A DNA stretch of 64,000 bases from Pseudovibrio axinellae (GTDB taxonomy: Bacteria; Pseudomonadota; Alphaproteobacteria; Rhizobiales; Stappiaceae). Below are positions 1-64,000 of this stretch, one piece after another. The stretch is taken from positions 62,001 to 126,000 of the forward strand of contig NZ_FOFM01000008.1 in the NCBI RefSeq assembly GCF_900110875.1, given 5' to 3'. Every line of letters starts with the position of its first letter. The stretch's first letter is position 1. The notes under the pieces are model-generated. The model was given only the letters and a program-made list of their open reading frames with translations. It was not told the origin of the DNA and did not search any database. The position numbers and the translations under genes are program-made.

Positions 1-942
1 GGAGATCGCATCAAACAATTCACTCTGGCCATTTGCAGCAATGCCTGCCACAGCGACAATTTCGCCACCGCGCAAATCCAGGTTGATATTCTTCAATTCA
101 ATGCCAAATGCACCATCTGAAGGAAGCGACAGGTTGCGCAATTTCAGCATGACATCGCCCGGCGTAGCTTGCGCCGCGCCAGCATTGATATCATGCACGT
201 CCCCGCCCACCATCAAACGGGCAAGGCTTGCAGGTGTTTCCTGTGCAGGATCGCACCCACCAACGACACGTCCATGACGCATAATCGTAGCGTCGTGGCA
301 GATCCGCTTGACCTCCTCGAGCCGGTGGGAAATATACAAAATAGCACAGCCCTCACGCGCCAGACGCTGCAAGGTTACAAACAGCTGGTCAGCTTCTTGC
401 GGCGTTAAAACCGAAGTTGGCTCATCCATGATGATCAGGCTGGGGTTCTGCAAAAGGCAACGTACAATTTCAATGCGCTGACGGATACCGACCGGAAGAT
501 CTGCAACAAGAGCTGTTGGATCCAGTGGCAGGCCATACTTTTGGGAAACCTCAGTGATGCGTCTGGAAAGGGCCTCGATTTTTTCGCCTTTAGGCAAGGC
601 CAGTGCGATATTTTCAACCACACTTAAAGCTTCAAACAGCGAGAAATGCTGAAAAACCATACCCACGCCCAGTTTTCGGGCCGCAGCAGGGTTTGATATG
701 GAAACGGGTTTCCCCTTCCACAAGATCACTCCTGCGCCCGGTTCCAGGGCGCCGTAGAGTATTTTGACGAGCGTAGATTTACCCGCTCCATTTTCGCCAA
801 GCAATGCATGAATTTCGCCTTGCTTGATGACAAGATCGACATCGTCATTTGCGAGAATATCACCAAATTTCTTGGTAATACCCTTCGCTTCTATGAGCGC
901 CTCGCCCCCTGTCACCGAGCCGGGCCTCTGCTCATTTTCCAT
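1..942 (-). CDS. ABC importer ATP-binding protein, BMP/nucleoside (YufO-like) family, 3' part missing
   Basis: The first 314 residues of a double-ATPase subunit; the gene runs off the left edge. The first nucleotide-binding domain is complete: Walker [10 protein letters not shown], signature [11 protein letters not shown], Walker [10 protein letters not shown] and switch His in ISHRLEEV. A second, more degenerate domain begins near residue 270. The [11 protein letters not shown] signature and two-domain form fit importers of simple sugars or nucleosides served by BMP-family binding proteins. It starts at ATG 942, 49 nt after xdhC on the same strand, so a purine or nucleoside substrate is likely (inference from context). 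The permease and binding-protein genes would lie outside the window. Confidence 0.88.
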
Positions 943-991
943 CGTGTTATCCGTTCCCCAACAAACTCAGATCAAACGTTCTTTTTTGAAC

Positions 992-1975
992 TTAAGAAGC
1001 AAAACGAAACCCTCCTTTAGCAGCGCTCATTTGCTGATCTTTCACCACCAGAAGTTGAGCAGCAATAGAAATTGCAATATCAGACGGTTTTTTGCTTCTT
1101 ATCTCAGTAATTCCGACCGGACAAACAAGCTGTTTGCTATGCGCCTCCGACAAACCGGAGTCTTTGAACCGCTTAAGTGTTCGCGCACGCTTTGTTGCAC
1201 TGCCTATCAAACCAATATATGCCATATCGGTTCTGCGAACCGCCGCATCTACTATAGCATGATCACGTTTGTGATCATGGGTCATGACAAGGATATAGTT
1301 TCCCGGTTCGAGGTTCTTAACGATAACTTGCGGCTCATGTAGATGAATGCAGCGAATATTGGAAGGCACATATTCTGGAAATATCTCACGCCTTTCATCA
1401 ATCCAACTGACCTGAAAGCCCAAAGGTGCCAATACATGCACCAAAGCCTTCCCAACATGGCCTGCACCAAACAGATACAGATGAGGTCTGTCTTGCCCGA
1501 ACCTCTCAGTCAGTTTGCCTTGATTTAAAACAATTTCTGCTGAGTTTGGATCACACATTGCAGGTGATAACACCTGTCTTTCAAGTGACTTTGAGCTGCA
1601 AATATTTGCAATTGTTGAAAAATTTCCCAGCACTTCTTGCGCGGAAAAATCTTGTGCACGACCTCGATAATTAAGATCAAATTGTTCCAAAGCGACCTGA
1701 ACACGTCCACCACAACACTGCCCAAGGTCCGGTCCAAGCGCATAGGACTGGCTCACGAAAGCAGTTTGCCCACGCTTCATCATTGAAACAGCTTCATGCA
1801 GGAGGTCATATTCCAATCGCCCGCCGCCAATGGTTCCCTTAAAGGACATATCGGGACGAACGACCATGCGCGCGCCCGCTTCGCGCGGAGAGGATCCGGC
1901 AACATCTAAAATACTCACCAGAACGCATCGTCCGGCAGCATCCAGAGCAGACAAGACCTCGCTCCACACCAACAT
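992..1975 (-). CDS. xdhC: Xanthine dehydrogenase accessory protein XdhC
   Basis: 327 residues. XdhC inserts the sulfurated molybdenum cofactor into xanthine dehydrogenase. The N-terminal XdhC/CoxI domain has the typical stretch VLVSILDVAGSSPREAGARM and TIGGGRLEYD; a Rossmann fold follows with LYLFGAGHVGKAL near residue 170 and a C-terminal part containing YIGLIGSATKRART. Its ATG shares one base with the TGA of xdhB (TGATG), which suggests translational coupling. The order xdhA-xdhB-xdhC is the usual bacterial one. Confidence 0.95.
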   Translation of the reverse strand: MLVWSEVLSALDAAGRCVLVSILDVAGSSPREAGARMVVRPDMSFKGTIGGGRLEYDLLHEAVSMMKRGQTAFVSQSYALGPDLGQCCGGRVQVALEQFDLNYRGRAQDFSAQEVLGNFSTIANICSSKSLERQVLSPAMCDPNSAEIVLNQGKLTERFGQDRPHLYLFGAGHVGKALVHVLAPLGFQVSWIDERREIFPEYVPSNIRCIHLHEPQVIVKNLEPGNYILVMTHDHKRDHAIVDAAVRRTDMAYIGLIGSATKRARTLKRFKDSGLSEAHSKQLVCPVGITEIRSKKPSDIAISIAAQLLVVKDQQMSAAKGGFRFAS

Positions 1976-4320
1976 CAGTCCACCTCGCCGCGCTTGATCG
2001 CCTGAACAGCGTTCAAAATCGCCTCGGGTGTTGCAGGGGCATCCAGTTTTGGCAGCACGCCTTTGTTCAGGCTCGCGATCGCATCATTGATTGCGCAAAA
2101 CACAGAAATCGGCAGCATCAAAGGCGGCTCTCCCACAGCCTTTGAGCGGTAGATCGTCTCCTCAGGGTTCCCCTCACTTTCAAAGAGGGAAACATTGAAT
2201 TCCTCAGGCACATCAGAGGCTGTTGGAATCTTATAGGTCGAAGGCGCATGCGTGCGCAGTCGACCTACATCATCAAACCAAAGTTCTTCAGATGTAAGCC
2301 AGCCCATGCCCTGCACGAAACCGCCTTCAATCTGCCCAATGTCCAATGCCGGATTTAGCGACTTGCCAACATCATGCAGCACATCAACCCGCTCAACCTT
2401 CATCTCACCGGTCAACGTATCAATCAGCACTTCTGAGCAAGACGCTCCGTAGGAGAAATAGAAGAACGGACGCCCCTCCACCTTGTCACGGTCCCAGATG
2501 ATCTTTGGCGTTTTATAAAAGCCAGAGGAAGAAAGGTGAATCCGGTTTTCGTAAGCAAGTTGAGCGAGCTTCTTTATGGAGAACTTCGCTTCACCTGAAA
2601 TAAAGACCTGATCATCAAGAAACTCTATGTCCGTCTCTGACACATCAAAGCGCTCAGCAACAAACGCTTTGAGACGCCCTACAATTTCACGGCACGCGAT
2701 GGCAGCGGCCATACCATTGAGGTCCGTGCCCGAAGACGCAGCAGTCGGCGAGGTATTTGCCACTTTTGACGTGTTCGTTGCTGTGATTTTCACCTTGCTC
2801 AGCGGCACGCCCATTTCGGTTGCCGTAATTTGTGCAACCTTTTGGTAAAGCCCTTGTCCCATCTCCGTGCCACCATGGTTCAAATGCACCGAACCGTCAC
2901 GGTAAAGATGAACCAGAGCACCAGCCTGATTAAGATGTCTTAAAGTGAAGGAAATACCAAACTTCACTGGCGTGAGTGCAATCCCTTTTTTCAAGACCTT
3001 ATTTTCAGCATTGAACGCCTCAACAGCTTTCCGGCGTGCACGATACGCGCAACTTGCCTCAAGCTGATCAACGAGCGTGGCCAGCAGCTCGTGCTCTTCA
3101 ACTGGCTGTCCGTATGGCGTCGTATTTTCACCCTCACGGTAAAAGTTTACCTTGCGCACATCCAGAGGATCCAGGCCCAGCTTAATCGCAATCGCGTCCA
3201 TCATTCGCTCAGCTGCGAACATCCCCTGAGGGCCGCCAAATCCACGAAACGCTGTATTTGAAACAGTATTTGTTTTCAGTCGCTTCGATCGGATTGTTAA
3301 ATCTGTATAGTAATAACTGTTATCGGCATGGAACATCGCCCGGTCATTGATCCCCAGCGACAGATCTGCCGAGTGACCGCAACGTGAGTTAAGGTTGATT
3401 TTGACCGCTTCAATCTTGCCAGTTCCATCGTAACCAGCATCAAGATCAACTAGAAAATCGTGACGCTTACCCGTCAAAATCATATCGTCATCACGGTCCA
3501 ACCTGCACTTGCAAGGCCGTCCTGTGGCATGAGCGGCCAATGCGGCCAATGCGGCCCACTGGTTAGCCTGGGATTCCTTACCCCCAAAGGCCCCGCCCAT
3601 ACGCCGCACTTCAACTGTGACTTCAGCTTCATCAACACCAAGGACTTTGGCAACGGTATGTTGAACTTCAGTGGGATGCTGGGTTGAAGAGTGAACGGTC
3701 ATATCCCCGTCCTCTCCCGGAAAAGCAAAGGCAACTTGCCCTTCAAGGTAAAAGTGCTCCTGCCCACCAAGAGCAAAGCTACTCCTTACCGTGTGAGCTG
3801 CACGCTCCAACTTCGCTTCTGGAGATCCCCTTCGAAACTCATAGTCTGGCAAGACGGTCTGGTCCGCCTTAAGCGCGTCTGCCACGCTGATCAACGCAGC
3901 CTCAGCTTGCACATCAATATGCGCCAGCTTAGCCGCCTTACGCGCCTGTAAACGGGTTTGCGCAACAATAAGAAAAATCAGCTGTCCGTGAAACGCGATA
4001 CGCTCCGATACAAGAACCGGGTCATCCCCCATGGCAGGCGAGCAATCGTTCACACCCGGAATATCGCCAGCTTCCAATACAGCAACAACGCCTGGAGCAG
4101 CCCTTACCGCAGCCAGATCAATCTTCGTAATCCGCCCACATGCAGCAGCGGTGGAATAGCCCGGAGCAACATGTAACGTACCCACAGGCTCGATCATGTC
4201 GTCGATATAGGTCGCCTTGCCAGAAACATGCTTTCTGGCACTATCATGTTTGTGAGGCTGACCAACGGCCTGTAGTTGATTATTTTCTGCAACCCGCGTC
4301 TCAAGCAAATCAGTTGACAT
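1975..4320 (-). CDS. xdhB: Xanthine dehydrogenase molybdopterin-binding subunit
   Basis: 781 residues from the chosen start, close to the 777 of Rhodobacter capsulatus XdhB. The protein binds the Mo cofactor and oxidises hypoxanthine and xanthine to urate. Visible motifs are RRMGGAFGGKE (cofactor contact), AFRGFGGPQG, the SSGTDLNG loop and KAVGEPPLML, whose Glu matches the general-base Glu of the family. The longest frame starts at 4353, but ATG 4320 has GGAG six bases upstream and gives the normal N-terminus. It overlaps the 3' end of xdhA by 11 bp. I see no truncation or lost active-site residue. Confidence 0.96.
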   Translation of the reverse strand: MSTDLLETRVAENNQLQAVGQPHKHDSARKHVSGKATYIDDMIEPVGTLHVAPGYSTAAACGRITKIDLAAVRAAPGVVAVLEAGDIPGVNDCSPAMGDDPVLVSERIAFHGQLIFLIVAQTRLQARKAAKLAHIDVQAEAALISVADALKADQTVLPDYEFRRGSPEAKLERAAHTVRSSFALGGQEHFYLEGQVAFAFPGEDGDMTVHSSTQHPTEVQHTVAKVLGVDEAEVTVEVRRMGGAFGGKESQANQWAALAALAAHATGRPCKCRLDRDDDMILTGKRHDFLVDLDAGYDGTGKIEAVKINLNSRCGHSADLSLGINDRAMFHADNSYYYTDLTIRSKRLKTNTVSNTAFRGFGGPQGMFAAERMMDAIAIKLGLDPLDVRKVNFYREGENTTPYGQPVEEHELLATLVDQLEASCAYRARRKAVEAFNAENKVLKKGIALTPVKFGISFTLRHLNQAGALVHLYRDGSVHLNHGGTEMGQGLYQKVAQITATEMGVPLSKVKITATNTSKVANTSPTAASSGTDLNGMAAAIACREIVGRLKAFVAERFDVSETDIEFLDDQVFISGEAKFSIKKLAQLAYENRIHLSSSGFYKTPKIIWDRDKVEGRPFFYFSYGASCSEVLIDTLTGEMKVERVDVLHDVGKSLNPALDIGQIEGGFVQGMGWLTSEELWFDDVGRLRTHAPSTYKIPTASDVPEEFNVSLFESEGNPEETIYRSKAVGEPPLMLPISVFCAINDAIASLNKGVLPKLDAPATPEAILNAVQAIKRGEVD

Positions 4321-5797
4321 GTGCATCTCCAAATACCGGAGCGCGCTGTCCATGCACTCGCATTGATGCCGCTGATTGGTCTGAAAGTTCCAATAGGGCC
4401 TTCTCTAAAAGCGAGCACGCAACCTTTTGGCGATAAGCGCCCGAGGCACGCATGTCAGTGAGCGGTGAGAAATCGCGTTCAAGTGCACTCAGGGCGTGCA
4501 CCCAGCTGTCCGGTTCATCGAGCCTTGCTCCCACAATGGCCACTTCTGCACCGCCCGCACGCTTTGGCACCCCTGCCATTCCACCGAATGCCATACGCGC
4601 ATGTTCCACAACACCGTCTTTCACTGTCAAGCAGAAAGCCGCCATTACAGCCGAAATATCCTGATCAAAGCGCTTGGAAATTTTATAGGCCCTGAAATGC
4701 TCACCAGACTTCAAACGCGGCACGCTGATAGATGTGAGCACCTCGTTTTCAGCGATATCTTGCTTGCCATAATCGATAAAGAAGTGTTCCAGCGGCAGAT
4801 TGCGCCGTCCACGATTGCTTTGCAGCTCAATTTCAGCCCCAAGCGCAATCAGCATTGGCGGCATATCTCCAATTGGCGATCCATTGGCAATATTACCGCC
4901 AACCGTACCGGAGGCACGCACCTGCTTTGAGCCGATCCTGCTCATCACCACATCCAAATCAGGATCGATGGTCTTTAAAAACTCTTCTGCAACCGCATAA
5001 GAGGCACTGGCACCAAGGCGAATGCCCTGCTCATCCTCATAGCATGTACCAAGGCCAATCACGCGTCCAAGATAGATGATTTTGGGTAAGTCCCGCAGAT
5101 GTTTAGTGATCCAGAGGCCAACATCTGTCGAGCCAGAAACCAGCGTCGCATCTGGGTGTTCTGCATAGGTATCAAGTAAGCTTTGAAAGTTTGCAGGCGC
5201 ATAGAAGAAACCTGCGTCTTCTCCGACAAGAACGTCCTGCTCATCGTGAAGCGCCTCAAGCGCTTCGCGCGTTTGTTCAGCACGTGCAGAAAAAGCATCA
5301 TTCAAGCCGCTGCAGCATGCCTCCAGCGCTGCATCAACAATTGGCCGGTAACCCGTGCACCTGCACAGGTTCCCTGCAATCCACTCATTAACGTCTGCAC
5401 GGCTCAAACCTGGCTTGTTCGCGTGGTAAAGCGTGAAGAGACTCATAACAAAGCCCGGCGTGCAAAACCCGCATTGCGAACCATGCAATTCAAAGAGCGC
5501 TTGCTGTACAGGATGCAGCCCCTCAGGCCCCTCAAGATCCTCAACGCTCACAAGCTCACAGCCATCGATTTGCCCGAGCAGCAAAATACAACTGTTCACT
5601 GGCTCATACACCAGCTCACCATTTCGCAAACGACCAATCGCGATCGTACATGCGCCGCAATCCCCTTCGCCGCATCCTTCCTTCGTTCCCGTAGAGCGTT
5701 CGCTCAAACGCAGGTAATCCAGAAGCGTTGTTGTGGGCTCAAATTGGTCCAGTTCGACCACTTTGCCTTTTCGCAAGAAACGGATTGCTTTGCGCAT
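4310..5797 (-). CDS. xdhA: Xanthine dehydrogenase small subunit (2Fe-2S and FAD)
   Basis: 495 residues. It carries electrons from the Mo site to NAD through two 2Fe-2S clusters and FAD. The plant-type cluster is seen in EGCGEGDCGACT with a later Cys in NSCILLLGQ; the second cluster in SQCGFCTPGF and GNLCRCTGYRP; the FAD domain follows from about residue 190, with VGGNIANGSPIGD. ATG 5797 is preferred over the longer frame start at 5854 because GGGGGAG precedes it and family alignment starts there. It begins 4 nt after hiuH, so the two are surely cotranscribed. Confidence 0.95.
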   Translation of the reverse strand: MRKAIRFLRKGKVVELDQFEPTTTLLDYLRLSERSTGTKEGCGEGDCGACTIAIGRLRNGELVYEPVNSCILLLGQIDGCELVSVEDLEGPEGLHPVQQALFELHGSQCGFCTPGFVMSLFTLYHANKPGLSRADVNEWIAGNLCRCTGYRPIVDAALEACCSGLNDAFSARAEQTREALEALHDEQDVLVGEDAGFFYAPANFQSLLDTYAEHPDATLVSGSTDVGLWITKHLRDLPKIIYLGRVIGLGTCYEDEQGIRLGASASYAVAEEFLKTIDPDLDVVMSRIGSKQVRASGTVGGNIANGSPIGDMPPMLIALGAEIELQSNRGRRNLPLEHFFIDYGKQDIAENEVLTSISVPRLKSGEHFRAYKISKRFDQDISAVMAAFCLTVKDGVVEHARMAFGGMAGVPKRAGGAEVAIVGARLDEPDSWVHALSALERDFSPLTDMRASGAYRQKVACSLLEKALLELSDQSAASMRVHGQRAPVFGDAHVN

Positions 5798-5801
5798 CTG
5801 C

Positions 5802-6155
5802 TCAGCTCCCCCTGTAGGTCGTGTAACCAAATGGGGAGAGCAGCAACGGCACATGGTAGTGACTGTTCACATCTGCAACGCCAAATCGAATAGGTACAAT
5901 ATCGAGAAAAGCTGGGTCAGGAAGTGCAAGCCCTTCAGCCCGCAGATAGTCTCCTGCATGGAACCGCAGCTCATATGTGCCTGCTGTTAGTTCCTCGCCC
6001 TCCAGCAAAGCCCCCTCAACCCGGCCATCTGTGTTGGTCGAAAACTCACCAAGCTTGGAAAAGCTGTCCCCATCAACACAAACAAGCTCAACCTTTAGCC
6101 CGCAGGCTGGCTTCCCCTGAGCACTGTCCAGTACATGGGTAGTCAATCGTCCCAT
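5802..6155 (-). CDS. hiuH: 5-hydroxyisourate hydrolase (transthyretin-like)
   Basis: 117 residues, full family length. It hydrolyses 5-hydroxyisourate, the product of urate oxidation, to OHCU. Diagnostic residues are the N-terminal LTTHVLD (catalytic His), the central HYHVPLLLSP and the C-terminal tetrapeptide YRGS that marks hydrolases as opposed to transthyretin. AGAGGAAACT precedes the ATG. It is the first gene of the hiuH-xdhA-xdhB-xdhC run. Urate oxidase and OHCU decarboxylase are not in the window, so the pathway must be completed elsewhere. Confidence 0.95.
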   Translation of the reverse strand: MGRLTTHVLDSAQGKPACGLKVELVCVDGDSFSKLGEFSTNTDGRVEGALLEGEELTAGTYELRFHAGDYLRAEGLALPDPAFLDIVPIRFGVADVNSHYHVPLLLSPFGYTTYRGS

Positions 6156-6177
6156 AGTTTCCTCTTATACCAATTAT

Positions 6178-6203
6178 CATCTGAGATAGATGTTAGAATC
6201 TAA
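6178..6203. promoter_or_regulatory. Candidate operator for the hiuH-xdh operon
   Basis: Two adjacent palindromes lie 23 to 48 bp upstream of hiuH: CATCT-N5-AGATG (6178-6192) and TTAGA-A-TCTAA (6193-6203). The first has the spacing of a LysR-type T-N11-A site, and a LysR gene ends just upstream. That the LysR protein binds here is inference. Confidence 0.45.
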
Positions 6204-6271
6204 GTGAAACCACAGATTGCACTCTTTCTTTTGATAACAAAAGAATAAAAAAGAGCGCTTACTGTTGCCAA

Positions 6272-7201
6272 TTAGGCATCAAACGAATGCAACATTTTTC
6301 CCATTCTTGCGACAGCCAGTTCCAGAAAGATTGCAGGCGCCAGCGCAAGCCCGCGCAAAGACGATGTAATGATACAAAAGTGCCCGCGTGTGAGCTGCTC
6401 ATCAGTCAGAGGCTTAAACAGCAGCCGATCATCTGCAAGCTCTTCTTCCAGACCCACCACGGTCTGGAAGGCAATCATCTCTCCTGAACGCACCATATGC
6501 TTCATGAAGCGCAAAGAGTTGGCCTCCACGCTGCTTTGCCCGGCAATGGAGCTGTGTGACAACGCCACGTCCAAACGGGCTCTGATCGAAATTCCATGCG
6601 CGGGCATAGAAACTGGGTATTCGAAACACTGTGCAAGACTGAGCTTTTCTTCAACTGCGAGCGGATGCGTTGGCGCCATGATTGCGCCAATCTCCAGCGC
6701 CTTCTTGTAATTGACAGTAAACGCATCTGTCTCAGGTGGTTCAAATGTGAACCCCACATCCACTTCTGCTTTCTCAACAGCTTCAGCAACCCGCTCAGCC
6801 CCCATCACCTGCACATCCACATGAATGCCGCCATAGTCCTTTCGAAATTTGGCGATCAACTCCGGCAGGAGAGCCTCCGTCACACTTTCAACGGTTGCAA
6901 TGGAAACCACACCACGGCGTAGCCCCTTGAGCGCATCAAGTTCAGCACCCGTTGCGTCCAAATCAGAAAGCGTCCTGCGAATGTGGGCGAGCAGAATTTC
7001 ACCGGCTGACGAAAGCCGGATTGTGCGCCCGACACGCTCAAACAACTCCATCCCCAACTGCTTTTCCAAAGTGAGAATCTGCCGATTGACCGCTGACGAG
7101 GCCACGTTAAGTTTACGTGCCGCCGCACGAATGGAGTTTTCTTCCGCAGCAGCCGCAAAATAGCGAAGCGCTGGGCCGTAAAGGTACCGCGATCGATCCA
7201 T
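6272..7201 (-). CDS. LysR-family transcriptional regulator
   Basis: 309 residues. An N-terminal winged helix-turn-helix is seen (AARKLNVASSAVNRQI, then LEKQLGMELFERVGRTIRLS) followed by a periplasmic-binding-protein-like effector domain from about residue 95. It starts at ATG 7201 and lies 30 nt downstream of the oxidoreductase gene on the same strand; hiuH follows after 116 nt. Because hiuH-xdhABC come directly after it and a LysR-like operator precedes hiuH, control of purine breakdown is a fair guess, but the oxidoreductase may equally be its target. The effector is unknown. Confidence 0.9.
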   Translation of the reverse strand: MDRSRYLYGPALRYFAAAAEENSIRAAARKLNVASSAVNRQILTLEKQLGMELFERVGRTIRLSSAGEILLAHIRRTLSDLDATGAELDALKGLRRGVVSIATVESVTEALLPELIAKFRKDYGGIHVDVQVMGAERVAEAVEKAEVDVGFTFEPPETDAFTVNYKKALEIGAIMAPTHPLAVEEKLSLAQCFEYPVSMPAHGISIRARLDVALSHSSIAGQSSVEANSLRFMKHMVRSGEMIAFQTVVGLEEELADDRLLFKPLTDEQLTRGHFCIITSSLRGLALAPAIFLELAVARMGKMLHSFDA

Positions 7202-7230
7202 CAAATCTTTCTTTATTTTCAGTTCTATGA

Positions 7231-8208
7231 TTATGGGATGATGACTGTAGCGCCAGTTGTCTTCCGCCCTTCAAGATCACGATGTGCCTGAGCTATGTCT
7301 TTCAGCGCGTAACGCTGGTTTATCTGAATGTCGACCGTTCCATCTGCAACGACGGAGAAAAGGTCAGCTGCAGTTTCCTCAAGCTCCCACCGCTCAGAAA
7401 TGTAATCAAACAGGCTCGGGCGGGTCGCAAACAAAGACCCTTTTTGAGAGAGTAGAGCAAGGTTGAACTCTGGTAAGGGACCAGAAGACTGACCAAAGCT
7501 GCACCAAAGCCCACGTTTACGAATGCAATCAAGCGAGGCTGGGAATGTATCCTTGCCCACACTATCGTAGACAACATCGCAGCCGCGGCCATCTGTAATG
7601 GCACGCACGCGCTCAACCCAATCTTCACTCTTATAGTTGATCACATAGTCATAGCCATGAGCGGAGGCCAACCTAGCCTTTTCAGCAGAGCTCACAGTAC
7701 CAATAACGGTAGCACCAAGCGCTGATGCCCACTGCCCCACAATAAGCCCAACACCCCCAGCAGCTGCATGGTACAACAGGGTCGTTTCTGCCGTAACCTC
7801 ATATGTTTTTTTAAGCAGGTAGCACGCAGTCATACCCTTCAGCATCAAAGCAGCCGCCTGCTCATCACTGACACCCTCAGGAATTTTCACCAATACACTG
7901 GCCGGGATATTGCGCTCTTCACTATAAGCTCCCAAAGGCCCTGCATAAGCGACACGGTCTCCAACAGCCAGGTTACTCACCCCCTCGCCGATAGAAACGA
8001 CATAACCAGCACCTTCATTTCCAAGTGTAAGTGGCAGCTCGCCAGGCGCAGGATAAAGGCCTGACCTAAAATAGGTATCAATGAAATTGAGACCAATGGC
8101 GGTATGGCGTATGCGCACTTCACCCGCCTTTGGCTCAGGCAAATCAACATCAACGTACTTTAAGACCGAGGGGTCACCAACACTTTCAATATGAACCGCG
8201 CGAACCAT
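7231..8208 (-). CDS. NADPH:quinone oxidoreductase, zinc-less MDR family
   Basis: 325 residues, the usual length for quinone oxidoreductase 1 (Qor). It is a medium-chain reductase without zinc ligands; the NADPH-binding motif is AAAGGVGLIVGQWA at about residue 150, and the GroES-like N-terminal half contains GNEGAGYVVSIGEGV. The ATG is preceded by AAGGG. It probably heads a two-gene unit with the LysR gene 30 nt downstream. Physiological substrate is uncertain; this family reduces quinones or enones. Confidence 0.88.
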   Translation of the reverse strand: MVRAVHIESVGDPSVLKYVDVDLPEPKAGEVRIRHTAIGLNFIDTYFRSGLYPAPGELPLTLGNEGAGYVVSIGEGVSNLAVGDRVAYAGPLGAYSEERNIPASVLVKIPEGVSDEQAAALMLKGMTACYLLKKTYEVTAETTLLYHAAAGGVGLIVGQWASALGATVIGTVSSAEKARLASAHGYDYVINYKSEDWVERVRAITDGRGCDVVYDSVGKDTFPASLDCIRKRGLWCSFGQSSGPLPEFNLALLSQKGSLFATRPSLFDYISERWELEETAADLFSVVADGTVDIQINQRYALKDIAQAHRDLEGRKTTGATVIIP

Positions 8209-8333
8209 ATGGGTTTTCCCTTACAAATGAGAGGATGCGTAGTTTGATTACATTGCCTGCTGGTTGCAAGCAACTTGAAAGTGAACCACCTGAATATTGA
8301 GGGCCTTGGAACCAACTGGGCTCCTGTCAAAAC

Positions 8334-8361
8334 AAAAAACGCCCGATCGAAGGACCGGGCG
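8334..8361 (-). terminator. Rho-independent terminator after pcs
   Basis: On the minus strand CGCCCG and CGGGCG pair around a GTCCTTCGAT loop and are followed by six T. It lies 24 bp beyond the pcs stop codon. Confidence 0.9.
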
Positions 8362-8384
8362 CTTAAACTTAAAATTTTACGAAC

Positions 8385-9080
8385 CTAGATTTTTCGAAAC
8401 ACCTGATGAGCAGCGCCAACACAGAATAAATACAAACTCGTCGCTGTAATAAGAGCGTACAACCATGCATCAATTACGAAATCTTGGTAAAGAGCCATCG
8501 CAAGCGCAGCGCTCCAAACTGTAAGGATACTCAGCGTTAGTGGCCGCCACTTTGCAGTACGCACCGGATGGACAAACTCAACTGGCAAAAACGTCAACAC
8601 AGAGCACAACGCAACCATGCCGATGATGACCAAGGGCGAACACTGGAGCGCAACAAGCACCACAATCAGCATATTCCAGACACCAGGAAACCCGAGAAAA
8701 CCGCCGCTCTCGGTCTTCATGTTGTTATCCGCAAAATAGATTGCACCGGTAAACACAATAATAGAACCGGAAAGAAGCCCCCAAAACTCAGAAAGAAGGC
8801 CACTTTGATAAAGAGCAAAGGCAGGTAGGAAAACGTAAGTTGCGTAATCAATCACAAGGTCCAAAATTACCCCGCTCCAACGCGGTAGACGATTTTGAAT
8901 ATCGCATTTGCGTGCCAACGGTCCATCCAGCCCATCGACAACAAGTGCCACCCAGAGCCAGAAAAACATCATAGGCAAGTCGCCGTTCGCTCCTGCAACT
9001 AGTGCAAGCAAAGCAATTGGAGCACCCAGCGCAGTGAGTACATGTATGAGGAACAGCCGGGAATGGGTCTGACCGGTCAA
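8385..9080 (-). CDS. pcs: Phosphatidylcholine synthase
   Basis: 231 residues. A CDP-alcohol phosphatidyltransferase of the inner membrane that condenses choline with CDP-diacylglycerol. The catalytic signature is seen as DGLDGPLARK, then GVILDLVIDY (pattern DG-x2-AR-x8-G-x3-D-x3-D), with about eight hydrophobic segments. YATYVFLPAFALYQSG and TFLPVEFVHPVR match Pcs of rhizobia rather than other CDP-OH enzymes. The start codon is TTG at 9080, preceded by AAGGA at eight bases; no in-frame ATG is available before the first membrane segment. The DUF2182 gene lies 38 nt upstream on the same strand. Confidence 0.92.
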   Translation of the reverse strand: MTGQTHSRLFLIHVLTALGAPIALLALVAGANGDLPMMFFWLWVALVVDGLDGPLARKCDIQNRLPRWSGVILDLVIDYATYVFLPAFALYQSGLLSEFWGLLSGSIIVFTGAIYFADNNMKTESGGFLGFPGVWNMLIVVLVALQCSPLVIIGMVALCSVLTFLPVEFVHPVRTAKWRPLTLSILTVWSAALAMALYQDFVIDAWLYALITATSLYLFCVGAAHQVFRKI

Positions 9081-9118
9081 CTTCAGGTCCTTTGTTATTC
9101 TTTAGGTGAAAGCACCAA

Positions 9119-10024
9119 TTAGAACAATCTATCGCCCACTGCTTCTACGAAAGACAAGTCCGCACGAGCAAAATAGATGTTTGCAGCGCCCCATAGCAGA
9201 AGCGCGATGCCAATTCCATAGCTTGTAAACGGTGTTTTACTCTTTTTTTCAAGTGTCATTATGAGACCAAGCAGCGCGATCCAAATAATATTCATGATTC
9301 CCACTGCAAACATAAGCACCATGAGCGCCCAACAGCACCCCAAACAATAAATGCCTTGTTCAACCCCAAACTGAAATGCACTTTGTTTTTGCTTGCCGCT
9401 ATGCAGTGCCAACGCAACATTTGGGGTACGGCAGCGGTCAAGACATGCCTGTTTGGCTGGCGTAAACTGATAAATCGCTGCTGCAAACACGGTTGTGATC
9501 GTTAACGTGGAAAAAACAGGAAGCATCATCGGGCTCATCACACCCATTTCATGCAGCCCGCCCTGCGCAATGGCCGCAACAATGGAGAACCCTGTCCACA
9601 CAGCAAGGTACCCTCCAGCCACAACATAAATGGAGCGTCCACCGCGAGCTTCATGATAGGTCGTCAACATAGGCATGGCAGTTGGCAACATCATCGCAAG
9701 CACCATCATGAACCACATCATGAACAGCAGGAAGTAATCGTATAAGCCCAAATTCGCGAGCGCTGGCATACCAAATGCCTCTTGCGCAAGTGGAAGGCAC
9801 AGCGAAGCCAGCTGCACGCGCACATGCTCAGGCAGCCCTTTAAACATATTGAACTGATTAAACAGCTCCATTCCGGGGCCCATCTCGCCCATATCCATGC
9901 GCGAGATCATATCAACGACCATTGCAGCCAGATACACCCAGCCCAAAACGACAGCCCCACCCAAAATGATGTAAGGGAGTCGATAGGAAACCTGTAAATC
10001 CGTTTTCGGACTGGAAACTGACAT
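9119..10024 (-). CDS. DUF2182 integral membrane protein
   Basis: 301 residues, about seven membrane segments. It matches the DUF2182 family (predicted metal-binding membrane protein): very methionine-rich segments such as MMWFMMVLAMMLPTAMPML, a cysteine pair CLDRC and YCLGCCWALMVLMFAVGIMN near the C-terminus. The Met/Cys-rich membrane face suggests copper or another soft metal, but function is not known. I start it at ATG 10024 with GAGG six bases upstream; the longer frame needs a TTG at 10042. It precedes pcs by 38 nt and may share its transcript. Confidence 0.8.
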   Translation of the reverse strand: MSVSSPKTDLQVSYRLPYIILGGAVVLGWVYLAAMVVDMISRMDMGEMGPGMELFNQFNMFKGLPEHVRVQLASLCLPLAQEAFGMPALANLGLYDYFLLFMMWFMMVLAMMLPTAMPMLTTYHEARGGRSIYVVAGGYLAVWTGFSIVAAIAQGGLHEMGVMSPMMLPVFSTLTITTVFAAAIYQFTPAKQACLDRCRTPNVALALHSGKQKQSAFQFGVEQGIYCLGCCWALMVLMFAVGIMNIIWIALLGLIMTLEKKSKTPFTSYGIGIALLLWGAANIYFARADLSFVEAVGDRLF

Positions 10025-10226
10025 AGCCAACCTCAAAATCAATCAGGATCAAAGAAAACTCGAGAGTTCCAGATCCAGCGCAGTGCATGCAGTTTCTCTA
10101 ATAGACCAGTAATTACCCCAATGCGACATTGATTTAGTTCAAATGCAAACAGCACCCTGCGACATGGTGAAGCTGCTCCAAACACGCTTCTGCGTTCATT
10201 CATTGGGGGCGACCTACGTGCAGCAC

Positions 10227-10257
10227 CTTGAAACCGATAGGTTTTATCCCCTAGATA
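10227..10257 (+). promoter_or_regulatory. Possible sigma-32-like promoter of the UbiH-family gene
   Basis: CTTGAA (10227-10232), 15 bases, then CCCCTAGATA. This resembles the heat-shock consensus CTTGAA / CCCCATNTA and lies 30-70 bp upstream of the hydroxylase gene. By-eye match only. The rest of 10025-10297, between two divergent genes, shows nothing else that I recognise. Confidence 0.3.
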
Positions 10258-10297
10258 CCAGAGTAATAGAACGCAAACCAAAATGCGGGATGAAAAA

Positions 10298-11560
10298 ATG
10301 GCAGCCAACCCTCCACTAGACGGTCACAAGAGCACAAAAGACAACCACCCGCCCTTGCAGGAAACGCACTTTGATTGCGCTGTGATTGGTACAGGCCCAG
10401 CTGGTATGATTGCTGCCCTGGCACTTGCCAGCAACGGATTGAGAACGGCCCTGGTCGGGCCACCTGTGAACCTGGAAGATGCCCGCACAACGGCACTGAT
10501 GGACGCCTCACGCCAATTCTTAGAGAACATCGGCCTTTGGGAGGATTTACGCGCATCGTTCACCCCCTTGGAACGCATGCGCTTGATCGATGGGACTGAC
10601 CGCCTCCTTAGAGCGCCCGAAACCACATTTTCTGCATCCGAGCTTGGTCTCGCCGCTTTCGGTTATAACATCCTCAACAAAGACCTTAACCACGCTCTTT
10701 ATCGCCTTGTAAATTCAAGTGAATTTGTCGTTACGATTGAAGACACAATCAAAAGCGTCAGGAGCAACGATCACAAAGCCACCATTGAGCTAAACAACAC
10801 TCAGGACCTGTCTTGCCAGGTGGTTATCGGGGCTGACGGGCGCAACTCCGTGGTACGTCGCTCCGCCGGTATTGAAACGAAAAACTGGAAATACCCGCAA
10901 GCCGCGCTTGTCCTGAACTTAAAGCATGACCTGCCGCACCTTAACGTATCAACAGAATTTCACCGCAACACCGGCCCATTCACAATGGTTCCGTTACCGG
11001 GAAAATCATCCTCTCTTGTTTACGTGGAAACACCAGAGCGCGCGCAAGAGCTGAACAATTATAGCGACAGCGCACTTGAAGCCGAGCTTGAAAAACTCAG
11101 CAAATTTGTTTTAGGGTCAATAAGGCTTGCAAGCCCAAGGCAGGTGTATCCGCTTTCCGGCCTCACAGCGTCCCATATGAGCGGCAACCGCTCGCTTTTG
11201 ATGGGCGAAGCAGCTCATGCATTCCCCCCTATTGGAGCCCAAGGCCTCAACTTATCGCTACGCGATGTGGCTGTAGCCACGGAATTGCTGGCCAATGCAA
11301 AGCGCACCGGTGCGGATATGGGGTCATCTGATCTGTTGCAAAAATACGATCGCAGCCGCAAAGCCGATGTTATCAGCCGCACAACAGCTGTTGATTTGCT
11401 CAACCGCTCACTGTTAACCGACGCATTACCGGTTCAGGCACTCCGCAGCCTGGGGCTCTACACCGCCTCGCGCATTCCACTTGTCCGGCGTTTCTTAATG
11501 AGAGAAGGCATCGCGCCCTCGTGGAGTTTACCAAGGCTGATGCGTGCCGACGACAAATGA
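10298..11560 (+). CDS. UbiH/UbiF/Coq6-family FAD-dependent hydroxylase
   Basis: 420 residues. A class A flavoprotein monooxygenase of the ubiquinone-ring hydroxylase family. The FAD-binding GxGxxG is VIGTGPAGMIAALALA near residue 30; VVIGADGRNSVVRR is the DG motif; LLMGEAAHAFPPIGAQGLN is the GD-like ribityl-contact motif, with Glu in place of the usual Asp. ATG 10298 follows GGGA; an earlier in-frame ATG at 10283 lacks a binding site. Which ring carbon it oxidises cannot be told. Its stop codon directly abuts that of the convergent AEC gene. Confidence 0.85.
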   Translation: MAANPPLDGHKSTKDNHPPLQETHFDCAVIGTGPAGMIAALALASNGLRTALVGPPVNLEDARTTALMDASRQFLENIGLWEDLRASFTPLERMRLIDGTDRLLRAPETTFSASELGLAAFGYNILNKDLNHALYRLVNSSEFVVTIEDTIKSVRSNDHKATIELNNTQDLSCQVVIGADGRNSVVRRSAGIETKNWKYPQAALVLNLKHDLPHLNVSTEFHRNTGPFTMVPLPGKSSSLVYVETPERAQELNNYSDSALEAELEKLSKFVLGSIRLASPRQVYPLSGLTASHMSGNRSLLMGEAAHAFPPIGAQGLNLSLRDVAVATELLANAKRTGADMGSSDLLQKYDRSRKADVISRTTAVDLLNRSLLTDALPVQALRSLGLYTASRIPLVRRFLMREGIAPSWSLPRLMRADDK

Positions 11561-12511
11561 CTACGGCACCAAGATTCCAGATTGTAGCAGATAGATAAGC
11601 ACTGGCAGCGTCACAACCGATGCCAGTGTCCCATACAGAACCGCCGTTGAGGCACGCTCCACATAGCTGGAATAATGCTGAGCCAGCACATAAACATTTG
11701 CAGCGGGCGGCAAGGCCGCCATTAAGAGCGCAGTTGAAATCCACAAACTATCAAATCCGCCAATCCACTCCAGCAGAACAAAAACAAGAACCGGGTGCAC
11801 AACCAGCTTGATGAGCAGCAGGATGGGGAGCTCCTTTGCCGTCCTGCGGCTCGGTTGCAGAGCAATCGTCACGCCCATAGCAAACAAAGCACAAGGTGCT
11901 GCAGCTTGCCTTAAAAACGAGATCGTCTGATCCAGAGCAACCGGCGGCTTAAACTCTATCGCTGCCGCCAAAATGCCTGCAAGAACGGCAAGGATGAAGG
12001 GATGCGTGATGATCCTCTTAAAGATCTCAAGGGCAAGTGGACCCACCCGAACATTCCGCGATCCCCCAATCGACATCATCATCGGTACAAGAATGAACAG
12101 CAAAATTGTGTCAAAACACAAAATAAGCGCCGTAGGCACCGCAGCCCCTGCCCCTAAAACTGCAAGAGTAACCCCCGGCCCCATATATCCGATGTTGGAA
12201 TAGGAGCCCACAAGCGCCTGAACGGTCGCTTCCCCGATGTTGCCGCATAAAACAAACCGGGCAAAAGAGTAGGCAATCGCAAACATGGCAAATGTTGAGA
12301 ATGTCGTTGCAGCTACAAAATCAAATGTAGCCAACTCCTCCAATGGCGTTTCTGAAAGAAGCTGAAAAAACAAAGCAGGAAGCGCCAGATAGATGACAAA
12401 AAAGTTCATCCAAGCCAGCCCGTCACGCGATAGCTTCGCCCTGCGACCAGACACGAATCCCAGAAAAATAAGCAGGAAAAATGGCATTGCCAAATTTACG
12501 ACATTGAGCAT
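11561..12511 (-). CDS. AEC-family permease (auxin efflux carrier / malonate transporter type)
   Basis: 316 residues with about ten membrane segments in two inverted halves. The pattern FLLIFLGFVSGRRAKLS at the N-terminus, the GSYSNIGYMGPGVTLAVLG crossover segment and the C-terminal AALPPAANVYVLAQHY are typical of AEC transporters. Substrates in this family are mostly organic acids; none can be assigned here. It is a single gene, convergent with the UbiH-like gene with zero bases between the two stop codons, and I see no terminator between them. Confidence 0.87.
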   Translation of the reverse strand: MLNVVNLAMPFFLLIFLGFVSGRRAKLSRDGLAWMNFFVIYLALPALFFQLLSETPLEELATFDFVAATTFSTFAMFAIAYSFARFVLCGNIGEATVQALVGSYSNIGYMGPGVTLAVLGAGAAVPTALILCFDTILLFILVPMMMSIGGSRNVRVGPLALEIFKRIITHPFILAVLAGILAAAIEFKPPVALDQTISFLRQAAAPCALFAMGVTIALQPSRRTAKELPILLLIKLVVHPVLVFVLLEWIGGFDSLWISTALLMAALPPAANVYVLAQHYSSYVERASTAVLYGTLASVVTLPVLIYLLQSGILVP

Positions 12512-12713
12512 CTAGACCATATCCCCATTCAAATTCCGTGCAATTTTCGCGTGTTCTCCCTATCACAATGGAGAATGTGTTGCTTTTAAAACACTGATTG
12601 GCTAATCACCATCACCGAATAGAGCCTATATAGCCATTCTACAGAGGTTGGCATACCGGCAACTACGACACTATAGTGTGGAACTGGACAGCTCCATCCG
12701 CCCAAAGGCCAAT

Positions 12714-13607
12714 ATGAAAGCTAAGAAATCCCGTCGTCCCTACACACAACGTGAGAAGCTCTCTTTTCGACTTGAATGGATGGCTTTAAGAATAATCGGT
12801 GGAATCCTGCGCGCAATACCGCTGGACTGGGCTTCCGCGTTCATGGGTAACATGTGGCGTCTCATCGCCCCAATGACCCACAGGCACGCCCGCGCCAAAG
12901 CCCATATCATGGCAGCCTACCCTGAAATGACGCTCAATGAAGCCGACCAAACCATCCGGGATATGTGGGAAAACCTTGGCCGGGTCTCTGCGGAAACCGT
13001 ACTGCTCTCCAAAATCCACAAGGATCCAAGCCGGGTGACCTACGCAAACCCGCAGGCCTTTTCCCCCTCAATTGGCGAGGGTGCGATCCTGGTAACTATG
13101 CACTCAGGCAATTGGGAAGTCGTTTCAGACAAGGCCGAAGACCTCGGGCTCCCTCTGGCAGGTGTTTACCAGAAGCTCAAAAATCCATATTCTGAAGAAT
13201 ATTTGGTGGAAAAACGCCGTTTCCTTTATAAGCTAGGCCTGTATTGCAAAGGTCACGACACTGGAACGAGAATTATTTCAATTCTTCGAAAGAAGGGATC
13301 GGTCGCATTTGTTGCCGATGTCCGTGACCATCGCGGCGTAAAGATTAATTTCTTCAACCAGCAAGCGGCAGCCACCCATATTCCGGCAGCTTTGGCCCGC
13401 ACAATGAACAAACGCCTGATTGCAGTCGTCGCACGGCGCAAGAAAGGCGCACGCTTTGAGATCATTGCCAAGGAAATTCCTGTCGCACGCACCAAAGACC
13501 GGGTTCAGGACGCAATCATCACAACACAGGCGGTACACGACCAATTCGAGAACTGGATCCGAGAAGAGCCCTCCCAGTGGATGTGGATCATGAAGAAGTG
13601 GATTTAA
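12714..13607 (+). CDS. LpxL/HtrB-like lysophospholipid acyltransferase
   Basis: 297 residues. An inner-membrane acyltransferase of the lipid A late-acylation family. The catalytic HX4E motif is seen as MHSGNWEV at about residue 125; a hydrophobic anchor with WASAFMGNMWRLIAP lies near residue 50; VAFVADVRD and the C-terminal EEPSQWMWIMKKWI (usual PxQWxWxHRRW) complete it. ATG 12714 with AAAGG upstream is preferred over a TTG at 12648. It may add a secondary acyl chain to lipid A, or act on ornithine or phosphatidic lipids; family alone does not decide. Confidence 0.85.
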   Translation: MKAKKSRRPYTQREKLSFRLEWMALRIIGGILRAIPLDWASAFMGNMWRLIAPMTHRHARAKAHIMAAYPEMTLNEADQTIRDMWENLGRVSAETVLLSKIHKDPSRVTYANPQAFSPSIGEGAILVTMHSGNWEVVSDKAEDLGLPLAGVYQKLKNPYSEEYLVEKRRFLYKLGLYCKGHDTGTRIISILRKKGSVAFVADVRDHRGVKINFFNQQAAATHIPAALARTMNKRLIAVVARRKKGARFEIIAKEIPVARTKDRVQDAIITTQAVHDQFENWIREEPSQWMWIMKKWI

Positions 13608-13713
13608 CCCACCTCTCAGCAGGACTTAGCCCAAAGAACCGATTTTGCACCGCACCATAATCTGTATACTCGCCTCCTAAATTTCCATTTCGGCTCGGGA
13701 GGGAGCTCGCCAG

Positions 13714-14751
13714 ATGAAAACCTATCGTTCCTTTTATAAACCACTGGCTATCGGTGCACCAGAACCATTTGCGGAGCCTCCTGTAGCGCTCGAGCGCATG
13801 ATCCACTTTGTGCCGCCACACATCGAAAAAATGCGCCTGAAGATCCCGCAGATGATTTCTCAGGTAGACGTCATTCTTGGAAACCTTGAAGATGCAATTC
13901 CAGCTGACGAGAAGATAAATGCCCGTGAGGGCTTTATCCAAATGGCAAATGACAACGACTTTGGCTCAACCAAACTCTGGACACGCATCAATTCGCTGGA
14001 AAGCCCGTGGGTTCTTGATGATATCAGCGAAATTGTAACCCGCTGCGGCGATAAGCTGGACGTTATCATGCTTCCAAAGGTGAATGGACCATGGGACATT
14101 CACTACCTGGATCAGCTGCTCGCACAATTAGAAGCCAAGGCTGGCATTAAAAAGCCAATCCAAATTCACGCAATTTTGGAAACTGCAGAAGGCGTCAACA
14201 ATGTAGAAGCAATTGCCACTGCCAGTCCACGCATGCATGGCATGAGCCTGGGACCAGCTGATCTGGCGGCATCGCGCGGTATGAAGACAACTCGCGTTGG
14301 CGGAGGCCATCCAGACTACCAGGTCCTTGCAGATGCAGATGGTGACGCACCACGCACCCGGTACCAGCAGGACCTTTGGCACTACACCGTCGCAAAGATG
14401 GTAGACGCATGTATGGCAGCTGGCATCAAACCATTTTACGGCCCATTTGGCGACTTTAGTGACCCGGCCGCGTGTGAGGCACAGTTCCGCAATTCATTCC
14501 TGATGGGGTGTCTGGGAACATGGACCCTCCACCCAAGCCAGATCAAAATAGCAAAATCCGTTTTTTCACCTGAGCCGGATGAAATTAAATTCGCCCGCAG
14601 GATTTTAGAAGCAATGCCAGATGGAACAGGCGCTGTAATGCTGGACGGAAAAATGCAGGATGATGCAACCTGGAAACAGGCAAAAGTCATCTGCGACCTT
14701 GCAGATCTGGTTATTTCCAAAGATCCAGAACTGGCTGAATCTTACAACTAA
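13714..14751 (+). CDS. HpcH/HpaI-citrate lyase family protein, probable malyl-CoA lyase
   Basis: 345 residues. The TIM-barrel CoA-ester lyase fold is clear: [23 protein letters not shown] (Arg 91), Mg-binding Glu 156 in ILETAEG and Asp 183 in [12 protein letters not shown], then [15 protein letters not shown] and [11 protein letters not shown] (lid). These match L-malyl-CoA/beta-methylmalyl-CoA lyases, which cleave to glyoxylate and acetyl- or propionyl-CoA. The first 50 residues differ from Mcl1, lacking the LFVPG-type start, so substrate use may differ. GGAGGGAG precedes the ATG. It stands alone, with hairpins on both sides of its surroundings. Confidence 0.8.
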
Positions 14752-14757
14752 TCAATC

Positions 14758-14785
14758 TTGAAGAGTGGAGACATTCACTCTTCAA
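14758..14785 (+). terminator. Hairpin after the malyl-CoA-lyase-like gene
   Basis: TTGAAGAGTG and CACTCTTCAA pair perfectly around an eight-base loop, seven bases after the stop codon. No T-run follows, so it may stabilise the 3' end rather than terminate. Confidence 0.45.
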
Positions 14786-14962
14786 TCTATCGATGTGTAA
14801 ATCGATGAAATGCCTGCACCTATTCATCCCCAAACGGCATGTTTTGATCGATTTCAGCAGCTCCTTGCCTTTTTGCTACGTTATCAACCTTGACATGGCG
14901 CTCACAACATGACCTTTAAGGCGCCCTGACAAGATATAATATCTGCGAGAGTTTGGTGGATT

Positions 14963-15295
14963 ATGGAGACAATGAAAACCGCGAAATTTAGAATTGGACA
15001 GGTCGTACGTCACCGCCTGTACCCGTTCCGTGGGATAGTCTTCGACGTGGACCCCACATTCGACAATACAGACGAATGGTGGGAGTCAATTCCCGAAGAC
15101 GCACGCCCTAACAAAGACCAGCCTTTTTATCACCTTCTTGCTGAAAACGCAGAGAGTGAATACATCGCGTATGTCTCAGAACAAAATCTGGAAACAGACG
15201 ACAGTGGCGAGCCTGTCAGGCATCCGCAGGTTGAAGAACTATTTGATGAGACAATGGACGGCGACTACGTCGTCAAGGATGTAGAAATCCACTAA
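14963..15295 (+). CDS. hspQ: Heat shock protein HspQ
   Basis: 110 residues. HspQ (YccV family) binds hemimethylated DNA in E. coli and acts as a Lon specificity factor. FRIGQVVRHRLYPFRGIVFDVDP and HLLAENAESEYIAYVSEQNL are diagnostic. Two starts are possible: ATG 14963 after GGTGG, or ATG 14972 after GGAG; the second gives the commoner family N-terminus (MKTAKF). Upstream are CTTGACA (14889-14895) and TATAAT (14935-14940), too far apart to be one promoter. Confidence 0.93.
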   Translation: METMKTAKFRIGQVVRHRLYPFRGIVFDVDPTFDNTDEWWESIPEDARPNKDQPFYHLLAENAESEYIAYVSEQNLETDDSGEPVRHPQVEELFDETMDGDYVVKDVEIH

Positions 15296-15362
15296 GAAAG
15301 CACAGCAATCCCAAAAGGAACGCAGCACTCAACGCTCATCATCATCGATTGAACAAGAAAAA

Positions 15363-15393
15363 ACCCGAAGGAAATTTCCTTCGGGTTTTTTTG
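15363..15393. terminator. Bidirectional terminator between hspQ and the IalB-like gene
   Basis: A 26-base perfect palindrome, AACCCGAAGG...CCTTCGGGTT, flanked by A-run on the left and T-run on the right. It serves both convergent genes. Confidence 0.92.
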
Positions 15394-15411
15394 CTTAAAG
15401 CTGAAACCAAT

Positions 15412-16026
15412 TTACTGGTTTGCCTGACGCTGCTGCTCAATCAATTTCTGACGAGCTGCTTCAGCGCGCTTTTGCAGTTCTGACTGCAAGCGCTCTTGCT
15501 TTGCCTGCAATTCTTCAGGCTTGATAGCTTCGCCATCATAAATGCGAGTGAAGCCCTTCAAAGTAAGGTCGAATGGACGTGCCTTACCCTGCTGGTTCAA
15601 CGTGGTGACGATCAGCTTACCGCCTTTTTTCAAGTTACCAATGAAATTTTCATCAATAACCATCTCAGCGATACAAGCATTTGGGAAGCAAATAGTATAT
15701 TTTGCTTCATCCTGCTTGCCACCATCAACTTGCACACGAAGACCTGGCTGAATCAGCATTCCAGGAGGTACAGCAAGGTGCAGCAATTTACGGCTTTCGC
15801 CAGTCACTTCACGCACAACAGCTTGAGCAAGGAACTGACCTGTATCCGTGCGCAATTCTTGTGTAATAAGGCAGAATTCCTTCTTGGATTTTGGATCAGT
15901 GTTACACACTTTCACCCAAGCATCCTCTGCCTGTGCGTTCTGTGCAATACTGGCGCCAGCAAAGCCAACGGCGGCCATTGCTGCAATAATCCCACCAGTC
16001 AGAACGCCCTTTAAATTAACGGCCAT
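15412..16026 (-). CDS. IalB-family (invasion-associated locus B) secreted protein
   Basis: 204 residues. A signal peptide (residues 1-29, cleavage near SIAQNAQA) is followed by the IalB domain: WVKVCNTD, FCLITQELR, LLHLAVPPGMLIQPGLRVQVDGG and CFPNACIAEMVID, with two conserved Cys pairs. The last 40 residues form a Gln/Arg/Glu-rich, probably coiled-coil tail (ELQAKQERLQSELQKR). ATG 16026 with GAGG upstream replaces the longer frame start at 16089, which would hide the signal peptide. The name comes from Bartonella erythrocyte invasion; in free-living relatives the role is unknown and probably periplasmic. Confidence 0.85.
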   Translation of the reverse strand: MAVNLKGVLTGGIIAAMAAVGFAGASIAQNAQAEDAWVKVCNTDPKSKKEFCLITQELRTDTGQFLAQAVVREVTGESRKLLHLAVPPGMLIQPGLRVQVDGGKQDEAKYTICFPNACIAEMVIDENFIGNLKKGGKLIVTTLNQQGKARPFDLTLKGFTRIYDGEAIKPEELQAKQERLQSELQKRAEAARQKLIEQQRQANQ

Positions 16027-16324
16027 CCCAAATTCCCTCAAAGTTTGATCCGGTATAAAACATGCCACCGGCAATTCCGCAGCAACCAATTTTTTGGCTC
16101 AACAGTGTTTTAACTGCTTGTTCGGTGCAAGCATACTCAGAACAGAGCTGAAAAAAAGGCAGCGCATCTGTTAAATGCTACTTATGTACTCTTTAAACAC
16201 GTCCAAGCCATTTTTCCACCTATAGATTGGGGTGGTTACTGTTCTAATTCACAGTATAACAGGCTGAATCTTCCTCAGAATCGTACTATTGCTAGTTTCT
16301 ACGGATGCCCCAGGAGAATTTCGA

Positions 16325-18187
16325 ATGAATAGATTCCGATCCTATGTGAATAGAATGATGAATTCTGCGAAGGGTCTAGTTGTCTTTTCCACTATGACAA
16401 CATTAGCTTTCTCAGCCGCAAATGCGCAAGACACGGTTCCCTGGACCCATGGCATTGCAATGCATGGAAAACCGGAGTTAGCGGCAGGTTATACACACTT
16501 GCCCTATGCAAACCCTGATGCTCCCAAAGGTGGCCGACTATCACTTGGGGTTCAAGGTACATTTGATAGCCTCAATTCTTATGCTCTGAAAGGTGCATGG
16601 ACATCAGCGCGCGGAATGAAAGAACGCCAGATAGGCTCCTACATCCTGGAAAGTCTGCTCTTACGCTCAGACGATGAGGCATTCTCGCTGTATTCCCACC
16701 TGGCAGAAGCGGTACGCATGCCAGATGAACGAAACTGGATTGAATTTCGTCTCAACCCGGCAGCAAAGTTCTCCAATGGGGATCAGTTGGGTGTAGAGGA
16801 TATCATCTTTTCACTAGAAACCATTCGCGACCATGGACGACCGCCTTTCGCCCGTTGGTACAGCAAAATCGTAAAGTTTGAAAAGACCGGTGAACGCATG
16901 GTGAAGCTGCACTTTAAAGATGGCAGTGACCGCGAGCTTCCGTTTCTGATCGCTCTAGCTCCAATCTTCAACAGCAGAACCACCAATGCTGAAACCTTTG
17001 GCAACACCACGCTAACCCCGCCTGTTGGCACAGGCCCCTACATATTCTCTGAGATAAATCCGGGCCGCCGCACGACCTATACACGCAGGGATGATTACTG
17101 GGCCAAAGATCTGCCTCAAAAAATTGGCTTTGACAATTTCGACGAGGTCACTGTAGATTACTTTCGAGATTATAACGCATTGCAGGAAGCTTTCCGCAAA
17201 GGCGGCACACAGGCACTGATTTACAGCAATCCCGGTCTTTGGGAAAATGCAGGCAATTTCCCCGCGTTTGAAGAAGGTAAGGTTGTTAAAGACGTCTTTG
17301 AACGCAAAACGCCCTCGCCAATGACAGGCATTGCCTTCAATACACGTCGCACGCAATTTGCAGACAAACGCGTGCGCGAAGCGCTTGGAATGCTGCTCGA
17401 CTTCCAGTGGATCAACAGATCCCTTTTTGGTGGCCTCTATCAGCGCACAGATGGCTACTGGGATAACTCAGTGCTGTCATCCATCGGACGCCCCGCAAGC
17501 GAGCTGGAAAAGAAGATCCTCCAGCCATTCCCCAACGCAGTTTCTGATGACGTGCTTGCAGGCACTTGGCGCCCATCGCAGGCAGATGGATCCGGGCGCG
17601 ACCGGCAGGTACTGCGCGAAGCCTTAGCGCTTTTCAAACAAGCAGGTTACGAGCTGAATCAAAGGAAACTCGTCAACGCCCAAACTGGAGAACAGTTTGC
17701 TTTCGAAATTCTTGTTCGGGTGCAAGACGAGGAAAAAGTCGCCCTTGCGCTGCAACGTACCGCAAAGCTCTTGGGTATAGAAATCTCTGTTCGTTTTGTT
17801 GATGCAGCACAATTCGAAGCACGTCGGTCCACATTTGACTTTGATGCACTCTTCAACACGTGGAGTGCATCCCTGTCTCCTGGTGGCGAACAGTTTGCCC
17901 GCTGGTCTTCAGAGGCAGCAGACACTCCAAATTCCAGAAACATCGTCGGTGCAAAAGAACCAGCAATCGATGCTCTCCTCGATGCACTTGTAGCCGCTCG
18001 TAGCCGTGAAGAATTCATAGCCACGGTTCGCGCGTTTGATCGGGTGTTGATTTCTGGGTATTACGCAATCCCGCTCTATCATGCTCCGGCTGAATGGGTC
18101 GCCCGCTGGACAACAGTTGAACACCCCGCAAAAACGCCGCTTTACGGCATGCAGTACAACAATTGGTGGGAAGCACCTAAAGAGTAG
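16325..18187 (+). CDS. Extracellular solute-binding protein, family 5 (YejA-like)
   Basis: 620 residues, the periplasmic binding component of a peptide-type ABC importer. A signal peptide ends at about AFSAANAQD (residue 34). HGIAMHGKPEL, YPNPDAPKGG-like YANPDAPKGGRL and WIEFRLNPAAKFSNGD are the YejA-type family 5 signature. AGGAG stands nine bases before ATG 16325. No permease or ATPase genes follow, so it either pairs with a distant yejBEF or works alone. The 298 bases upstream hold no other gene. Confidence 0.9.
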   Translation: MNRFRSYVNRMMNSAKGLVVFSTMTTLAFSAANAQDTVPWTHGIAMHGKPELAAGYTHLPYANPDAPKGGRLSLGVQGTFDSLNSYALKGAWTSARGMKERQIGSYILESLLLRSDDEAFSLYSHLAEAVRMPDERNWIEFRLNPAAKFSNGDQLGVEDIIFSLETIRDHGRPPFARWYSKIVKFEKTGERMVKLHFKDGSDRELPFLIALAPIFNSRTTNAETFGNTTLTPPVGTGPYIFSEINPGRRTTYTRRDDYWAKDLPQKIGFDNFDEVTVDYFRDYNALQEAFRKGGTQALIYSNPGLWENAGNFPAFEEGKVVKDVFERKTPSPMTGIAFNTRRTQFADKRVREALGMLLDFQWINRSLFGGLYQRTDGYWDNSVLSSIGRPASELEKKILQPFPNAVSDDVLAGTWRPSQADGSGRDRQVLREALALFKQAGYELNQRKLVNAQTGEQFAFEILVRVQDEEKVALALQRTAKLLGIEISVRFVDAAQFEARRSTFDFDALFNTWSASLSPGGEQFARWSSEAADTPNSRNIVGAKEPAIDALLDALVAARSREEFIATVRAFDRVLISGYYAIPLYHAPAEWVARWTTVEHPAKTPLYGMQYNNWWEAPKE

Positions 18188-18201
18188 ATAAACACATAAA
18201 A

Positions 18202-18234
18202 AGTAGGCTGTGTTCTTGATGAAGGCAGCCTACT
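18202..18234 (+). terminator. Hairpin after the family 5 binding-protein gene
   Basis: AGTAGGCTG and CAGCCTACT pair around a 15-base loop, 14 bases after the stop codon. There is no T-run on the plus strand. Confidence 0.4.
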
Positions 18235-18303
18235 CAACAAAAGTGTCTACATTCTAATATGCCGAATCTCTAATTCCCCTGTCGTGTAGCGGACTTAACT
18301 TTA

Positions 18304-19977
18304 ATGATACTGTCAAATACCGATGCCATTGCCGATCACAGCACAACCGGTGTTTGGGGAAATATTACCCTCGATATGCTGTTTAGACGTGCGGCACAAA
18401 AACATCCAAACCGCTTGGCATTGGTAGATGCACCCGACAGAGAGAAATGGACGGGCGGCAAACCGCGTCGCCTCACATATGCGCAAGCAGAACAGGAAAT
18501 CAGCCGGATTGCAGGCTTCCTCGCTGCCGTTGGAATGGAGCCTGACCATATTCTAGGGTTGCAATCGCCAAACACCGTCGACAGTGTCCTGTGCATTTTG
18601 GGAGCATTACGTGCTGGTGTCATCATATCCCCCTTCCCGCTACATTGGCGTCATTCCGAAATCCTGCGGGCACTGAGTACAGTGGATGCCAAGGCGCTGA
18701 TCACGGCAGACCGAATAGAATCTCGTATGCTTGGGGAAGAAGCACGAGATGCAGCAGCTGATTTTTTCTCGCTACGCTTTGTTTTTGGATTGGGGCAAGA
18801 CATTCCAGATGGCCTGATTGATATGGCCCCAATGCTTGCAGAAGGCGCAGATGCTTTCCCTGAACCCATCATTGAGCGCGAAGGTGCTCCTGCAAACCAC
18901 ATAGCAACGCTCACCTGGACACACTCAGGCACAGAAATCAGTCCGATACCGCGAAGCCATAACCATTGGGTTTCAACAGGCCTCATGCCATTTTTAGAAA
19001 CGCGCTTGGAACCAGGAGCCCGAATTCTTCTGCCCTATATCCTGTGCGGGATCACTGGCATAGGAGCTGGCCTCGTGCCGTGGCTCCTAAGTGAAGGAAC
19101 ACTTCACCTGCATCATCCACACGCGTTATCCACATTAACGGACCATGCCCGCTCCATTGAAGCAAATTATATTTTAACACCTGGTCCGCTGGCATCTCAC
19201 CTAGATGGAGCTCTTGAGGGGTGGAATACGAACACCGTAGCCACCTGGTCAGTCACCTCTCCAAAGCCAGCTAACTATCGAGCTAAGGGTGTCGTCACCG
19301 ACCTGCATGTGCTGGATGAATATGCTCTCGTCGCACACCTACGCGGACACTCAGAAGAACCCGTCCCGCTGATTCCGGGCAACCAATTTGCCCCCAGCAC
19401 ATCGACTCACGGGCCATGCCTTATCAATATTGAGCCCATTGAAATAAATGAGGAAATTTCGGAGGTCTCGTCACAGAAAGAGAGCCGTTTTCATCTCCGC
19501 CTTAATGGCGCAATGGTTCCTGATGCAGACTGGCCGTCAGCAGCCCCTCACCTGTCTCTCTTCAGTCAAGGAGACCCAGAACAGGGCCTGATTACACAAA
19601 TTCCTGTTGGCGTAAATCAAGTTACAGGTGCCATTCATGACTTTGGAACACCTGGCCAAAGAGCTCCCGGGCTTTTGGAATTGGAGCATCTGGATGAAAT
19701 ATACTCTGAATTCTCGGGGGTAAAAGAAGCGGCTGCTTTTCTGGTAGAAGATGAATTAATGGGTGCACGCCTCATGGTGGCGGTGGTACCGTCAGAGGGT
19801 CTTCTGGTAGATGTAGAAGCTTTTTACGCCTATCTGGATGCATCAAGAGTTAGCCTTACGATGATGCCGCACCGTATCCTGTCACTGCGCGCTATGCCGA
19901 TGACAGAGGATGGTAGTGTCGACAGACAAAAATTGACCAGACGCTCCCAGCCCAAATCTGCGGAAGCTGTCGCTTGA
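18304..19977 (+). CDS. AMP-ligase-like (ANL superfamily) protein with degenerate active site
   Basis: 557 residues with the overall plan of an acyl-CoA synthetase: N-terminal LTYAQAEQEISRIAGFLAAVG, QSPNTVDSVLCILGALRAGV, and a small C-terminal domain from about residue 450. The ATP-binding P-loop (normally SGTTGxPKG) reads SGTEISPIPRSHNH, losing both Gly and the Lys; the YRTGD motif is not found; the C-terminal catalytic Lys (usual GKVDR) is Ser in EDGSVDRQKL. ATP-dependent adenylation is therefore doubtful. It is coupled to the next gene, whose binding site overlaps its stop codon. No clear Shine-Dalgarno of its own. Function unknown. Confidence 0.8.
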   Translation: MILSNTDAIADHSTTGVWGNITLDMLFRRAAQKHPNRLALVDAPDREKWTGGKPRRLTYAQAEQEISRIAGFLAAVGMEPDHILGLQSPNTVDSVLCILGALRAGVIISPFPLHWRHSEILRALSTVDAKALITADRIESRMLGEEARDAAADFFSLRFVFGLGQDIPDGLIDMAPMLAEGADAFPEPIIEREGAPANHIATLTWTHSGTEISPIPRSHNHWVSTGLMPFLETRLEPGARILLPYILCGITGIGAGLVPWLLSEGTLHLHHPHALSTLTDHARSIEANYILTPGPLASHLDGALEGWNTNTVATWSVTSPKPANYRAKGVVTDLHVLDEYALVAHLRGHSEEPVPLIPGNQFAPSTSTHGPCLINIEPIEINEEISEVSSQKESRFHLRLNGAMVPDADWPSAAPHLSLFSQGDPEQGLITQIPVGVNQVTGAIHDFGTPGQRAPGLLELEHLDEIYSEFSGVKEAAAFLVEDELMGARLMVAVVPSEGLLVDVEAFYAYLDASRVSLTMMPHRILSLRAMPMTEDGSVDRQKLTRRSQPKSAEAVA

Positions 19978-19985
19978 GAGGATGA

Positions 19986-21227
19986 ATGGCCGAATATAGC
20001 CCGACTTTGGAGACTGAGACACAGGATTCCAGTTGGGGCAAAATTCTACTGATCGCCCCCGTCCATAATCACGTATTTGACATGCTCGAACCACTAACCG
20101 TTCTTTCAGAGCGTCTGGTGGCAATACGCTCCGCTAAACAACTTCTGGAAGAGCTTGAAGGGACCAATGTTCTTCCCATTTGCATTCTATTGCCTTGGCA
20201 AGAAGACAACCCTCCCGAATTCATTGAACTAACAAAGGCCATCAAGCATTTTAGGAAGGGCCCAGGAGTGGAAGTCCCACTGCTGGTAATCACCAACCAA
20301 AGTGCGCCAGTCCCTCTGGACCTTAAACCAAGCGCGACGGTAAGTGATGCCATCCCGCCAGATGTTTTGCTGCCACGCATTGCCGGGCTAAAGCGCCTTG
20401 CGAATCGAGCAGAAGAAGCTCGCATGCGTCGCGGTCTATTTGGGCCACTCCCACAATATAAGGCAGAATTCGGTCCCTTAAAATCCACAGGCCTGCTTGT
20501 AGCCGGGTTTGGCAAACACTTTGGCCGCGCACAGGCCCTTTTGGATCTTCCAGTGGACATCGTTGGCGCCTTTTCCTCCGAAATGACTGAGGACTACCTG
20601 GCTGCGCGTCGCTCCGAAGCCGTTTTAATAGACATGCCCACATGGCAAGCTTGCGAAGAAGTCGAGCGCCTGAGGGCAGACCCACGCTACTTCAACCTGC
20701 CGATTTTAGCTCATGCGACTGACGCAGAATCCGCCCATTTGCTCTATTCAGCCGGAGCAACTGATGTGTTGGTTGGTGAGGTAGGCGACAAAGCACTCAA
20801 AGGGCACATCATCAGCGCTTTGCGCGCAGGCAGACGACAACGTTTGACCGATGCAATCCTGACCGTTTCAAGCCAATGGCTCGCTCGGCAGGATGATAAT
20901 GATTATCTCTCCGAAAAAAACTACCATAACTATCTGCAGTTGCTCGAGGAATCCACGAAGCGGCGCGGAGAAACCATCTACGTGCTCAACCTGCTTGAAC
21001 TCATTGAGCGGTTCACTGGCAGCAACCCTCAAGCCTTTGCACAGCACCAGATTTATTGGAGCGGCACAGTTTTATCCATTGCGATGGCCGTATGCCGAGA
21101 TGAAGATTTTGTCGCCAATATTAAAGGTCGCGGACCCATTGCGGTCCTACGCAGCAAGAAAGGCATGGAGCAACTCTCCAACCGAGTGCTGGTTATGGTA
21201 CGCACAACAGGTTTAGGCAACGGGTAA
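19986..21227 (+). CDS. PleD-like REC-REC-GGDEF protein, all domains degenerate
   Basis: 413 residues. Residues about 18-115 and 165-280 look like two receiver domains and 290-413 like a GGDEF domain. The first receiver has Leu where the phosphoacceptor Asp should be (ICILLPW); the second keeps an Asp (AVLIDMPTW) and ILAHATDAESA but lacks the switch Lys. In the third, DEDFVANIKGRGPIAVLR aligns with the catalytic block but GGDEF reads GRGPI. No cyclase activity is expected. GAGAGGA overlaps the preceding stop codon, so translation is coupled to the ANL-like gene. The domain assignment is by eye. Confidence 0.65.
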   Translation: MAEYSPTLETETQDSSWGKILLIAPVHNHVFDMLEPLTVLSERLVAIRSAKQLLEELEGTNVLPICILLPWQEDNPPEFIELTKAIKHFRKGPGVEVPLLVITNQSAPVPLDLKPSATVSDAIPPDVLLPRIAGLKRLANRAEEARMRRGLFGPLPQYKAEFGPLKSTGLLVAGFGKHFGRAQALLDLPVDIVGAFSSEMTEDYLAARRSEAVLIDMPTWQACEEVERLRADPRYFNLPILAHATDAESAHLLYSAGATDVLVGEVGDKALKGHIISALRAGRRQRLTDAILTVSSQWLARQDDNDYLSEKNYHNYLQLLEESTKRRGETIYVLNLLELIERFTGSNPQAFAQHQIYWSGTVLSIAMAVCRDEDFVANIKGRGPIAVLRSKKGMEQLSNRVLVMVRTTGLGNG

Positions 21228-21330
21228 CGTCCTCTAACAGTTCCTGCCAACAGCTATATTTCATAGAAACCTGTCAGCTGTTAATGATAGGCTGCACAGC
21301 TAAAGCACTACATCTAAATTGAGAGTTCAA

Positions 21331-21987
21331 ATGTCAACCACTGCCCCTATTGTCATTGACGTTATCTCCGACGTCATGTGCCCATGGTGTTTCATCGGCA
21401 AACGTCGATTGGAAAAAGCACTTATGCTGCTGCCTCAAAGCACGGTCAAAGTGCAGTGGCACCCCTACCAACTCGACGCGACCCTTCCAAAGGAAGGCAA
21501 AGACCGCAAAAAATACTTGGAAGACAAGTTTGGCGGTGAAGAGCGTGCGAAAGAAATATATGCTCAGGTGCGCGCGGCAGGAGCTGCTGAAGAGATCAAT
21601 TTCCAGTTTGAAGCGATCAAGAAAGCTCCCAACACAATCGACAGTCACCGATTGATCCGATGGGCTCGTTCAGAGAGCATGCAAGATGCGATCGTCGAAG
21701 AGCTGTTCAAGCTATACTTCACCGAGGGAGAGGACCTCACAGACAAAAGTGTACTCTTAGACGCTGCTGACCGGGCGGGCCTTAACAGCGAACTCATTTC
21801 TGAGTTACTGGACACAAACCAAGACGTTAAGGAAATTGAATCCGACGTGAACCGCGCCCATGAAATAGGTGTGACTGGAGTCCCTTTCTTTATCATTGAC
21901 GGTCGATTTGCCGTTGCCGGAGCAGAAACCCCAGAAACCCTCGCCGCAACGATCCGCCATGCTGAGGAAACGAAATCTGGTGAATAG
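21331..21987 (+). CDS. DsbA-family (FrnE/2-hydroxychromene-2-carboxylate isomerase-like) oxidoreductase
   Basis: 218 residues. A thioredoxin-fold protein with the CPWC redox motif (SDVMCPWCFIGKRRLE, about residue 19) and the cis-Pro loop VTGVPFFIIDGRFAVAGAE. No signal peptide, so it acts in the cytoplasm, unlike DsbA itself. The FrnE branch includes disulfide isomerases linked to oxidative stress. I start it at ATG 21331 after GAGAG; the longer frame needs a TTG. Single gene; about 100 bases separate it from the PleD-like gene. Confidence 0.88.
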   Translation: MSTTAPIVIDVISDVMCPWCFIGKRRLEKALMLLPQSTVKVQWHPYQLDATLPKEGKDRKKYLEDKFGGEERAKEIYAQVRAAGAAEEINFQFEAIKKAPNTIDSHRLIRWARSESMQDAIVEELFKLYFTEGEDLTDKSVLLDAADRAGLNSELISELLDTNQDVKEIESDVNRAHEIGVTGVPFFIIDGRFAVAGAETPETLAATIRHAEETKSGE

Positions 21988-22161
21988 CCAGCACCTGTAA
22001 AACAGATGATACTGTTTCCAGGCATTCAATAACTCCCATAGGAGGGCTGGAAAGCCATCAACGAGGATAGGCATCAAACGAAAGTTGAGCATAAGGCATA
22101 AATACAATTGATTGTCGCATGCTATGGTTATTTCAGCGCTGTATTTTCAGGGACTACTTTC

Positions 22162-22449
22162 ATGACCAAACGCAGGGTTCTTCTTCTCCTATTTTCTGCA
22201 CCAATCGTGTTTTGGCTGTTTTCCGCTTTGGTCGTACTCGCAGCGGGAGAATTAGGAGGCTGCGTAATTCACGAGGGTTATGCCAACCCCTGTTCTCTTG
22301 CAGGATATGATCTGGGTGAATTCCTCTATTCTCTTGGCGTTTTTGCAGCCTGGGGCTTGCTGCTGGTGCCCATTTTGTGGGGCTATATGATTGTAGGATG
22401 GGGCATTTACGAAATTGCCGCCTTCACCTACCGCCGCCTCAAAAAATAG
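22162..22449 (+). CDS. Small membrane protein of unknown function
   Basis: 95 residues from ATG 22162 (AGGG upstream). It has an N-terminal hydrophobic helix after MTKRR, a short middle segment with two Cys (GGCVIHEGYANPCSLAG) likely in the periplasm, a second long hydrophobic stretch that can form two helices (FLYSLGVFAAWGLLLVPILW and onward) and a basic tail YRRLKK. I do not recognise a family. It lies between the DsbA-like gene and eno. Confidence 0.6.
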   Translation: MTKRRVLLLLFSAPIVFWLFSALVVLAAGELGGCVIHEGYANPCSLAGYDLGEFLYSLGVFAAWGLLLVPILWGYMIVGWGIYEIAAFTYRRLKK

Positions 22450-22484
22450 CGCGCCAAGCAGACAGAACAAAAGATCCTATAAAA

Positions 22485-22514
22485 AAAAAGCCGGACCAAA
22501 CGGACCGGCTTTTT
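22485..22514. terminator. Terminator between the small membrane protein and eno
   Basis: AAAAAGCCGG and CCGGCTTTTT pair around a ten-base loop. The A-run continues on the left (nine A in total), so termination of eno on the minus strand should be strong; the plus-strand gene uses the five T on the right. Confidence 0.9.
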
Positions 22515-22540
22515 CTAATTTACAGCAGATGCTGAGGTTC

Positions 22541-23815
<1,275 letters not shown>

Positions 23816-24007
23816 CTAAGAGTACTCCAATGTACTTGTAGAGTGAGGAACTTGGACACCAAAAGCTTTTATCTGAGGTACTGCCCATAAGGAAGAGAAG
23901 ACAGCATACCTATCTTCAAATCCTTGGGAATAAACGCGTGTATTTTGTCGCACCCCTACGTAAAAACGCAGTCTTTTGTGTCGCTTAGCTTAAGTTCCGT
24001 GAAATAT

Positions 24008-24856
24008 CTAAAGCGCGAACTGTCCATTTTTCGCGATCCGGTCAAACTCCTGCAACCACTGCAAGAGGTCCTTCAACCGGTTAAGCGGGATCATGTTCGG
24101 GCCGTCAGATGAAGTTGTATTGTCAGGATCATCATGTGTTTCTACAAACAACCCTGCAATACCAACAGCAACAGCAGCGCGTGCAAGAGTTGCAACGAAC
24201 TCTCGTTGTCCGCCGGAAGAACCACCAAGACCACCAGGTTGCTGGACAGAGTGCGTGGCATCAAAAACAACAGGTGCGCCCATACCAGCCATAATTGGGA
24301 GCGCTCGCATGTCCGACACAAGAGTGTTGTAGCCAAATGTTGCACCGCGCTCACACAGCATTACATTTGAATTACCGCTCTCAACCACTTTGGTCATGAC
24401 ATTCTTCATGTCCCAAGGCGCAAGGAACTGGCCCTTCTTCACATTCAGCGTTCTACCAGTTTGCGCAGCAGCTACAAGAAGGTCAGTTTGACGGCACAGA
24501 TAAGCTGGAATCTGCAAAATATCGCAAACCTCGGCAACTGGCGCGCAATGGTTTGGCTCATGCACATCGGTAATAACCGGCAACCCATAGGTTTCTTTGA
24601 TTTCGGCAAATACGTCCAAACCAGCTTTCATGCCCATGCCGCGGCTTGCGGACAAGCTAGTCCGGTTCGCTTTGTCGTAACTCGCCTTAAAAACCAAACC
24701 GATATTCAGCTGTTCGGCAATTTCCTTGACAGCCTGCGCCATTTCCAAAGCATGTGCACGGCTCTCCATTTGGCATGGACCGGCAATGAGAGAGAAAGGC
24801 TTATCATTGGCAAAGATCGCCTTGCCAACGGTAACTTCTGAGTTTGGTTGAGACAC
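24008..24856 (-). CDS. kdsA: 3-deoxy-D-manno-octulosonate 8-phosphate synthase
   Basis: 282 residues. Condenses arabinose 5-phosphate with phosphoenolpyruvate to make KDO 8-phosphate for lipopolysaccharide. SLIAGPCQMESRAHAL, FKASYDKANRTSL, TDVHEPNHCAPVAEVCDILQ and FDATHSVQQPGG are the family hallmarks. Start codon is GTG at 24856, fixed by AAGGAG eight bases upstream; the next in-frame Met is far inside. It lies upstream of eno on the same strand, both phosphoenolpyruvate-linked. Confidence 0.97.
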   Translation of the reverse strand: MSQPNSEVTVGKAIFANDKPFSLIAGPCQMESRAHALEMAQAVKEIAEQLNIGLVFKASYDKANRTSLSASRGMGMKAGLDVFAEIKETYGLPVITDVHEPNHCAPVAEVCDILQIPAYLCRQTDLLVAAAQTGRTLNVKKGQFLAPWDMKNVMTKVVESGNSNVMLCERGATFGYNTLVSDMRALPIMAGMGAPVVFDATHSVQQPGGLGGSSGGQREFVATLARAAVAVGIAGLFVETHDDPDNTTSSDGPNMIPLNRLKDLLQWLQEFDRIAKNGQFAL

Positions 24857-25045
24857 GAATAGATCTCCTTAAAGGCGTGAATATAATTCAAAAGTTGATT
24901 AGGCCTTTCCCCTCAAAATTACAAGAGGCAGGAGATCCTGAAGTTCACTTCCATCAATATTTGACATCACCTCGGTGAGGAACGTCCCACCCTGGATTAA
25001 AGGTTGATGTTGCAACGCCTTACCCTCAACCACGAGGCTTCAAGA

Positions 25046-25076
25046 TAAAAAACCGGGAACAAACGTTCCCGGTTTT
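25046..25076 (-). terminator. Rho-independent terminator after cysNC
   Basis: A perfect 12-bp stem AAAACCGGGAAC / GTTCCCGGTTTT with a four-base loop, followed by T-run on the minus strand. It lies 33 bp beyond the cysNC stop. Confidence 0.92.
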
Positions 25077-25108
25077 AAGCTCAATCACGGAACTCTTTGT
25101 AAGAGCCC

Positions 25109-27025
25109 CTAAGGCTTATTTTGACCAAGAAAACCATCAGTTAGCAGTCGCTCAACAATCTCATCAGCAAGAGCCTCGGCAGTTTTTGCGGTAGTTTTCA
25201 AGTGTATCTCCGGATTTTCAGGGGCTTCATAAGCACTATCTACACCAGTGAAGTTACTAATCTCGCCGCGCCGAGCCTTCGCATACAACCCTTTAGGGTC
25301 GCGAGATTCGCAATCAGCAAGGGGAGTATCAACAAAAATCTCATAAAACTCACCAGCATCCATCAGCTCGCGCGCCAACCGACGTTCGGCCTTGAAGGGC
25401 GAGATAAACGAAACCAAAGTGATCATACCGGCATCTACAAACAGCTTAGATGTTTCTGCAACGCGGCGGATATTCTCAACGCGGTCAACATCCGTAAAGC
25501 CAAGGTCCTTGTTCAAACCATGACGAACATTGTCACCATCAAGGATATAGGTATGGCGCCCTAATCCGTGCAGCTTACGCTCAACAGCATTTGCAACTGT
25601 AGACTTCCCAGAGCCAGATAACCCCGTAAACCATAAGACAACAGGTTTTTGATTTTTAAGCGCACTACGTGATGCTTTATCGACATCCAAAGCTTGGAGA
25701 TGGACATTTGTAGCACGGCGCAAACCAAACCAGATAAGACCAGCAGCAACAGTCTCATTTGTCATGCGGTCAATCAGGATAAAGCTGCCGGTGTCTTTAT
25801 TGGCCTCATATGGATCAAAGGCGATCCGCTCTGACAGAGCCAAATTACAAAACGCAATTTCGTTGAGCTCAAGTTGCTTGGCAGCATGATGATCAAACGT
25901 ATTCACATCAATCTTATGCTTGATCTCAGTAACACTTGCCCCAACAGTCCGTGTACCACACTTCAATAGGTATGGTCGTCCAGGTAACATTGCATCTTCT
26001 GACATCCAGATCAAATGCGCTGCAAATTGATCACTTACATCAGGGCGCGAATGAACCGGGGCGATGACATCGCCCCGAGAAATGTCGATCTCATCTTTCA
26101 GCGTTAACGTGACAGATTGGCCGTCTTTCGCGCTAATTAGGTCACCATCCATTGTAACGATCTTGTCGATATGGCTCGTCTTTCCCGACTGAGCAACGAC
26201 GATTTCATCACCTACGTTGATCGCACCACCACGAACCGTGCCGCTAAACCCTCGAAAATCCAGATTTGGGCGATTCACCCACTGTACCGGAAAGCGGAAC
26301 TCCGAACTGTGATGTTTAGATCCAATATCGATTTGCTCCAAATGCTCAAGCAGAGTTGGACCCTTAAACCAGCTTAGTTTCTCGCTACGGTTGGTCACGT
26401 TATCGCCAAAACGAGCTGATAGCGGGATCACTTCACAGCTGTCAAAATCAAAGCCAGATGAAAAGGTCTCGAACTCTGCTTTGATCTCTTCAAACCGTGT
26501 CTGATCAAAATCAACTAAATCAATCTTATTGATGGCAAGAACAACGTTCCGGACACCCAGTAAAGACGCAATAAAAGCATGCCTACGCGTTTGAGTGAGC
26601 AGTCCGTTACGCGCATCAACAAGCAAAATAGCAAGGTCCGCGGTCGAAGCGCCCGTTGCCATATTGCGAGTGTACTGCTCATGCCCAGGCGTATCGGCTA
26701 CGATGAACTTTCGCTTGTCTGTTGAAAAGAAGCGGTAGGCAACGTCGATCGTAATACCCTGCTCTCGCTCAGCCTCAAGGCCGTCCACCAAAAGCGCCAG
26801 ATCAATATCATCTGAAACGGTACCATGCTTACGGCTATCTTTTTCTAGAGCTGCAAGTTGGTCTTCGAAGATAAGCTTGGTGTCATAAAGCAAACGGCCA
26901 ATCAACGTAGACTTACCATCATCAACGCTACCGCATGTTAGAAACCGGAGGAAGCTCTTATTCTCTTGTGAACTAATGTATTGGGAAAGATCAAAGGCTT
27001 CCGCAACAGGTGCAATCTCGTTCAT
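25109..27025 (-). CDS. cysNC: Bifunctional sulfate adenylyltransferase GTPase subunit / APS kinase
   Basis: 638 residues, a CysN-CysC fusion. Residues about 20-440 are the EF-Tu-like GTPase that drives APS formation: [17 protein letters not shown] (Walker A), [17 protein letters not shown] and NKIDLVD. Residues about 445-638 are APS kinase: [14 protein letters not shown] (Walker A), [14 protein letters not shown] and [10 protein letters not shown], yielding PAPS. Its ATG directly follows the cysD stop codon, with GAGGGG inside cysD. Fused forms occur in rhizobia for sulfation (NodQ) as well as assimilation. Downstream comes a strong terminator. Confidence 0.97.
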
Positions 27026-27934
27026 TTAAAAATACCCCTCGCGCTTCTTCTTTTCCATTGATCCAGAGCTATCGTGATCAATCAATCGGCCGCTGCGTTC
27101 AGAGGTACGCGCCACCAGCATTTCACTAACAATACCTTCTAAAGTATCTGCAGAGGATTCAACGGCACCAGTCAGCGGGTAACAACCAAGCGTTCTAAAG
27201 CGGACTTGTTTCTGCTCGACCTTTTCGCCCTCTCTAAGCGGGAAACGATCATCATCCAGCATCAACAACGTACCATCACGCTCCACGACAGGGCGCTCCT
27301 TGGAGAAATAGAGCGGAACAATATCAATTCCTTCAGAAAGAATATATTGCCAGATATCTAACTCAGTCCAATTTGAAAGCGGGAAAGCTCTAATAGACTC
27401 GCCTTTACCAGTACGCCCGTTGTAAAGAGACCAAAGCTCTGGACGCTGGTTTTTCGGATCCCAGCCATGAGTAGAAGACCGAAATGAAAAAACACGTTCT
27501 TTCGCACGCGATTTTTCCTCATCCCTACGTGCACCACCAAACGCTGCGTCAAACCCATACTTTGTAAGAGCATCTTTCAACGCTTCTGTTTTCATCTCAT
27601 GCGTATAGTTGGAGCTACCATGATCGAAGGGGTTAATGTTATTTTTAACCCCTTCTTCATTTCGGTGAACAATCAGATCAAGCCCATGCTTTTTTACTGT
27701 TTGATCACGAAATAAAATCATTTCTTTAAACTTCCAAGTGGTGTCCACATGAAGCAATGGAAATGGAGGCTTTGAAGGGTAAAAAGCTTTCAGAGCTAGA
27801 TGCAGCATAACAGCGCTGTCTTTACCGATAGAGTAAAGCATTACAGGGTTTTCAAACTCTGCTGCCACCTCACGTATGATGTGAATACTCTCGTTTTCCA
27901 GTCCTTTCAAATGTGACTGGCTATGATTATCCAT
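27026..27934 (-). CDS. cysD: Sulfate adenylyltransferase subunit 2
   Basis: 302 residues. The catalytic ATP-sulfurylase subunit, an N-type ATP pyrophosphatase: [18 protein letters not shown] carries the SGGKDS-like PP-loop, then [12 protein letters not shown] and [15 protein letters not shown]. It ends KKREGYF as usual. GAGG precedes the ATG. It is followed without a gap by cysNC and preceded by cysQ at 80 bp, all on the minus strand, making a likely cysQ-cysD-cysNC unit. Confidence 0.97.
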
Positions 27935-28014
27935 ATCGGCCTCAACTATCTATTTGGTATACCCTTTGCATGCATTCTAGCGAACAAGATGCATTTTACC
28001 CAAGCTTACGAGTC

Positions 28015-28815
28015 TTACCTTGCACAGCACTGAGAAATAATTTTTTCATCCCCAACAGCTAAGAAGTATGGATTTTCAAAAGGTCGTTTTTCAGGTTGAT
28101 CAAGCTTGCCATAAAGAAGAGGCGCCCCATCTTCAGTCACAACTTTTCCGCCCGCTGCACATAAGATAGCGTGACCTGCTGCTGTATCCCACTCCATCGT
28201 CGGACCAAAGCGCGGATAAAAATCTGCCGCGCCCTCTGCTATGCGGCAAAATTTCAACGAAGACCCTGCTGATGTAATAGAGGCACTGCCCAGGCGGGAA
28301 ATCACACTCTCGGTTTCTGGGCTGAGGTGTGAGCGACTGGCGAGCACTCTAATTGGCTCTGAAATTGCATCACACACAATCTTCTGCGCAGCTTCGCTCC
28401 CTGCCAGAGTAACTTTAGCCGAAAATGCACCATTTTGATGATCGCCCCAATATAGTAGCTCAATCGCGGGTGCAAAAATCACTCCTGCAGTAGGAGCACC
28501 ATTTTCAATGAGAGCTATATTGACGGTAAATTCACCATTGCGATTGATAAATTCACGCGTGCCATCCAAGGGGTCAACAAGGATAAAGCGTTCCCCAATC
28601 TCCGGCACACTCCCGCCAGCCATAGCTTCTTCAGCAACTACTGGAATATCAGGGCAAAGTTGCGAAAGGTGTTGAAGGATAATGTCCTCAGCCTTTTGGT
28701 CAGCAACTGTAACGGGCGTTCCATCGCCTTTGGTATGTGCTTGGAAACCAGCTTCATAGATTTCCATAATGCATTGCCCGGCTTCTAAAGCGGCAAGCTT
28801 AAATCCTTCAATCAC
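28015..28815 (-). CDS. cysQ: 3'(2'),5'-bisphosphate nucleotidase CysQ
   Basis: 266 residues, inositol-monophosphatase fold. It removes the 3'-phosphate of PAP, the by-product of PAPS use. Metal-binding motifs: VVAEE (about residue 60), VDPLDGTREFINRNGEFTVNIA and GPTMEWDTAAGHAIL. The start is GTG 28815, preceded by AGGGGA; the overlapping ATG two bases upstream is followed directly by a stop. Located 80 bp before cysD, so PAP removal is genetically tied to PAPS formation. Confidence 0.94.
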   Translation of the reverse strand: MIEGFKLAALEAGQCIMEIYEAGFQAHTKGDGTPVTVADQKAEDIILQHLSQLCPDIPVVAEEAMAGGSVPEIGERFILVDPLDGTREFINRNGEFTVNIALIENGAPTAGVIFAPAIELLYWGDHQNGAFSAKVTLAGSEAAQKIVCDAISEPIRVLASRSHLSPETESVISRLGSASITSAGSSLKFCRIAEGAADFYPRFGPTMEWDTAAGHAILCAAGGKVVTEDGAPLLYGKLDQPEKRPFENPYFLAVGDEKIISQCCAR

Positions 28816-29077
28816 ATTCAGTCCCCTGACATATCAATTTTCAACGTACGACATTCTATTAGGCCAGCATATTCTGGATAAACAAGGGTCCCTCATAATT
28901 TGGCGACAATTCAATGCAAATGAACCACTATGAAGAGTGAATAACCCAACTTACCCTCATTAGAGGCATTATGCCTTGGGACAAATTCATTGGGCACCAT
29001 TGACGATTTTATTGCGATGTCCATAAGTGCTACCAAAGTTAAGTTTTAGATCTCCTTGACCTAAGGAATTCAGATAT

Positions 29078-29962
29078 ATGAGACACACGATACGCAAAGC
29101 TGTTCTCCCGGTTGCGGGCCTTGGAACGCGTTTTCTTCCTGCTACCAAAGCAGTTCCAAAAGAAATGCTGACCATTTTGGATCGCCCAATCATCCAATAC
29201 GTGGTTGACGAAGCAAGAGCTGCAGGGATCGAGCATATCGTATTTGTCACCGGCCGAAATAAGCACGTGATCGAAGACCACTTCGATATTGCTTACGAGC
29301 TTGAAGAAACCCTGCGTCGCCGCAACAAGACGCAGGCATTGGAATTGCTGGAGAAAATCCGCCCCTCAGCAGGTACGACAAGCTTTACCCGTCAGCAAGA
29401 GCCTCTCGGTCTTGGCCATGCTATCTGGTGCGCACGCGACCTCATCGGCAACGAGCCCTTTGCAATTTTGCTGCCAGACATGTTGATGAAGGCGCCAAAG
29501 GGCTGCCTTTCTCAAATGGTTAAAGCCTATGAAAGCCATGGCGGCAACGTCATTTCTGTTGAAGAGGTCCCCTTCGACCAGACACATAATTACGGCATTG
29601 TCGAGCGCGGTGAGCCTCGTACAGATGGAACCTTTGCCATCACGGGCATGGTTGAAAAACCAGAGCCGGGAACTGCCCCCTCCAACCTATACATTAATGG
29701 CCGCTATATTTTGCAACCAGAAATTTTTGACCTTTTGGGCGAGCAAACCAAAGGTGCTGGCGGCGAAATTCAGCTCACGGACGCAATGCTCACTTTAATG
29801 GGGAAGCAGTCATTCCATGGCGTCGAATTCCGTGGAGAAACATACGACTGCGGCTCGCGTAAAGGATTCCTTTCCGCAAATGTGGCCTATGCGCTGGATG
29901 ACCATGAACTTGCAGTGGAGCTCCGTCCAATGCTCGACAAACTTCTTGTAAAAGCAAGCTGA
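29078..29962 (+). CDS. galU: UTP-glucose-1-phosphate uridylyltransferase
   Basis: 294 residues. Makes UDP-glucose. [24 protein letters not shown] is the nucleotide-binding signature and [20 protein letters not shown] follows. AAGGA lies eight bases before the ATG. First gene of a three-gene plus-strand operon with the UDP-glucuronate 4-epimerase (17 nt) and the UDP-sugar dehydrogenase (21 nt). The 262 bases before it, shared with divergent cysQ, must hold both promoters; I could not fix them. Confidence 0.95.
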
Positions 29963-29979
29963 ATATCAGGAAACGCGAA

Positions 29980-30990
29980 ATGGAAAAGGTACTTGTAACA
30001 GGCACCGCAGGTTTTATTGGCAACGCCGTAGCGCTTCGCCTGTTGCAAGAAGGCTCTCATGTCATTGGTCTTGATTGCGTTACTGATTATTATGATGTGA
30101 CGCTCAAAGAACAACGTCTTAAGCGCCTTACGTCCTCCAACCATTTCACTGAGGAACGCATAAGACTTGAAGATGCAGATTCTGTTATGCGCATCTTCAA
30201 GCAACATTCGCCTACAAAAGTTATTCATCTCGCCGCACAAGCAGGCGTAAGGTATTCTCTGGAAAACCCGCAATCCTATGTAGATTCAAACATCACTGGA
30301 TTCTTGAGTATTTTGGAGGCCATCAGAGCGCATCCTGTAGAGCATATGGTCTATGCGTCTACCAGCTCTGTCTACGGCTTGGATGAAACCATGCCACTAA
30401 CGACACATCGCGGCGGGAACCATCCCGTTTCATTTTACGCAGCCACCAAAAAGGCGAATGAAGCAATGGCGCATTCTTATGCGCACCTTTTCAACCTTCC
30501 GTGCACCGGCCTGCGTTTCTTTACTGTCTATGGACCGTGGGGCCGCCCGGACATGGCCCTCTTCAAGTTCACCAAGGCGATTTTAGAGGACAAACCAGTG
30601 CCCTTATTTAATGGGGGCAATATGGTTCGCGACTTCACCTATGTAGATGATATCGTTGAAGGCATTTTGCGAGTTGCAAAGCATGCCCCAAAGCGAACAC
30701 CGCTTTGGGATGGAAAGCAAGCAGACCCTGCAAGCTCAAGCGCGCCATTTCAGCTCTTTAATATTGGCAACAGTACACCAGTTCAACTGATGGACTATCT
30801 TGCAGCCATCGAAGACGCGCTCGGTAAAACGGCAGAGCGAGAGCTTCTCCCATTTCAGGCTGGCGACGTACCAGCAACCTTTGCAGACGTCAGCGACCTA
30901 ATCGAAACAACCGGCTTCAAACCTCAAACCTCTGTAAAGACGGGGGTTGCAAACTTCGTCAAATGGTATCGGGATTACTACAATGTCTAG
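29980..30990 (+). CDS. UDP-glucuronate 4-epimerase-like NAD-dependent epimerase
   Basis: 336 residues, extended SDR. NAD motif VTGTAGFIGNAVALRLL, HLAAQAGVRYSLENPQSYV, catalytic triad region YASTSSVYG and Tyr in SFYAATKKANE (YxxxK), then the typical LRFFTVYGPWGRPDMALFKF. This set matches LspL-type UDP-glucuronate 4-epimerases making UDP-galacturonate. AGGAAAC precedes the ATG. Together with its neighbours it supplies acidic nucleotide sugars for surface polysaccharide. Confidence 0.88.
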   Translation: MEKVLVTGTAGFIGNAVALRLLQEGSHVIGLDCVTDYYDVTLKEQRLKRLTSSNHFTEERIRLEDADSVMRIFKQHSPTKVIHLAAQAGVRYSLENPQSYVDSNITGFLSILEAIRAHPVEHMVYASTSSVYGLDETMPLTTHRGGNHPVSFYAATKKANEAMAHSYAHLFNLPCTGLRFFTVYGPWGRPDMALFKFTKAILEDKPVPLFNGGNMVRDFTYVDDIVEGILRVAKHAPKRTPLWDGKQADPASSSAPFQLFNIGNSTPVQLMDYLAAIEDALGKTAERELLPFQAGDVPATFADVSDLIETTGFKPQTSVKTGVANFVKWYRDYYNV

Positions 30991-31011
30991 GACATCCCAA
31001 GGTGCCAATAT

Positions 31012-32298
31012 ATGGAAGAAGTTGTCTCAGTTGTCGGGCTTGGCTATGTAGGCCTGCCCCTTGCTTGTGCTCTGGCGCATGCAGGCATCAAAACTATTGG
31101 TTATGACATCGATCGCTGTCGAGTTCGTGAGCTTCTCAACGGGCATGACCGAACTTCGTCTGTGGGCAAAACCGCAATAAACTCAAAAAACTTAACACTA
31201 ACCGACTCAGCACCTGACATCAGGCAGGCCCGCGTTCATATAGTCACCGTCCCCACGCCAATCAACCCCTCGAAACGACCTGATCTTGGTCCGTTAAAAA
31301 GCGCTTCCAAAACAGTAGGTGCTTTCATGAAACCCAACGATATCGTTGTATTTGAATCCACGGTCTATCCCGGCGCAACTGAAGAGATCGCGGTGCCGCT
31401 TTTACAAAGGGAATCTGGCCTATGTTATCAACGAGACTTTCAAGTTGGGTATTCCCCTGAACGCATTAACCCAGGCGACAAGAAGCACACAATCTCCAAC
31501 CTCCTTAAAATCGTATCAGCAAGCTCAGAAGAAGCGCTCGACACACTCACGCAGCTTTATAGCAAGATTGTCAAAGCAGGCATTTACAAAGCCCCATCAA
31601 TTAAAGTTGCAGAAGCAGCAAAGGTGATTGAGAACACGCAGCGGGACCTGAACATTGCGCTGATGAACGAGCTGTCCATGCTCTTCCATGCCATGGATAT
31701 CGACACCCATGACGTTTTGGAAGGTGCCAGTACAAAATGGAATTTCCTACCGTTTTCGCCAGGCCTTGTGGGCGGTCATTGTATTGGGGTTGACCCCTAC
31801 TACCTTACAGACAAGGCTCACCAGCTGGGTTTTTCACCACGCGTCATTCTTGCTGGTAGAGGAACAAACGAAGAAATGAGCCGCTTCATAGCCACTGAAG
31901 TCATCCAAAAATGCGTTCAGCTTGCACGACCTATGCCTCCACGCATCGCGGTTCTGGGTATCACCTATAAGAAAGATGTCCCTGATACTCGAAACTCGAA
32001 GGTCATTGATCTGATCAAAGAGCTGGAGCGCTTTGGCGCCCGCGTCTTTGTAGTAGATCCCTTGGCAGACCCGCAACACACCAAAGATCATTTCGCAATA
32101 GAGCTATCGGACCAAGACACGCCCGTCGAATGTGATGCAGTCATTCTGGCCGTTCCACACAGTGCGTTCTTCGAAAAAGACGACCCCTGGCAGTTGATGG
32201 AAAGGTACTTAAGTGCCGAAAACGTTCTTGTAGCAGATCTTCATTGTCTCTTAGACAGAAAAAAGACACCACAACACGTCGTATTGTGGCGTCTTTAA
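31012..32298 (+). CDS. UDP-sugar 6-dehydrogenase, TviB/WbpO-like
   Basis: 428 residues. A four-electron nucleotide-sugar dehydrogenase: N-terminal VVGLGYVGLPLACALA, central EAAKVIENTQRDLNIALMNE, catalytic Cys in GGHCIGVDPYYL, C-terminal ITYKKDVPDTRNSK. STKWNFLPFSPGLVGG points to the UDP-N-acetylhexosamine branch (TviB, WbpO) rather than UDP-glucose dehydrogenase, but substrate is inferred. The last 12 codons and the stop lie inside the hairpin that terminates tgt on the other strand, so the 3' end is under two constraints. Confidence 0.88.
   Translation: MEEVVSVVGLGYVGLPLACALAHAGIKTIGYDIDRCRVRELLNGHDRTSSVGKTAINSKNLTLTDSAPDIRQARVHIVTVPTPINPSKRPDLGPLKSASKTVGAFMKPNDIVVFESTVYPGATEEIAVPLLQRESGLCYQRDFQVGYSPERINPGDKKHTISNLLKIVSASSEEALDTLTQLYSKIVKAGIYKAPSIKVAEAAKVIENTQRDLNIALMNELSMLFHAMDIDTHDVLEGASTKWNFLPFSPGLVGGHCIGVDPYYLTDKAHQLGFSPRVILAGRGTNEEMSRFIATEVIQKCVQLARPMPPRIAVLGITYKKDVPDTRNSKVIDLIKELERFGARVFVVDPLADPQHTKDHFAIELSDQDTPVECDAVILAVPHSAFFEKDDPWQLMERYLSAENVLVADLHCLLDRKKTPQHVVLWRL
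32259..32296 (-). terminator. Terminator of queA-tgt, inside the end of the opposite gene
   Basis: AAAGAC-A-CCACAA pairs with TTGTGG-C-GTCTTT around a nine-base loop (12 bp, one mismatch). On the minus strand six T follow at once; on the plus strand there is no T-run. It lies within the last codons of the UDP-sugar dehydrogenase. Confidence 0.85.
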
Positions 32299-32350
32299 AA
32301 CGGCTTGAACGCTATCACCCAAGCCTGTTAGATCAAAGCGAAACTAAATA

Positions 32351-33532
32351 TTAAGACCAGACGTAAGGCTCAAGATCTCCACGTGCCCAGTCTTCCTTCG
32401 TCTGCTGGCGAAATTCTTCAAAGCGACCTTCATCAATGGCATCGCGAATGCCTTGCATGAGATACTGGTAGTAAGCAAGGTTATTCCATGTCAACAGCAT
32501 CGCACCCAGCCCCTCGTTCACACGCACCAAGTGATGAAGGTAGGCGCGGGAATACTTGGAAGCCGCTTCGCATTGAGATTCCTCATCTAATGGGCGAGGA
32601 TCTTCACTGTGACGCGCGTTCTTCAGGTTGACCTTGCCAAATCGGGTGTAAGCAAGCCCATGACGACCCGCACGAGTTGGCATAACACAGTCAAACTGGT
32701 CAATTCCGCGTGCAACACTTTCCAAAATATCTTCAGGCGTACCAACACCCATCAGGTAGCGCGGCTTGTCATTGGGCATTGCTGGCGTTGTAATTTCCAG
32801 CATTTTGAGCATCACAGCCTGAGGTTCACCAACAGCCAAACCACCCACGGAGTAGCCTTCCATTGGCAGCTCACCTAATCGCTGCGCAGATTCGATGCGA
32901 AGATCAGGTACATCACCACCTTGAACAATACCGTAAAGGCCTTGCCCCTTTTGTGGCCCACCCATGCTTTCAAACTGATTGCGGGATCGCTCAGCCCAAC
33001 GCAGAGACAACTGCATTGCACGCTCAACTTCACTGCGCTCGGCAGGAAGCGCGATACACTCATCCAGCTGCATTTGAATATCAGAACCAAGCAAGCCCTG
33101 TATTTCAACTGAGCGTTCTGGGCTCATAAAGTGCTTTGACCCGTCATGATGAGAGGAGAAAGTCACACCCTCCTCTGTCATTTTACGCAGGCCCGACAGT
33201 GACATCACCTGGAACCCGCCGGAGTCGGTCAAAATGGTGTGGTCCCAACCCATAAACTTATGCAAACCGCCAAGTTTGGCAATGCGTTCTGCTGTTGGGC
33301 GCAGCATCAAATGGTAAGTATTGCCAAGCACAACATCAGCGCCCAGATCACGCACCTGCTGCGGATACATAGCTTTAACCGTTGCCTGTGTTCCAACCGG
33401 CATAAACGCAGGCGTGCGCACTTTTCCATGCGGGGTTGTGATCTCACCGCGGCGCGCCATTCCTTCAGTTTTCAGCAGTTTGAAGCTGAAGGGCTTAGTT
33501 GTCGCAGCCTGTTCTGTTGTCTTTTCACTCAT
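32351..33532 (-). CDS. tgt: tRNA-guanine transglycosylase
   Basis: 393 residues. Exchanges G34 of Asp, Asn, His and Tyr tRNAs for preQ1. [38 protein letters not shown] (nucleophile Asp region lies later), [11 protein letters not shown] and [12 protein letters not shown] are family marks. Zn-binding Cys: the usual CxCxxC...H site is not evident; the C-terminal part reads [21 protein letters not shown], where the family has [17 protein letters not shown], so two of the Cys are replaced. Start ATG 33532, three bases after the queA stop. Confidence 0.93.
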
Positions 33533-33535
33533 CAA

Positions 33536-34615
33536 TTAAGCCTTTGCAAACAATAGCGAACTATCGCCATAACTGTAGAACCTGTATCCATTTTTGATGG
33601 CGTGACCATACGCTTTATGCATCTCTTCAAAACCACTAAAGGCGCTGACAAGCATAAACAGCGTGGATTTTGGCAAGTGAAAATTGGTCATCAGCGCATC
33701 AATGGCTCTGAACTTGTAACCAGGGGTAATAAAGATATCTGTGCTCTTCGAAATTGGCTGGATAACCCCATCCTCATCCGCAGCTGTTTCCAGTATTCGA
33801 AGGGAGGTTGTACCAACTGAAACAACTTTGTTTCCGCGCCGCCGCACCTCATTAAGGGCAGCAGCTGTTTCTGCGCTCACCTCGCCCCATTCATAATGCA
33901 TCTTATGATCTTCGGTCTTGTCTACCTTCACCGGCAAAAAGGTGCCCGCCCCCACGTGCAAGGTTACGAAGTGCTTTTCGATGCCGCGCGCTTCCAGCTT
34001 TGCAAAAAGCTCATCAGTAAAATGCAATCCAGCAGTTGGCGCTGCAACAGCTCCCTCATACTTGGCATAGACCGTCTGATAATCAGTCCGATCCTGATCA
34101 TCCTCGGCACGCTTTGCTGCAATGTAAGGCGGCAGCGGGATGTGTCCGACCTCAGCAATAGCTGCATCCAGGTCTCCTGCATTGCGGTCAAACCGAAACA
34201 AAATATCGCCTGCCTCAGACTTCTCAACAACTTCAGCTCCAAGCTTGGCTGAACCAGCACCCTCTTCATCAAAAGCAAAACGAACACGGTCGCCAACTTT
34301 CAACTTTTTTGCTGGCTTTACAAAAGCACGCCATTCGCAAGAAGACGCACGTTGGTGCAAGGTAACACCCACTTTGGCAGTGACGCCGTCACGTGTCCGG
34401 AATCCCAAAAGCTGGGCAGGAATAACTTTGGTATCGTTAAACACCAGAGCATCACCAGGTTCCAGCAGATCGGGCAGTGAAACCACATGATCGTCTGTCA
34501 GCAACGAATCTAGACCTGGGCGAACCACAAGCAAACGAGAACTGTCTCGCGGAGACGCTGGTCTCAACGCAATATTCTCAGCTGGCAAGTCGAAGTCGAA
34601 ATCATCTACAAGCAT
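33536..34615 (-). CDS. queA: S-adenosylmethionine:tRNA ribosyltransferase-isomerase
   Basis: 359 residues. Transfers and isomerises the ribosyl moiety of SAM onto preQ1-tRNA to give epoxyqueuosine. [18 protein letters not shown] at the N-terminus, [39 protein letters not shown] and [17 protein letters not shown] all match the family. It is directly followed by tgt, the enzyme acting one step earlier; they are cotranscribed. Upstream 259 bases hold only the terminator of the next gene. Confidence 0.97.
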
Positions 34616-34816
34616 AGGTCTCTTTTCACATACAAACAGTCAAGCGCATCAAGGTCAGCAACGGAGTATGATGCAGGATATTGGAGGCAAGATGATTGCA
34701 ATCGATATGATGCAGACTATGGCAGGCCTTTAGCTCATCAAGCCCATGCGCTTTACCCGATCAACCCAAGTACCGTCAAGCAGTCTGGGCGGTTTTGCAG
34801 CACCAACGCCAACGCA

Positions 34817-34847
34817 AAGAAAAACCCGGCAGCACAGGCCACCGGGT
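34817..34847 (-). terminator. Rho-independent terminator after the cytoplasmic cyclophilin gene
   Basis: ACCCGG and CCGGGT with further inner pairs; the minus strand continues GTTTTTCTTTG. It lies 28 bp beyond the stop codon. Confidence 0.85.
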
Positions 34848-34874
34848 CTCTTTCTGCAAAAAAGCAACTGCGAC

Positions 34875-35345
34875 TTATGCGTCAGCAGCAACCTTCAAGC
34901 TAACGATCTTGTCTGGGTTGGAGACTGGCTCACCACGTTTGATCTTGTCAACGTTGTCCATGCCTTCAATAACCTGACCCCAAGCGGTGTACTGGCCGTC
35001 GAGCCAGGAAGCATCGCCAAAGCAGATGAAGAACTGGCTATCACCGGAGTTAGGGTCCATAGAACGCGCCATGGAACATGTGCCACGGGTGTGTTTTGCG
35101 TCGTTGAATTCTGCTTTCAACTTGGTGCCTGAACCACCTGTTCCTGTGCCCTGAGGACAACCGGTCTGCGCCATGAAGCCATCAATCACACGGTGGAATA
35201 CGATACCGTTATAAAAGCCTTCACGAGCCAACTCTTTAATACGAGCAACATGGTTTGGAGCCAGGTCCGGGCGCAGTTCAATAACAACGTTACCCTGTGT
35301 GGTTTCCAGCAGAAGGGTGTTTTCAGGATCTTTAATGTCAGCCAT
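34875..35345 (-). CDS. Cytoplasmic peptidyl-prolyl isomerase (cyclophilin)
   Basis: 156 residues. Cyclophilin fold with the active-site Arg in FHRVIDGFMAQTGCPQGTG and SQFFICFGDASWLDGQYTAWG. No signal peptide when started at ATG 35345 (AGGACAGG upstream); the longer frame start at 35453 would overlap the neighbouring gene. It is 46 bp downstream of a paralogous cyclophilin that does have a signal peptide; the two proteins share long stretches such as REGFY(N/D)GIVFHRVIDGFMAQTG. Confidence 0.93.
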   Translation of the reverse strand: MADIKDPENTLLLETTQGNVVIELRPDLAPNHVARIKELAREGFYNGIVFHRVIDGFMAQTGCPQGTGTGGSGTKLKAEFNDAKHTRGTCSMARSMDPNSGDSQFFICFGDASWLDGQYTAWGQVIEGMDNVDKIKRGEPVSNPDKIVSLKVAADA

Positions 35346-35391
35346 TGGCCTGTCCTTTATTTTAGAATTAGTCTGGGTGCAGACATAGCCC

Positions 35392-35925
35392 TTACTTGGC
35401 GTCTGCCGCAACCTGCATTTTGATGATCTTATCAGGGTTACGAACAGGTTCACCCTTTTTGATCTTGTCTACCGCATCCATTCCGGCAACGACCTCACCA
35501 AATACGGTGTATTGACCGTTCAACCAGGAACCCTCATTAAACATGATAAAAAACTGGGAATTTGCACTGTTAGGGCTGCTCGAGCGTGCCATTCCAAGTG
35601 TACCGCGTTTGAAAGGCGCCTTAGAAAATTCAGCTTTCAGGTCCGGCAATTCAGAACCACCCATGCCAGTTCCTGTCGGATCACCAGTTTGCGCCATAAA
35701 GCCATCAATCACACGGTGAAACACGATACCGTCATAAAAGCCTTCGCGGGTGAGCTGCTTGATGCGCTTCACGTGTTCAGGAGCTAAATCAGGACGCAGC
35801 GCGATTTCCACACGTCCATCTTTCAGGTCCAGATAAATTGTATTTTCAAGATCTTTGGCGCTGGCTGTAAATGGCATCATAAATGCGCCCAAAACCATCG
35901 CACATGCTGTCAGGATACGTAGCAA
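35392..35925 (-). CDS. Exported peptidyl-prolyl isomerase (cyclophilin)
   Basis: 177 residues. A signal peptide, LLRILTACAMVLGAFMM, ends at about TASAKD (residue 23); the mature part is a complete cyclophilin with FHRVIDGFMAQTGDPTGTG and NSQFFIMFNEGSWLNGQY. The start is TTG 35925, supported by AAGGA eight bases upstream; the next ATG (eight codons in) would remove the basic N-region of the signal. It should act in the periplasm, its paralogue in the cytoplasm. Confidence 0.92.
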   Translation of the reverse strand: MLRILTACAMVLGAFMMPFTASAKDLENTIYLDLKDGRVEIALRPDLAPEHVKRIKQLTREGFYDGIVFHRVIDGFMAQTGDPTGTGMGGSELPDLKAEFSKAPFKRGTLGMARSSSPNSANSQFFIMFNEGSWLNGQYTVFGEVVAGMDAVDKIKKGEPVRNPDKIIKMQVAADAK

Positions 35926-36087
35926 GATTTCTGTCCTTGTCTAAGCTAACGCGTATCTGAAAAGGCACCTGCTGGTCACCCAATACTGATACGCAAAAAA
36001 ACAAAATTTAGAGCGTCGTACATAAATGCAGATAAATGTGACACCCTAAAAAGCCTAATGCTATCAAAGAGGTTTGTTGCTTTGTTT

Positions 36088-36591
36088 TCAAGCAATCACA
36101 AAGCGCTTTTTCAGCGCAACCTCAACACACTTGGGGACAAACGAGCTGTAATCTCCCCCCATTTTGGCAATTTGCCGAACCAAGGTGGCCGTAATAGGAC
36201 GCATGATAGGAGAGCTCGGAAAAAACACTGTTTTGATAGCCGGTGCCATTGCACCATTCATACCAGCCATCTGCATTTCATAGTTTAGGTCTGTCGAATC
36301 TCGCAGGCCACGCACAAGAATGTTTGAGTTATGCTCGCGCGCAGCATCAACAACCAGCCCGCTAAAGGAAACTGTACGGATGCGCGCAGCATCGGCTTTG
36401 CCAAACTGCTCTTCGCAAGCCATTCCGATGAGTTCAACTCGCTCTTCAAACGAAAACAGCGGCGCTTTTGAAGCCTGAACTCCAATTGCAACAACCACTT
36501 CGTCAGCCAAAACAAGGGATTGTTCTAAAATGTCCAGATGACCGTGTGTCATAGGATCAAACGATCCAGGATAAAGTGCAACGCGCTTCAT
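36088..36591 (-). CDS. coaD: Phosphopantetheine adenylyltransferase
   Basis: 167 residues. Fourth step of coenzyme A synthesis. [18 protein letters not shown] contains the T/HxGH nucleotide-binding motif; [21 protein letters not shown] and the ISSTLVR-like [14 protein letters not shown] are typical. GAGGG precedes the ATG. It lies between gyrA and the cyclophilins on the minus strand, 187 bp from gyrA, an order seen in other alphaproteobacteria. Confidence 0.96.
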
Positions 36592-36747
36592 GAGCCCTCA
36601 CCTTCTTTATTCATAGAACCCATGAATAATTAGGAATTTCAATTGTGTAAGTTGAAATGCACAGTGCCCAGTGAATCAGCAAGAAACAAGCCCTTTTTCG
36701 CTACCAAAACCAAAGACCAATAGCTCGTTAAGTTCACGGTACGGCTA

Positions 36748-36772
36748 GAAAAAAGGGGCCCGCAGGCCCCTT
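36748..36772 (-). terminator. Rho-independent terminator after gyrA
   Basis: AAGGGGCC and GGCCCCTT pair around a four-base loop, with six T following on the minus strand. It begins seven bases after the stop codon. Confidence 0.93.
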
Positions 36773-36778
36773 CCTCAA

Positions 36779-39559
36779 TTATTCACTTGGCGTCTCGCCG
36801 CTGCTTTCATCTGTGGCAGGTGTCTCCACCTCACCACCAGTTTCAGCGCCATCAAGCGCAGCGTTCTCCGCTTCGTCATCACCATCAGCTTCGCTAATAC
36901 GCTCCACCGCAACAACTTTTTCCTCAGCGGAGGTATTGAACACAATCACACCCTGAGTTGAGCGGCCCGCAAGGCGAATCCCTGTCACAGGGCAACGGAT
37001 CAGCTGACCACCGTTGGTCACCAGCATAATCTCATCACTTTCTTCGCTGCGGAAAGATGCAATGAGGCGACCATTACGATCATTCACCGTCATTGCCGCG
37101 ATGCCCTTACCGCCGCGACCTGTGGTGCGGTACTCATAAGAGCTCGTACGCTTGCCATAACCGTTCTCAGAAATAGTCAGGATGATCTGTTCGAACCCAT
37201 CCATTTCTTCAAAACGTTCCTTGCTCACTCCAGCATCATCGTAAGATACCTCACCTTCCGCCTCTTCACCGCGCAGAGCACGAGAGAGTTTCAGATAAGC
37301 CGTACGCTCTTCCGCATCACACTCAAAGTGGCCAAGGATCGTCATTGAGATAACATGATCATCGTCCGCCAGATTAATGCCGCGCACGCCGACCGAATTA
37401 CGGCCAGAGAATACACGAACATCTGTCGTCGGGAAGCGGATACACATACCACTGGACGTTGTCAGCAATACATCATCGTCTTCGGTGGACGTCATCACAT
37501 TAACGATGCCATCGCCCTCATCCAACTTCATGGCGATTTTACCATTTTTGTTGATCTGGGCGAAGTCTGAAAGCTTATTCCGGCGCACGGTTCCGCGCTT
37601 GGTTGCAAACATTACATCCAGTTCTGCCCAGGTTTCCTCATCTTCAGGAAGTGGCAAAATAGATGTGATGCGCTCGCCTTGCTCTAGCGGAAGCATGTTT
37701 ACCAGCGCATTCCCGCGTGCTTGCGGACTTGCAAGAGGCAAACGCCAGACCTTCATTTTATAAGCAATACCGCGGGAGGAGAAGAACAGAACCGGAGTAT
37801 GCGTATTGGCAACGAACAAACGGGTAACGAAATCCTCGTCTTTCGTCTGCATACCGGAGCGACCTTTACCACCACGACGCTGTGCACGGTAAGTATCCAG
37901 TGGAACGCGTTTGATGTAGCCTGTGTGCGACACAGTCACGACCATATCTTCGCGCTGGATTAGGTCTTCATCATCAAGATCGCCGCCACCCTCGGTAATT
38001 TCGGTCCGACGCGGTGTCGCAAATTCATCGCGAACCTCTTCCAGTTCAGTGCGAACGATCTCAAGAATACGCTCGCGGCTGCGCAAAATATCAAGGTAAT
38101 CCTTGATTTCTGCAGCAAGCTTATCCAGTTCTTCAGCAATCTCATCACGGCCAATCGCGGTCAAACGCTGCAACCGCAGCTCAAGAATGGCCCGCGCCTG
38201 ATCTTCAGAGAGCTTGAACGTTCCATCTTCCTGAATGGCGTAGCGAGGATCATCAATCAGCTGAATAAGCGGCTCAATGTCCTTTGCCGGCCAATGCCGC
38301 TCCATCAACTGACGACGCGCAGTCGCAGGATCTGGAGCCGTACGGATCAGATGAATTACATCATCGATATTTGCAGTCGCAACAGCCAAACCAACGAGAA
38401 CATGAGCACGATCACGAGCTTTGGAGAGCAAGAAGCGCGTCCGGCGTCCAACAACTTCTTCACGGAACGCTATAAACGCTTTCAACATGTCCTGCAAAGC
38501 AAGCTGTTCAGGTCGGCCACCATTCAAGGCAACCACGTTACAGCCAAAGCTTTGCTGAAGCTGCGAGTAGCGGAACAGCTGGTTCAAAACCACATCTGGA
38601 ACAGCATCACGCTTAAGCTCGATTACAACGCGCATGCCCTGACGGTCAGACTCATCGCGAATGTCCGAAATACCCTCAACCCGCTTCTCACGAACAAGTT
38701 CCGCGATCTTTTCGATCATGGAGGACTTGTTCACCTGATAAGGAATCTCAGTGACAATCAAAGCCATGCGGCCTGAGCGAATTTCTTCCGTTTCAACGCG
38801 GCTGCGCATAAGAACCGAGCCACGCCCAGTCTCATAAGCTGACTTAATGCCAGCACGGCCAAGGATGAGGCCGCCCGTTGGAAAGTCTGGACCCGGAATA
38901 ATTTCCATCAGCTCAGGCAAGGAGATCTCTGGGCGTTCGATCATTGCGATCGTGCCATCAATCACTTCACCCATATTATGCGGTGGTATATTCGTTGCCA
39001 TACCAACAGCGATACCACCAGCACCGTTTACCAAAAGGTTAGGGTAACGTGCTGGAAGAACTTCAGGTTCTGTTTCAGAGCCATCATAGTTCTCGTTGAA
39101 ATTGACAGTATCTTTGTCAATATCGGAAAGCTGAGTCTGAGCGACCTTTTCAAGGCGACATTCGGTATAACGCATCGCCGCGGCACGATCACCATCGACG
39201 GAACCGAAGTTGCCCTGCCCGTTAATGAGCGGCAGGCGCATGGAGAAGCTCTGCGCCAAACGCACAAGCGCGTCATAAATCGCACTATCGCCGTGCGGAT
39301 GGTATTTACCCATCACATCACCGACAACACGCGCAGACTTACGGTAGGGCTTGTTCCACTCATATCCGTTTTCGTGCATGGAATACAGAATACGGCGGTG
39401 AACCGGCTTCAAACCATCACGAACATCGGGAAGCGCACGGCTAACAATCACGCTCATTGCGTAATCGAGATAGCTGCGTTTCATTTCATCTGTGATCGAG
39501 ATGGGCTGAATTTCGCTGGGAAGGCCACCTGGTGGTGTACTTAAGTCCTGATCTGCCAA
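36779..39559 (-). CDS. gyrA: DNA gyrase subunit A
   Basis: 926 residues. Breakage-reunion subunit of gyrase. [18 protein letters not shown] is the quinolone-resistance region and keeps Ser and Asp at the two usual positions, so it looks sensitive; the catalytic Tyr is in MRYTECRL; the C-terminal beta-propeller has the GyrA box QRRGGKGR. The last 45 residues are acidic and Thr/Ala-rich, unlike the enzyme core. The start codon is TTG 39559 ([10 protein letters not shown]); I see no ATG in frame and only a weak GATGAG upstream. Confidence 0.97.
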
Positions 39560-39898
39560 GGATTATTCTCATCAATTTTAAGTCAGAATTTTATTCTTTA
39601 TAGCCGATTCAAATGCCAGAACCAAACACCACTTGCACTGAAAAGGCACCTAATAACAACTACATTACCCTGCAGGTCCACTCCAGCCCGAATACAGGGG
39701 TATTTTTCGCTATTTCATTGCAAAAATAACCCAGCAAGATTCAAAAAAGTGCCATGAGCCATTCTGCTAGTGTAAAAACCTATCAAAACCTTGCTAAGTT
39801 ATCACTAGTCTGTTAGCGCCCAGTCCAAACTCGCAATATAGCGTATGAACATGCCTGTACAAACGGGCCCACCACACACAAATTTAAGGTAAAGCGCA
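39560..39898. other. Intergenic region gyrA / marC
   Basis: 339 bases without a gene, holding the divergent promoters. The one structure seen is an A/T-rich hairpin at 39697-39732 (GGGTATTTTT-C-GC pairing with GCAAAAATAACCC, one bulge and one mismatch), about 140 bp before gyrA. Promoter boxes could not be placed with confidence. Confidence 0.5.
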
Positions 39899-40531
39899 AT
39901 GCTCATTGAATTTCTACTCAATGCATTTGCCATGCTGTTCGTAACTATCGACCCAATAGGCCTGGCCCCCGTTTTTCTTGCAGTGACAGCAGGAGCAGGT
40001 AGCTCCGAGCGCAAACAAATCGCCATAAAAGCCATCCTGATATCAGGAGGCACCCTCATGGCGTTTTTCTTCGCCGGACGCCAACTTCTCAACGTACTCG
40101 GAATTTCGCAGGCAGCCTTTCAGGTCGCTGGTGGCTTATTGCTGTTCATCATCGCAGTTGAGATGATCTTTGAACATCGCCAGAAACGAAAAGCTGAAAG
40201 CGCCGAAAAGGCCGTTGAGCAAGAAGACCTGTCGCAGACTGCGGTATTTCCGCTTGCCATCCCTTTGATTGCTGGCCCAGCAACCATCTCGGCAATCATC
40301 CTGCTTGCAGGTCAGGCCCCCGGATTCACCGGCCAGATTGGCTTGATTGCCGTACTGCTTTCTGTGCTTGCAATGAGCCTCTTCGTCTTTCTTCTGGCAG
40401 CACGTATCGACCAGCTTTTAGGCTCAACAGTTCAGCTGATCATCACGCGCCTGTTCGGCGTGATCCTTGCCGCACTCTCTGTTCAATTTGTTGCAGACGG
40501 CATCTTCTCACTGATTGATATGCACTCCTAA
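39899..40531 (+). CDS. MarC-family membrane protein
   Basis: 210 residues, six membrane segments. FVTIDPIGLAPVFLAVTAGA near the N-terminus and PLAIPLIAGPATISAIILLA in the middle mark the MarC/UPF0056 family, whose function is unknown despite its early link with multiple antibiotic resistance. A charged cytoplasmic loop (HRQKRKAESAEKAVEQEDL) separates the two halves. AAGG lies nine bases before the ATG. The CDF transporter gene follows after 111 bp, with a hairpin between. Confidence 0.9.
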   Translation: MLIEFLLNAFAMLFVTIDPIGLAPVFLAVTAGAGSSERKQIAIKAILISGGTLMAFFFAGRQLLNVLGISQAAFQVAGGLLLFIIAVEMIFEHRQKRKAESAEKAVEQEDLSQTAVFPLAIPLIAGPATISAIILLAGQAPGFTGQIGLIAVLLSVLAMSLFVFLLAARIDQLLGSTVQLIITRLFGVILAALSVQFVADGIFSLIDMHS

Positions 40532-40536
40532 CAACA

Positions 40537-40568
40537 CTGTGTGCCCGCATCCGATTGTGGGCACACAG
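40537..40568 (+). other. Perfect hairpin between marC and the CDF gene
   Basis: CTGTGTGCCC and GGGCACACAG pair without mismatch around a 12-base loop, five bases after the marC stop codon. No T-run follows on either strand, so it is not a standard terminator; it could protect or separate mRNA ends. Confidence 0.6.
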
Positions 40569-40642
40569 CACTCCCCCTCAGATTGCACTTGAAGTCCCCA
40601 AACACCTCCGTAAAGTCTCCCTTGTACTCACGGAGGATTCTA

Positions 40643-41575
40643 ATGGCTGCCCACGGCTCCAAAAAAGTCATTTTTGCCGCCCTTGCTGGCAATTCACTCA
40701 TTGCAATCACCAAGTTTGCAGCCGCCGCATACACCGGCTCAGCCGCGATGCTTTCTGAAGGAATTCACTCGCTTGTAGACACAGGCAACCAAGGCCTATT
40801 GCTACTCGGCATGAAACGCGCAGAAAAACCAGCGGACGACAAACACCCATTTGGATACGGCTCTGAAATCTACTTCTGGGCTTTTGTTGTCGCGATCATG
40901 ATTTTTGCAGTGGGCGCAGGCATCTCGCTTTACGAGGGAATTCAGAAAATTCTGAACCCCCACCCACTTGAATCCGCCTTTGTAGCATATGCCGTTCTTG
41001 GGCTTGCCATGATCTTTGAAGGCTGGGCCTGGATGGTCGCCTATAAGGAATTCAAAAAGACAAAGGGCAACCGGCCTTTCCTTGCAGCTGTGCGAGACAG
41101 CAAAGATCCGACGGTCTTTACGGTCCTCTTTGAAGATACAGCAGCAATGCTAGGCCTTGTCATCGCGCTTGCTGGCATCTACGGCGCTCAAACCTTCGGC
41201 ATCCTCTGGTTAGACGGCGCTGCGTCTGTCGGAATCGGCCTTATCTTGGCTGGTACAGCGTTTGTATTGGCACTAGAAACGAAAGGCCTCCTGATCGGAG
41301 AGAGCGCCTCACCTGAGCTTATTGCCTCTGTTCGCCAGATCCTAATTGCGCCAGCAGCTGTAAAAGGCGTCAACGAAATCAGAACCCTCCATCTTGGACC
41401 AAATGATGTACTACTTGCCGCCTCACTAGACTTTGAGGATGCCCTCACTGCAGGCGCAGTGGAGGAGGTTATCTTTTCATTGGAAGCCACAATTAAACGC
41501 TCACAACCACTGGTCGGACGTGTATTCCTCGAGGTCCAAGCGGCTCAAGACCACATGCACTTTGGCCAGGAATAA
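40643..41575 (+). CDS. Cation diffusion facilitator (CDF) transporter
   Basis: 310 residues. An inner-membrane metal/proton antiporter. Metal-site motif in helix 2 reads EGIHSLVDTGNQ (HxxxD), followed by HPFGYGSEIYFWAF, the pattern of the ZT-like group; the usual helix 5 HxxxD reads EDTAAMLG, where Glu-Asp replaces the His. A cytoplasmic dimerisation domain fills residues 215-305. ATG 40643 is fixed by GGAGG; the longer frame is excluded. Metal not predictable. Confidence 0.88.
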   Translation: MAAHGSKKVIFAALAGNSLIAITKFAAAAYTGSAAMLSEGIHSLVDTGNQGLLLLGMKRAEKPADDKHPFGYGSEIYFWAFVVAIMIFAVGAGISLYEGIQKILNPHPLESAFVAYAVLGLAMIFEGWAWMVAYKEFKKTKGNRPFLAAVRDSKDPTVFTVLFEDTAAMLGLVIALAGIYGAQTFGILWLDGAASVGIGLILAGTAFVLALETKGLLIGESASPELIASVRQILIAPAAVKGVNEIRTLHLGPNDVLLAASLDFEDALTAGAVEEVIFSLEATIKRSQPLVGRVFLEVQAAQDHMHFGQE

Positions 41576-41651
41576 ACCATAGTAAAACTCACTGTGGACT
41601 GCGCGCAAAGCTGCACTATAGGATACACACTTTCAAATTTTGGGTAGAAAA

Positions 41652-42641
41652 ATGACAATACTCGTTACAGGCGGCGCAGGATACATCGGAAGTCATATGG
41701 CATGGTGCCTTCATGACGCTGGTGAAGACTTCGTAGTTATAGACAACCTATCTACGGGCTTTGAGTGGGCTATTCCGCAATCAGTAAAGTTGTATGAAGG
41801 CGACATCACGGACGAGAAGCTGCTTCAAACAATCTTCCATAATCATGACATCACCGCAGTCATTCATTTCGCTGGTTCGATCATCGTACCAGAATCTGTA
41901 TCTAACCCATTGAAATACTATAATAATAATACTGCGGCATCCAGAACACTCATTGAGGCTTGCGTCAAAAACAACATCAAGCATTTCATCTTCTCATCAA
42001 CAGCTGCAGTTTATGGCGACCCAAAAGTTATTCCTGTTTCTGAAGATGCGCCGTTAAGCCCTTTAAGCCCTTACGGCACCTCCAAGCTTATGACGGAACT
42101 CATGCTGCGCGACACTGCAGCAGCCCACGACTTCCAGTACACCGCACTTCGATACTTCAACGTCGCAGGCGCAGACCCGGAAGGCCGCACCGGCCAATCG
42201 ACAAGAAATGCAACGCACTTAATCAAAGTCGCCTGCGAAGCTGCGCTTGGCAAACGCACGCACCTAGGCATTTTTGGAGCAGACTTCGACACTCCAGACA
42301 AAACGGGCATTCGCGATTACATTCACGTTTCGGACCTCGCCAGCGCACATTACCTCGCGCTTAAACGATTACGCGAAGGTGGCGAAAGCATCGTCATGAA
42401 TGCTGGCTATGGTGATGGCTACTCTGTGTTGCAGGTTATCGACGCAGTTAAAGCGGTTTCTGAGGTCGATTTTGAGGTTAAAACGGAGCCACGTCGTGCT
42501 GGCGACTCCCCAAAAGTTGTCGCAGACAATTCAAAAATTATGAGCAATCTGGACTGGAAGCCGCAATTCGATGATCTCCCAACGATTATCCGGCACGCTT
42601 TGAACTGGGAGAAAAAGCTACAGTTCAAAAACAGCCTCTAA
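41652..42641 (+). CDS. galE: UDP-glucose 4-epimerase
   Basis: 329 residues, extended SDR. VTGGAGYIGSHMAWCL binds NAD; FAGSIIVPESVSNPLKYYNNN, SSTAAVYGDP, YGTSKLMTE (YxxxK) and LRYFNVAGADPEGRTGQ are the galE marks. Interconverts UDP-glucose and UDP-galactose. ATG 41652 chosen; the longer frame uses a TTG four codons upstream. It stands apart from the galU operon, with its own terminator. Confidence 0.94.
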   Translation: MTILVTGGAGYIGSHMAWCLHDAGEDFVVIDNLSTGFEWAIPQSVKLYEGDITDEKLLQTIFHNHDITAVIHFAGSIIVPESVSNPLKYYNNNTAASRTLIEACVKNNIKHFIFSSTAAVYGDPKVIPVSEDAPLSPLSPYGTSKLMTELMLRDTAAAHDFQYTALRYFNVAGADPEGRTGQSTRNATHLIKVACEAALGKRTHLGIFGADFDTPDKTGIRDYIHVSDLASAHYLALKRLREGGESIVMNAGYGDGYSVLQVIDAVKAVSEVDFEVKTEPRRAGDSPKVVADNSKIMSNLDWKPQFDDLPTIIRHALNWEKKLQFKNSL

Positions 42642-42647
42642 ACGCAA

Positions 42648-42680
42648 GTGCCGGACGAGATTACTCTTCCGGCACATTTT
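42648..42680 (+). terminator. Terminator after galE
   Basis: GTGCCGGA and TCCGGCAC pair around a 12-base loop, followed by ATTTTAC. It starts six bases after the stop codon. Confidence 0.8.
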
Positions 42681-42722
42681 ACACGCTCAGACATGACATC
42701 CCATACGCAACCAATTCAGCTA

Positions 42723-43160
42723 TCACGGAATCCGAATGATCCGGTCACCCGGCTTGATCCCCAGCTCTGCAGCACGCCCCGCTAACACTTCCAAAACATA
42801 TTTGACCGGAACGTCAGAGGAAATAACGTCTTCTGAAAACGGGACAGTGTTGTGAGCTATGCGCTTAATTTTATAATCCGTACCGATGAAAATGATATCA
42901 AGCGCGCTCGGTGTATTTTTCATCCAAAAATACTGAAGCCCAGATTGCGGAAAAATGAACAACATCCCTTGGTCTGGCGTCAAATCAGTGCGCCCCATAA
43001 GCCCTTTCGCTCTGTCACTGGCACTCTCTGCAACTTGAACCTGAAATGCGTGTTTCCCATTCCCGCTACGCACCTCGAGCGTCTCAGTTCGCATATCAGC
43101 CGCCAAAACCGACATTGCGCCCAGCAAAATGAAAACAAAGGCTAATCGAATAACTCTCAT
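42723..43160 (-). CDS. DUF192 family secreted protein
   Basis: 145 residues. A signal peptide (MRVIRLAFVFILLGAMSVLAAD) precedes a DUF192 domain: SDRAKGLMGRTDLTPDQGMLF, FWMKNTPSALDIIFIG and VLEVLAGRAAELGIKPGDRI. The family is small, periplasmic and of unknown function. ATG 43160 is chosen over 43217 to expose the signal peptide. The cold-shock gene and its terminator lie directly upstream on the same strand, so it needs its own promoter within about 40 bp. Confidence 0.86.
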   Translation of the reverse strand: MRVIRLAFVFILLGAMSVLAADMRTETLEVRSGNGKHAFQVQVAESASDRAKGLMGRTDLTPDQGMLFIFPQSGLQYFWMKNTPSALDIIFIGTDYKIKRIAHNTVPFSEDVISSDVPVKYVLEVLAGRAAELGIKPGDRIIRIP

Positions 43161-43202
43161 GTCACGCTGCACTCCCCTTTTTCCTCCAGCTTTGACGCAA
43201 AG

Positions 43203-43228
43203 AAAAACCCTTGGCAAGTCACCAAGGG
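43203..43228 (-). terminator. Rho-independent terminator after the cold-shock gene
   Basis: CCCTTGG and CCAAGGG pair around a seven-base loop, followed by TTTTTCTTT on the minus strand, 50 bp beyond the stop codon. Confidence 0.88.
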
Positions 43229-43278
43229 CTTGAATTCCAAATTCTTACAAAAGCGCACCCAGAGTCGAAAATGCAACA

Positions 43279-43860
43279 CTAATGCGAGGCGGGAATGTGG
43301 GTTCCAGCTCCAAGCGGGCGGACTTCCGCAGCCATCTTACCCTTAGGACCATCCCCAAAACGAACTTGAACCTTTTGCCCGGGGCGAAGTTCCGTAATGC
43401 CAAAGCGGCGCAATGTCTCCATGTGAATGAATATATCTTCAGTCCCCTCACCACGCGTCAGAAAACCAAAGCCCTTGACGCGATTGAACCATTTCACCTC
43501 CGCTTCGATGAACCCACCATCAGGCAAGACCTGAACATGAGTACGCGATGGTGGCAGCTGGGATGGGTGAACCGCAAAGCTTTCATCCATAGAAAGAATG
43601 CGCATAGCCTGGAGACCGCGAGGCCGATTCAGCACCTCGCACACAACACGCGCGCCCTCATAAGCCGTCTGATAACCATCCCTGCGCAGACAGGTCACAT
43701 GCAGCAAGACGTCAGGCAGATCGTCTTCCGGTTCCACAAACCCATAGCCCTTACCAATATCAAACCACTTGATTGTTCCTGCCACTTGAAGAACATCTAA
43801 GGCTGTATCGTCAACCAGGTCCTCGACAGAGCCTACCTGAGGCGCCGTTTTTACCACCAT
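43279..43860 (-). CDS. Two-domain cold-shock protein
   Basis: 193 residues with two cold-shock domains: GTIKWFDIGKGYGFVEPE (about 29-95) and AEVKWFNRVKGFGFLTRG (about 117-185), joined by a linker with HPSQLPPSRTHVQV. RNP motifs KGYGFV and KGFGFL are intact, so RNA or single-strand DNA binding is expected. This tandem form is common in rhizobia and relatives. ATG 43860 gives the normal N-terminal length; ATG 43893 and 43959 are also in frame. Confidence 0.9.
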   Translation of the reverse strand: MVVKTAPQVGSVEDLVDDTALDVLQVAGTIKWFDIGKGYGFVEPEDDLPDVLLHVTCLRRDGYQTAYEGARVVCEVLNRPRGLQAMRILSMDESFAVHPSQLPPSRTHVQVLPDGGFIEAEVKWFNRVKGFGFLTRGEGTEDIFIHMETLRRFGITELRPGQKVQVRFGDGPKGKMAAEVRPLGAGTHIPASH

Positions 43861-44275
43861 GATGAATGCCCCGAAATTTGCCGCATCTGACATGCAACGC
43901 TCGACCGCAACCGAACGCCGCTTGATTCCACAAAAGAATATCATTACGCCCGACGCCACGAAGGCAAAAAATTAATAAAGAGCTAAATGATCCCCCATTG
44001 ATTTGTTTTGTGTTGTCCTATCAACACTATTTACCTAAATTTCGCAGGGGGTATAGCTAACACTACTGAAAAATTTATCCAGTAGATCCTAAAGTTACTG
44101 TCCTAAGCTCAAAAAATCTTCCGCTAGACAGCACCAAGAGCATACCTTGCATAATACCAATTGAGAAATACTAGTTCCTCTTCCCCTTGAGCATCTTTCG
44201 CGCTAGCTTCGCGCAACCTCAACTGCCGTTAATTTGCTCCCTGACAAGCTAATCCCCAATAAGAAAGAGCACAAC
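43861..44275. other. Intergenic region cold-shock gene / gloA
   Basis: About 415 bases without a convincing gene. It must hold the promoter and 5' leader of the cold-shock gene, which in this family can be long. I see only short inverted repeats (for instance GCGCTAGCTTCGCGC at 44200-44214). Confidence 0.4.
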
Positions 44276-44716
44276 ATGCGTTACCTACACACCATGGTCC
44301 GCGTTAAAGACTTGGAAGAGTCACTTAACTTCTACTGCACCATCTTTGGCCTGGAAGAAACACGCCGCCGCGAGAGCGAGGCAGGCCGCTTCACGCTCGT
44401 CTTTCTCGCCGCATCAAAAGACAAGGATTCCTTTAACGCCTCTTCTGCGCCTGCACTTGAGCTGACTTATAACTGGGATCAGGAAGAGTACACTGGTGGG
44501 CGCAACTTCGGCCACCTCGCCTATGAAGTCGATGATATCTACGAGACTTGCGCAAAACTTCAGGCCGCAGGAATTACCATCAACCGCCCACCACGTGATG
44601 GCTACATGGCTTTCATCGTATCACCGGACGGAATTTCCATCGAACTTCTTCAAAAAGGCGGCAAACTGGAGCCAGCAGAACCTTGGCTGTCTATGGCCAA
44701 CACCGGCACCTGGTAA
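44276..44716 (+). CDS. gloA: Lactoylglutathione lyase (glyoxalase I)
   Basis: 146 residues, VOC fold. Isomerises the methylglyoxal-glutathione adduct. [20 protein letters not shown] carries the first metal His, [15 protein letters not shown] the next, and [13 protein letters not shown] the Glu ligand; [20 protein letters not shown] is very close to proteobacterial GloA. ATG 44276 has GAAAGAG upstream; the frame before it is not coding. Single gene. Confidence 0.93.
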
Positions 44717-44735
44717 AAGACAGGTCTTTGCGATT

Positions 44736-44759
44736 GCACCTCGATGATAATCGAGGTGC
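44736..44759 (+). terminator. Hairpin after gloA
   Basis: GCACCTCGAT and ATCGAGGTGC pair perfectly around the four-base loop GATA, 20 bases after the stop codon. No T-run follows. Confidence 0.5.
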
Positions 44760-44907
44760 TGAAATCTAACGAGAAAATCGAAATATCAACGGCCACTCAT
44801 ATGTGTGGATTGTTTGAATTATAAAATTTTAAGAACTAGACAAGATCCACACAGATCCATATAAGCCACTCCACACAGTACGCATCCTTGCAGTACTGAT
44901 GTAGTGT

Positions 44908-44982
44908 GCGCCCATCGTCTAGCGGTTAGGACGCCGCCCTTTCACGGCGGAAACAGGGGTTCGATTCCCCTTGGGCGTACCA
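44908..44982 (+). tRNA. tRNA-Glu (anticodon TTC)
   Basis: 75 bases including the encoded CCA. Acceptor GCGCCCA pairs with TGGGCGT (first pair G-T); the anticodon stem CCGCC/GGCGG encloses CTTTCAC with TTC at 44941-44943; the T arm is AGGGG-TTCGATT-CCCCT. D-loop sequence CGTCTAGCGGTTAGGACG is typical for tRNA-Glu. Confidence 0.97.
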
Positions 44983-45141
44983 TTTACTTCCCCCCTTAAA
45001 ATCTGAATGACGCTCACCCCGCTTGCATTACTGCGAGCGCAGGACACAAATTTACACACCACCTTTAAACAAAACGCGTGTGTAAGAACCACTCAGACAC
45101 AACACTTTCCCTAAAAGCTGCACCTTCCAACCTTCTCATAC

Positions 45142-45179
45142 AAAAAAGCCCGGTCGCGAACCAAAGTTCACCCCGGGCC
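45142..45179 (-). terminator. Rho-independent terminator after ssb
   Basis: GCCCGG and CCGGGC with inner pairing (GGTGAAC / GTTCGCG) and six T on the minus strand, 22 bp beyond the stop codon. Confidence 0.9.
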
Positions 45180-45200
45180 TCTTGAATTTATGCGCTTAGC

Positions 45201-45770
45201 TTAGAATGGAATCTCGTCGTCCATTCCACCGCCAAAACCACCTGATGGGGCTGAGCCGCCACCGCCACCGCTGCTACCGCCACCAAAGCCGCCGCCGCCC
45301 TGATTTCCTGAGCCACCGCCAAAACCACCGCCTTGGTTTCCAGAACCGCCGCCAAAGCCGCCGCCACCCTGATCGTATCCACCAGACTGGCTATCCTGAC
45401 CGCCCATTCCACCTTCACCACGGCCATCAAGCATGGTCAGCGTAGAATTAAAGCCCTGCAAAACGATCTCGGTTGAATATCGGTCCTGCCCGCTCTGGTC
45501 CTGCCATTTACGAGTTTGTATCTGGCCTTCCAAGTAAACCTTGGAACCTTTGCGCAAGTACTGCTCAGCAACTTTTGCAAGACCCTCGTTGAAGACAACA
45601 ACACGGTGCCATTCGGTACGCTCGCGGCGCTCACCGCTGCTGCGGTCACGCCAGCTTTCAGAAGTTGCGATGCGCAGGTTCACGATGGGGCGACCATCCT
45701 GCGTACGCCGAACTTCCGGATCTGCGCCCAAGTTTCCAACTAAAATAACTTTATTGACGCTACCGGCCAT
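45201..45770 (-). CDS. ssb: Single-stranded DNA-binding protein
   Basis: 189 residues. OB-fold residues 1-110: [57 protein letters not shown]. Then a glycine-rich disordered linker made of [11 protein letters not shown]-type repeats (about 122-182) and the conserved acidic tip DDEIPF that recruits repair and replication proteins. ATG 45770 has AGGAG nine bases upstream. Divergent from uvrA; two LexA boxes lie between them. Confidence 0.97.
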
Positions 45771-45943
45771 TGTTTTACTCCTGATGCGAAGCTCGCCCAA
45801 AGTTTAAGAGAGCTAAGTTGGCAAGTAACCTATGCTCCGCGCCCTACAATTCAAACAGACTTTCTCTTAGGCGTGGGGGGTTGTCCACATTTCCCGCCTA
45901 TTCCGTCGATATATGAGGGGCAAGCAAGCAAGGCTCTTCGCTC

Positions 45944-45958
45944 GTTCTATATTTGTTC
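45944..45958. promoter_or_regulatory. LexA (SOS) box 1
   Basis: GTTC-TATATTT-GTTC, an exact match to the alphaproteobacterial LexA motif GTTC-N7-GTTC. Probably controls ssb. Confidence 0.85.
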
Positions 45959-46054
45959 CATATAATGCCCCGCAGAAGCTCCAAGTTCAACTCTCAATTC
46001 TACGACAGGAGTTTTTTCCAGAAGCGACGCCAAAAAGGCTTGCCCCTTAAAATT

Positions 46055-46069
46055 GTTCCGTTTATGTTC
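46055..46069. promoter_or_regulatory. LexA (SOS) box 2
   Basis: GTTC-CGTTTAT-GTTC, a second exact match, 97 bp from the first start-to-last. Probably controls uvrA. Confidence 0.85.
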
Positions 46070-46170
46070 CACATGTTTTCCTGCGCACATTCTCGCCAAT
46101 TTCGAGGAGCGCGCCAAGCCTCTGTTACTTTCTATATGTGAACTCAGCACCCGTGATAAAGGACAGTTCC

Positions 46171-49104
46171 ATGGCGAAATCGCCAAAACACGATACACAA
46201 AATTCTCCCGCACGTGCTGATCTCATGAAACAGATTACGGTACGCGGCGCTCGCGAACATAATTTGAAAAATGTGGATCTGGACCTTCCACGCGATAGCC
46301 TCATCGTTATGACTGGCCTGTCGGGTTCTGGCAAATCCTCCCTTGCCTTCGATACAATTTATGCCGAGGGGCAGCGCCGCTACGTTGAAAGCTTGAGCGC
46401 ATACGCCCGCCAGTTTTTGGAGATGATGCAAAAGCCGGACGTCGACCAAATTGATGGCCTGTCGCCCGCGATCTCAATTGAACAAAAAACCACTTCCAAA
46501 AACCCGCGCTCCACCGTCGGCACCGTTACCGAGATCTACGATTACATGCGCCTTCTTTTCGCGCGTGTCGGTATCCCATATTCCCCAGCAACCGGCCTTC
46601 CAATTGAGAGTCAGACAGTCTCCCAAATGGTTGATCGTATTTTGATGATGGAGGAAGGCACACGCCTTTATCTTCTTGCCCCCATCGTACGTGGCCGCAA
46701 AGGCGAATATAAAAAAGAACTCGCTGAGCTTATGAAAAAGGGCTTTCAGCGCGTTAAGATTGACGGCGAATACTACGAAATTGCCGATGCTCCCGCGCTC
46801 GACAAAAAATTCAAACACGATATCGACGTCGTTGTTGACCGGATCGTGGTCCGCGAAGACATGGCGGGCCGGCTTGCCGACTCGTTGGAGACCGCACTAG
46901 AACTCGCAGAAGGACTGGCAACAGCTGAATTTGCTGACCAGATAGACGAAAAAGGCAAAGCAAAACAGGTCGTTTTTTCTCAAAAATTCGCCTGTCCAGT
47001 CTCTGGGTTTACAATCCCAGAAATCGAACCTCGCCTGTTTTCATTCAACAACCCCTTCGGCGCTTGTCCAACCTGTGACGGCCTAGGAACAAAGCTCGCC
47101 TTTGAGGCGGAACTGGTGGTACCAGACCAATCGCTCTCTTTGCGTGGTGGGGCAATTCTTCCCTGGTCAAAAACCGGCTCCACATCCCCTTATTACACCC
47201 AGACGCTCGAAGCACTGGCTAAGCACTACAAGCAGCCAATGACAAAGGCCTGGAAGGATCTACCGGAAGACTTCCGCAATGCTGTGCTGTTTGGCAGCGG
47301 CAATACAAAAGTACAATTCGTTTATGACGACGGCACACGCTCTTACAAAACGGAAAAACCGTTTGAAGGCGTCGTTGGCAACATCGAACGCCGCTGGCGC
47401 GAAACAGAATCGCAGATGGTGCGCGATGAACTCTCCCGCTACCAGTCAGATCATGCCTGCGACAGTTGCCACGGCCACCGCTTGAAGGCTGAAGCTCTTT
47501 GCGTAAAGATTGGCGATCGCCATATCGGCGAGATCACCGCCCTCTCCATCAAGACCGCCCACGAATGGTTTTCCAGCATCGACGAAAAACTGTCTGGAAA
47601 GCAGAACGAAATCGCCTACCGCATTTTGAAAGAAATCCGCGAGCGACTGAAGTTCCTCAATGACGTCGGGCTCGAATATCTGTCCTTGGACCGTGCATCC
47701 GGAACACTTTCAGGCGGCGAAAGCCAACGTATTCGTCTCGCCTCACAAATCGGTTCGGGGCTGACAGGCGTTTTGTATGTTCTGGATGAGCCGTCCATCG
47801 GCCTTCACCAGCGCGACAATGCCCGCCTGCTTGAAACGTTGAAGCACCTACGCAATCTTGGCAACACAGTTATTGTGGTGGAACACGACGAAGACGCTGT
47901 TTTAACAGCCGATTACGTGGTCGATGTAGGCCCTGGAGCAGGCATACACGGCGGACAGGTTGTTGCGCAGGGAACACCTGAAGAGGTGATGGCCAACCCA
48001 GCGTCCCTAACGGGTAAATACCTGTCTGGCAAAATCAGCATTCCGCAGCCAGATGAACCGCGAAAGATTGACAAAAACCGCCAGATTAAGGTTTTCGGCG
48101 CTCGCGGCAACAACTTGAAGGATGTGGATGCGACGATCCCACTGGGCACATTCACATGCGTGACCGGCGTATCTGGCGGTGGCAAGTCAACATTCCTCAT
48201 CGACACGGTCTACAAGGCAACCGCCCGCCGTCTGAACGGTGCGCGTGACAACCCCGCCCCGCATGACCGCATCGAAGGCCTTGAGCGACTGGATAAGGTC
48301 ATCGACATTGACCAATCTCCGATCGGCAGAACCCCGCGCTCCAACCCAGCCACCTACACCGGCGCCTTCACGCCGATCCGCGAATGGTTCGCTGGCATGC
48401 CAGAGGCAAAAACACGCGGTTATGCACCAGGGCGCTTCTCCTTCAACGTCAAAGGCGGGCGATGCGAAGCCTGTCAGGGGGACGGCGTTATCAAGATCGA
48501 GATGCACTTCCTTCCCGATGTGTACGTCACCTGCGATGTGTGTAAGGGCAAGCGCTACAACCGCGAAACGCTTGAGGTGCTGTTCAAAGGAAAATCCATT
48601 GCAGACGTTTTGGATATGACCGTTGAAGAAGCTGCCTCCTTCTTCAGTGCGGTGCCTTCCATCCGCGATAAGATGGAAACACTTTCACGCGTTGGCCTTG
48701 GCTATATTAAAGTCGGTCAGCAGGCCACCACATTGTCTGGAGGCGAAGCTCAGCGCGTTAAGCTGGCTAAGGAGCTCTCCAAGCGCTCAACGGGCCGCAC
48801 GCTCTACATTCTGGATGAGCCAACCACAGGGCTCCACTTCCATGATGTTGCCAAGCTGCTGGACGTTCTTCACGAGCTGGTGGATCAAGGCAATACCGTG
48901 TTGGTGATTGAACACAATCTGGAAGTTATCCGCACAGCCGACTGGATTCTCGATCTGGGACCAGAAGGAGGAGACGGCGGCGGCACCATTGTTGCAACTG
49001 GGCGCCCAAGGGATGTTGCTGAAGTCCCAGAAAGCTACACCGGTCACTTCCTCAAAGAGCTGTTTGAAAGACGAAACACCAACAGGCTTGATGCAGCAGA
49101 GTAA
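46171..49104 (+). CDS. uvrA: Excinuclease ABC subunit A
   Basis: 977 residues. Damage-recognising ATPase of nucleotide excision repair. First half: Walker [15 protein letters not shown] near residue 50, a zinc module [18 protein letters not shown]...CPTC near 270-300, signature LSGGESQRI. Second half: Walker [15 protein letters not shown] near 675, zinc module [14 protein letters not shown]...CDVC, signature LSGGEAQRV and [12 protein letters not shown] 46171 has AAGGA upstream; the longer frame starts at a GTG. SOS control is expected from the LexA box at 46055. Confidence 0.98.
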
Positions 49105-49115
49105 AAAAACACCAG

Positions 49116-49143
49116 ATGACCGGGTCTCAAGCCCGGTCATTTT
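49116..49143 (+). terminator. Terminator after uvrA
   Basis: ATGACCGGG and CCCGGTCAT pair around a seven-base loop, followed by TTTTACC, 11 bases after the stop codon. Confidence 0.85.
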
Positions 49144-49485
49144 ACCTCTCCACGCCAACGCACCCCTCACCTCGCCTCTGGCATAAGCGCTAAACAGCGG
49201 AGAATATCTGCGCAGCGTTGGACCAGTGCAAAGCCCCCAATTATTGAGATATCATTAAAATTCCAGGCTCAATTGAAGCTTAGCCCATGCATTTCTTTTG
49301 AGGTATGCAGATTTGTGCTTCAGATCACAAAATTACTGCAGCGCACAATCTGTCTTATTGTCATTTATGTCTATTTTTTGGTCGGATACGACAACATTTG
49401 ACACAATGCTATGCATATTTTGCATATCGGACATGCGAAATGATGTGATGCACAATACGAAACTCTTTTGTATAAACCAAATCAA
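49144..49485. other. Gene-free stretch upstream of the hairpin RNA locus
   Basis: 342 bases with no convincing gene. A possible sigma-70 promoter is TTGACA (49398-49403) with TGCATA 17 bases on (49421-49426), inside the inverted repeat TATGC...GCATA. A second candidate -10, TATAAA at 49471-49476, lies ten bases before the first hairpin but has no good -35. Either could start the small RNA. Confidence 0.35.
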
Positions 49486-49652
49486 GGCCGCTGAGGGACT
49501 CCTCCCAATTAACCTCGGCAGCCTAACATATAATCTTCAGGTGGCACCTCCTCCCAAGTCACTTGCAGATGTACAAACAGGGATTTCCTCCCAAGTCTCT
49601 GTTTACTAGCTTCGCCCGTCGTTCCTCCCATCGACGGGCGTTAGCTGTTTTT
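49486..49652 (+). ncRNA. Tandem anti-Shine-Dalgarno hairpin RNA (cuckoo/CcsR-like)
   Basis: Four hairpins stand in a row, each with CCTCCCA in its loop: 49486-49523 (GGCCGCTGAGG / CCTCGGCAGCC), 49533-49570 (ATCTTCAGGTGGC / GTCACTTGCAGAT, loop ACCTCCTCCCAA), 49575-49604 (AAACAGGGA / TCTCTGTTT) and 49613-49640 (CGCCCGTCG / CGACGGGCG, perfect). The CCTCCC cores are 49, 37 and 37 bases apart. The last stem, extended by AGCT/AGCT, is followed by GTTTTT, fixing the plus strand and the 3' end. The stems differ in sequence while the loops agree, which argues for selected structure. Cuckoo RNAs (such as CcsR of Rhodobacter) have two such hairpins, so this may be two in tandem. No DUF1127 gene, their common partner, is nearby. 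Confidence 0.65.
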
Positions 49653-49910
49653 GGGGCCTACTTTCTTCTAAACCCAAGACGCCCCCCAAAAAAAATACAC
49701 ACCCTGATAGATATGCCCTCAATTTTGGAATGGAGCGCACGCGCTAACAAATCCTTTTGTGCTGGCTGCGGACGACAAGAAGCAAAAGCGGCAGCACAAG
49801 GCATAAGCTTACTCGTTTCAGCGGGTTTGGCATGGCTATGCTTAAAGAAGGATCAGGGGCAGCGCTCAAAACTGCTATGCAACTAACCTGCGCAGCGCAG
49901 CTCCTCAAAG
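49653..49910. other. Gene-free stretch downstream of the hairpin RNA locus
   Basis: 258 bases. A run GGGGC (49653-49657) can pair with GCCCCCC (49680-49686), and CCTTTTGTGCTG (49753-49764) with CAGCACAAGG (49792-49801). These may be further RNA structure or the 3' end of the lipoprotein transcript; no gene is supported. Confidence 0.35.
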
Positions 49911-50576
49911 TCATCTGACATCAGGAGCTTCAAGGTCAGAGCTGGTCATCTTCAACCATTTGGACATATGCAGGATATCGGGCGGTTCACCGTTGCTCAG
50001 ACGCCAGCTGTCCACCACCCACGCAATGTCTGTGGTTGTGTCCACAATAACAGCTGAGGCGTGAGGGTATTTTCCATCAAAGAAATACCCGCGAGAGGCC
50101 GGGCGCGTCACGCGGTGGTATTTGAGCCAGCCCTGCGAGCTTGCATAGATCAAAAGCCCTGCGGTATTGGTCGCCTCATCAATACAGTCCATCTGCCCCC
50201 ATACATTGCCGCTCTTCATATCAAGCCCGCCAATATCATTGGAAGACCCTACAATCGGCCCAACCCGCCTCTCCTGCCATTGAACGGCCCTCGAAATTGC
50301 AGCGCGCTCTGCACGCGAGCTATCGCTTCCACGCAAGAGGATTGCGCGGAGTGTGACTTTGTCGTGTTTGCTAAACGTGACGGGAGAAAGGTATTGGCAC
50401 CCAAACCCATGGCAAATGTAGAGTGTATCACCGCTGTTTTCCAGAGCGCCCATTTGCTCATACCAGGAGCTTGGTGAAAGGTTAATTTGGCTCATACATG
50501 CACTTAGCCCGATTGCGCCAATTGCAATCAGCAGAGCCCGAGACGTCACCATCATTTTCTTTTTCAAAAAATACAT
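49911..50576 (-). CDS. Lipoprotein of unknown function with a possible Cys-His-Asp site
   Basis: About 221 residues. A basic N-region (MYFLKKKMM) and hydrophobic stretch lead to the lipobox LSAC, so it should be an outer-membrane or periplasmic lipoprotein. I do not recognise the family. In the second half DCIDEATNTAGLLIYASSQG, PHASAVIVDTTTD and WVVDSW stand in the order Cys, His, Asp of transglutaminase-like or papain-like enzymes; this is only suggestive. No good Shine-Dalgarno was found: starts at 50606, 50576 or 50555 are all possible. It is divergent from trmFO. Confidence 0.65.
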   Translation of the reverse strand: MYFLKKKMMVTSRALLIAIGAIGLSACMSQINLSPSSWYEQMGALENSGDTLYICHGFGCQYLSPVTFSKHDKVTLRAILLRGSDSSRAERAAISRAVQWQERRVGPIVGSSNDIGGLDMKSGNVWGQMDCIDEATNTAGLLIYASSQGWLKYHRVTRPASRGYFFDGKYPHASAVIVDTTTDIAWVVDSWRLSNGEPPDILHMSKWLKMTSSDLEAPDVR

Positions 50577-50730
50577 GTGTTTTTGTGAATCACGTTGCAC
50601 AACCATGCAAGATTGATGACCTAAATGATTGAACTGAGCAAGTTCAGAGGCTAAGCAATTCGCAAGAGAAAACCACTTAGGCTTCTATGGACGTTTTAGC
50701 GCAACAGAAGCCCAGCCGATTGGATAGGAA

Positions 50731-52128
50731 ATGACAAAGCAACCCATACACGTGGTTGGTGGTGGCCTGGCAGGCTCCGAGGCAGCATGGCAGATTGCAG
50801 AAAAAGGCATCAAAGTCGTTTTGCACGAAATGCGCCCAACGCGTGAAACAGACGCTCATAAAACAGACGGCCTTGCGGAGTTGGTTTGCTCAAACTCATT
50901 TCGTTCAGACGATGCTGAAAACAATGCAGTAGGATTGCTCCACGCTGAATTGCGCGCTGCTGGCTCCCTGATCATGAAATGCGCAGATGCTAACAAGGTG
51001 CCTGCTGGCGGCGCTTTGGCAGTAGACCGTGACGGCTTCTCTCATGCCGTCCAGTCTGCACTGGAAACGCATGAAAACATAGAAATCATCCGCGAAGAAA
51101 TCACCCAGATCCCGCCAGCTGAAGATGGTCAGGTGATTATGGCAACAGGTCCGCTCACATCCCCAGCTCTGTCGGAAGAAATTCTGCGTGTCACCGGTGA
51201 AAATTCCCTAGCCTTCTTCGACGCAATCGCACCCATCATCCATACCGAGAGCATCAATATGGATGTGGCGTGGTTTCAGTCCCGCTATGATAAAGTCGGG
51301 CCCGGCGGCACCGGTAAAGATTACATCAACTGCCCGATGGATAAAGAGCAATACGAAGCCTTTATTGATGCCCTGATCGGCGGCGAGAAAACCTCGTTTA
51401 AAGAATGGGAAGAAAACACCCCATACTTCGACGGCTGCCTGCCGATTGAAATCATGGCAGAACGTGGCCGCGAGACCTTGCGTCATGGTCCAATGAAGCC
51501 AATGGGCCTCACCAATGCCCACCAGCCCGACATCAAGGCCTATGCGGTTGTCCAGCTGCGCCAGGATAATGCTCTGGGCACGCTTTACAATATGGTTGGC
51601 TTCCAGACGAAACTGAAATACGGCGCTCAATCCGAAGTGCTGCGCATGATCCCGGGTCTGGAAGAGGCGCAATTTGCCCGCCTTGGCGGCCTGCACCGCA
51701 ACACCTTCTTAAACTCGCCGCGCCTCCTGGATGATCAAATGCGCCTCAAAGCGCTGCCCCATATCCGCTTTGCTGGGCAAATCACCGGCTGTGAAGGATA
51801 TGTGGAATCAACAGCTGTTGGGTGCATGACCGGCCTGTTTGCAGCTCATCAGGCACTTGGAACCGACATCGCTCCCCCGCCAGTAACAACCGCGTGCGGC
51901 GCGATCGTCAACCACATCACCGGTGGTCATATCGACCGCGAAGACGGCTCAGGACCACGTTCTTTCCAGCCGATGAACATCAACTTCGGCCTGCTGCCTC
52001 CACTGGACGAAATGCCTAAGCATCCAGAAGGAAAACGCTTGCGCGGCAAAGAAAAAACACGCCTGAAAAAGCAGGTCATGGCCAAACGCGGTCTGGATGA
52101 TTTTAAAGCCTGGGTCGCAACAGTCTAA
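50731..52128 (+). CDS. trmFO: Methylenetetrahydrofolate-tRNA-(uracil-54-C5)-methyltransferase
   Basis: 465 residues. Flavoprotein that makes 5-methyluridine at position 54 of tRNA from methylenetetrahydrofolate. FAD motif [20 protein letters not shown], then [20 protein letters not shown] with the conserved Cys, [13 protein letters not shown] and [20 protein letters not shown]. Folate-type TrmFO is usual in Firmicutes and alphaproteobacteria. Single gene, ended by the shared terminator at 52157. Confidence 0.97.
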
Positions 52129-52156
52129 CCTGCGAACACAGGTTCCAACATCGCAT

Positions 52157-52186
52157 AAAAAAAGGGCCGGTTAATCCGGCCCTTTT
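52157..52186. terminator. Bidirectional terminator between trmFO and the phytoene-synthase-like gene
   Basis: AAAAGGGCCGG and CCGGCCCTTTT pair around a five-base loop, with A-run on the left and TTTTC on the right. It abuts the stop codon of the minus-strand gene. Confidence 0.92.
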
Positions 52187-53047
52187 CTACTTTGCAGATA
52201 ACTTGGCAAGCTGGCGCGATGATCGCCACATATGCCACATCCGGTGAATGTGGGATGCGCCACTATTAATCTCCAAGGGTTCAAAACCCTTTCTGCCAGC
52301 TTCTTTGAAGAACAGCTCCACCTGAAACACAGGCAGGAATGCAGGCAGCACGGCCGGGTCGACGCCTTCCAACGCATTCTCGCAGCTTAAAAGGTGCGTT
52401 TTACTATGACCAACCATCTCACCCACCACAGCCAAGACGCCCGCATCTGAGCTTTTGGCCTGTAAAGCACCCGCCTCAACCCTATGACGCTCCAGCACAT
52501 CAACAGGAACAAACTGCTGATGCCGCGCGCCCTGCCATGCCAGGGTCTGCATCAAACCAGCAAACGCGTATGCCACCCCGCCATGACCGCATGCATCAGA
52601 CAATTGCCGGTCAGCAGGCGCACCACTCAAAATCATAGCCGCCAGCAACACCAGCGCAGAGCTGGTTTCCCCGCAATACCCTTCAAGATCATTCAGGCTC
52701 GGCATTGGATCTGAGTAAAGGTCGAAACGGCGGGCGGATATCAAATTGACAAACGGCTCACGCGACAACTTATGTTGCTCAATAGTCTCAAGCACCGCTT
52801 GTGCAACCGGGTTATGGCGAACATCACCATGATCTGTCCCACTCAGCGCATCCACCCACCACTGCAGGCGGATCTCTCCCGGCATCGGCTCATTGACCAG
52901 CTCGCGAATACGCGCGATCTCACAGGCAAATGCATAAAGCGCAATCAAACCGGGCCGTGCACTCAAAGGTGCGTACAAAGTGCTTAAATACCGCTCATAG
53001 GAGAAGCGTTTTACAAAATCATTGCAGTAGTCAAAAGCCTGACTCAT
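52187..53047 (-). CDS. Squalene/phytoene synthase-like protein (NDUFAF6 relative)
   Basis: 286 residues, all-helical trans-prenyltransferase fold: YLSTLYAPLSARPGLIALYAF, EIARIRELVNEPMPGEIRLQWW and EGYCGETSSALVLLAA. The two Asp-rich substrate motifs of true phytoene synthases (DxxxD) are not present: the first reads EIARI, the second GETSSA. So it is unlikely to make phytoene. The nearest known relatives are mitochondrial NDUFAF6, a complex I assembly factor. It follows the Mth938-like gene by 20 bp; that protein is related to NDUFAF3. A role in respiratory complex assembly is inference. Confidence 0.82.
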   Translation of the reverse strand: MSQAFDYCNDFVKRFSYERYLSTLYAPLSARPGLIALYAFACEIARIRELVNEPMPGEIRLQWWVDALSGTDHGDVRHNPVAQAVLETIEQHKLSREPFVNLISARRFDLYSDPMPSLNDLEGYCGETSSALVLLAAMILSGAPADRQLSDACGHGGVAYAFAGLMQTLAWQGARHQQFVPVDVLERHRVEAGALQAKSSDAGVLAVVGEMVGHSKTHLLSCENALEGVDPAVLPAFLPVFQVELFFKEAGRKGFEPLEINSGASHIHRMWHMWRSSRQLAKLSAK

Positions 53048-53067
53048 AACTGGCTCTTCTGCTCGCT

Positions 53068-53472
53068 CTAAGTGTTTTCAACTGCAATAAAGACAGCCGC
53101 GACCGCACGGTCCTCGTTAAGCAATACATTATAGGTACGCACAGCTGCTCCGGTCGACATGCTATCGACCATAATGCCTTTTTCCCGAAAAGGCGCTTTG
53201 CGCGATTCTGCAAACGGCTTCAACTCATCGCCTGCACCAATCAACAGCACTTCGATATTATCAGCCTCCGCGAGCACGTGCTCCAGCGCTTCATCGGTGA
53301 TTTCTTCAAAGCTCTTAGGCTCCCAGCCATACACACCAGAGGGAATACACATCAAAGAGCCTCGATGGGACATATCGGCAAACCGAAAGCCACCATTTCC
53401 ATAGGCTTCGATCTGAACCATGCTCGGGAAATGCGCATTCCGCACTTCCAAAGGCTCGCCGCGTTTTCCCAT
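53068..53472 (-). CDS. Mth938-like domain protein (NDUFAF3 relative)
   Basis: 134 residues. The Mth938/NDUFAF3 domain is visible in IEAYGNGGFRFADMSHRGSL, VLLIGAGDELKPF and IMVDSMSTGAAVRTYNVLL. ATG 53472 follows GGAGG at seven bases, clearly better than the frame start at 53514. In mitochondria the homologue helps assemble complex I; in alphaproteobacteria its gene is often next to secDF, as here. It lies downstream of secF but a terminator separates them. Confidence 0.87.
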   Translation of the reverse strand: MGKRGEPLEVRNAHFPSMVQIEAYGNGGFRFADMSHRGSLMCIPSGVYGWEPKSFEEITDEALEHVLAEADNIEVLLIGAGDELKPFAESRKAPFREKGIMVDSMSTGAAVRTYNVLLNEDRAVAAVFIAVENT

Positions 53473-53555
53473 AGTATCCTCCGGTAGGGTCTCGTTGACC
53501 CAATATACGCACAAACTGGTAGCCTCTGTTTAATTGCAGAGGAAAGAATGTCCAA

Positions 53556-53594
53556 TAAAAAATGGGGCTGACCACAACAGTAATCAGCCCCATT
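53556..53594 (-). terminator. Rho-independent terminator after secF
   Basis: AATGGGGCTGA and TCAGCCCCATT pair (11 bp) around a 12-base loop, followed by T-run on the minus strand. It lies between secF and the Mth938-like gene. Confidence 0.9.
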
Positions 53595-53617
53595 CAAAGT
53601 CTAGCTAATGCGCGATA

Positions 53618-54559
53618 TTACGCTGAATTAGCGGAGGAGTTTTCGTCATCTTTCTTTTCGAACACGCTGGTACGAAGCTTCATCAGCATCAGCAGCGGAG
53701 CAGCAAGGAAGATAGAGGAATAAGTCCCGATCAAAATACCGAAAATCATTGCCAGCACGAAGGACTGGATCACTTCACCGCCTAGGAAGTACAATGCAAA
53801 CAAAGCCAACAAGGTCGTCAGCGAAGTCATTGTTGTACGCGAGAGGGTTTCATTGATCGATTTGTCGAGCAGCTCTTCCAGTGAAAGACGCTTGTAGCGG
53901 CGCAAATTCTCGCGAATACGATCATAAACAACCACCGTATCATTGAGCGAATAACCAATGATCGTCAGAACCGCTGCAATACTGGACAAAGTAAAGTCCA
54001 GCTGCAGAACCGAGAACAAGCCAACCGTCAGCAAAATATCATTGAACGTGGTGACGATCGCGCCAACTGCGAACTGCCATTCAAAGCGGAACCAGATATA
54101 AAACATGATCATCACAAGGGCTGAACCAACTGCCAGCGTGCCTGCATAAGCAAGTTCGCCGGATACGCGCGGTCCAACCACTTCAGTTCTGCGGAACTCT
54201 ACGTTTTCAGTAAACGCACCACGAACTTTCTCAATAGCACCTTGCTGAGCGCTTTCGCCCTCACCCTGTGATTCAATACGGATCAGAACTTCGGTAGGAC
54301 TACCAAACTCCTGTACCTGTACGTCCCCAAGGTTCAGATCATTCAGCGTTCTACGAATCTGTGAAAGATCCGCAGGTCCATTGGTCGTCTGTAGTTCGAT
54401 CAACGTACCGCCCTTAAAGTCAATGCCGTAGTTCAGGCCGACACTAAGAAACAGCACAACAGACACAATCGCCAAGATTCCAGAAAATGGATAGCTCAAC
54501 ACCCGCCAATGCATAAAGCGGAAGTTGGTTACCTCCGGAACAAGTCTAAGAAGTTTCAT
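53618..54559 (-). CDS. secF: Protein translocase subunit SecF
   Basis: 313 residues, six membrane segments. Partner of SecD in the proton-driven late step of Sec export. FLSVGLNYGIDFKGGTLIEL, GPRVSGELAYAGTLAVGSAL, IGYSLNDTVVVYDRIREN and the C-terminal GILIGTYSSIFLAAPLL are family marks. GGAG lies nine bases before the ATG; the gap to secD is 16 bp. Confidence 0.97.
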   Translation of the reverse strand: MKLLRLVPEVTNFRFMHWRVLSYPFSGILAIVSVVLFLSVGLNYGIDFKGGTLIELQTTNGPADLSQIRRTLNDLNLGDVQVQEFGSPTEVLIRIESQGEGESAQQGAIEKVRGAFTENVEFRRTEVVGPRVSGELAYAGTLAVGSALVMIMFYIWFRFEWQFAVGAIVTTFNDILLTVGLFSVLQLDFTLSSIAAVLTIIGYSLNDTVVVYDRIRENLRRYKRLSLEELLDKSINETLSRTTMTSLTTLLALFALYFLGGEVIQSFVLAMIFGILIGTYSSIFLAAPLLMLMKLRTSVFEKKDDENSSANSA

Positions 54560-54575
54560 CCTATTACGCTCCGGA

Positions 54576-56180
54576 TTAAATTGGCAGTTTGGATGGACGC
54601 TTACGCTTCACCCACATGGAGATGAGGAAACGCGACACGGTAAAGGCCGTGAACACTGTCGTGAAGATACCGATCATCAACGTCACCGCGAACCCTTTAA
54701 CAGGACCGGAGCCGATGAAGAACAAAATCATCGCAACAATGAGCGTGGTGATGTTCGCATCCAAAATGGTACCAAGAGCACGGCTGAAGCCTGCATCAAT
54801 CGCACCGATAGCCGAACGCCCTGCCCGTGCTTCTTCACGAATGCGTTCATAAATCAGCACGTTGGCATCAACCGCCATACCAATGGTCAAAACCACACCT
54901 GCAATACCTGGCAGCGTCAAGGTCGCCTGAAGCGTGGTCAAAATACCAAAAATCAGGAATACGTTGGCTGTCAGAGCCAGGTTGGCAATGATACCGAACT
55001 GGCCATAAGCTGCCAGCATGAACAACACCACGGCCGCAGCTGCAATTACAGATGCAATCTTACCGCTGTCGATTGAATCCTGACCAAGGCCGGGACCAAC
55101 AGAACGCTCTTCCACCACGTCCAAACGCGCAGGAAGCGCACCAGCACGCAGCAACACTGCAAGATCATTCGCGCCATCTACGGTAAAGTTACCGGAGATT
55201 TGGCCTGAGCCACCTGTAATTGGCTGACGGATAACAGGCGCAGTAATCACCTCATCATCCAGCACAATCGCAAACGGTCGCCCAACATTGGCACGGGTCA
55301 CGTCAGCAAAGATGCGAGCACCGGTGGTATCGAAGCGGAAATTCACAACAGGTTCATTGGTCTGCTGGTCAAACGCAACAGAGGCATCCTGCAGCTCTTC
55401 ACCGGTCAACAATGGAGCTTCATCCAGCAGATACGGCTGGCCATCAGTACCTTCAACAATCATCGTACCTGAAGGCGGACGACCCTGAAGCGCCTGAGAT
55501 GCAGTCATTTCCTGGCTGACAAGGTGGAAGGTCAGCTGAGCCGTTGCGCCAATGATATCCTTCAGGCGCTGAGGGTTGGATTCACCCGGCGCTTCAACAA
55601 GAATACGGTCAGTGCCCTGACGCTGAATAGAAGGCTCGGTCGTACCCAGTTCATCAACACGGCGACGGATCACCTCGATGGACTGCCTCACAACCGAAGC
55701 AAGGCGCATGTCCAGACCTTCTTCAGAGAAAGCCATGCGGAACAGGCCGTTCCCTTGAGGTTCAAGAACAAATTCATTTACCACAGCACCGCCAAAAACA
55801 CTGGCGTTGAGCGGATTTACAAGTCCGGCAAGACGCTGTTCAGCCTCATCATAACGTGCTGCATCACGAATGCGGACCTGAACGCTGTCTCCCTGGATAC
55901 CCAGCCCGGTATAACCGATACGCGGGTTCTCACGCAGGGACTGGCGAATATTGCCAACCAGCTGACGGAACTGCTTTTCTTTGTAATCTTCCTTGTCAAC
56001 CTCATAGAGCAGATAAGCACCGCCCTGAAGGTCAAGACCGAGAACAATCTGGCGCTTAGGCATGAAATCCGGCCAGGATTGAACGGTGCTTGCCGGGAAG
56101 AAGTTCGGCAATGTTGCAAGTATACCGCCCAACACCACAACGATAATCAGGGCGATTTTCCAACGCGCGAAATGAAGCAT
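54576..56180 (-). CDS. secD: Protein translocase subunit SecD
   Basis: 534 residues. One N-terminal membrane helix, a large periplasmic domain (about 30-350, with IVLGLDLQGGAYLLYEVD) and five C-terminal helices with IAGVVLTIGMAVDANVLIYERIRE. It pulls translocated chains out of SecYEG using the proton gradient. yajC lies 95 bp upstream; secF 16 bp downstream. Confidence 0.97.
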   Translation of the reverse strand: MLHFARWKIALIIVVVLGGILATLPNFFPASTVQSWPDFMPKRQIVLGLDLQGGAYLLYEVDKEDYKEKQFRQLVGNIRQSLRENPRIGYTGLGIQGDSVQVRIRDAARYDEAEQRLAGLVNPLNASVFGGAVVNEFVLEPQGNGLFRMAFSEEGLDMRLASVVRQSIEVIRRRVDELGTTEPSIQRQGTDRILVEAPGESNPQRLKDIIGATAQLTFHLVSQEMTASQALQGRPPSGTMIVEGTDGQPYLLDEAPLLTGEELQDASVAFDQQTNEPVVNFRFDTTGARIFADVTRANVGRPFAIVLDDEVITAPVIRQPITGGSGQISGNFTVDGANDLAVLLRAGALPARLDVVEERSVGPGLGQDSIDSGKIASVIAAAAVVLFMLAAYGQFGIIANLALTANVFLIFGILTTLQATLTLPGIAGVVLTIGMAVDANVLIYERIREEARAGRSAIGAIDAGFSRALGTILDANITTLIVAMILFFIGSGPVKGFAVTLMIGIFTTVFTAFTVSRFLISMWVKRKRPSKLPI

Positions 56181-56275
56181 GAGTATATGCCCGGTCCTAG
56201 TATAGGCAGACCGCTCTGCCTGAGGCCAAGATTGGCACAGGAAAGCGGCCTGAAACTACAAGTATCAAGACGCGA

Positions 56276-56605
56276 TTATTCGCCGTCCTTGACAGGTTCA
56301 CCTTTGGAGCGAACTTCCTGGATCATAGCACGAGCGATACGAACACGCGTACCTTCAGCAATATCCACCTGCAGTTCAGCTTCATCAACAACCTTGGCAA
56401 CTTTACCGATCAGACCACCGGAGGTCACAACAGTGTCGCCACGGCGCAGGTTGCTCACCATTTGCTGATGAGTTTTCATACGCTGGCGCTGTGGACGAAT
56501 GATCAGGAACCACATGATCACAAAGATCAAAATAAATGGCACAACAGACGTCACGATGTCTGGCAAACCACCAACGGCCTGTGCATAGGCTGGGGTAATA
56601 AACAT
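56276..56605 (-). CDS. yajC: Preprotein translocase accessory subunit YajC
   Basis: 109 residues. A single helix (VVPFILIFVIMWFLIIRPQRQRMK) followed by a cytoplasmic domain with LRRGDTVVTSGGLIGKVAKV. Part of the SecDF-YajC complex. AAGGAG eight bases before the ATG is one of the strongest ribosome sites in the window. First gene of yajC-secD-secF. Confidence 0.96.
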   Translation of the reverse strand: MFITPAYAQAVGGLPDIVTSVVPFILIFVIMWFLIIRPQRQRMKTHQQMVSNLRRGDTVVTSGGLIGKVAKVVDEAELQVDIAEGTRVRIARAMIQEVRSKGEPVKDGE

Positions 56606-56920
56606 TAGTTTCTCCTTACCACAAATTCCAAGGGAACCTGATGGCGTTCATTAAACGATTGGCAAGGCAAGCCTCACCAACAATGACCTTGGCCCGAAAG
56701 AACAAGGATTTTGCGCTGGACTATACAGTCCACTCCAGTGTTTTCAAGGCATTGACATGCTAACTGGGACTTTCCCCAAGAGTATTGGGCGTGATACAGC
56801 TGTAAATAGGGATACTTGGCCGCAGATCAAATAGAAGAGCCGCCCCTGAGACAATTTTTCACCTGGTTCATTTTGCGTAAAGCCGATGCTACCGCACCTA
56901 AGTTAATCACGTAGAAACAT
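56606..56920. other. Divergent yajC / DUF815 intergenic region
   Basis: 315 bases without a gene. TGGACT-ATAC-AGTCCA (56719-56734) is a short palindrome that could be a binding site. No promoter could be placed with confidence. Confidence 0.4.
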
Positions 56921-57814
56921 ATGACCATTAAAGAAACCACCTCAGAAATCGCCCTTCTTACCGCCAAGCTCGACGAAATCGCGAGCCTGTTGGCCAGCTC
57001 CCTTCCAAAGCCTGCTGCACCCGTCAATTTTGGCGAAGCAGATGCCTTTGTGTTCCATCCTTCACCCTTTAGACTTGCCTCGGTTCCCAAAGTGAACCGC
57101 GTTGATATTAGCCTTCTCAAAGGCGTTGATCACTCCAAAAATTTGCTGATGGAGAACACCCATCGGTTTGCAAAAGGTCTGCCAGCCAACAACGTGTTAC
57201 TTTGGGGCGCGCGCGGAATGGGCAAGTCTTCGCTGGTCAAATCGGCTCATGCCTCGATCAATGCCGAGCGCATGGGACAGCCCGACTACAAAAAACTCAT
57301 CCTCATAGAAATTCACCGCGAAGACATTGAAGCGCTGCCTGCGTTGATGAACGAAGTCAAAGATCAGCCCTTCAACTTTATTATTTTTTGCGACGATTTG
57401 TCCTTTGATGGCGATGATACAAGCTACAAGAGCTTAAAAGCAGCTCTGGATGGGGGAATTGAAGGTCGCCCGTCCAATGTGCTGTTTTATGCCACATCCA
57501 ACAGGCGCCACCTTCTCCCGCGCGACATGATGGAAAACGAACGTTCCACCGCAATCCATCCCAGCGAAGCTGTTGAGGAAAAGGTCTCGCTATCTGATCG
57601 ATTCGGCCTGTGGATTGGGTTTCATAAGTGCTCTCAAGATGAGTACCTTGAGATGATCAACGGGTACACACAGCACTTTGCGCTAAAAATCAGCAAGGAC
57701 GTGCTGAAGGCCCAGGCGCTGGAATGGTCCACCACACGCGGCGCACGTTCTGGTCGTGTGGCTTGGCAATTTATACAGGATCTGGCTGGCCGTCTTGGAC
57801 AAACACTGTCCTGA
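56921..57814 (+). CDS. DUF815 family P-loop ATPase
   Basis: 297 residues. AAA-like fold with Walker A LLWGARGMGKSSLVKS near residue 100 and Walker B IIFCDDLSFDGDD near 160, then the sensor region LFYATSNRRHLLPRDMMENE and SLSDRFGLWIGFHKCSQDEYL. The DUF815 family is widespread and uncharacterised. It usually sits beside yajC-secDF and surE-pcm in alphaproteobacteria, as here, without a known link. The ATG at 56921 has no strong Shine-Dalgarno. Confidence 0.9.
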   Translation: MTIKETTSEIALLTAKLDEIASLLASSLPKPAAPVNFGEADAFVFHPSPFRLASVPKVNRVDISLLKGVDHSKNLLMENTHRFAKGLPANNVLLWGARGMGKSSLVKSAHASINAERMGQPDYKKLILIEIHREDIEALPALMNEVKDQPFNFIIFCDDLSFDGDDTSYKSLKAALDGGIEGRPSNVLFYATSNRRHLLPRDMMENERSTAIHPSEAVEEKVSLSDRFGLWIGFHKCSQDEYLEMINGYTQHFALKISKDVLKAQALEWSTTRGARSGRVAWQFIQDLAGRLGQTLS

Positions 57815-57838
57815 GTGTGATAAAGCCACTAAAATGAA

Positions 57839-57874
57839 AACACGCCGCGCAAAGGTCAGCAAGCGCGGCGTGTT
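57839..57874. terminator. Bidirectional terminator between DUF815 and the LytM-like gene
   Basis: A perfect 12-bp stem AACACGCCGCGC / GCGCGGCGTGTT with a 12-base loop; short T-runs on both sides. Confidence 0.82.
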
Positions 57875-57916
57875 CTCTGTTATAAAAGAGCTCCAATCGG
57901 AGCCCTCCCCCATTTA

Positions 57917-59689
57917 TTAGGATCGCGGCAGATAGTTCATAGGATCAACCGGTTTATTGGCTTTGCGCAGCTCAAAGTGAAGCTGAGGCTGCGTCACAGA
58001 GCCAGTTGCACCCGCCATGGCAATCGTTTGTCCACGGCGCACAACATCACCCCGACGCACCTTAAGCTCCTTGTTATGGGCATAAGCTGACACCCAGCCA
58101 TTATCATGGCGGATGAGAACCAAATTCCCAAAACCTTTCAGCTCATTACCAGCGTAAACAATCGTGCCGTCTTCGGCCGCTTTAATGCCTGTTCCAGATG
58201 GTACAGCCAAATTGATACCGTCGTTTCTAGAGCCGCCCGGCTTCACACCAAAGTCCGAAATGATGCGGCCACGTACAGGCCAGCGGAATGTAGTCGCTTC
58301 CTCTGTGACAGCCTTTGGAGCTTTTGTTTGCTTGGCAGGTTGGACGGGCGCTGGCTTTGAAACCTCACTAGGCTGCAAACGAACAACATCTACATCCATA
58401 TCCGGTTCGGGAATGACCGGCGCAATCGGAATCTGTGGCCTTTGAACACTCGCGGTATGAACCGGCGTTGGCGTCAGAGAGTTGGCCAGCGTAATTTGCG
58501 GGGCAACCGGTGCGCTTGTTGGCTGCTGCCTCAAGCTAGCTAGCGCAATATTTTTCGGCTTGGGCACCTTATCGGTCGCCGTTGTTTTGGCAACAGCAAC
58601 AGGTCTCAGAGCCTGAGGGACTTGGGGTTTGCTCTTGGGCGTCGTAACAACATGAACTGGAGCCATATTGATCGCAGCTTGACCTGTGGCAGGCACGCCA
58701 TAAGCGGGCTGCGCGCTCGCTGGTCGCGGAGCAACAATCGGCGACAGTGATTGGCTACGATACGTTGTCGTTGGCTCCGGCGAACCATACACCTGCCCCG
58801 GCGCAGACCTCATCGGCGCTAAAGTGGTCGAAGGCACGGCTGGCGCAGGAGCCCCAGGCTGAACTGGATAGGCTGGCGGCGGCGCATCGCTATAAACAGG
58901 ACGCGAGCGTTCACCCACATTCCCTGGAGGCACCAGCGCAACAGCGATTCTGGTCGCAAATTCATTTCGAGAGTTCTGACTGGCATTACTTTGCGCATTT
59001 GTATTCAACGGCGAAACATAGCGCGTTGGAATAGAAGCCGTTGTAAGCGGCTGTGATCGTGCAGCTGTCAGCTGATGCGGCATCACCCGCTCGCCCGCTT
59101 TAGGCGAGCGCACGGCCTGACGAACCACCTGCACAGGGATCACAACAGAATCACCTGGTTGCAATGCGGAGTCAACCGTCACTCTGTTTGCATGGAGAAT
59201 TTCGTTAACCGGAACCCGGTAATGCCATGAAAGGCTTTCAACATTCTCATTTGACTTTAACGTCACAACCTGTCCGCCAACAGCTGTCCACCCCAAAGGG
59301 CTGCCATTGGGGGCCTTGGCCAGAGCAGCAGGAACCAGTCGACTGGCTCGCACGCGCTTGCTGGGCGCAGCAGGTTGTTCTGCAGAAAATTTCGGCTGCC
59401 AGATTTGTCGAGTATACGCTTGCGGTTGCACCGAACCGGTTACAATTGCACTGTTATTTCCCCCTGATGGAGGCAGTATAACACCACGCTGCACACTAGA
59501 GCGGGAACTCGCTGGCGGTAACCCGGGAGTAACGACAACAGCCGTTTGCGCCGCAGGCGTCGGCTCATCAACATATTCAGATTGACCAAAGCGGTCCACA
59601 TTACCACTGCAGCCAGCAACACTTGCTGTCAGCAAAAACAATGCTACGCCGCGCCGTAATCTGGCTTTCTCACGGGAATGAAACTGCAT
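57917..59689 (-). CDS. NlpD/DipM-like lipoprotein with LysM and degenerate M23 domain
   Basis: 590 residues. Signal with lipobox VAGC (Cys 27), a LysM domain at about 138-187 (VTLKSNENVESLSWHYRVPV), a long Pro/Ala/Gln/Thr-rich linker of about 270 residues, and a C-terminal LytM/M23 domain at about 470-590. The zinc site is damaged: the usual HxGxD reads NDGIN, and HLH reads QLH, while YAH is kept. It is thus unlikely to cut peptidoglycan and, like E. coli NlpD, may activate an amidase in cell division. The order surE-pcm-nlpD matches enterobacteria. ATG 59689 chosen. Confidence 0.87.
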   Translation of the reverse strand: MQFHSREKARLRRGVALFLLTASVAGCSGNVDRFGQSEYVDEPTPAAQTAVVVTPGLPPASSRSSVQRGVILPPSGGNNSAIVTGSVQPQAYTRQIWQPKFSAEQPAAPSKRVRASRLVPAALAKAPNGSPLGWTAVGGQVVTLKSNENVESLSWHYRVPVNEILHANRVTVDSALQPGDSVVIPVQVVRQAVRSPKAGERVMPHQLTAARSQPLTTASIPTRYVSPLNTNAQSNASQNSRNEFATRIAVALVPPGNVGERSRPVYSDAPPPAYPVQPGAPAPAVPSTTLAPMRSAPGQVYGSPEPTTTYRSQSLSPIVAPRPASAQPAYGVPATGQAAINMAPVHVVTTPKSKPQVPQALRPVAVAKTTATDKVPKPKNIALASLRQQPTSAPVAPQITLANSLTPTPVHTASVQRPQIPIAPVIPEPDMDVDVVRLQPSEVSKPAPVQPAKQTKAPKAVTEEATTFRWPVRGRIISDFGVKPGGSRNDGINLAVPSGTGIKAAEDGTIVYAGNELKGFGNLVLIRHDNGWVSAYAHNKELKVRRGDVVRRGQTIAMAGATGSVTQPQLHFELRKANKPVDPMNYLPRS

Positions 59690-59778
59690 ATCCGCCCTAC
59701 CCAATACAAATAAAAGGCTAACTGGCGTAAGTTTACTGACAACAGAGTTGATAAAGACTTAATCAAACACTCATTTGC

Positions 59779-60471
59779 TTACAATTTTGCAGCAATTCCC
59801 GGCGTCAACGACACATATCGGAAACGACCGAGCATAGTTTCATCGAGTCCGCGACCGCCTTTGTCGTATTGAATGAGATGGCACATCCCATTCTCTTTTT
59901 TCAACGGTGCCAAAAGGCGTCCCCCTGGGGCCAGTCGGTCGAACAGGAAACCCGGCACCCGCTCCAAAGCACCATTCAAAATAATACGATCAAACGGCCC
60001 GCCATCATCCTCTTCGTCAATAGGTGCAGCAAAGCCGTCTGCGTGCACCACATCCACATTGGTAATTTTGCACGAACGCAAACGCTCCCGGGACAGATCA
60101 GCAAGCGTCCGATAACGCTCAAGAGAAACAATACGATCACAGATCTTGGAAAGCACCGCGCACTGATAACCGGACCCGGTACCGATCTCCAGCAAAGAAT
60201 GATCCGGCTTCATCTGCAAGAAGTCTGCCACCTTACCAATCAAAGACGGTTGAGTGCTCATCTGACCGCAGTCGATGGGAAACGCCCGGTCTTCATAGGC
60301 AAGAAACTGCTGGCTGGCTGACAAGAATATTTTGCGAGGAATAGCCTCAAGCGCGCCCAAAACCTCAAGGTCCTGAACACCCACAGAGCGAAGTTTCATC
60401 ACCCAGGCAGCTTGCTTGGCAAGGTTTTCTTCTGAGCGCCCGTCTTCGTCAGCAAATAGGCTGTCTTCCAT
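59779..60471 (-). CDS. pcm: Protein-L-isoaspartate O-methyltransferase
   Basis: 230 residues. Methylates isoaspartyl residues in aged proteins. SAM-binding LLEIGTGSGYQCAVLSKI, preceded by TQPSLIGKVADFLQ (usual SQP motif), and followed by LERYRTLADLSRERL. The final part, PGGRLLAPLKKENG, is usual. ATG 60471 has GGAG upstream and excludes eight residues of the longer frame. Lies between surE and the NlpD-like gene on the minus strand. Confidence 0.93.
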   Translation of the reverse strand: MEDSLFADEDGRSEENLAKQAAWVMKLRSVGVQDLEVLGALEAIPRKIFLSASQQFLAYEDRAFPIDCGQMSTQPSLIGKVADFLQMKPDHSLLEIGTGSGYQCAVLSKICDRIVSLERYRTLADLSRERLRSCKITNVDVVHADGFAAPIDEEDDGGPFDRIILNGALERVPGFLFDRLAPGGRLLAPLKKENGMCHLIQYDKGGRGLDETMLGRFRYVSLTPGIAAKL

Positions 60472-60537
60472 CTTATACACTCCGCCTATGTGCAAGGTGG
60501 AGCTTGCTGAGGATCCAGCAAGCTCAAATCAAATGGA

Positions 60538-61302
60538 TCAGGAATTTTCGAATTTCTTTTCCAGCTGCCCCATCAACTCATCAGCTGTCAGGTTCAGGTG
60601 CAGCGGCGTGACAGAAATATAGCCTTCCTTCAACGCTTCAATGTCAGTTCCTTCACGCACGCTTGGCACGCCATTATTAAAAGCAAGCCAGTGATACGGA
60701 TTGCCACGGCCATCTCGGCGACTTTCAATATACAAAGACCCGGCATCACGCTTACCCTGACGCACAACTTTAACGCCCTTGACGTTCTCAGGCCGGTCTT
60801 TAGGAAAATTCACGTTAAGCAGCGTATCAGCTGGCAGATCAAACTCCATCAAGCTCCGCAGGACACCAACGGCATGTGCCTCTGAAGTATCGTAACTCGG
60901 TCCAGCCTCACTCCCAAAGGCATACGCTTGAGACAGCGCAATTGAGCGCACGCCCATCAAAGCACCTTCCATGGCAGCAGCAACGGTACCGGAGTAGGTA
61001 ACATCATCAGCGATGTTGGCGCCGCGGTTGATACCGGACAAAACCAGATCAGGAGGACTGTCCATAATGGAACGTACCGCCATAATCACACAGTCGGTCG
61101 GCGTACCACGCACAGCAAAGTGGCGATTGTCAATTTGGCGTACACGTAAAGGGTCATTCAACGAAAGAGAGTGCGCCACACCGCTCTGGTCGGATTCTGG
61201 AGCAACCACCCACACATCATCAGAAATCTGTCGCGCAATGCGCTCTAAAACCTCAAGACCCTCAGCATGGATCCCGTCGTCGTTGGTTAGTAAGATACGC
61301 AT
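60538..61302 (-). CDS. surE: 5'/3'-nucleotidase SurE
   Basis: 254 residues. Metal-dependent phosphatase of nucleoside monophosphates and short polyphosphate. [19 protein letters not shown] has the DD metal pair; [45 protein letters not shown] are classical. ATG 61302 starts right at [10 protein letters not shown] as in all relatives. serS lies 84 bp upstream and pcm 66 bp downstream. Confidence 0.96.
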
Positions 61303-61386
61303 TTTGCAACAATTCCCTTTCAACCTCACAATTTCGCTGGACAAGCCCAACGGCCCGTCCCAGCAAAATCACGAGTTTACCAATAT

Positions 61387-62667
61387 TTATGCACCAATGA
61401 CTTCAAGGCCATTCATGTAAGGACGAAGGACCTCCGGAACCGTAATTGTTCCATCAGAATTCTGGTAGTTCTCCATCACTGCAATCAAACAGCGACCAAC
61501 GGCAACGCCAGAGCCGTTCAGAGTATGAACAAACTTCAGCGCCTTTTCGCCTTCCACACGATAACGCGCGTTCATGCGGCGACCCTGAAAGTCACCACAA
61601 ACAGAGCAAGAAGAAATCTCGCGGTAAGCGTCCTGACCCGGCAGCCAAACTTCAATATCGTAGGTTTTACGAGCACCAAAGCCCATATCACCAACACAAA
61701 GTGTCACAACACGGTAGTGCAAGCCAAGCAGCTTGAGAACCTTTTCAGCAGACTCACGCATCCGCTCCAACTCTTCCATGGAGCTGTCCTCATCCGTGAT
61801 GGAAACAAGTTCACACTTCTGGAACTGGTGCTGACGCAGCATACCAGCTGTGTCACGACCAGCAGATCCCGCTTCTGAGCGGAAGCAATAGGTAAGTGCT
61901 GTCACGCGCATCGGAAGGTCTGCCGCAGCAAGTGTTTCACCTGCAACCATATTGGTCAGCGGAACTTCTGCAGTCGGAATCATCCAGTGACCGGTGTCCT
62001 TATCGCGGAACTGGTCTTCACCAAACTTAGGCAGCTGGCCCGTACCGTAAAGCGCGTTATCACGCACCAGCAGTGGCGGTGAAACCTCTGTGTAGCCATT
62101 TTCTTGCGTATGCAGATCAATCATGAACTGGCCAATCGCACGCTCAAGGCGGGCAATCTGGCCCTTCAGCAACACAAAACGGGCACCAGACATTTTGGCA
62201 GCCGTTTCAAAGTCCATACCGCCAAGCTGTTCGCCCAGTTCGTAGTGCTCTTTGGGCTCAAAATTCTTGAGTGGCTTCTCGCCATACGTGTGCAGCAGAA
62301 CGTTATCCGCCTCATCGGAACCAAGAGGCACATCCTCAAACGGAATATTGGGGATAACAGCCAAAGCATCTTCAAGAGCCGCGTTCAGCTTGCGCTGCTC
62401 TTCTTCACCGTTGTGAATAAAGCTTTTAATTTCGGCAACTTCGCTCTTCAGGGCTTCGGCTTTTTCCGTATCACCCTGGCCCATGGCCATGCCGATTTCT
62501 TTGGATGCCGAGTTACGGCGCTGCTGCGCCTCCTGAAGCTTAGTGGTGTGAGATCGGCGCGCGTCATCGAGTTCAACGAGGTGCGCAGCGCGTGGTTCTT
62601 GGCCGCGTTTGGCGAGAGCTGCATCGAAGCTCTCCTGATTTTCACGAATCCACTTGATATCAAGCAT
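61387..62667 (-). CDS. serS: Seryl-tRNA synthetase
   Basis: 426 residues. N-terminal coiled-coil arm about 30-100 ([20 protein letters not shown]) and class II core: motif 2 [38 protein letters not shown], and motif 3 [20 protein letters not shown]. Charges tRNA-Ser and tRNA-Sec. Gene order tatC-serS-surE is typical of the class. I saw no T-box or other leader in the 70 bp before it. Confidence 0.97.
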
Positions 62668-62738
62668 AACTTAGTAACCCCGGCAGGCTTGCCTTGAAAT
62701 GACCCGCCGGGAACTCGCAATCAAAGGGGAAGTTTAGC

Positions 62739-63524
62739 CTAGGCCTCTTCTTCCGCTTCCTTCTCTTCGCGTTTTTTCTCGACGAGCCGTACACAATAGA
62801 TGGAGACTTCGTAGAGAAGCAGAGTGGGAAGTGCAAGACCGATCTGCGAAATCGGGTCCGGAGGTGTTAAAATTGCCGCAGCAGCAAAGGCTGCAACAAC
62901 AGCGTATTTACGCTTTCCCTTAAGAGACTCTGAGGTTACCAGACCGGCGCGACCCAAAAGGGTCAACACAACCGGAAGCTGAAACACCAGACCAAACGCA
63001 AAGATAAGCACCATCACAAAGCTCAGGTACTCGCTCACGCGTGGCAACATCTCAATTGAGGCCTGCCCGTCCATGCCCATCTGTTGCATCGCAAGGAAGA
63101 AACCCATCGCCATTGGCAACACAAGGTAATAAACCAGCGCCCCACCAATCACGAACAAAATCGGCGTCGCAATAAGGTATGGAATAAATGCACTGCGCTC
63201 ATGCTTATAAAGCCCTGGCGCCATAAACATGTAAATCTGCCCTGCTAGAACAGGAAAGGCCACAAAAAGCGCACCAAACAGTGCAAGCTTCATCTGGGTA
63301 AAGAACCACTCATGTGGCGCAGTATAAATCAGACGAACTTCAAGGTTCTCACCGGCAGCCTGTTCAAAAGGAAGCACGAGAAAATTGAAAAGATCATTTG
63401 AAAAATAGAAGCAAACCGCAAACGCAATAGAGATCGCGATTACCGACTTCATCAGCCGAGAACGCAATTCGATCAGGTGTTCGATCAATGGCGCGCGCGA
63501 ATCTTCAACTTCGTTATCACTCAT
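62739..63524 (-). CDS. tatC: Sec-independent translocase subunit TatC
   Basis: 261 residues, six membrane segments. With TatB it forms the receptor for twin-arginine signal peptides. APLIEHLIELRSRLMKSVIA is the N-terminal Tat-binding surface with the conserved Glu; FLVLPFEQAAG, TAPHEWFFTQMKLALFGALF and ALPTLLLYEVSIYCVRLVE also match. The tail is charged (EKKREEKEAEEEA). tatB lies 11 bp upstream. Confidence 0.97.
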   Translation of the reverse strand: MSDNEVEDSRAPLIEHLIELRSRLMKSVIAISIAFAVCFYFSNDLFNFLVLPFEQAAGENLEVRLIYTAPHEWFFTQMKLALFGALFVAFPVLAGQIYMFMAPGLYKHERSAFIPYLIATPILFVIGGALVYYLVLPMAMGFFLAMQQMGMDGQASIEMLPRVSEYLSFVMVLIFAFGLVFQLPVVLTLLGRAGLVTSESLKGKRKYAVVAAFAAAAILTPPDPISQIGLALPTLLLYEVSIYCVRLVEKKREEKEAEEEA

Positions 63525-63535
63525 AAATAGCCGCC

Positions 63536-64000
63536 CTAGCTTTCATCTTTGCTGGAAGGAGTGCTTGCGGCACTTTCTTTGGCTTTCTGTACGGAAGCCA
63601 GTTCTGATGAAGAAACAACCTTTTTCTCAGAAACTTCAGCTTTTACAGGAGCGCTTTTCGAAACAGATTCAGAAGCCGTGCCCTCACTGAGCGAGGATTT
63701 CACTTCGTTTTCTGTCTTGGTCAAACCTTCCTGAAGTTTCGCTTTTTCTTCCTCAAGGCTTTTCTTCAAATCGCCAAGCGGATTGAAGTTCTGCGCTGCA
63801 TCGGCCTGCTTGCGCATTTCGTCGATGCCAGACTGCTTTTCCGCTTCCTTGACAGCATCATTCAACGTGGACTGAAATTCGCCAGCCATACGCCGCACGC
63901 TGCCGATTGTGCGCCCGATTGTGCGCAACATACCCGGCAGTTCTTTGGGGCCAACCACCAAAATGGCAACCACAGCAACAAGGAGCAGCTCTGTCCATGC
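63536..64000 (-). CDS. tatB: Sec-independent translocase subunit TatB, 5' end cut by window
   Basis: 155 residues visible; only a handful at the N-terminus are missing past the right edge. The frame reads AWTELLLVAVVAILVVGPKE, the single TatB helix with its conserved Glu, then GPKELPGMLRTIGRTIGSVR (amphipathic helix) and a long charged, Ser/Lys/Glu-rich tail to SKDES. The tail sets it apart from TatA. tatA would be expected just outside the window. Confidence 0.94.
   Translation of the reverse strand, partial: AWTELLLVAVVAILVVGPKELPGMLRTIGRTIGSVRRMAGEFQSTLNDAVKEAEKQSGIDEMRKQADAAQNFNPLGDLKKSLEEEKAKLQEGLTKTENEVKSSLSEGTASESVSKSAPVKAEVSEKKVVSSSELASVQKAKESAASTPSSKDES

Follow-up and report, generated by a model that had tools for sequence, protein, structure and literature searches.

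A candidate four-hairpin small RNA gene related to alpha-r14/NfeR1 at the uvrA-trmFO locus of Pseudovibrio axinellae

Downstream of uvrA, the window analyzed here (64,000 nt of Pseudovibrio axinellae DNA) carries an array of four stem-loops, each presenting CCUCCC. With a probability of about 0.87, we interpret this array as a stand-alone small RNA (sRNA) gene that belongs to the cuckoo family, within its alpha-r14/NfeR1 branch, and that would be governed by an inferred LsrB-type activator and act by selective silencing. The original prediction of a multi-hairpin anti-Shine-Dalgarno (aSD) sRNA related to the cuckoo group is supported by the predicted fold and by a match to the Rfam ar14 model. 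Newly added is a Pseudovibrio member of the family with an NfeR1-type promoter motif at the uvrA-trmFO locus.

The hairpin array and its genomic setting

The window sequence contains CCTCCC cores on the forward strand at 49501, 49550, 49587 and 49624, reproducing all four positions given in the original prediction. The motif was not enriched across the whole window, with 12 occurrences on both strands vs 22.16 expected. Order-1 simulation of 300 windows never packed more than three motifs into ~136 nt, and reached three in 4 of 300 windows, compared with the four observed; the tight spacing can thus be considered non-random. Folding of positions 49480-49660 gave a minimum free energy (MFE) of -69.7 kcal/mol (z -5.65); shuffled sequences averaged -46.54, and none of 200 was as stable. 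In the MFE fold every core lies within the loop of its own stem, in agreement with the four stem-loops first proposed, and the resulting array occupies 49485-49647 (+) with CCUCCC exposed in each hairpin.

Hairpin 1 (49485-49525, +; loop CUCCUCCCA, CCTCCC at 49501-49506) lies outside the Rfam ar14 match described below. The three hairpins of the ar14 model fall, in order, on hairpin 2 (49533-49572, +; loop CCUCCUCCCA, CCTCCC at 49550-49555), hairpin 3 (49575-49604, +; loop UUCCUCCCA, CCTCCC at 49587-49592) and hairpin 4 (49607-49652 including its T-run, +; loop UUCCUCCCA, CCTCCC at 49624-49629). The loop contexts of the four hairpins, i.e., ACTCCTCCCA, CCTCCTCCCA, TTTCCTCCCA and GTTCCTCCCA, share UCCUCCC on differing stems, consistent with the earlier observation that loops agree while stems differ. 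One loop has the full CCUCCUCCC, one has CUCCUCCC and two have UUCCUCCC.

The T-run that had been noted after the last hairpin corresponds to TTTTT at 49648-49652, directly 3' of the last stem, and hairpin 4 is a likely intrinsic terminator. Its absence from the output of a simple terminator scan is probably due to a loop length above the limit of that scan. Given this likely terminator, the array is probably one RNA of ~170 nt, rather than two fused RNAs. The proposal of two RNAs fused or in tandem is not supported, given the single promoter-like block and the single terminator-like hairpin, a hairpin count that shifts by single units (four or five in the genus, mostly three per array in other genera), and the previous publication of three- and four-hairpin members as one family.

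The array lies 380 nt downstream of uvrA (46138-49104, +; NCBIfam NF001503, 1610.5 bits). On its other side lie a convergent gene for a 231-aa protein (49911-50606, -), which has no Pfam or NCBIfam match and is present at the same locus in many relatives, and trmFO (50731-52128, +; NCBIfam NF003739, 675 bits). A relative of squalene/phytoene synthase was the fourth neighbor scanned. The position downstream of uvrA was thereby confirmed, and no DUF1127 protein was found among the four scanned neighbors (uvrA, the 231-aa gene, trmFO and the squalene/phytoene synthase relative), as had also been stated; the adjoining, co-transcribed DUF1127 gene characteristic of CcsR/CIN1 RNAs is thus missing from these four. 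This result bears on a possible origin from Rhodobacter-type CcsR/cuckoo RNAs, according to which two two-hairpin RNAs would be fused, be induced by stress and depend on RNase E and a DUF1127 protein for maturation. The loop motif is of the same kind, and the published family does include two-hairpin Rhodobacter RNAs. Nevertheless, such an origin appears very improbable in view of the scanned neighbors, the stepwise variation in hairpin number, the array's own LsrB-type promoter motif, and a best-matching model that is the three-hairpin ar14 over hairpins 2-4, with CcsR set apart by description.

Relationship to known families and conservation

A default Rfam scan of the window returned tRNA only. 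In a permissive scan, 49529-49646 matched the whole of RF02344 (ar14) at 52.9 bits (E 1.1e-8). As this score does not reach the ar14 gathering score of 58.8, we regard the array as a diverged ar14 relative and not as an Rfam-grade member. Matches of the permissive scan to sX13, ST7-OT4_2, mir-129 and SorX fell far below their cut-offs and were rejected. Among 61 genomes, 46 had ar14 matches at E <= 0.001 and 21 had matches above the cut-off, while the 14 control genomes had none. In this search, which used stricter speed filters, none of the 16 genomes of the genus gave an ar14 match above the gathering score.

With four hairpins and one full CCUCCUCCC, the array departs from the ar14 pattern of three hairpins with unpaired CCUCCUCCC; it does show the cuckoo pattern of two to four adjacent hairpins with a common loop motif and freely varying stems. 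The cuckoo definition of 2015 reportedly places the loop motif CCUCCUCCC in each hairpin. A 2015 paper summed up the cuckoo motif as two to four hairpins (PMC4504443). Earlier, in 2011, Reinkensmeier and colleagues described the three- and four-hairpin RNAs SmelA075 and SmelA099, whose loops are CCUCCUCCC-like, linked both to Rhodobacter RS0680a and reported that a single family with a variable number of modules had been proposed (PMC3927594). Since SmelA099 was published at that time, the four-hairpin form is not new.

Judged by covariance model and promoter motif, with CcsR assessed by description, the nearest relative of the array is alpha-r14/NfeR1 (RF02344; NfeR1 is Smr14C2/SmelC397 of Sinorhizobium meliloti). 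Both have aSD loops on variable stems within one sRNA gene, a terminator-like last hairpin, TGCA-N6-GCAT at about -72, and transporter-type targets, which are predicted here. Both also occur in multiple copies per genome, six being described for S. meliloti and further arrays being present here. Unlike alpha-r14, the array has four hairpins instead of three, carries UUCCUCCC in loops 3 and 4, scores below the Rfam cut-off and lies between uvrA and trmFO. By description, SmelA099 and the cuckoo family (two to four hairpins) resemble it in having consecutive aSD-loop hairpins, four in SmelA099 as here, and a variable module number, whereas the loops of SmelA099 are described as CCUCCUCCC-like. 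CcsR1-4 of Rhodobacter sphaeroides (RSs0680a-d), four homologous copies, likewise carry an aSD motif in each stem-loop, but are described as having two stem-loops each (PMC3927594) and, unlike the window array, as being processed out of a single transcript that also carries the DUF1127 gene ccaF1 and is driven by an RpoH promoter. AbcR1/AbcR2 (alpha-r15) also direct aSD-like seeds at transporter mRNAs, and AbcR1 is described as LsrB-driven; they constitute a separate Rfam family and are Hfq-bound (PMC8844928), and ar15-like candidates are found elsewhere in this genome.

By blastn, the array was detected in 13 of the 61 genomes, its own included, all within the genus. Two more congeners (G007 and G011) were recovered via the ar14 search, while G010 yielded the array by neither blastn nor the ar14 search. 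In total, 15 of 16 genus genomes carry the array, with four stemmed hairpins in 14 and five in one (G012); G011 has an additional fifth motif without a stem. In Pseudovibrio sp. Alg231-02 (L127), array and promoter align with those of the window, and in P. exalbescens (L128) the neighbors are as in the window.

Across ten copies (nine distinct), stem pairs were standard in 97.9% of cells vs 23.9-48.2% when the partner was slid. Four pairs were changed on both sides, a count reached by 3 of 500 shuffles, which related sequences can outdo without any structure. All four lie in hairpins 1 and 2: three pairs in hairpin 2, and one in hairpin 1, whose 11 pairs were kept in 98.0% of cells over nine distinct congeneric sequences, with one-sided changes in six. 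Hairpins 3 and 4 say little about covariation because they barely vary, 7 of 9 and 13 of 14 pairs, respectively, being invariant. Further pair types were no more numerous than in shuffles (374 of 500 reached the count), so the covariation is modest. The check proposed at the outset, i.e., the fate of the stems in relatives, thus found them preserved, and hairpins 1 and 2 show compensatory changes in places. These data weigh on whether the array consists of uvrA terminators or structural repeats without an sRNA function, a reading that would suit its distance of 380 nt from uvrA and the T-run of hairpin 4. It is, however, extremely improbable in the face of identical loops on divergent stems with some compensatory changes, a promoter-like block that separates uvrA from the array and hardly varies among close congeners, and expression of a relative that is described as proven by Northern blot.

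In other genera, 24 central arrays at 23 loci were counted: 17 had three motifs, three had four, three had two and one had nine, the count of stemmed motifs covering 17 of the 23 loci. Many of these 23 loci carry additional arrays close by, and uvrA, the 231-aa gene or trmFO adjoin several other-genera loci with above-cut-off ar14 matches. The locus with nine stemmed motifs has them in one row (L035; G027:C13), and five ar14 matches were seen within ~1.2 kb at G020:C5:60017-61239.

A promoter-like block upstream of the array

A conserved promoter-like block, absent from the original prediction, occupies 49412-49476 immediately 5' of the array. It starts with a candidate site for the LysR-type regulator LsrB, TGCATATTTTGCAT (TGCA-N6-GCAT; 49412-49425, +), which spans about -72 to -59 relative to the inferred start. 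Overlapping this box, the congener alignment places GCATATCGGACAT (49422-49434, +), which matches the LsrB consensus GCAT-N3-TG-N3-T with one mismatch; the consensus is matched in full in a few congeners, e.g., L011, L038 and L050. The same alignment gives a -10-like element TATAAA (49471-49476, +), and we infer that transcription starts at ~49484, within a conserved TCAAG. A sigma-70 consensus scan of the window called no promoter here, so the -10 element and the start rest on the alignment. From the TGCA-N6-GCAT box through TATAAA to TCAAG, the block is nearly invariant among close congeners.

For S. meliloti nfeR1, an LsrB motif TGCA-N6-GCAT has been described at -72 to -60, with evidence from gel shift and fusions (PMC10746234), and GCAT-N3-TG-N3-T is the consensus given for LsrB-type regulators (PMC8844928). 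If transcription begins at 49484, TGCATATTTTGCAT lies at -72, as in alpha-r14/NfeR1. The exact box was present 74 nt 5' of the first TCCTCCC in 12 of 15 genus arrays, with non-exact boxes retaining 7 of 8 letters in G007 and 6 of 8 in G001 and G013. Within the searched range, the exact TGCA-N6-GCAT box occurred in none of 49 arrays at the 23 loci of other genera, indicating that this promoter is not common to the whole family; boxes with 7 of 8 letters were found at three central arrays of other genera (L014, L018 and L026).

A contig scan for the box together with two aSD motifs yielded at least 119 stretches, the 80 named being mostly Rhizobiaceae by title; the titles among the matches listed include Rhizobium, Sinorhizobium, Agrobacterium, Brucella and others. 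Arrays were re-counted for 116 of the at least 119 stretches, L092, L094 and L167 having failed the chain rule. Among the matches listed, the box lay 72-75 nt 5' of the first motif in 87 of these 116 arrays, which held three motifs in 90 cases, four in 13, two in 11 and five in two. Eight of the 13 four-motif arrays among the matches listed had no adjoining uvrA, the seven with a known title being Rhizobium or Agrobacterium. Matches titled outside the Alphaproteobacteria (L061, L092 and L131) seem to be coincidental or to reflect unrelated repeats; L061 and L131 are counted within the 116 arrays.

Further upstream, at 49312-49331 and ~160 nt 5' of the inferred start, there is a palindrome, TTTGTGCTTCAGATCACAAA, that was seen by eye in nine of ten close congeneric copies and could be a CRP-like site.

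Two other arrays were observed in the same genome. Beside prmA, one of them (L045; G000:C64:34200-36400) has five CCTCCC motifs at 953-1151, with TGCAAAAAATGCAT 88 nt 5' of the first motif and a strong terminator-like last hairpin. Congeners have similar arrays at L047, with the same box, and at L055, where the box is not exact; at L049, six motifs occur with no box. The other (L044; G000:C59:273900-276000) is a two-hairpin array at 1013-1070 with loops CCTCCCCCTCCC and CCTCCC and an ar14 score of 44.4 bits. A different palindrome, TCTGCAT-N6-ATGCRGA, lies upstream of it and was also seen by eye in the congeners L046, L053 and L054.

Proposed mechanism, candidate targets and implications

We propose that an LsrB/VtlR-like activator of the LysR type would bind TGCA-N6-GCAT and give rise to one transcript of ~170 nt (~49484 to 49655), predicted to fold into four hairpins, the last of which would be the terminator. 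Presented in each loop, UCCUCCC(A) would pair with GGGAGGA at or beside the Shine-Dalgarno sequence of selected mRNAs, thereby blocking their translation, and the loops would probably be interchangeable seeds. The activator, the loop redundancy and the translational block are inferred by analogy with work on S. meliloti, where NfeR1 is reported to silence ntrBC and two periplasmic-binding-protein mRNAs via three redundant aSD loops (PMC10746234, PMC8844928, PMC7143759). Likely targets are nutrient-uptake mRNAs, i.e., those for solute-binding proteins and permeases, together with some catabolic genes; the sRNA would therefore lower the capacity for uptake in response to a redox or nutrient signal.

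The perfect loop complement TGGGAGGA occurs 3-10 nt before an ATG at 35 places in the genome, vs 13 for the reversed pattern. Thirty of the 35 places were analyzed as loci, and 20 of these open an ORF of 60 aa or more; L207 and L208 represent a single place and were both excluded from the target set. A control octamer, TAAGGAGA, gave 26 places and 18 ORFs of at least 60 aa, 17 of them distinct. By Pfam, solute-binding proteins accounted for 5 of the 20 target ORFs vs 0 of the 17 controls (one-sided Fisher p 0.036, uncorrected). The solute-binding start regions of the DctP, TctC and SBP_bac kinds are those at L205, L211, L221, L223 and L226. Three more of the 20 target ORFs were named as transporters; with these added to the solute-binding proteins, the comparison is with one permease among the 17 controls (one-sided Fisher p 0.019, uncorrected). 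With small numbers and one control octamer, this enrichment gives a weak hint of NfeR1-like targets, solute-binding proteins being the class of the two NfeR1 targets described as tested first (PMC8844928). These target sites could also be used by AbcR-like RNAs.

We rejected ntrB as a conserved target, its site being favorable only in some of 13 genus genomes. In the genome under study, the start region of ntrB, which is a key target in S. meliloti, paired only modestly (-17.8 kcal/mol with H2), and 24 of 200 shuffles were as good. Among 20 ntrC loci with above-cut-off matches, ntrB was recognized in 13, all in the genus.

As regards the activator, a LysR-type gene of the same genome (L254) lies beside an ar15-like (AbcR-like) stretch, with GCAT-N3-TG-N3-T between them; the ar15-like candidate scored 32.1 bits vs a cut-off of 40. 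This gene is a candidate LsrB, not a firm identification; in S. meliloti, lsrB is described as lying beside AbcR (PMC8844928). Elsewhere in the genome, a weak ar15-like stretch without CCTCC loops was seen directly 3' of a DUF1127 gene (L255; G000:C53:948425-948516).

The target sites also bear on a general decoy, i.e., an RNA that titrates Shine-Dalgarno-bearing mRNAs, or partners a G-rich sponge RNA, with no selective silencing. Four near-equal sites would suit such a role, and in Caulobacter the aSD-bearing alpha-R8 sRNAs are reported to be bound by the G/A-rich RNA CrfA (PMC12559287). On the other hand, the tested relative NfeR1 is described as silencing specific mRNAs with redundant seeds, and perfect 8-nt sites at 3-10 nt 5' of an ATG number only 35 in the genome, so that we consider a decoy unlikely. 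The decoy claim of the original prediction found no support of its own, the NfeR1 mechanism being pairing with mRNA start regions.

Among the open-access literature on Pseudovibrio sRNAs, as judged by title and start of abstract, we found no publication on this sRNA. As it resembles an sRNA family known from root-nodule bacteria, the assignment is helpful for annotation but not surprising. Rfam's gathering score misses these sRNAs in the genus. More speculatively, hairpin number may be a tuned trait, with valency setting how many mRNAs each sRNA silences. This tentative idea, which we would not put forward as the probable one, stems from the four seeds at this locus (five in one species) vs mostly three in other genera, and from a second array in this genome, which shares the promoter motif and carries five motifs. 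The array points to an LsrB/NfeR1-type circuit in Pseudovibrio, and related loci, with their three-, four- and five-hairpin forms, provide a natural series on seed number vs strength or breadth of silencing.
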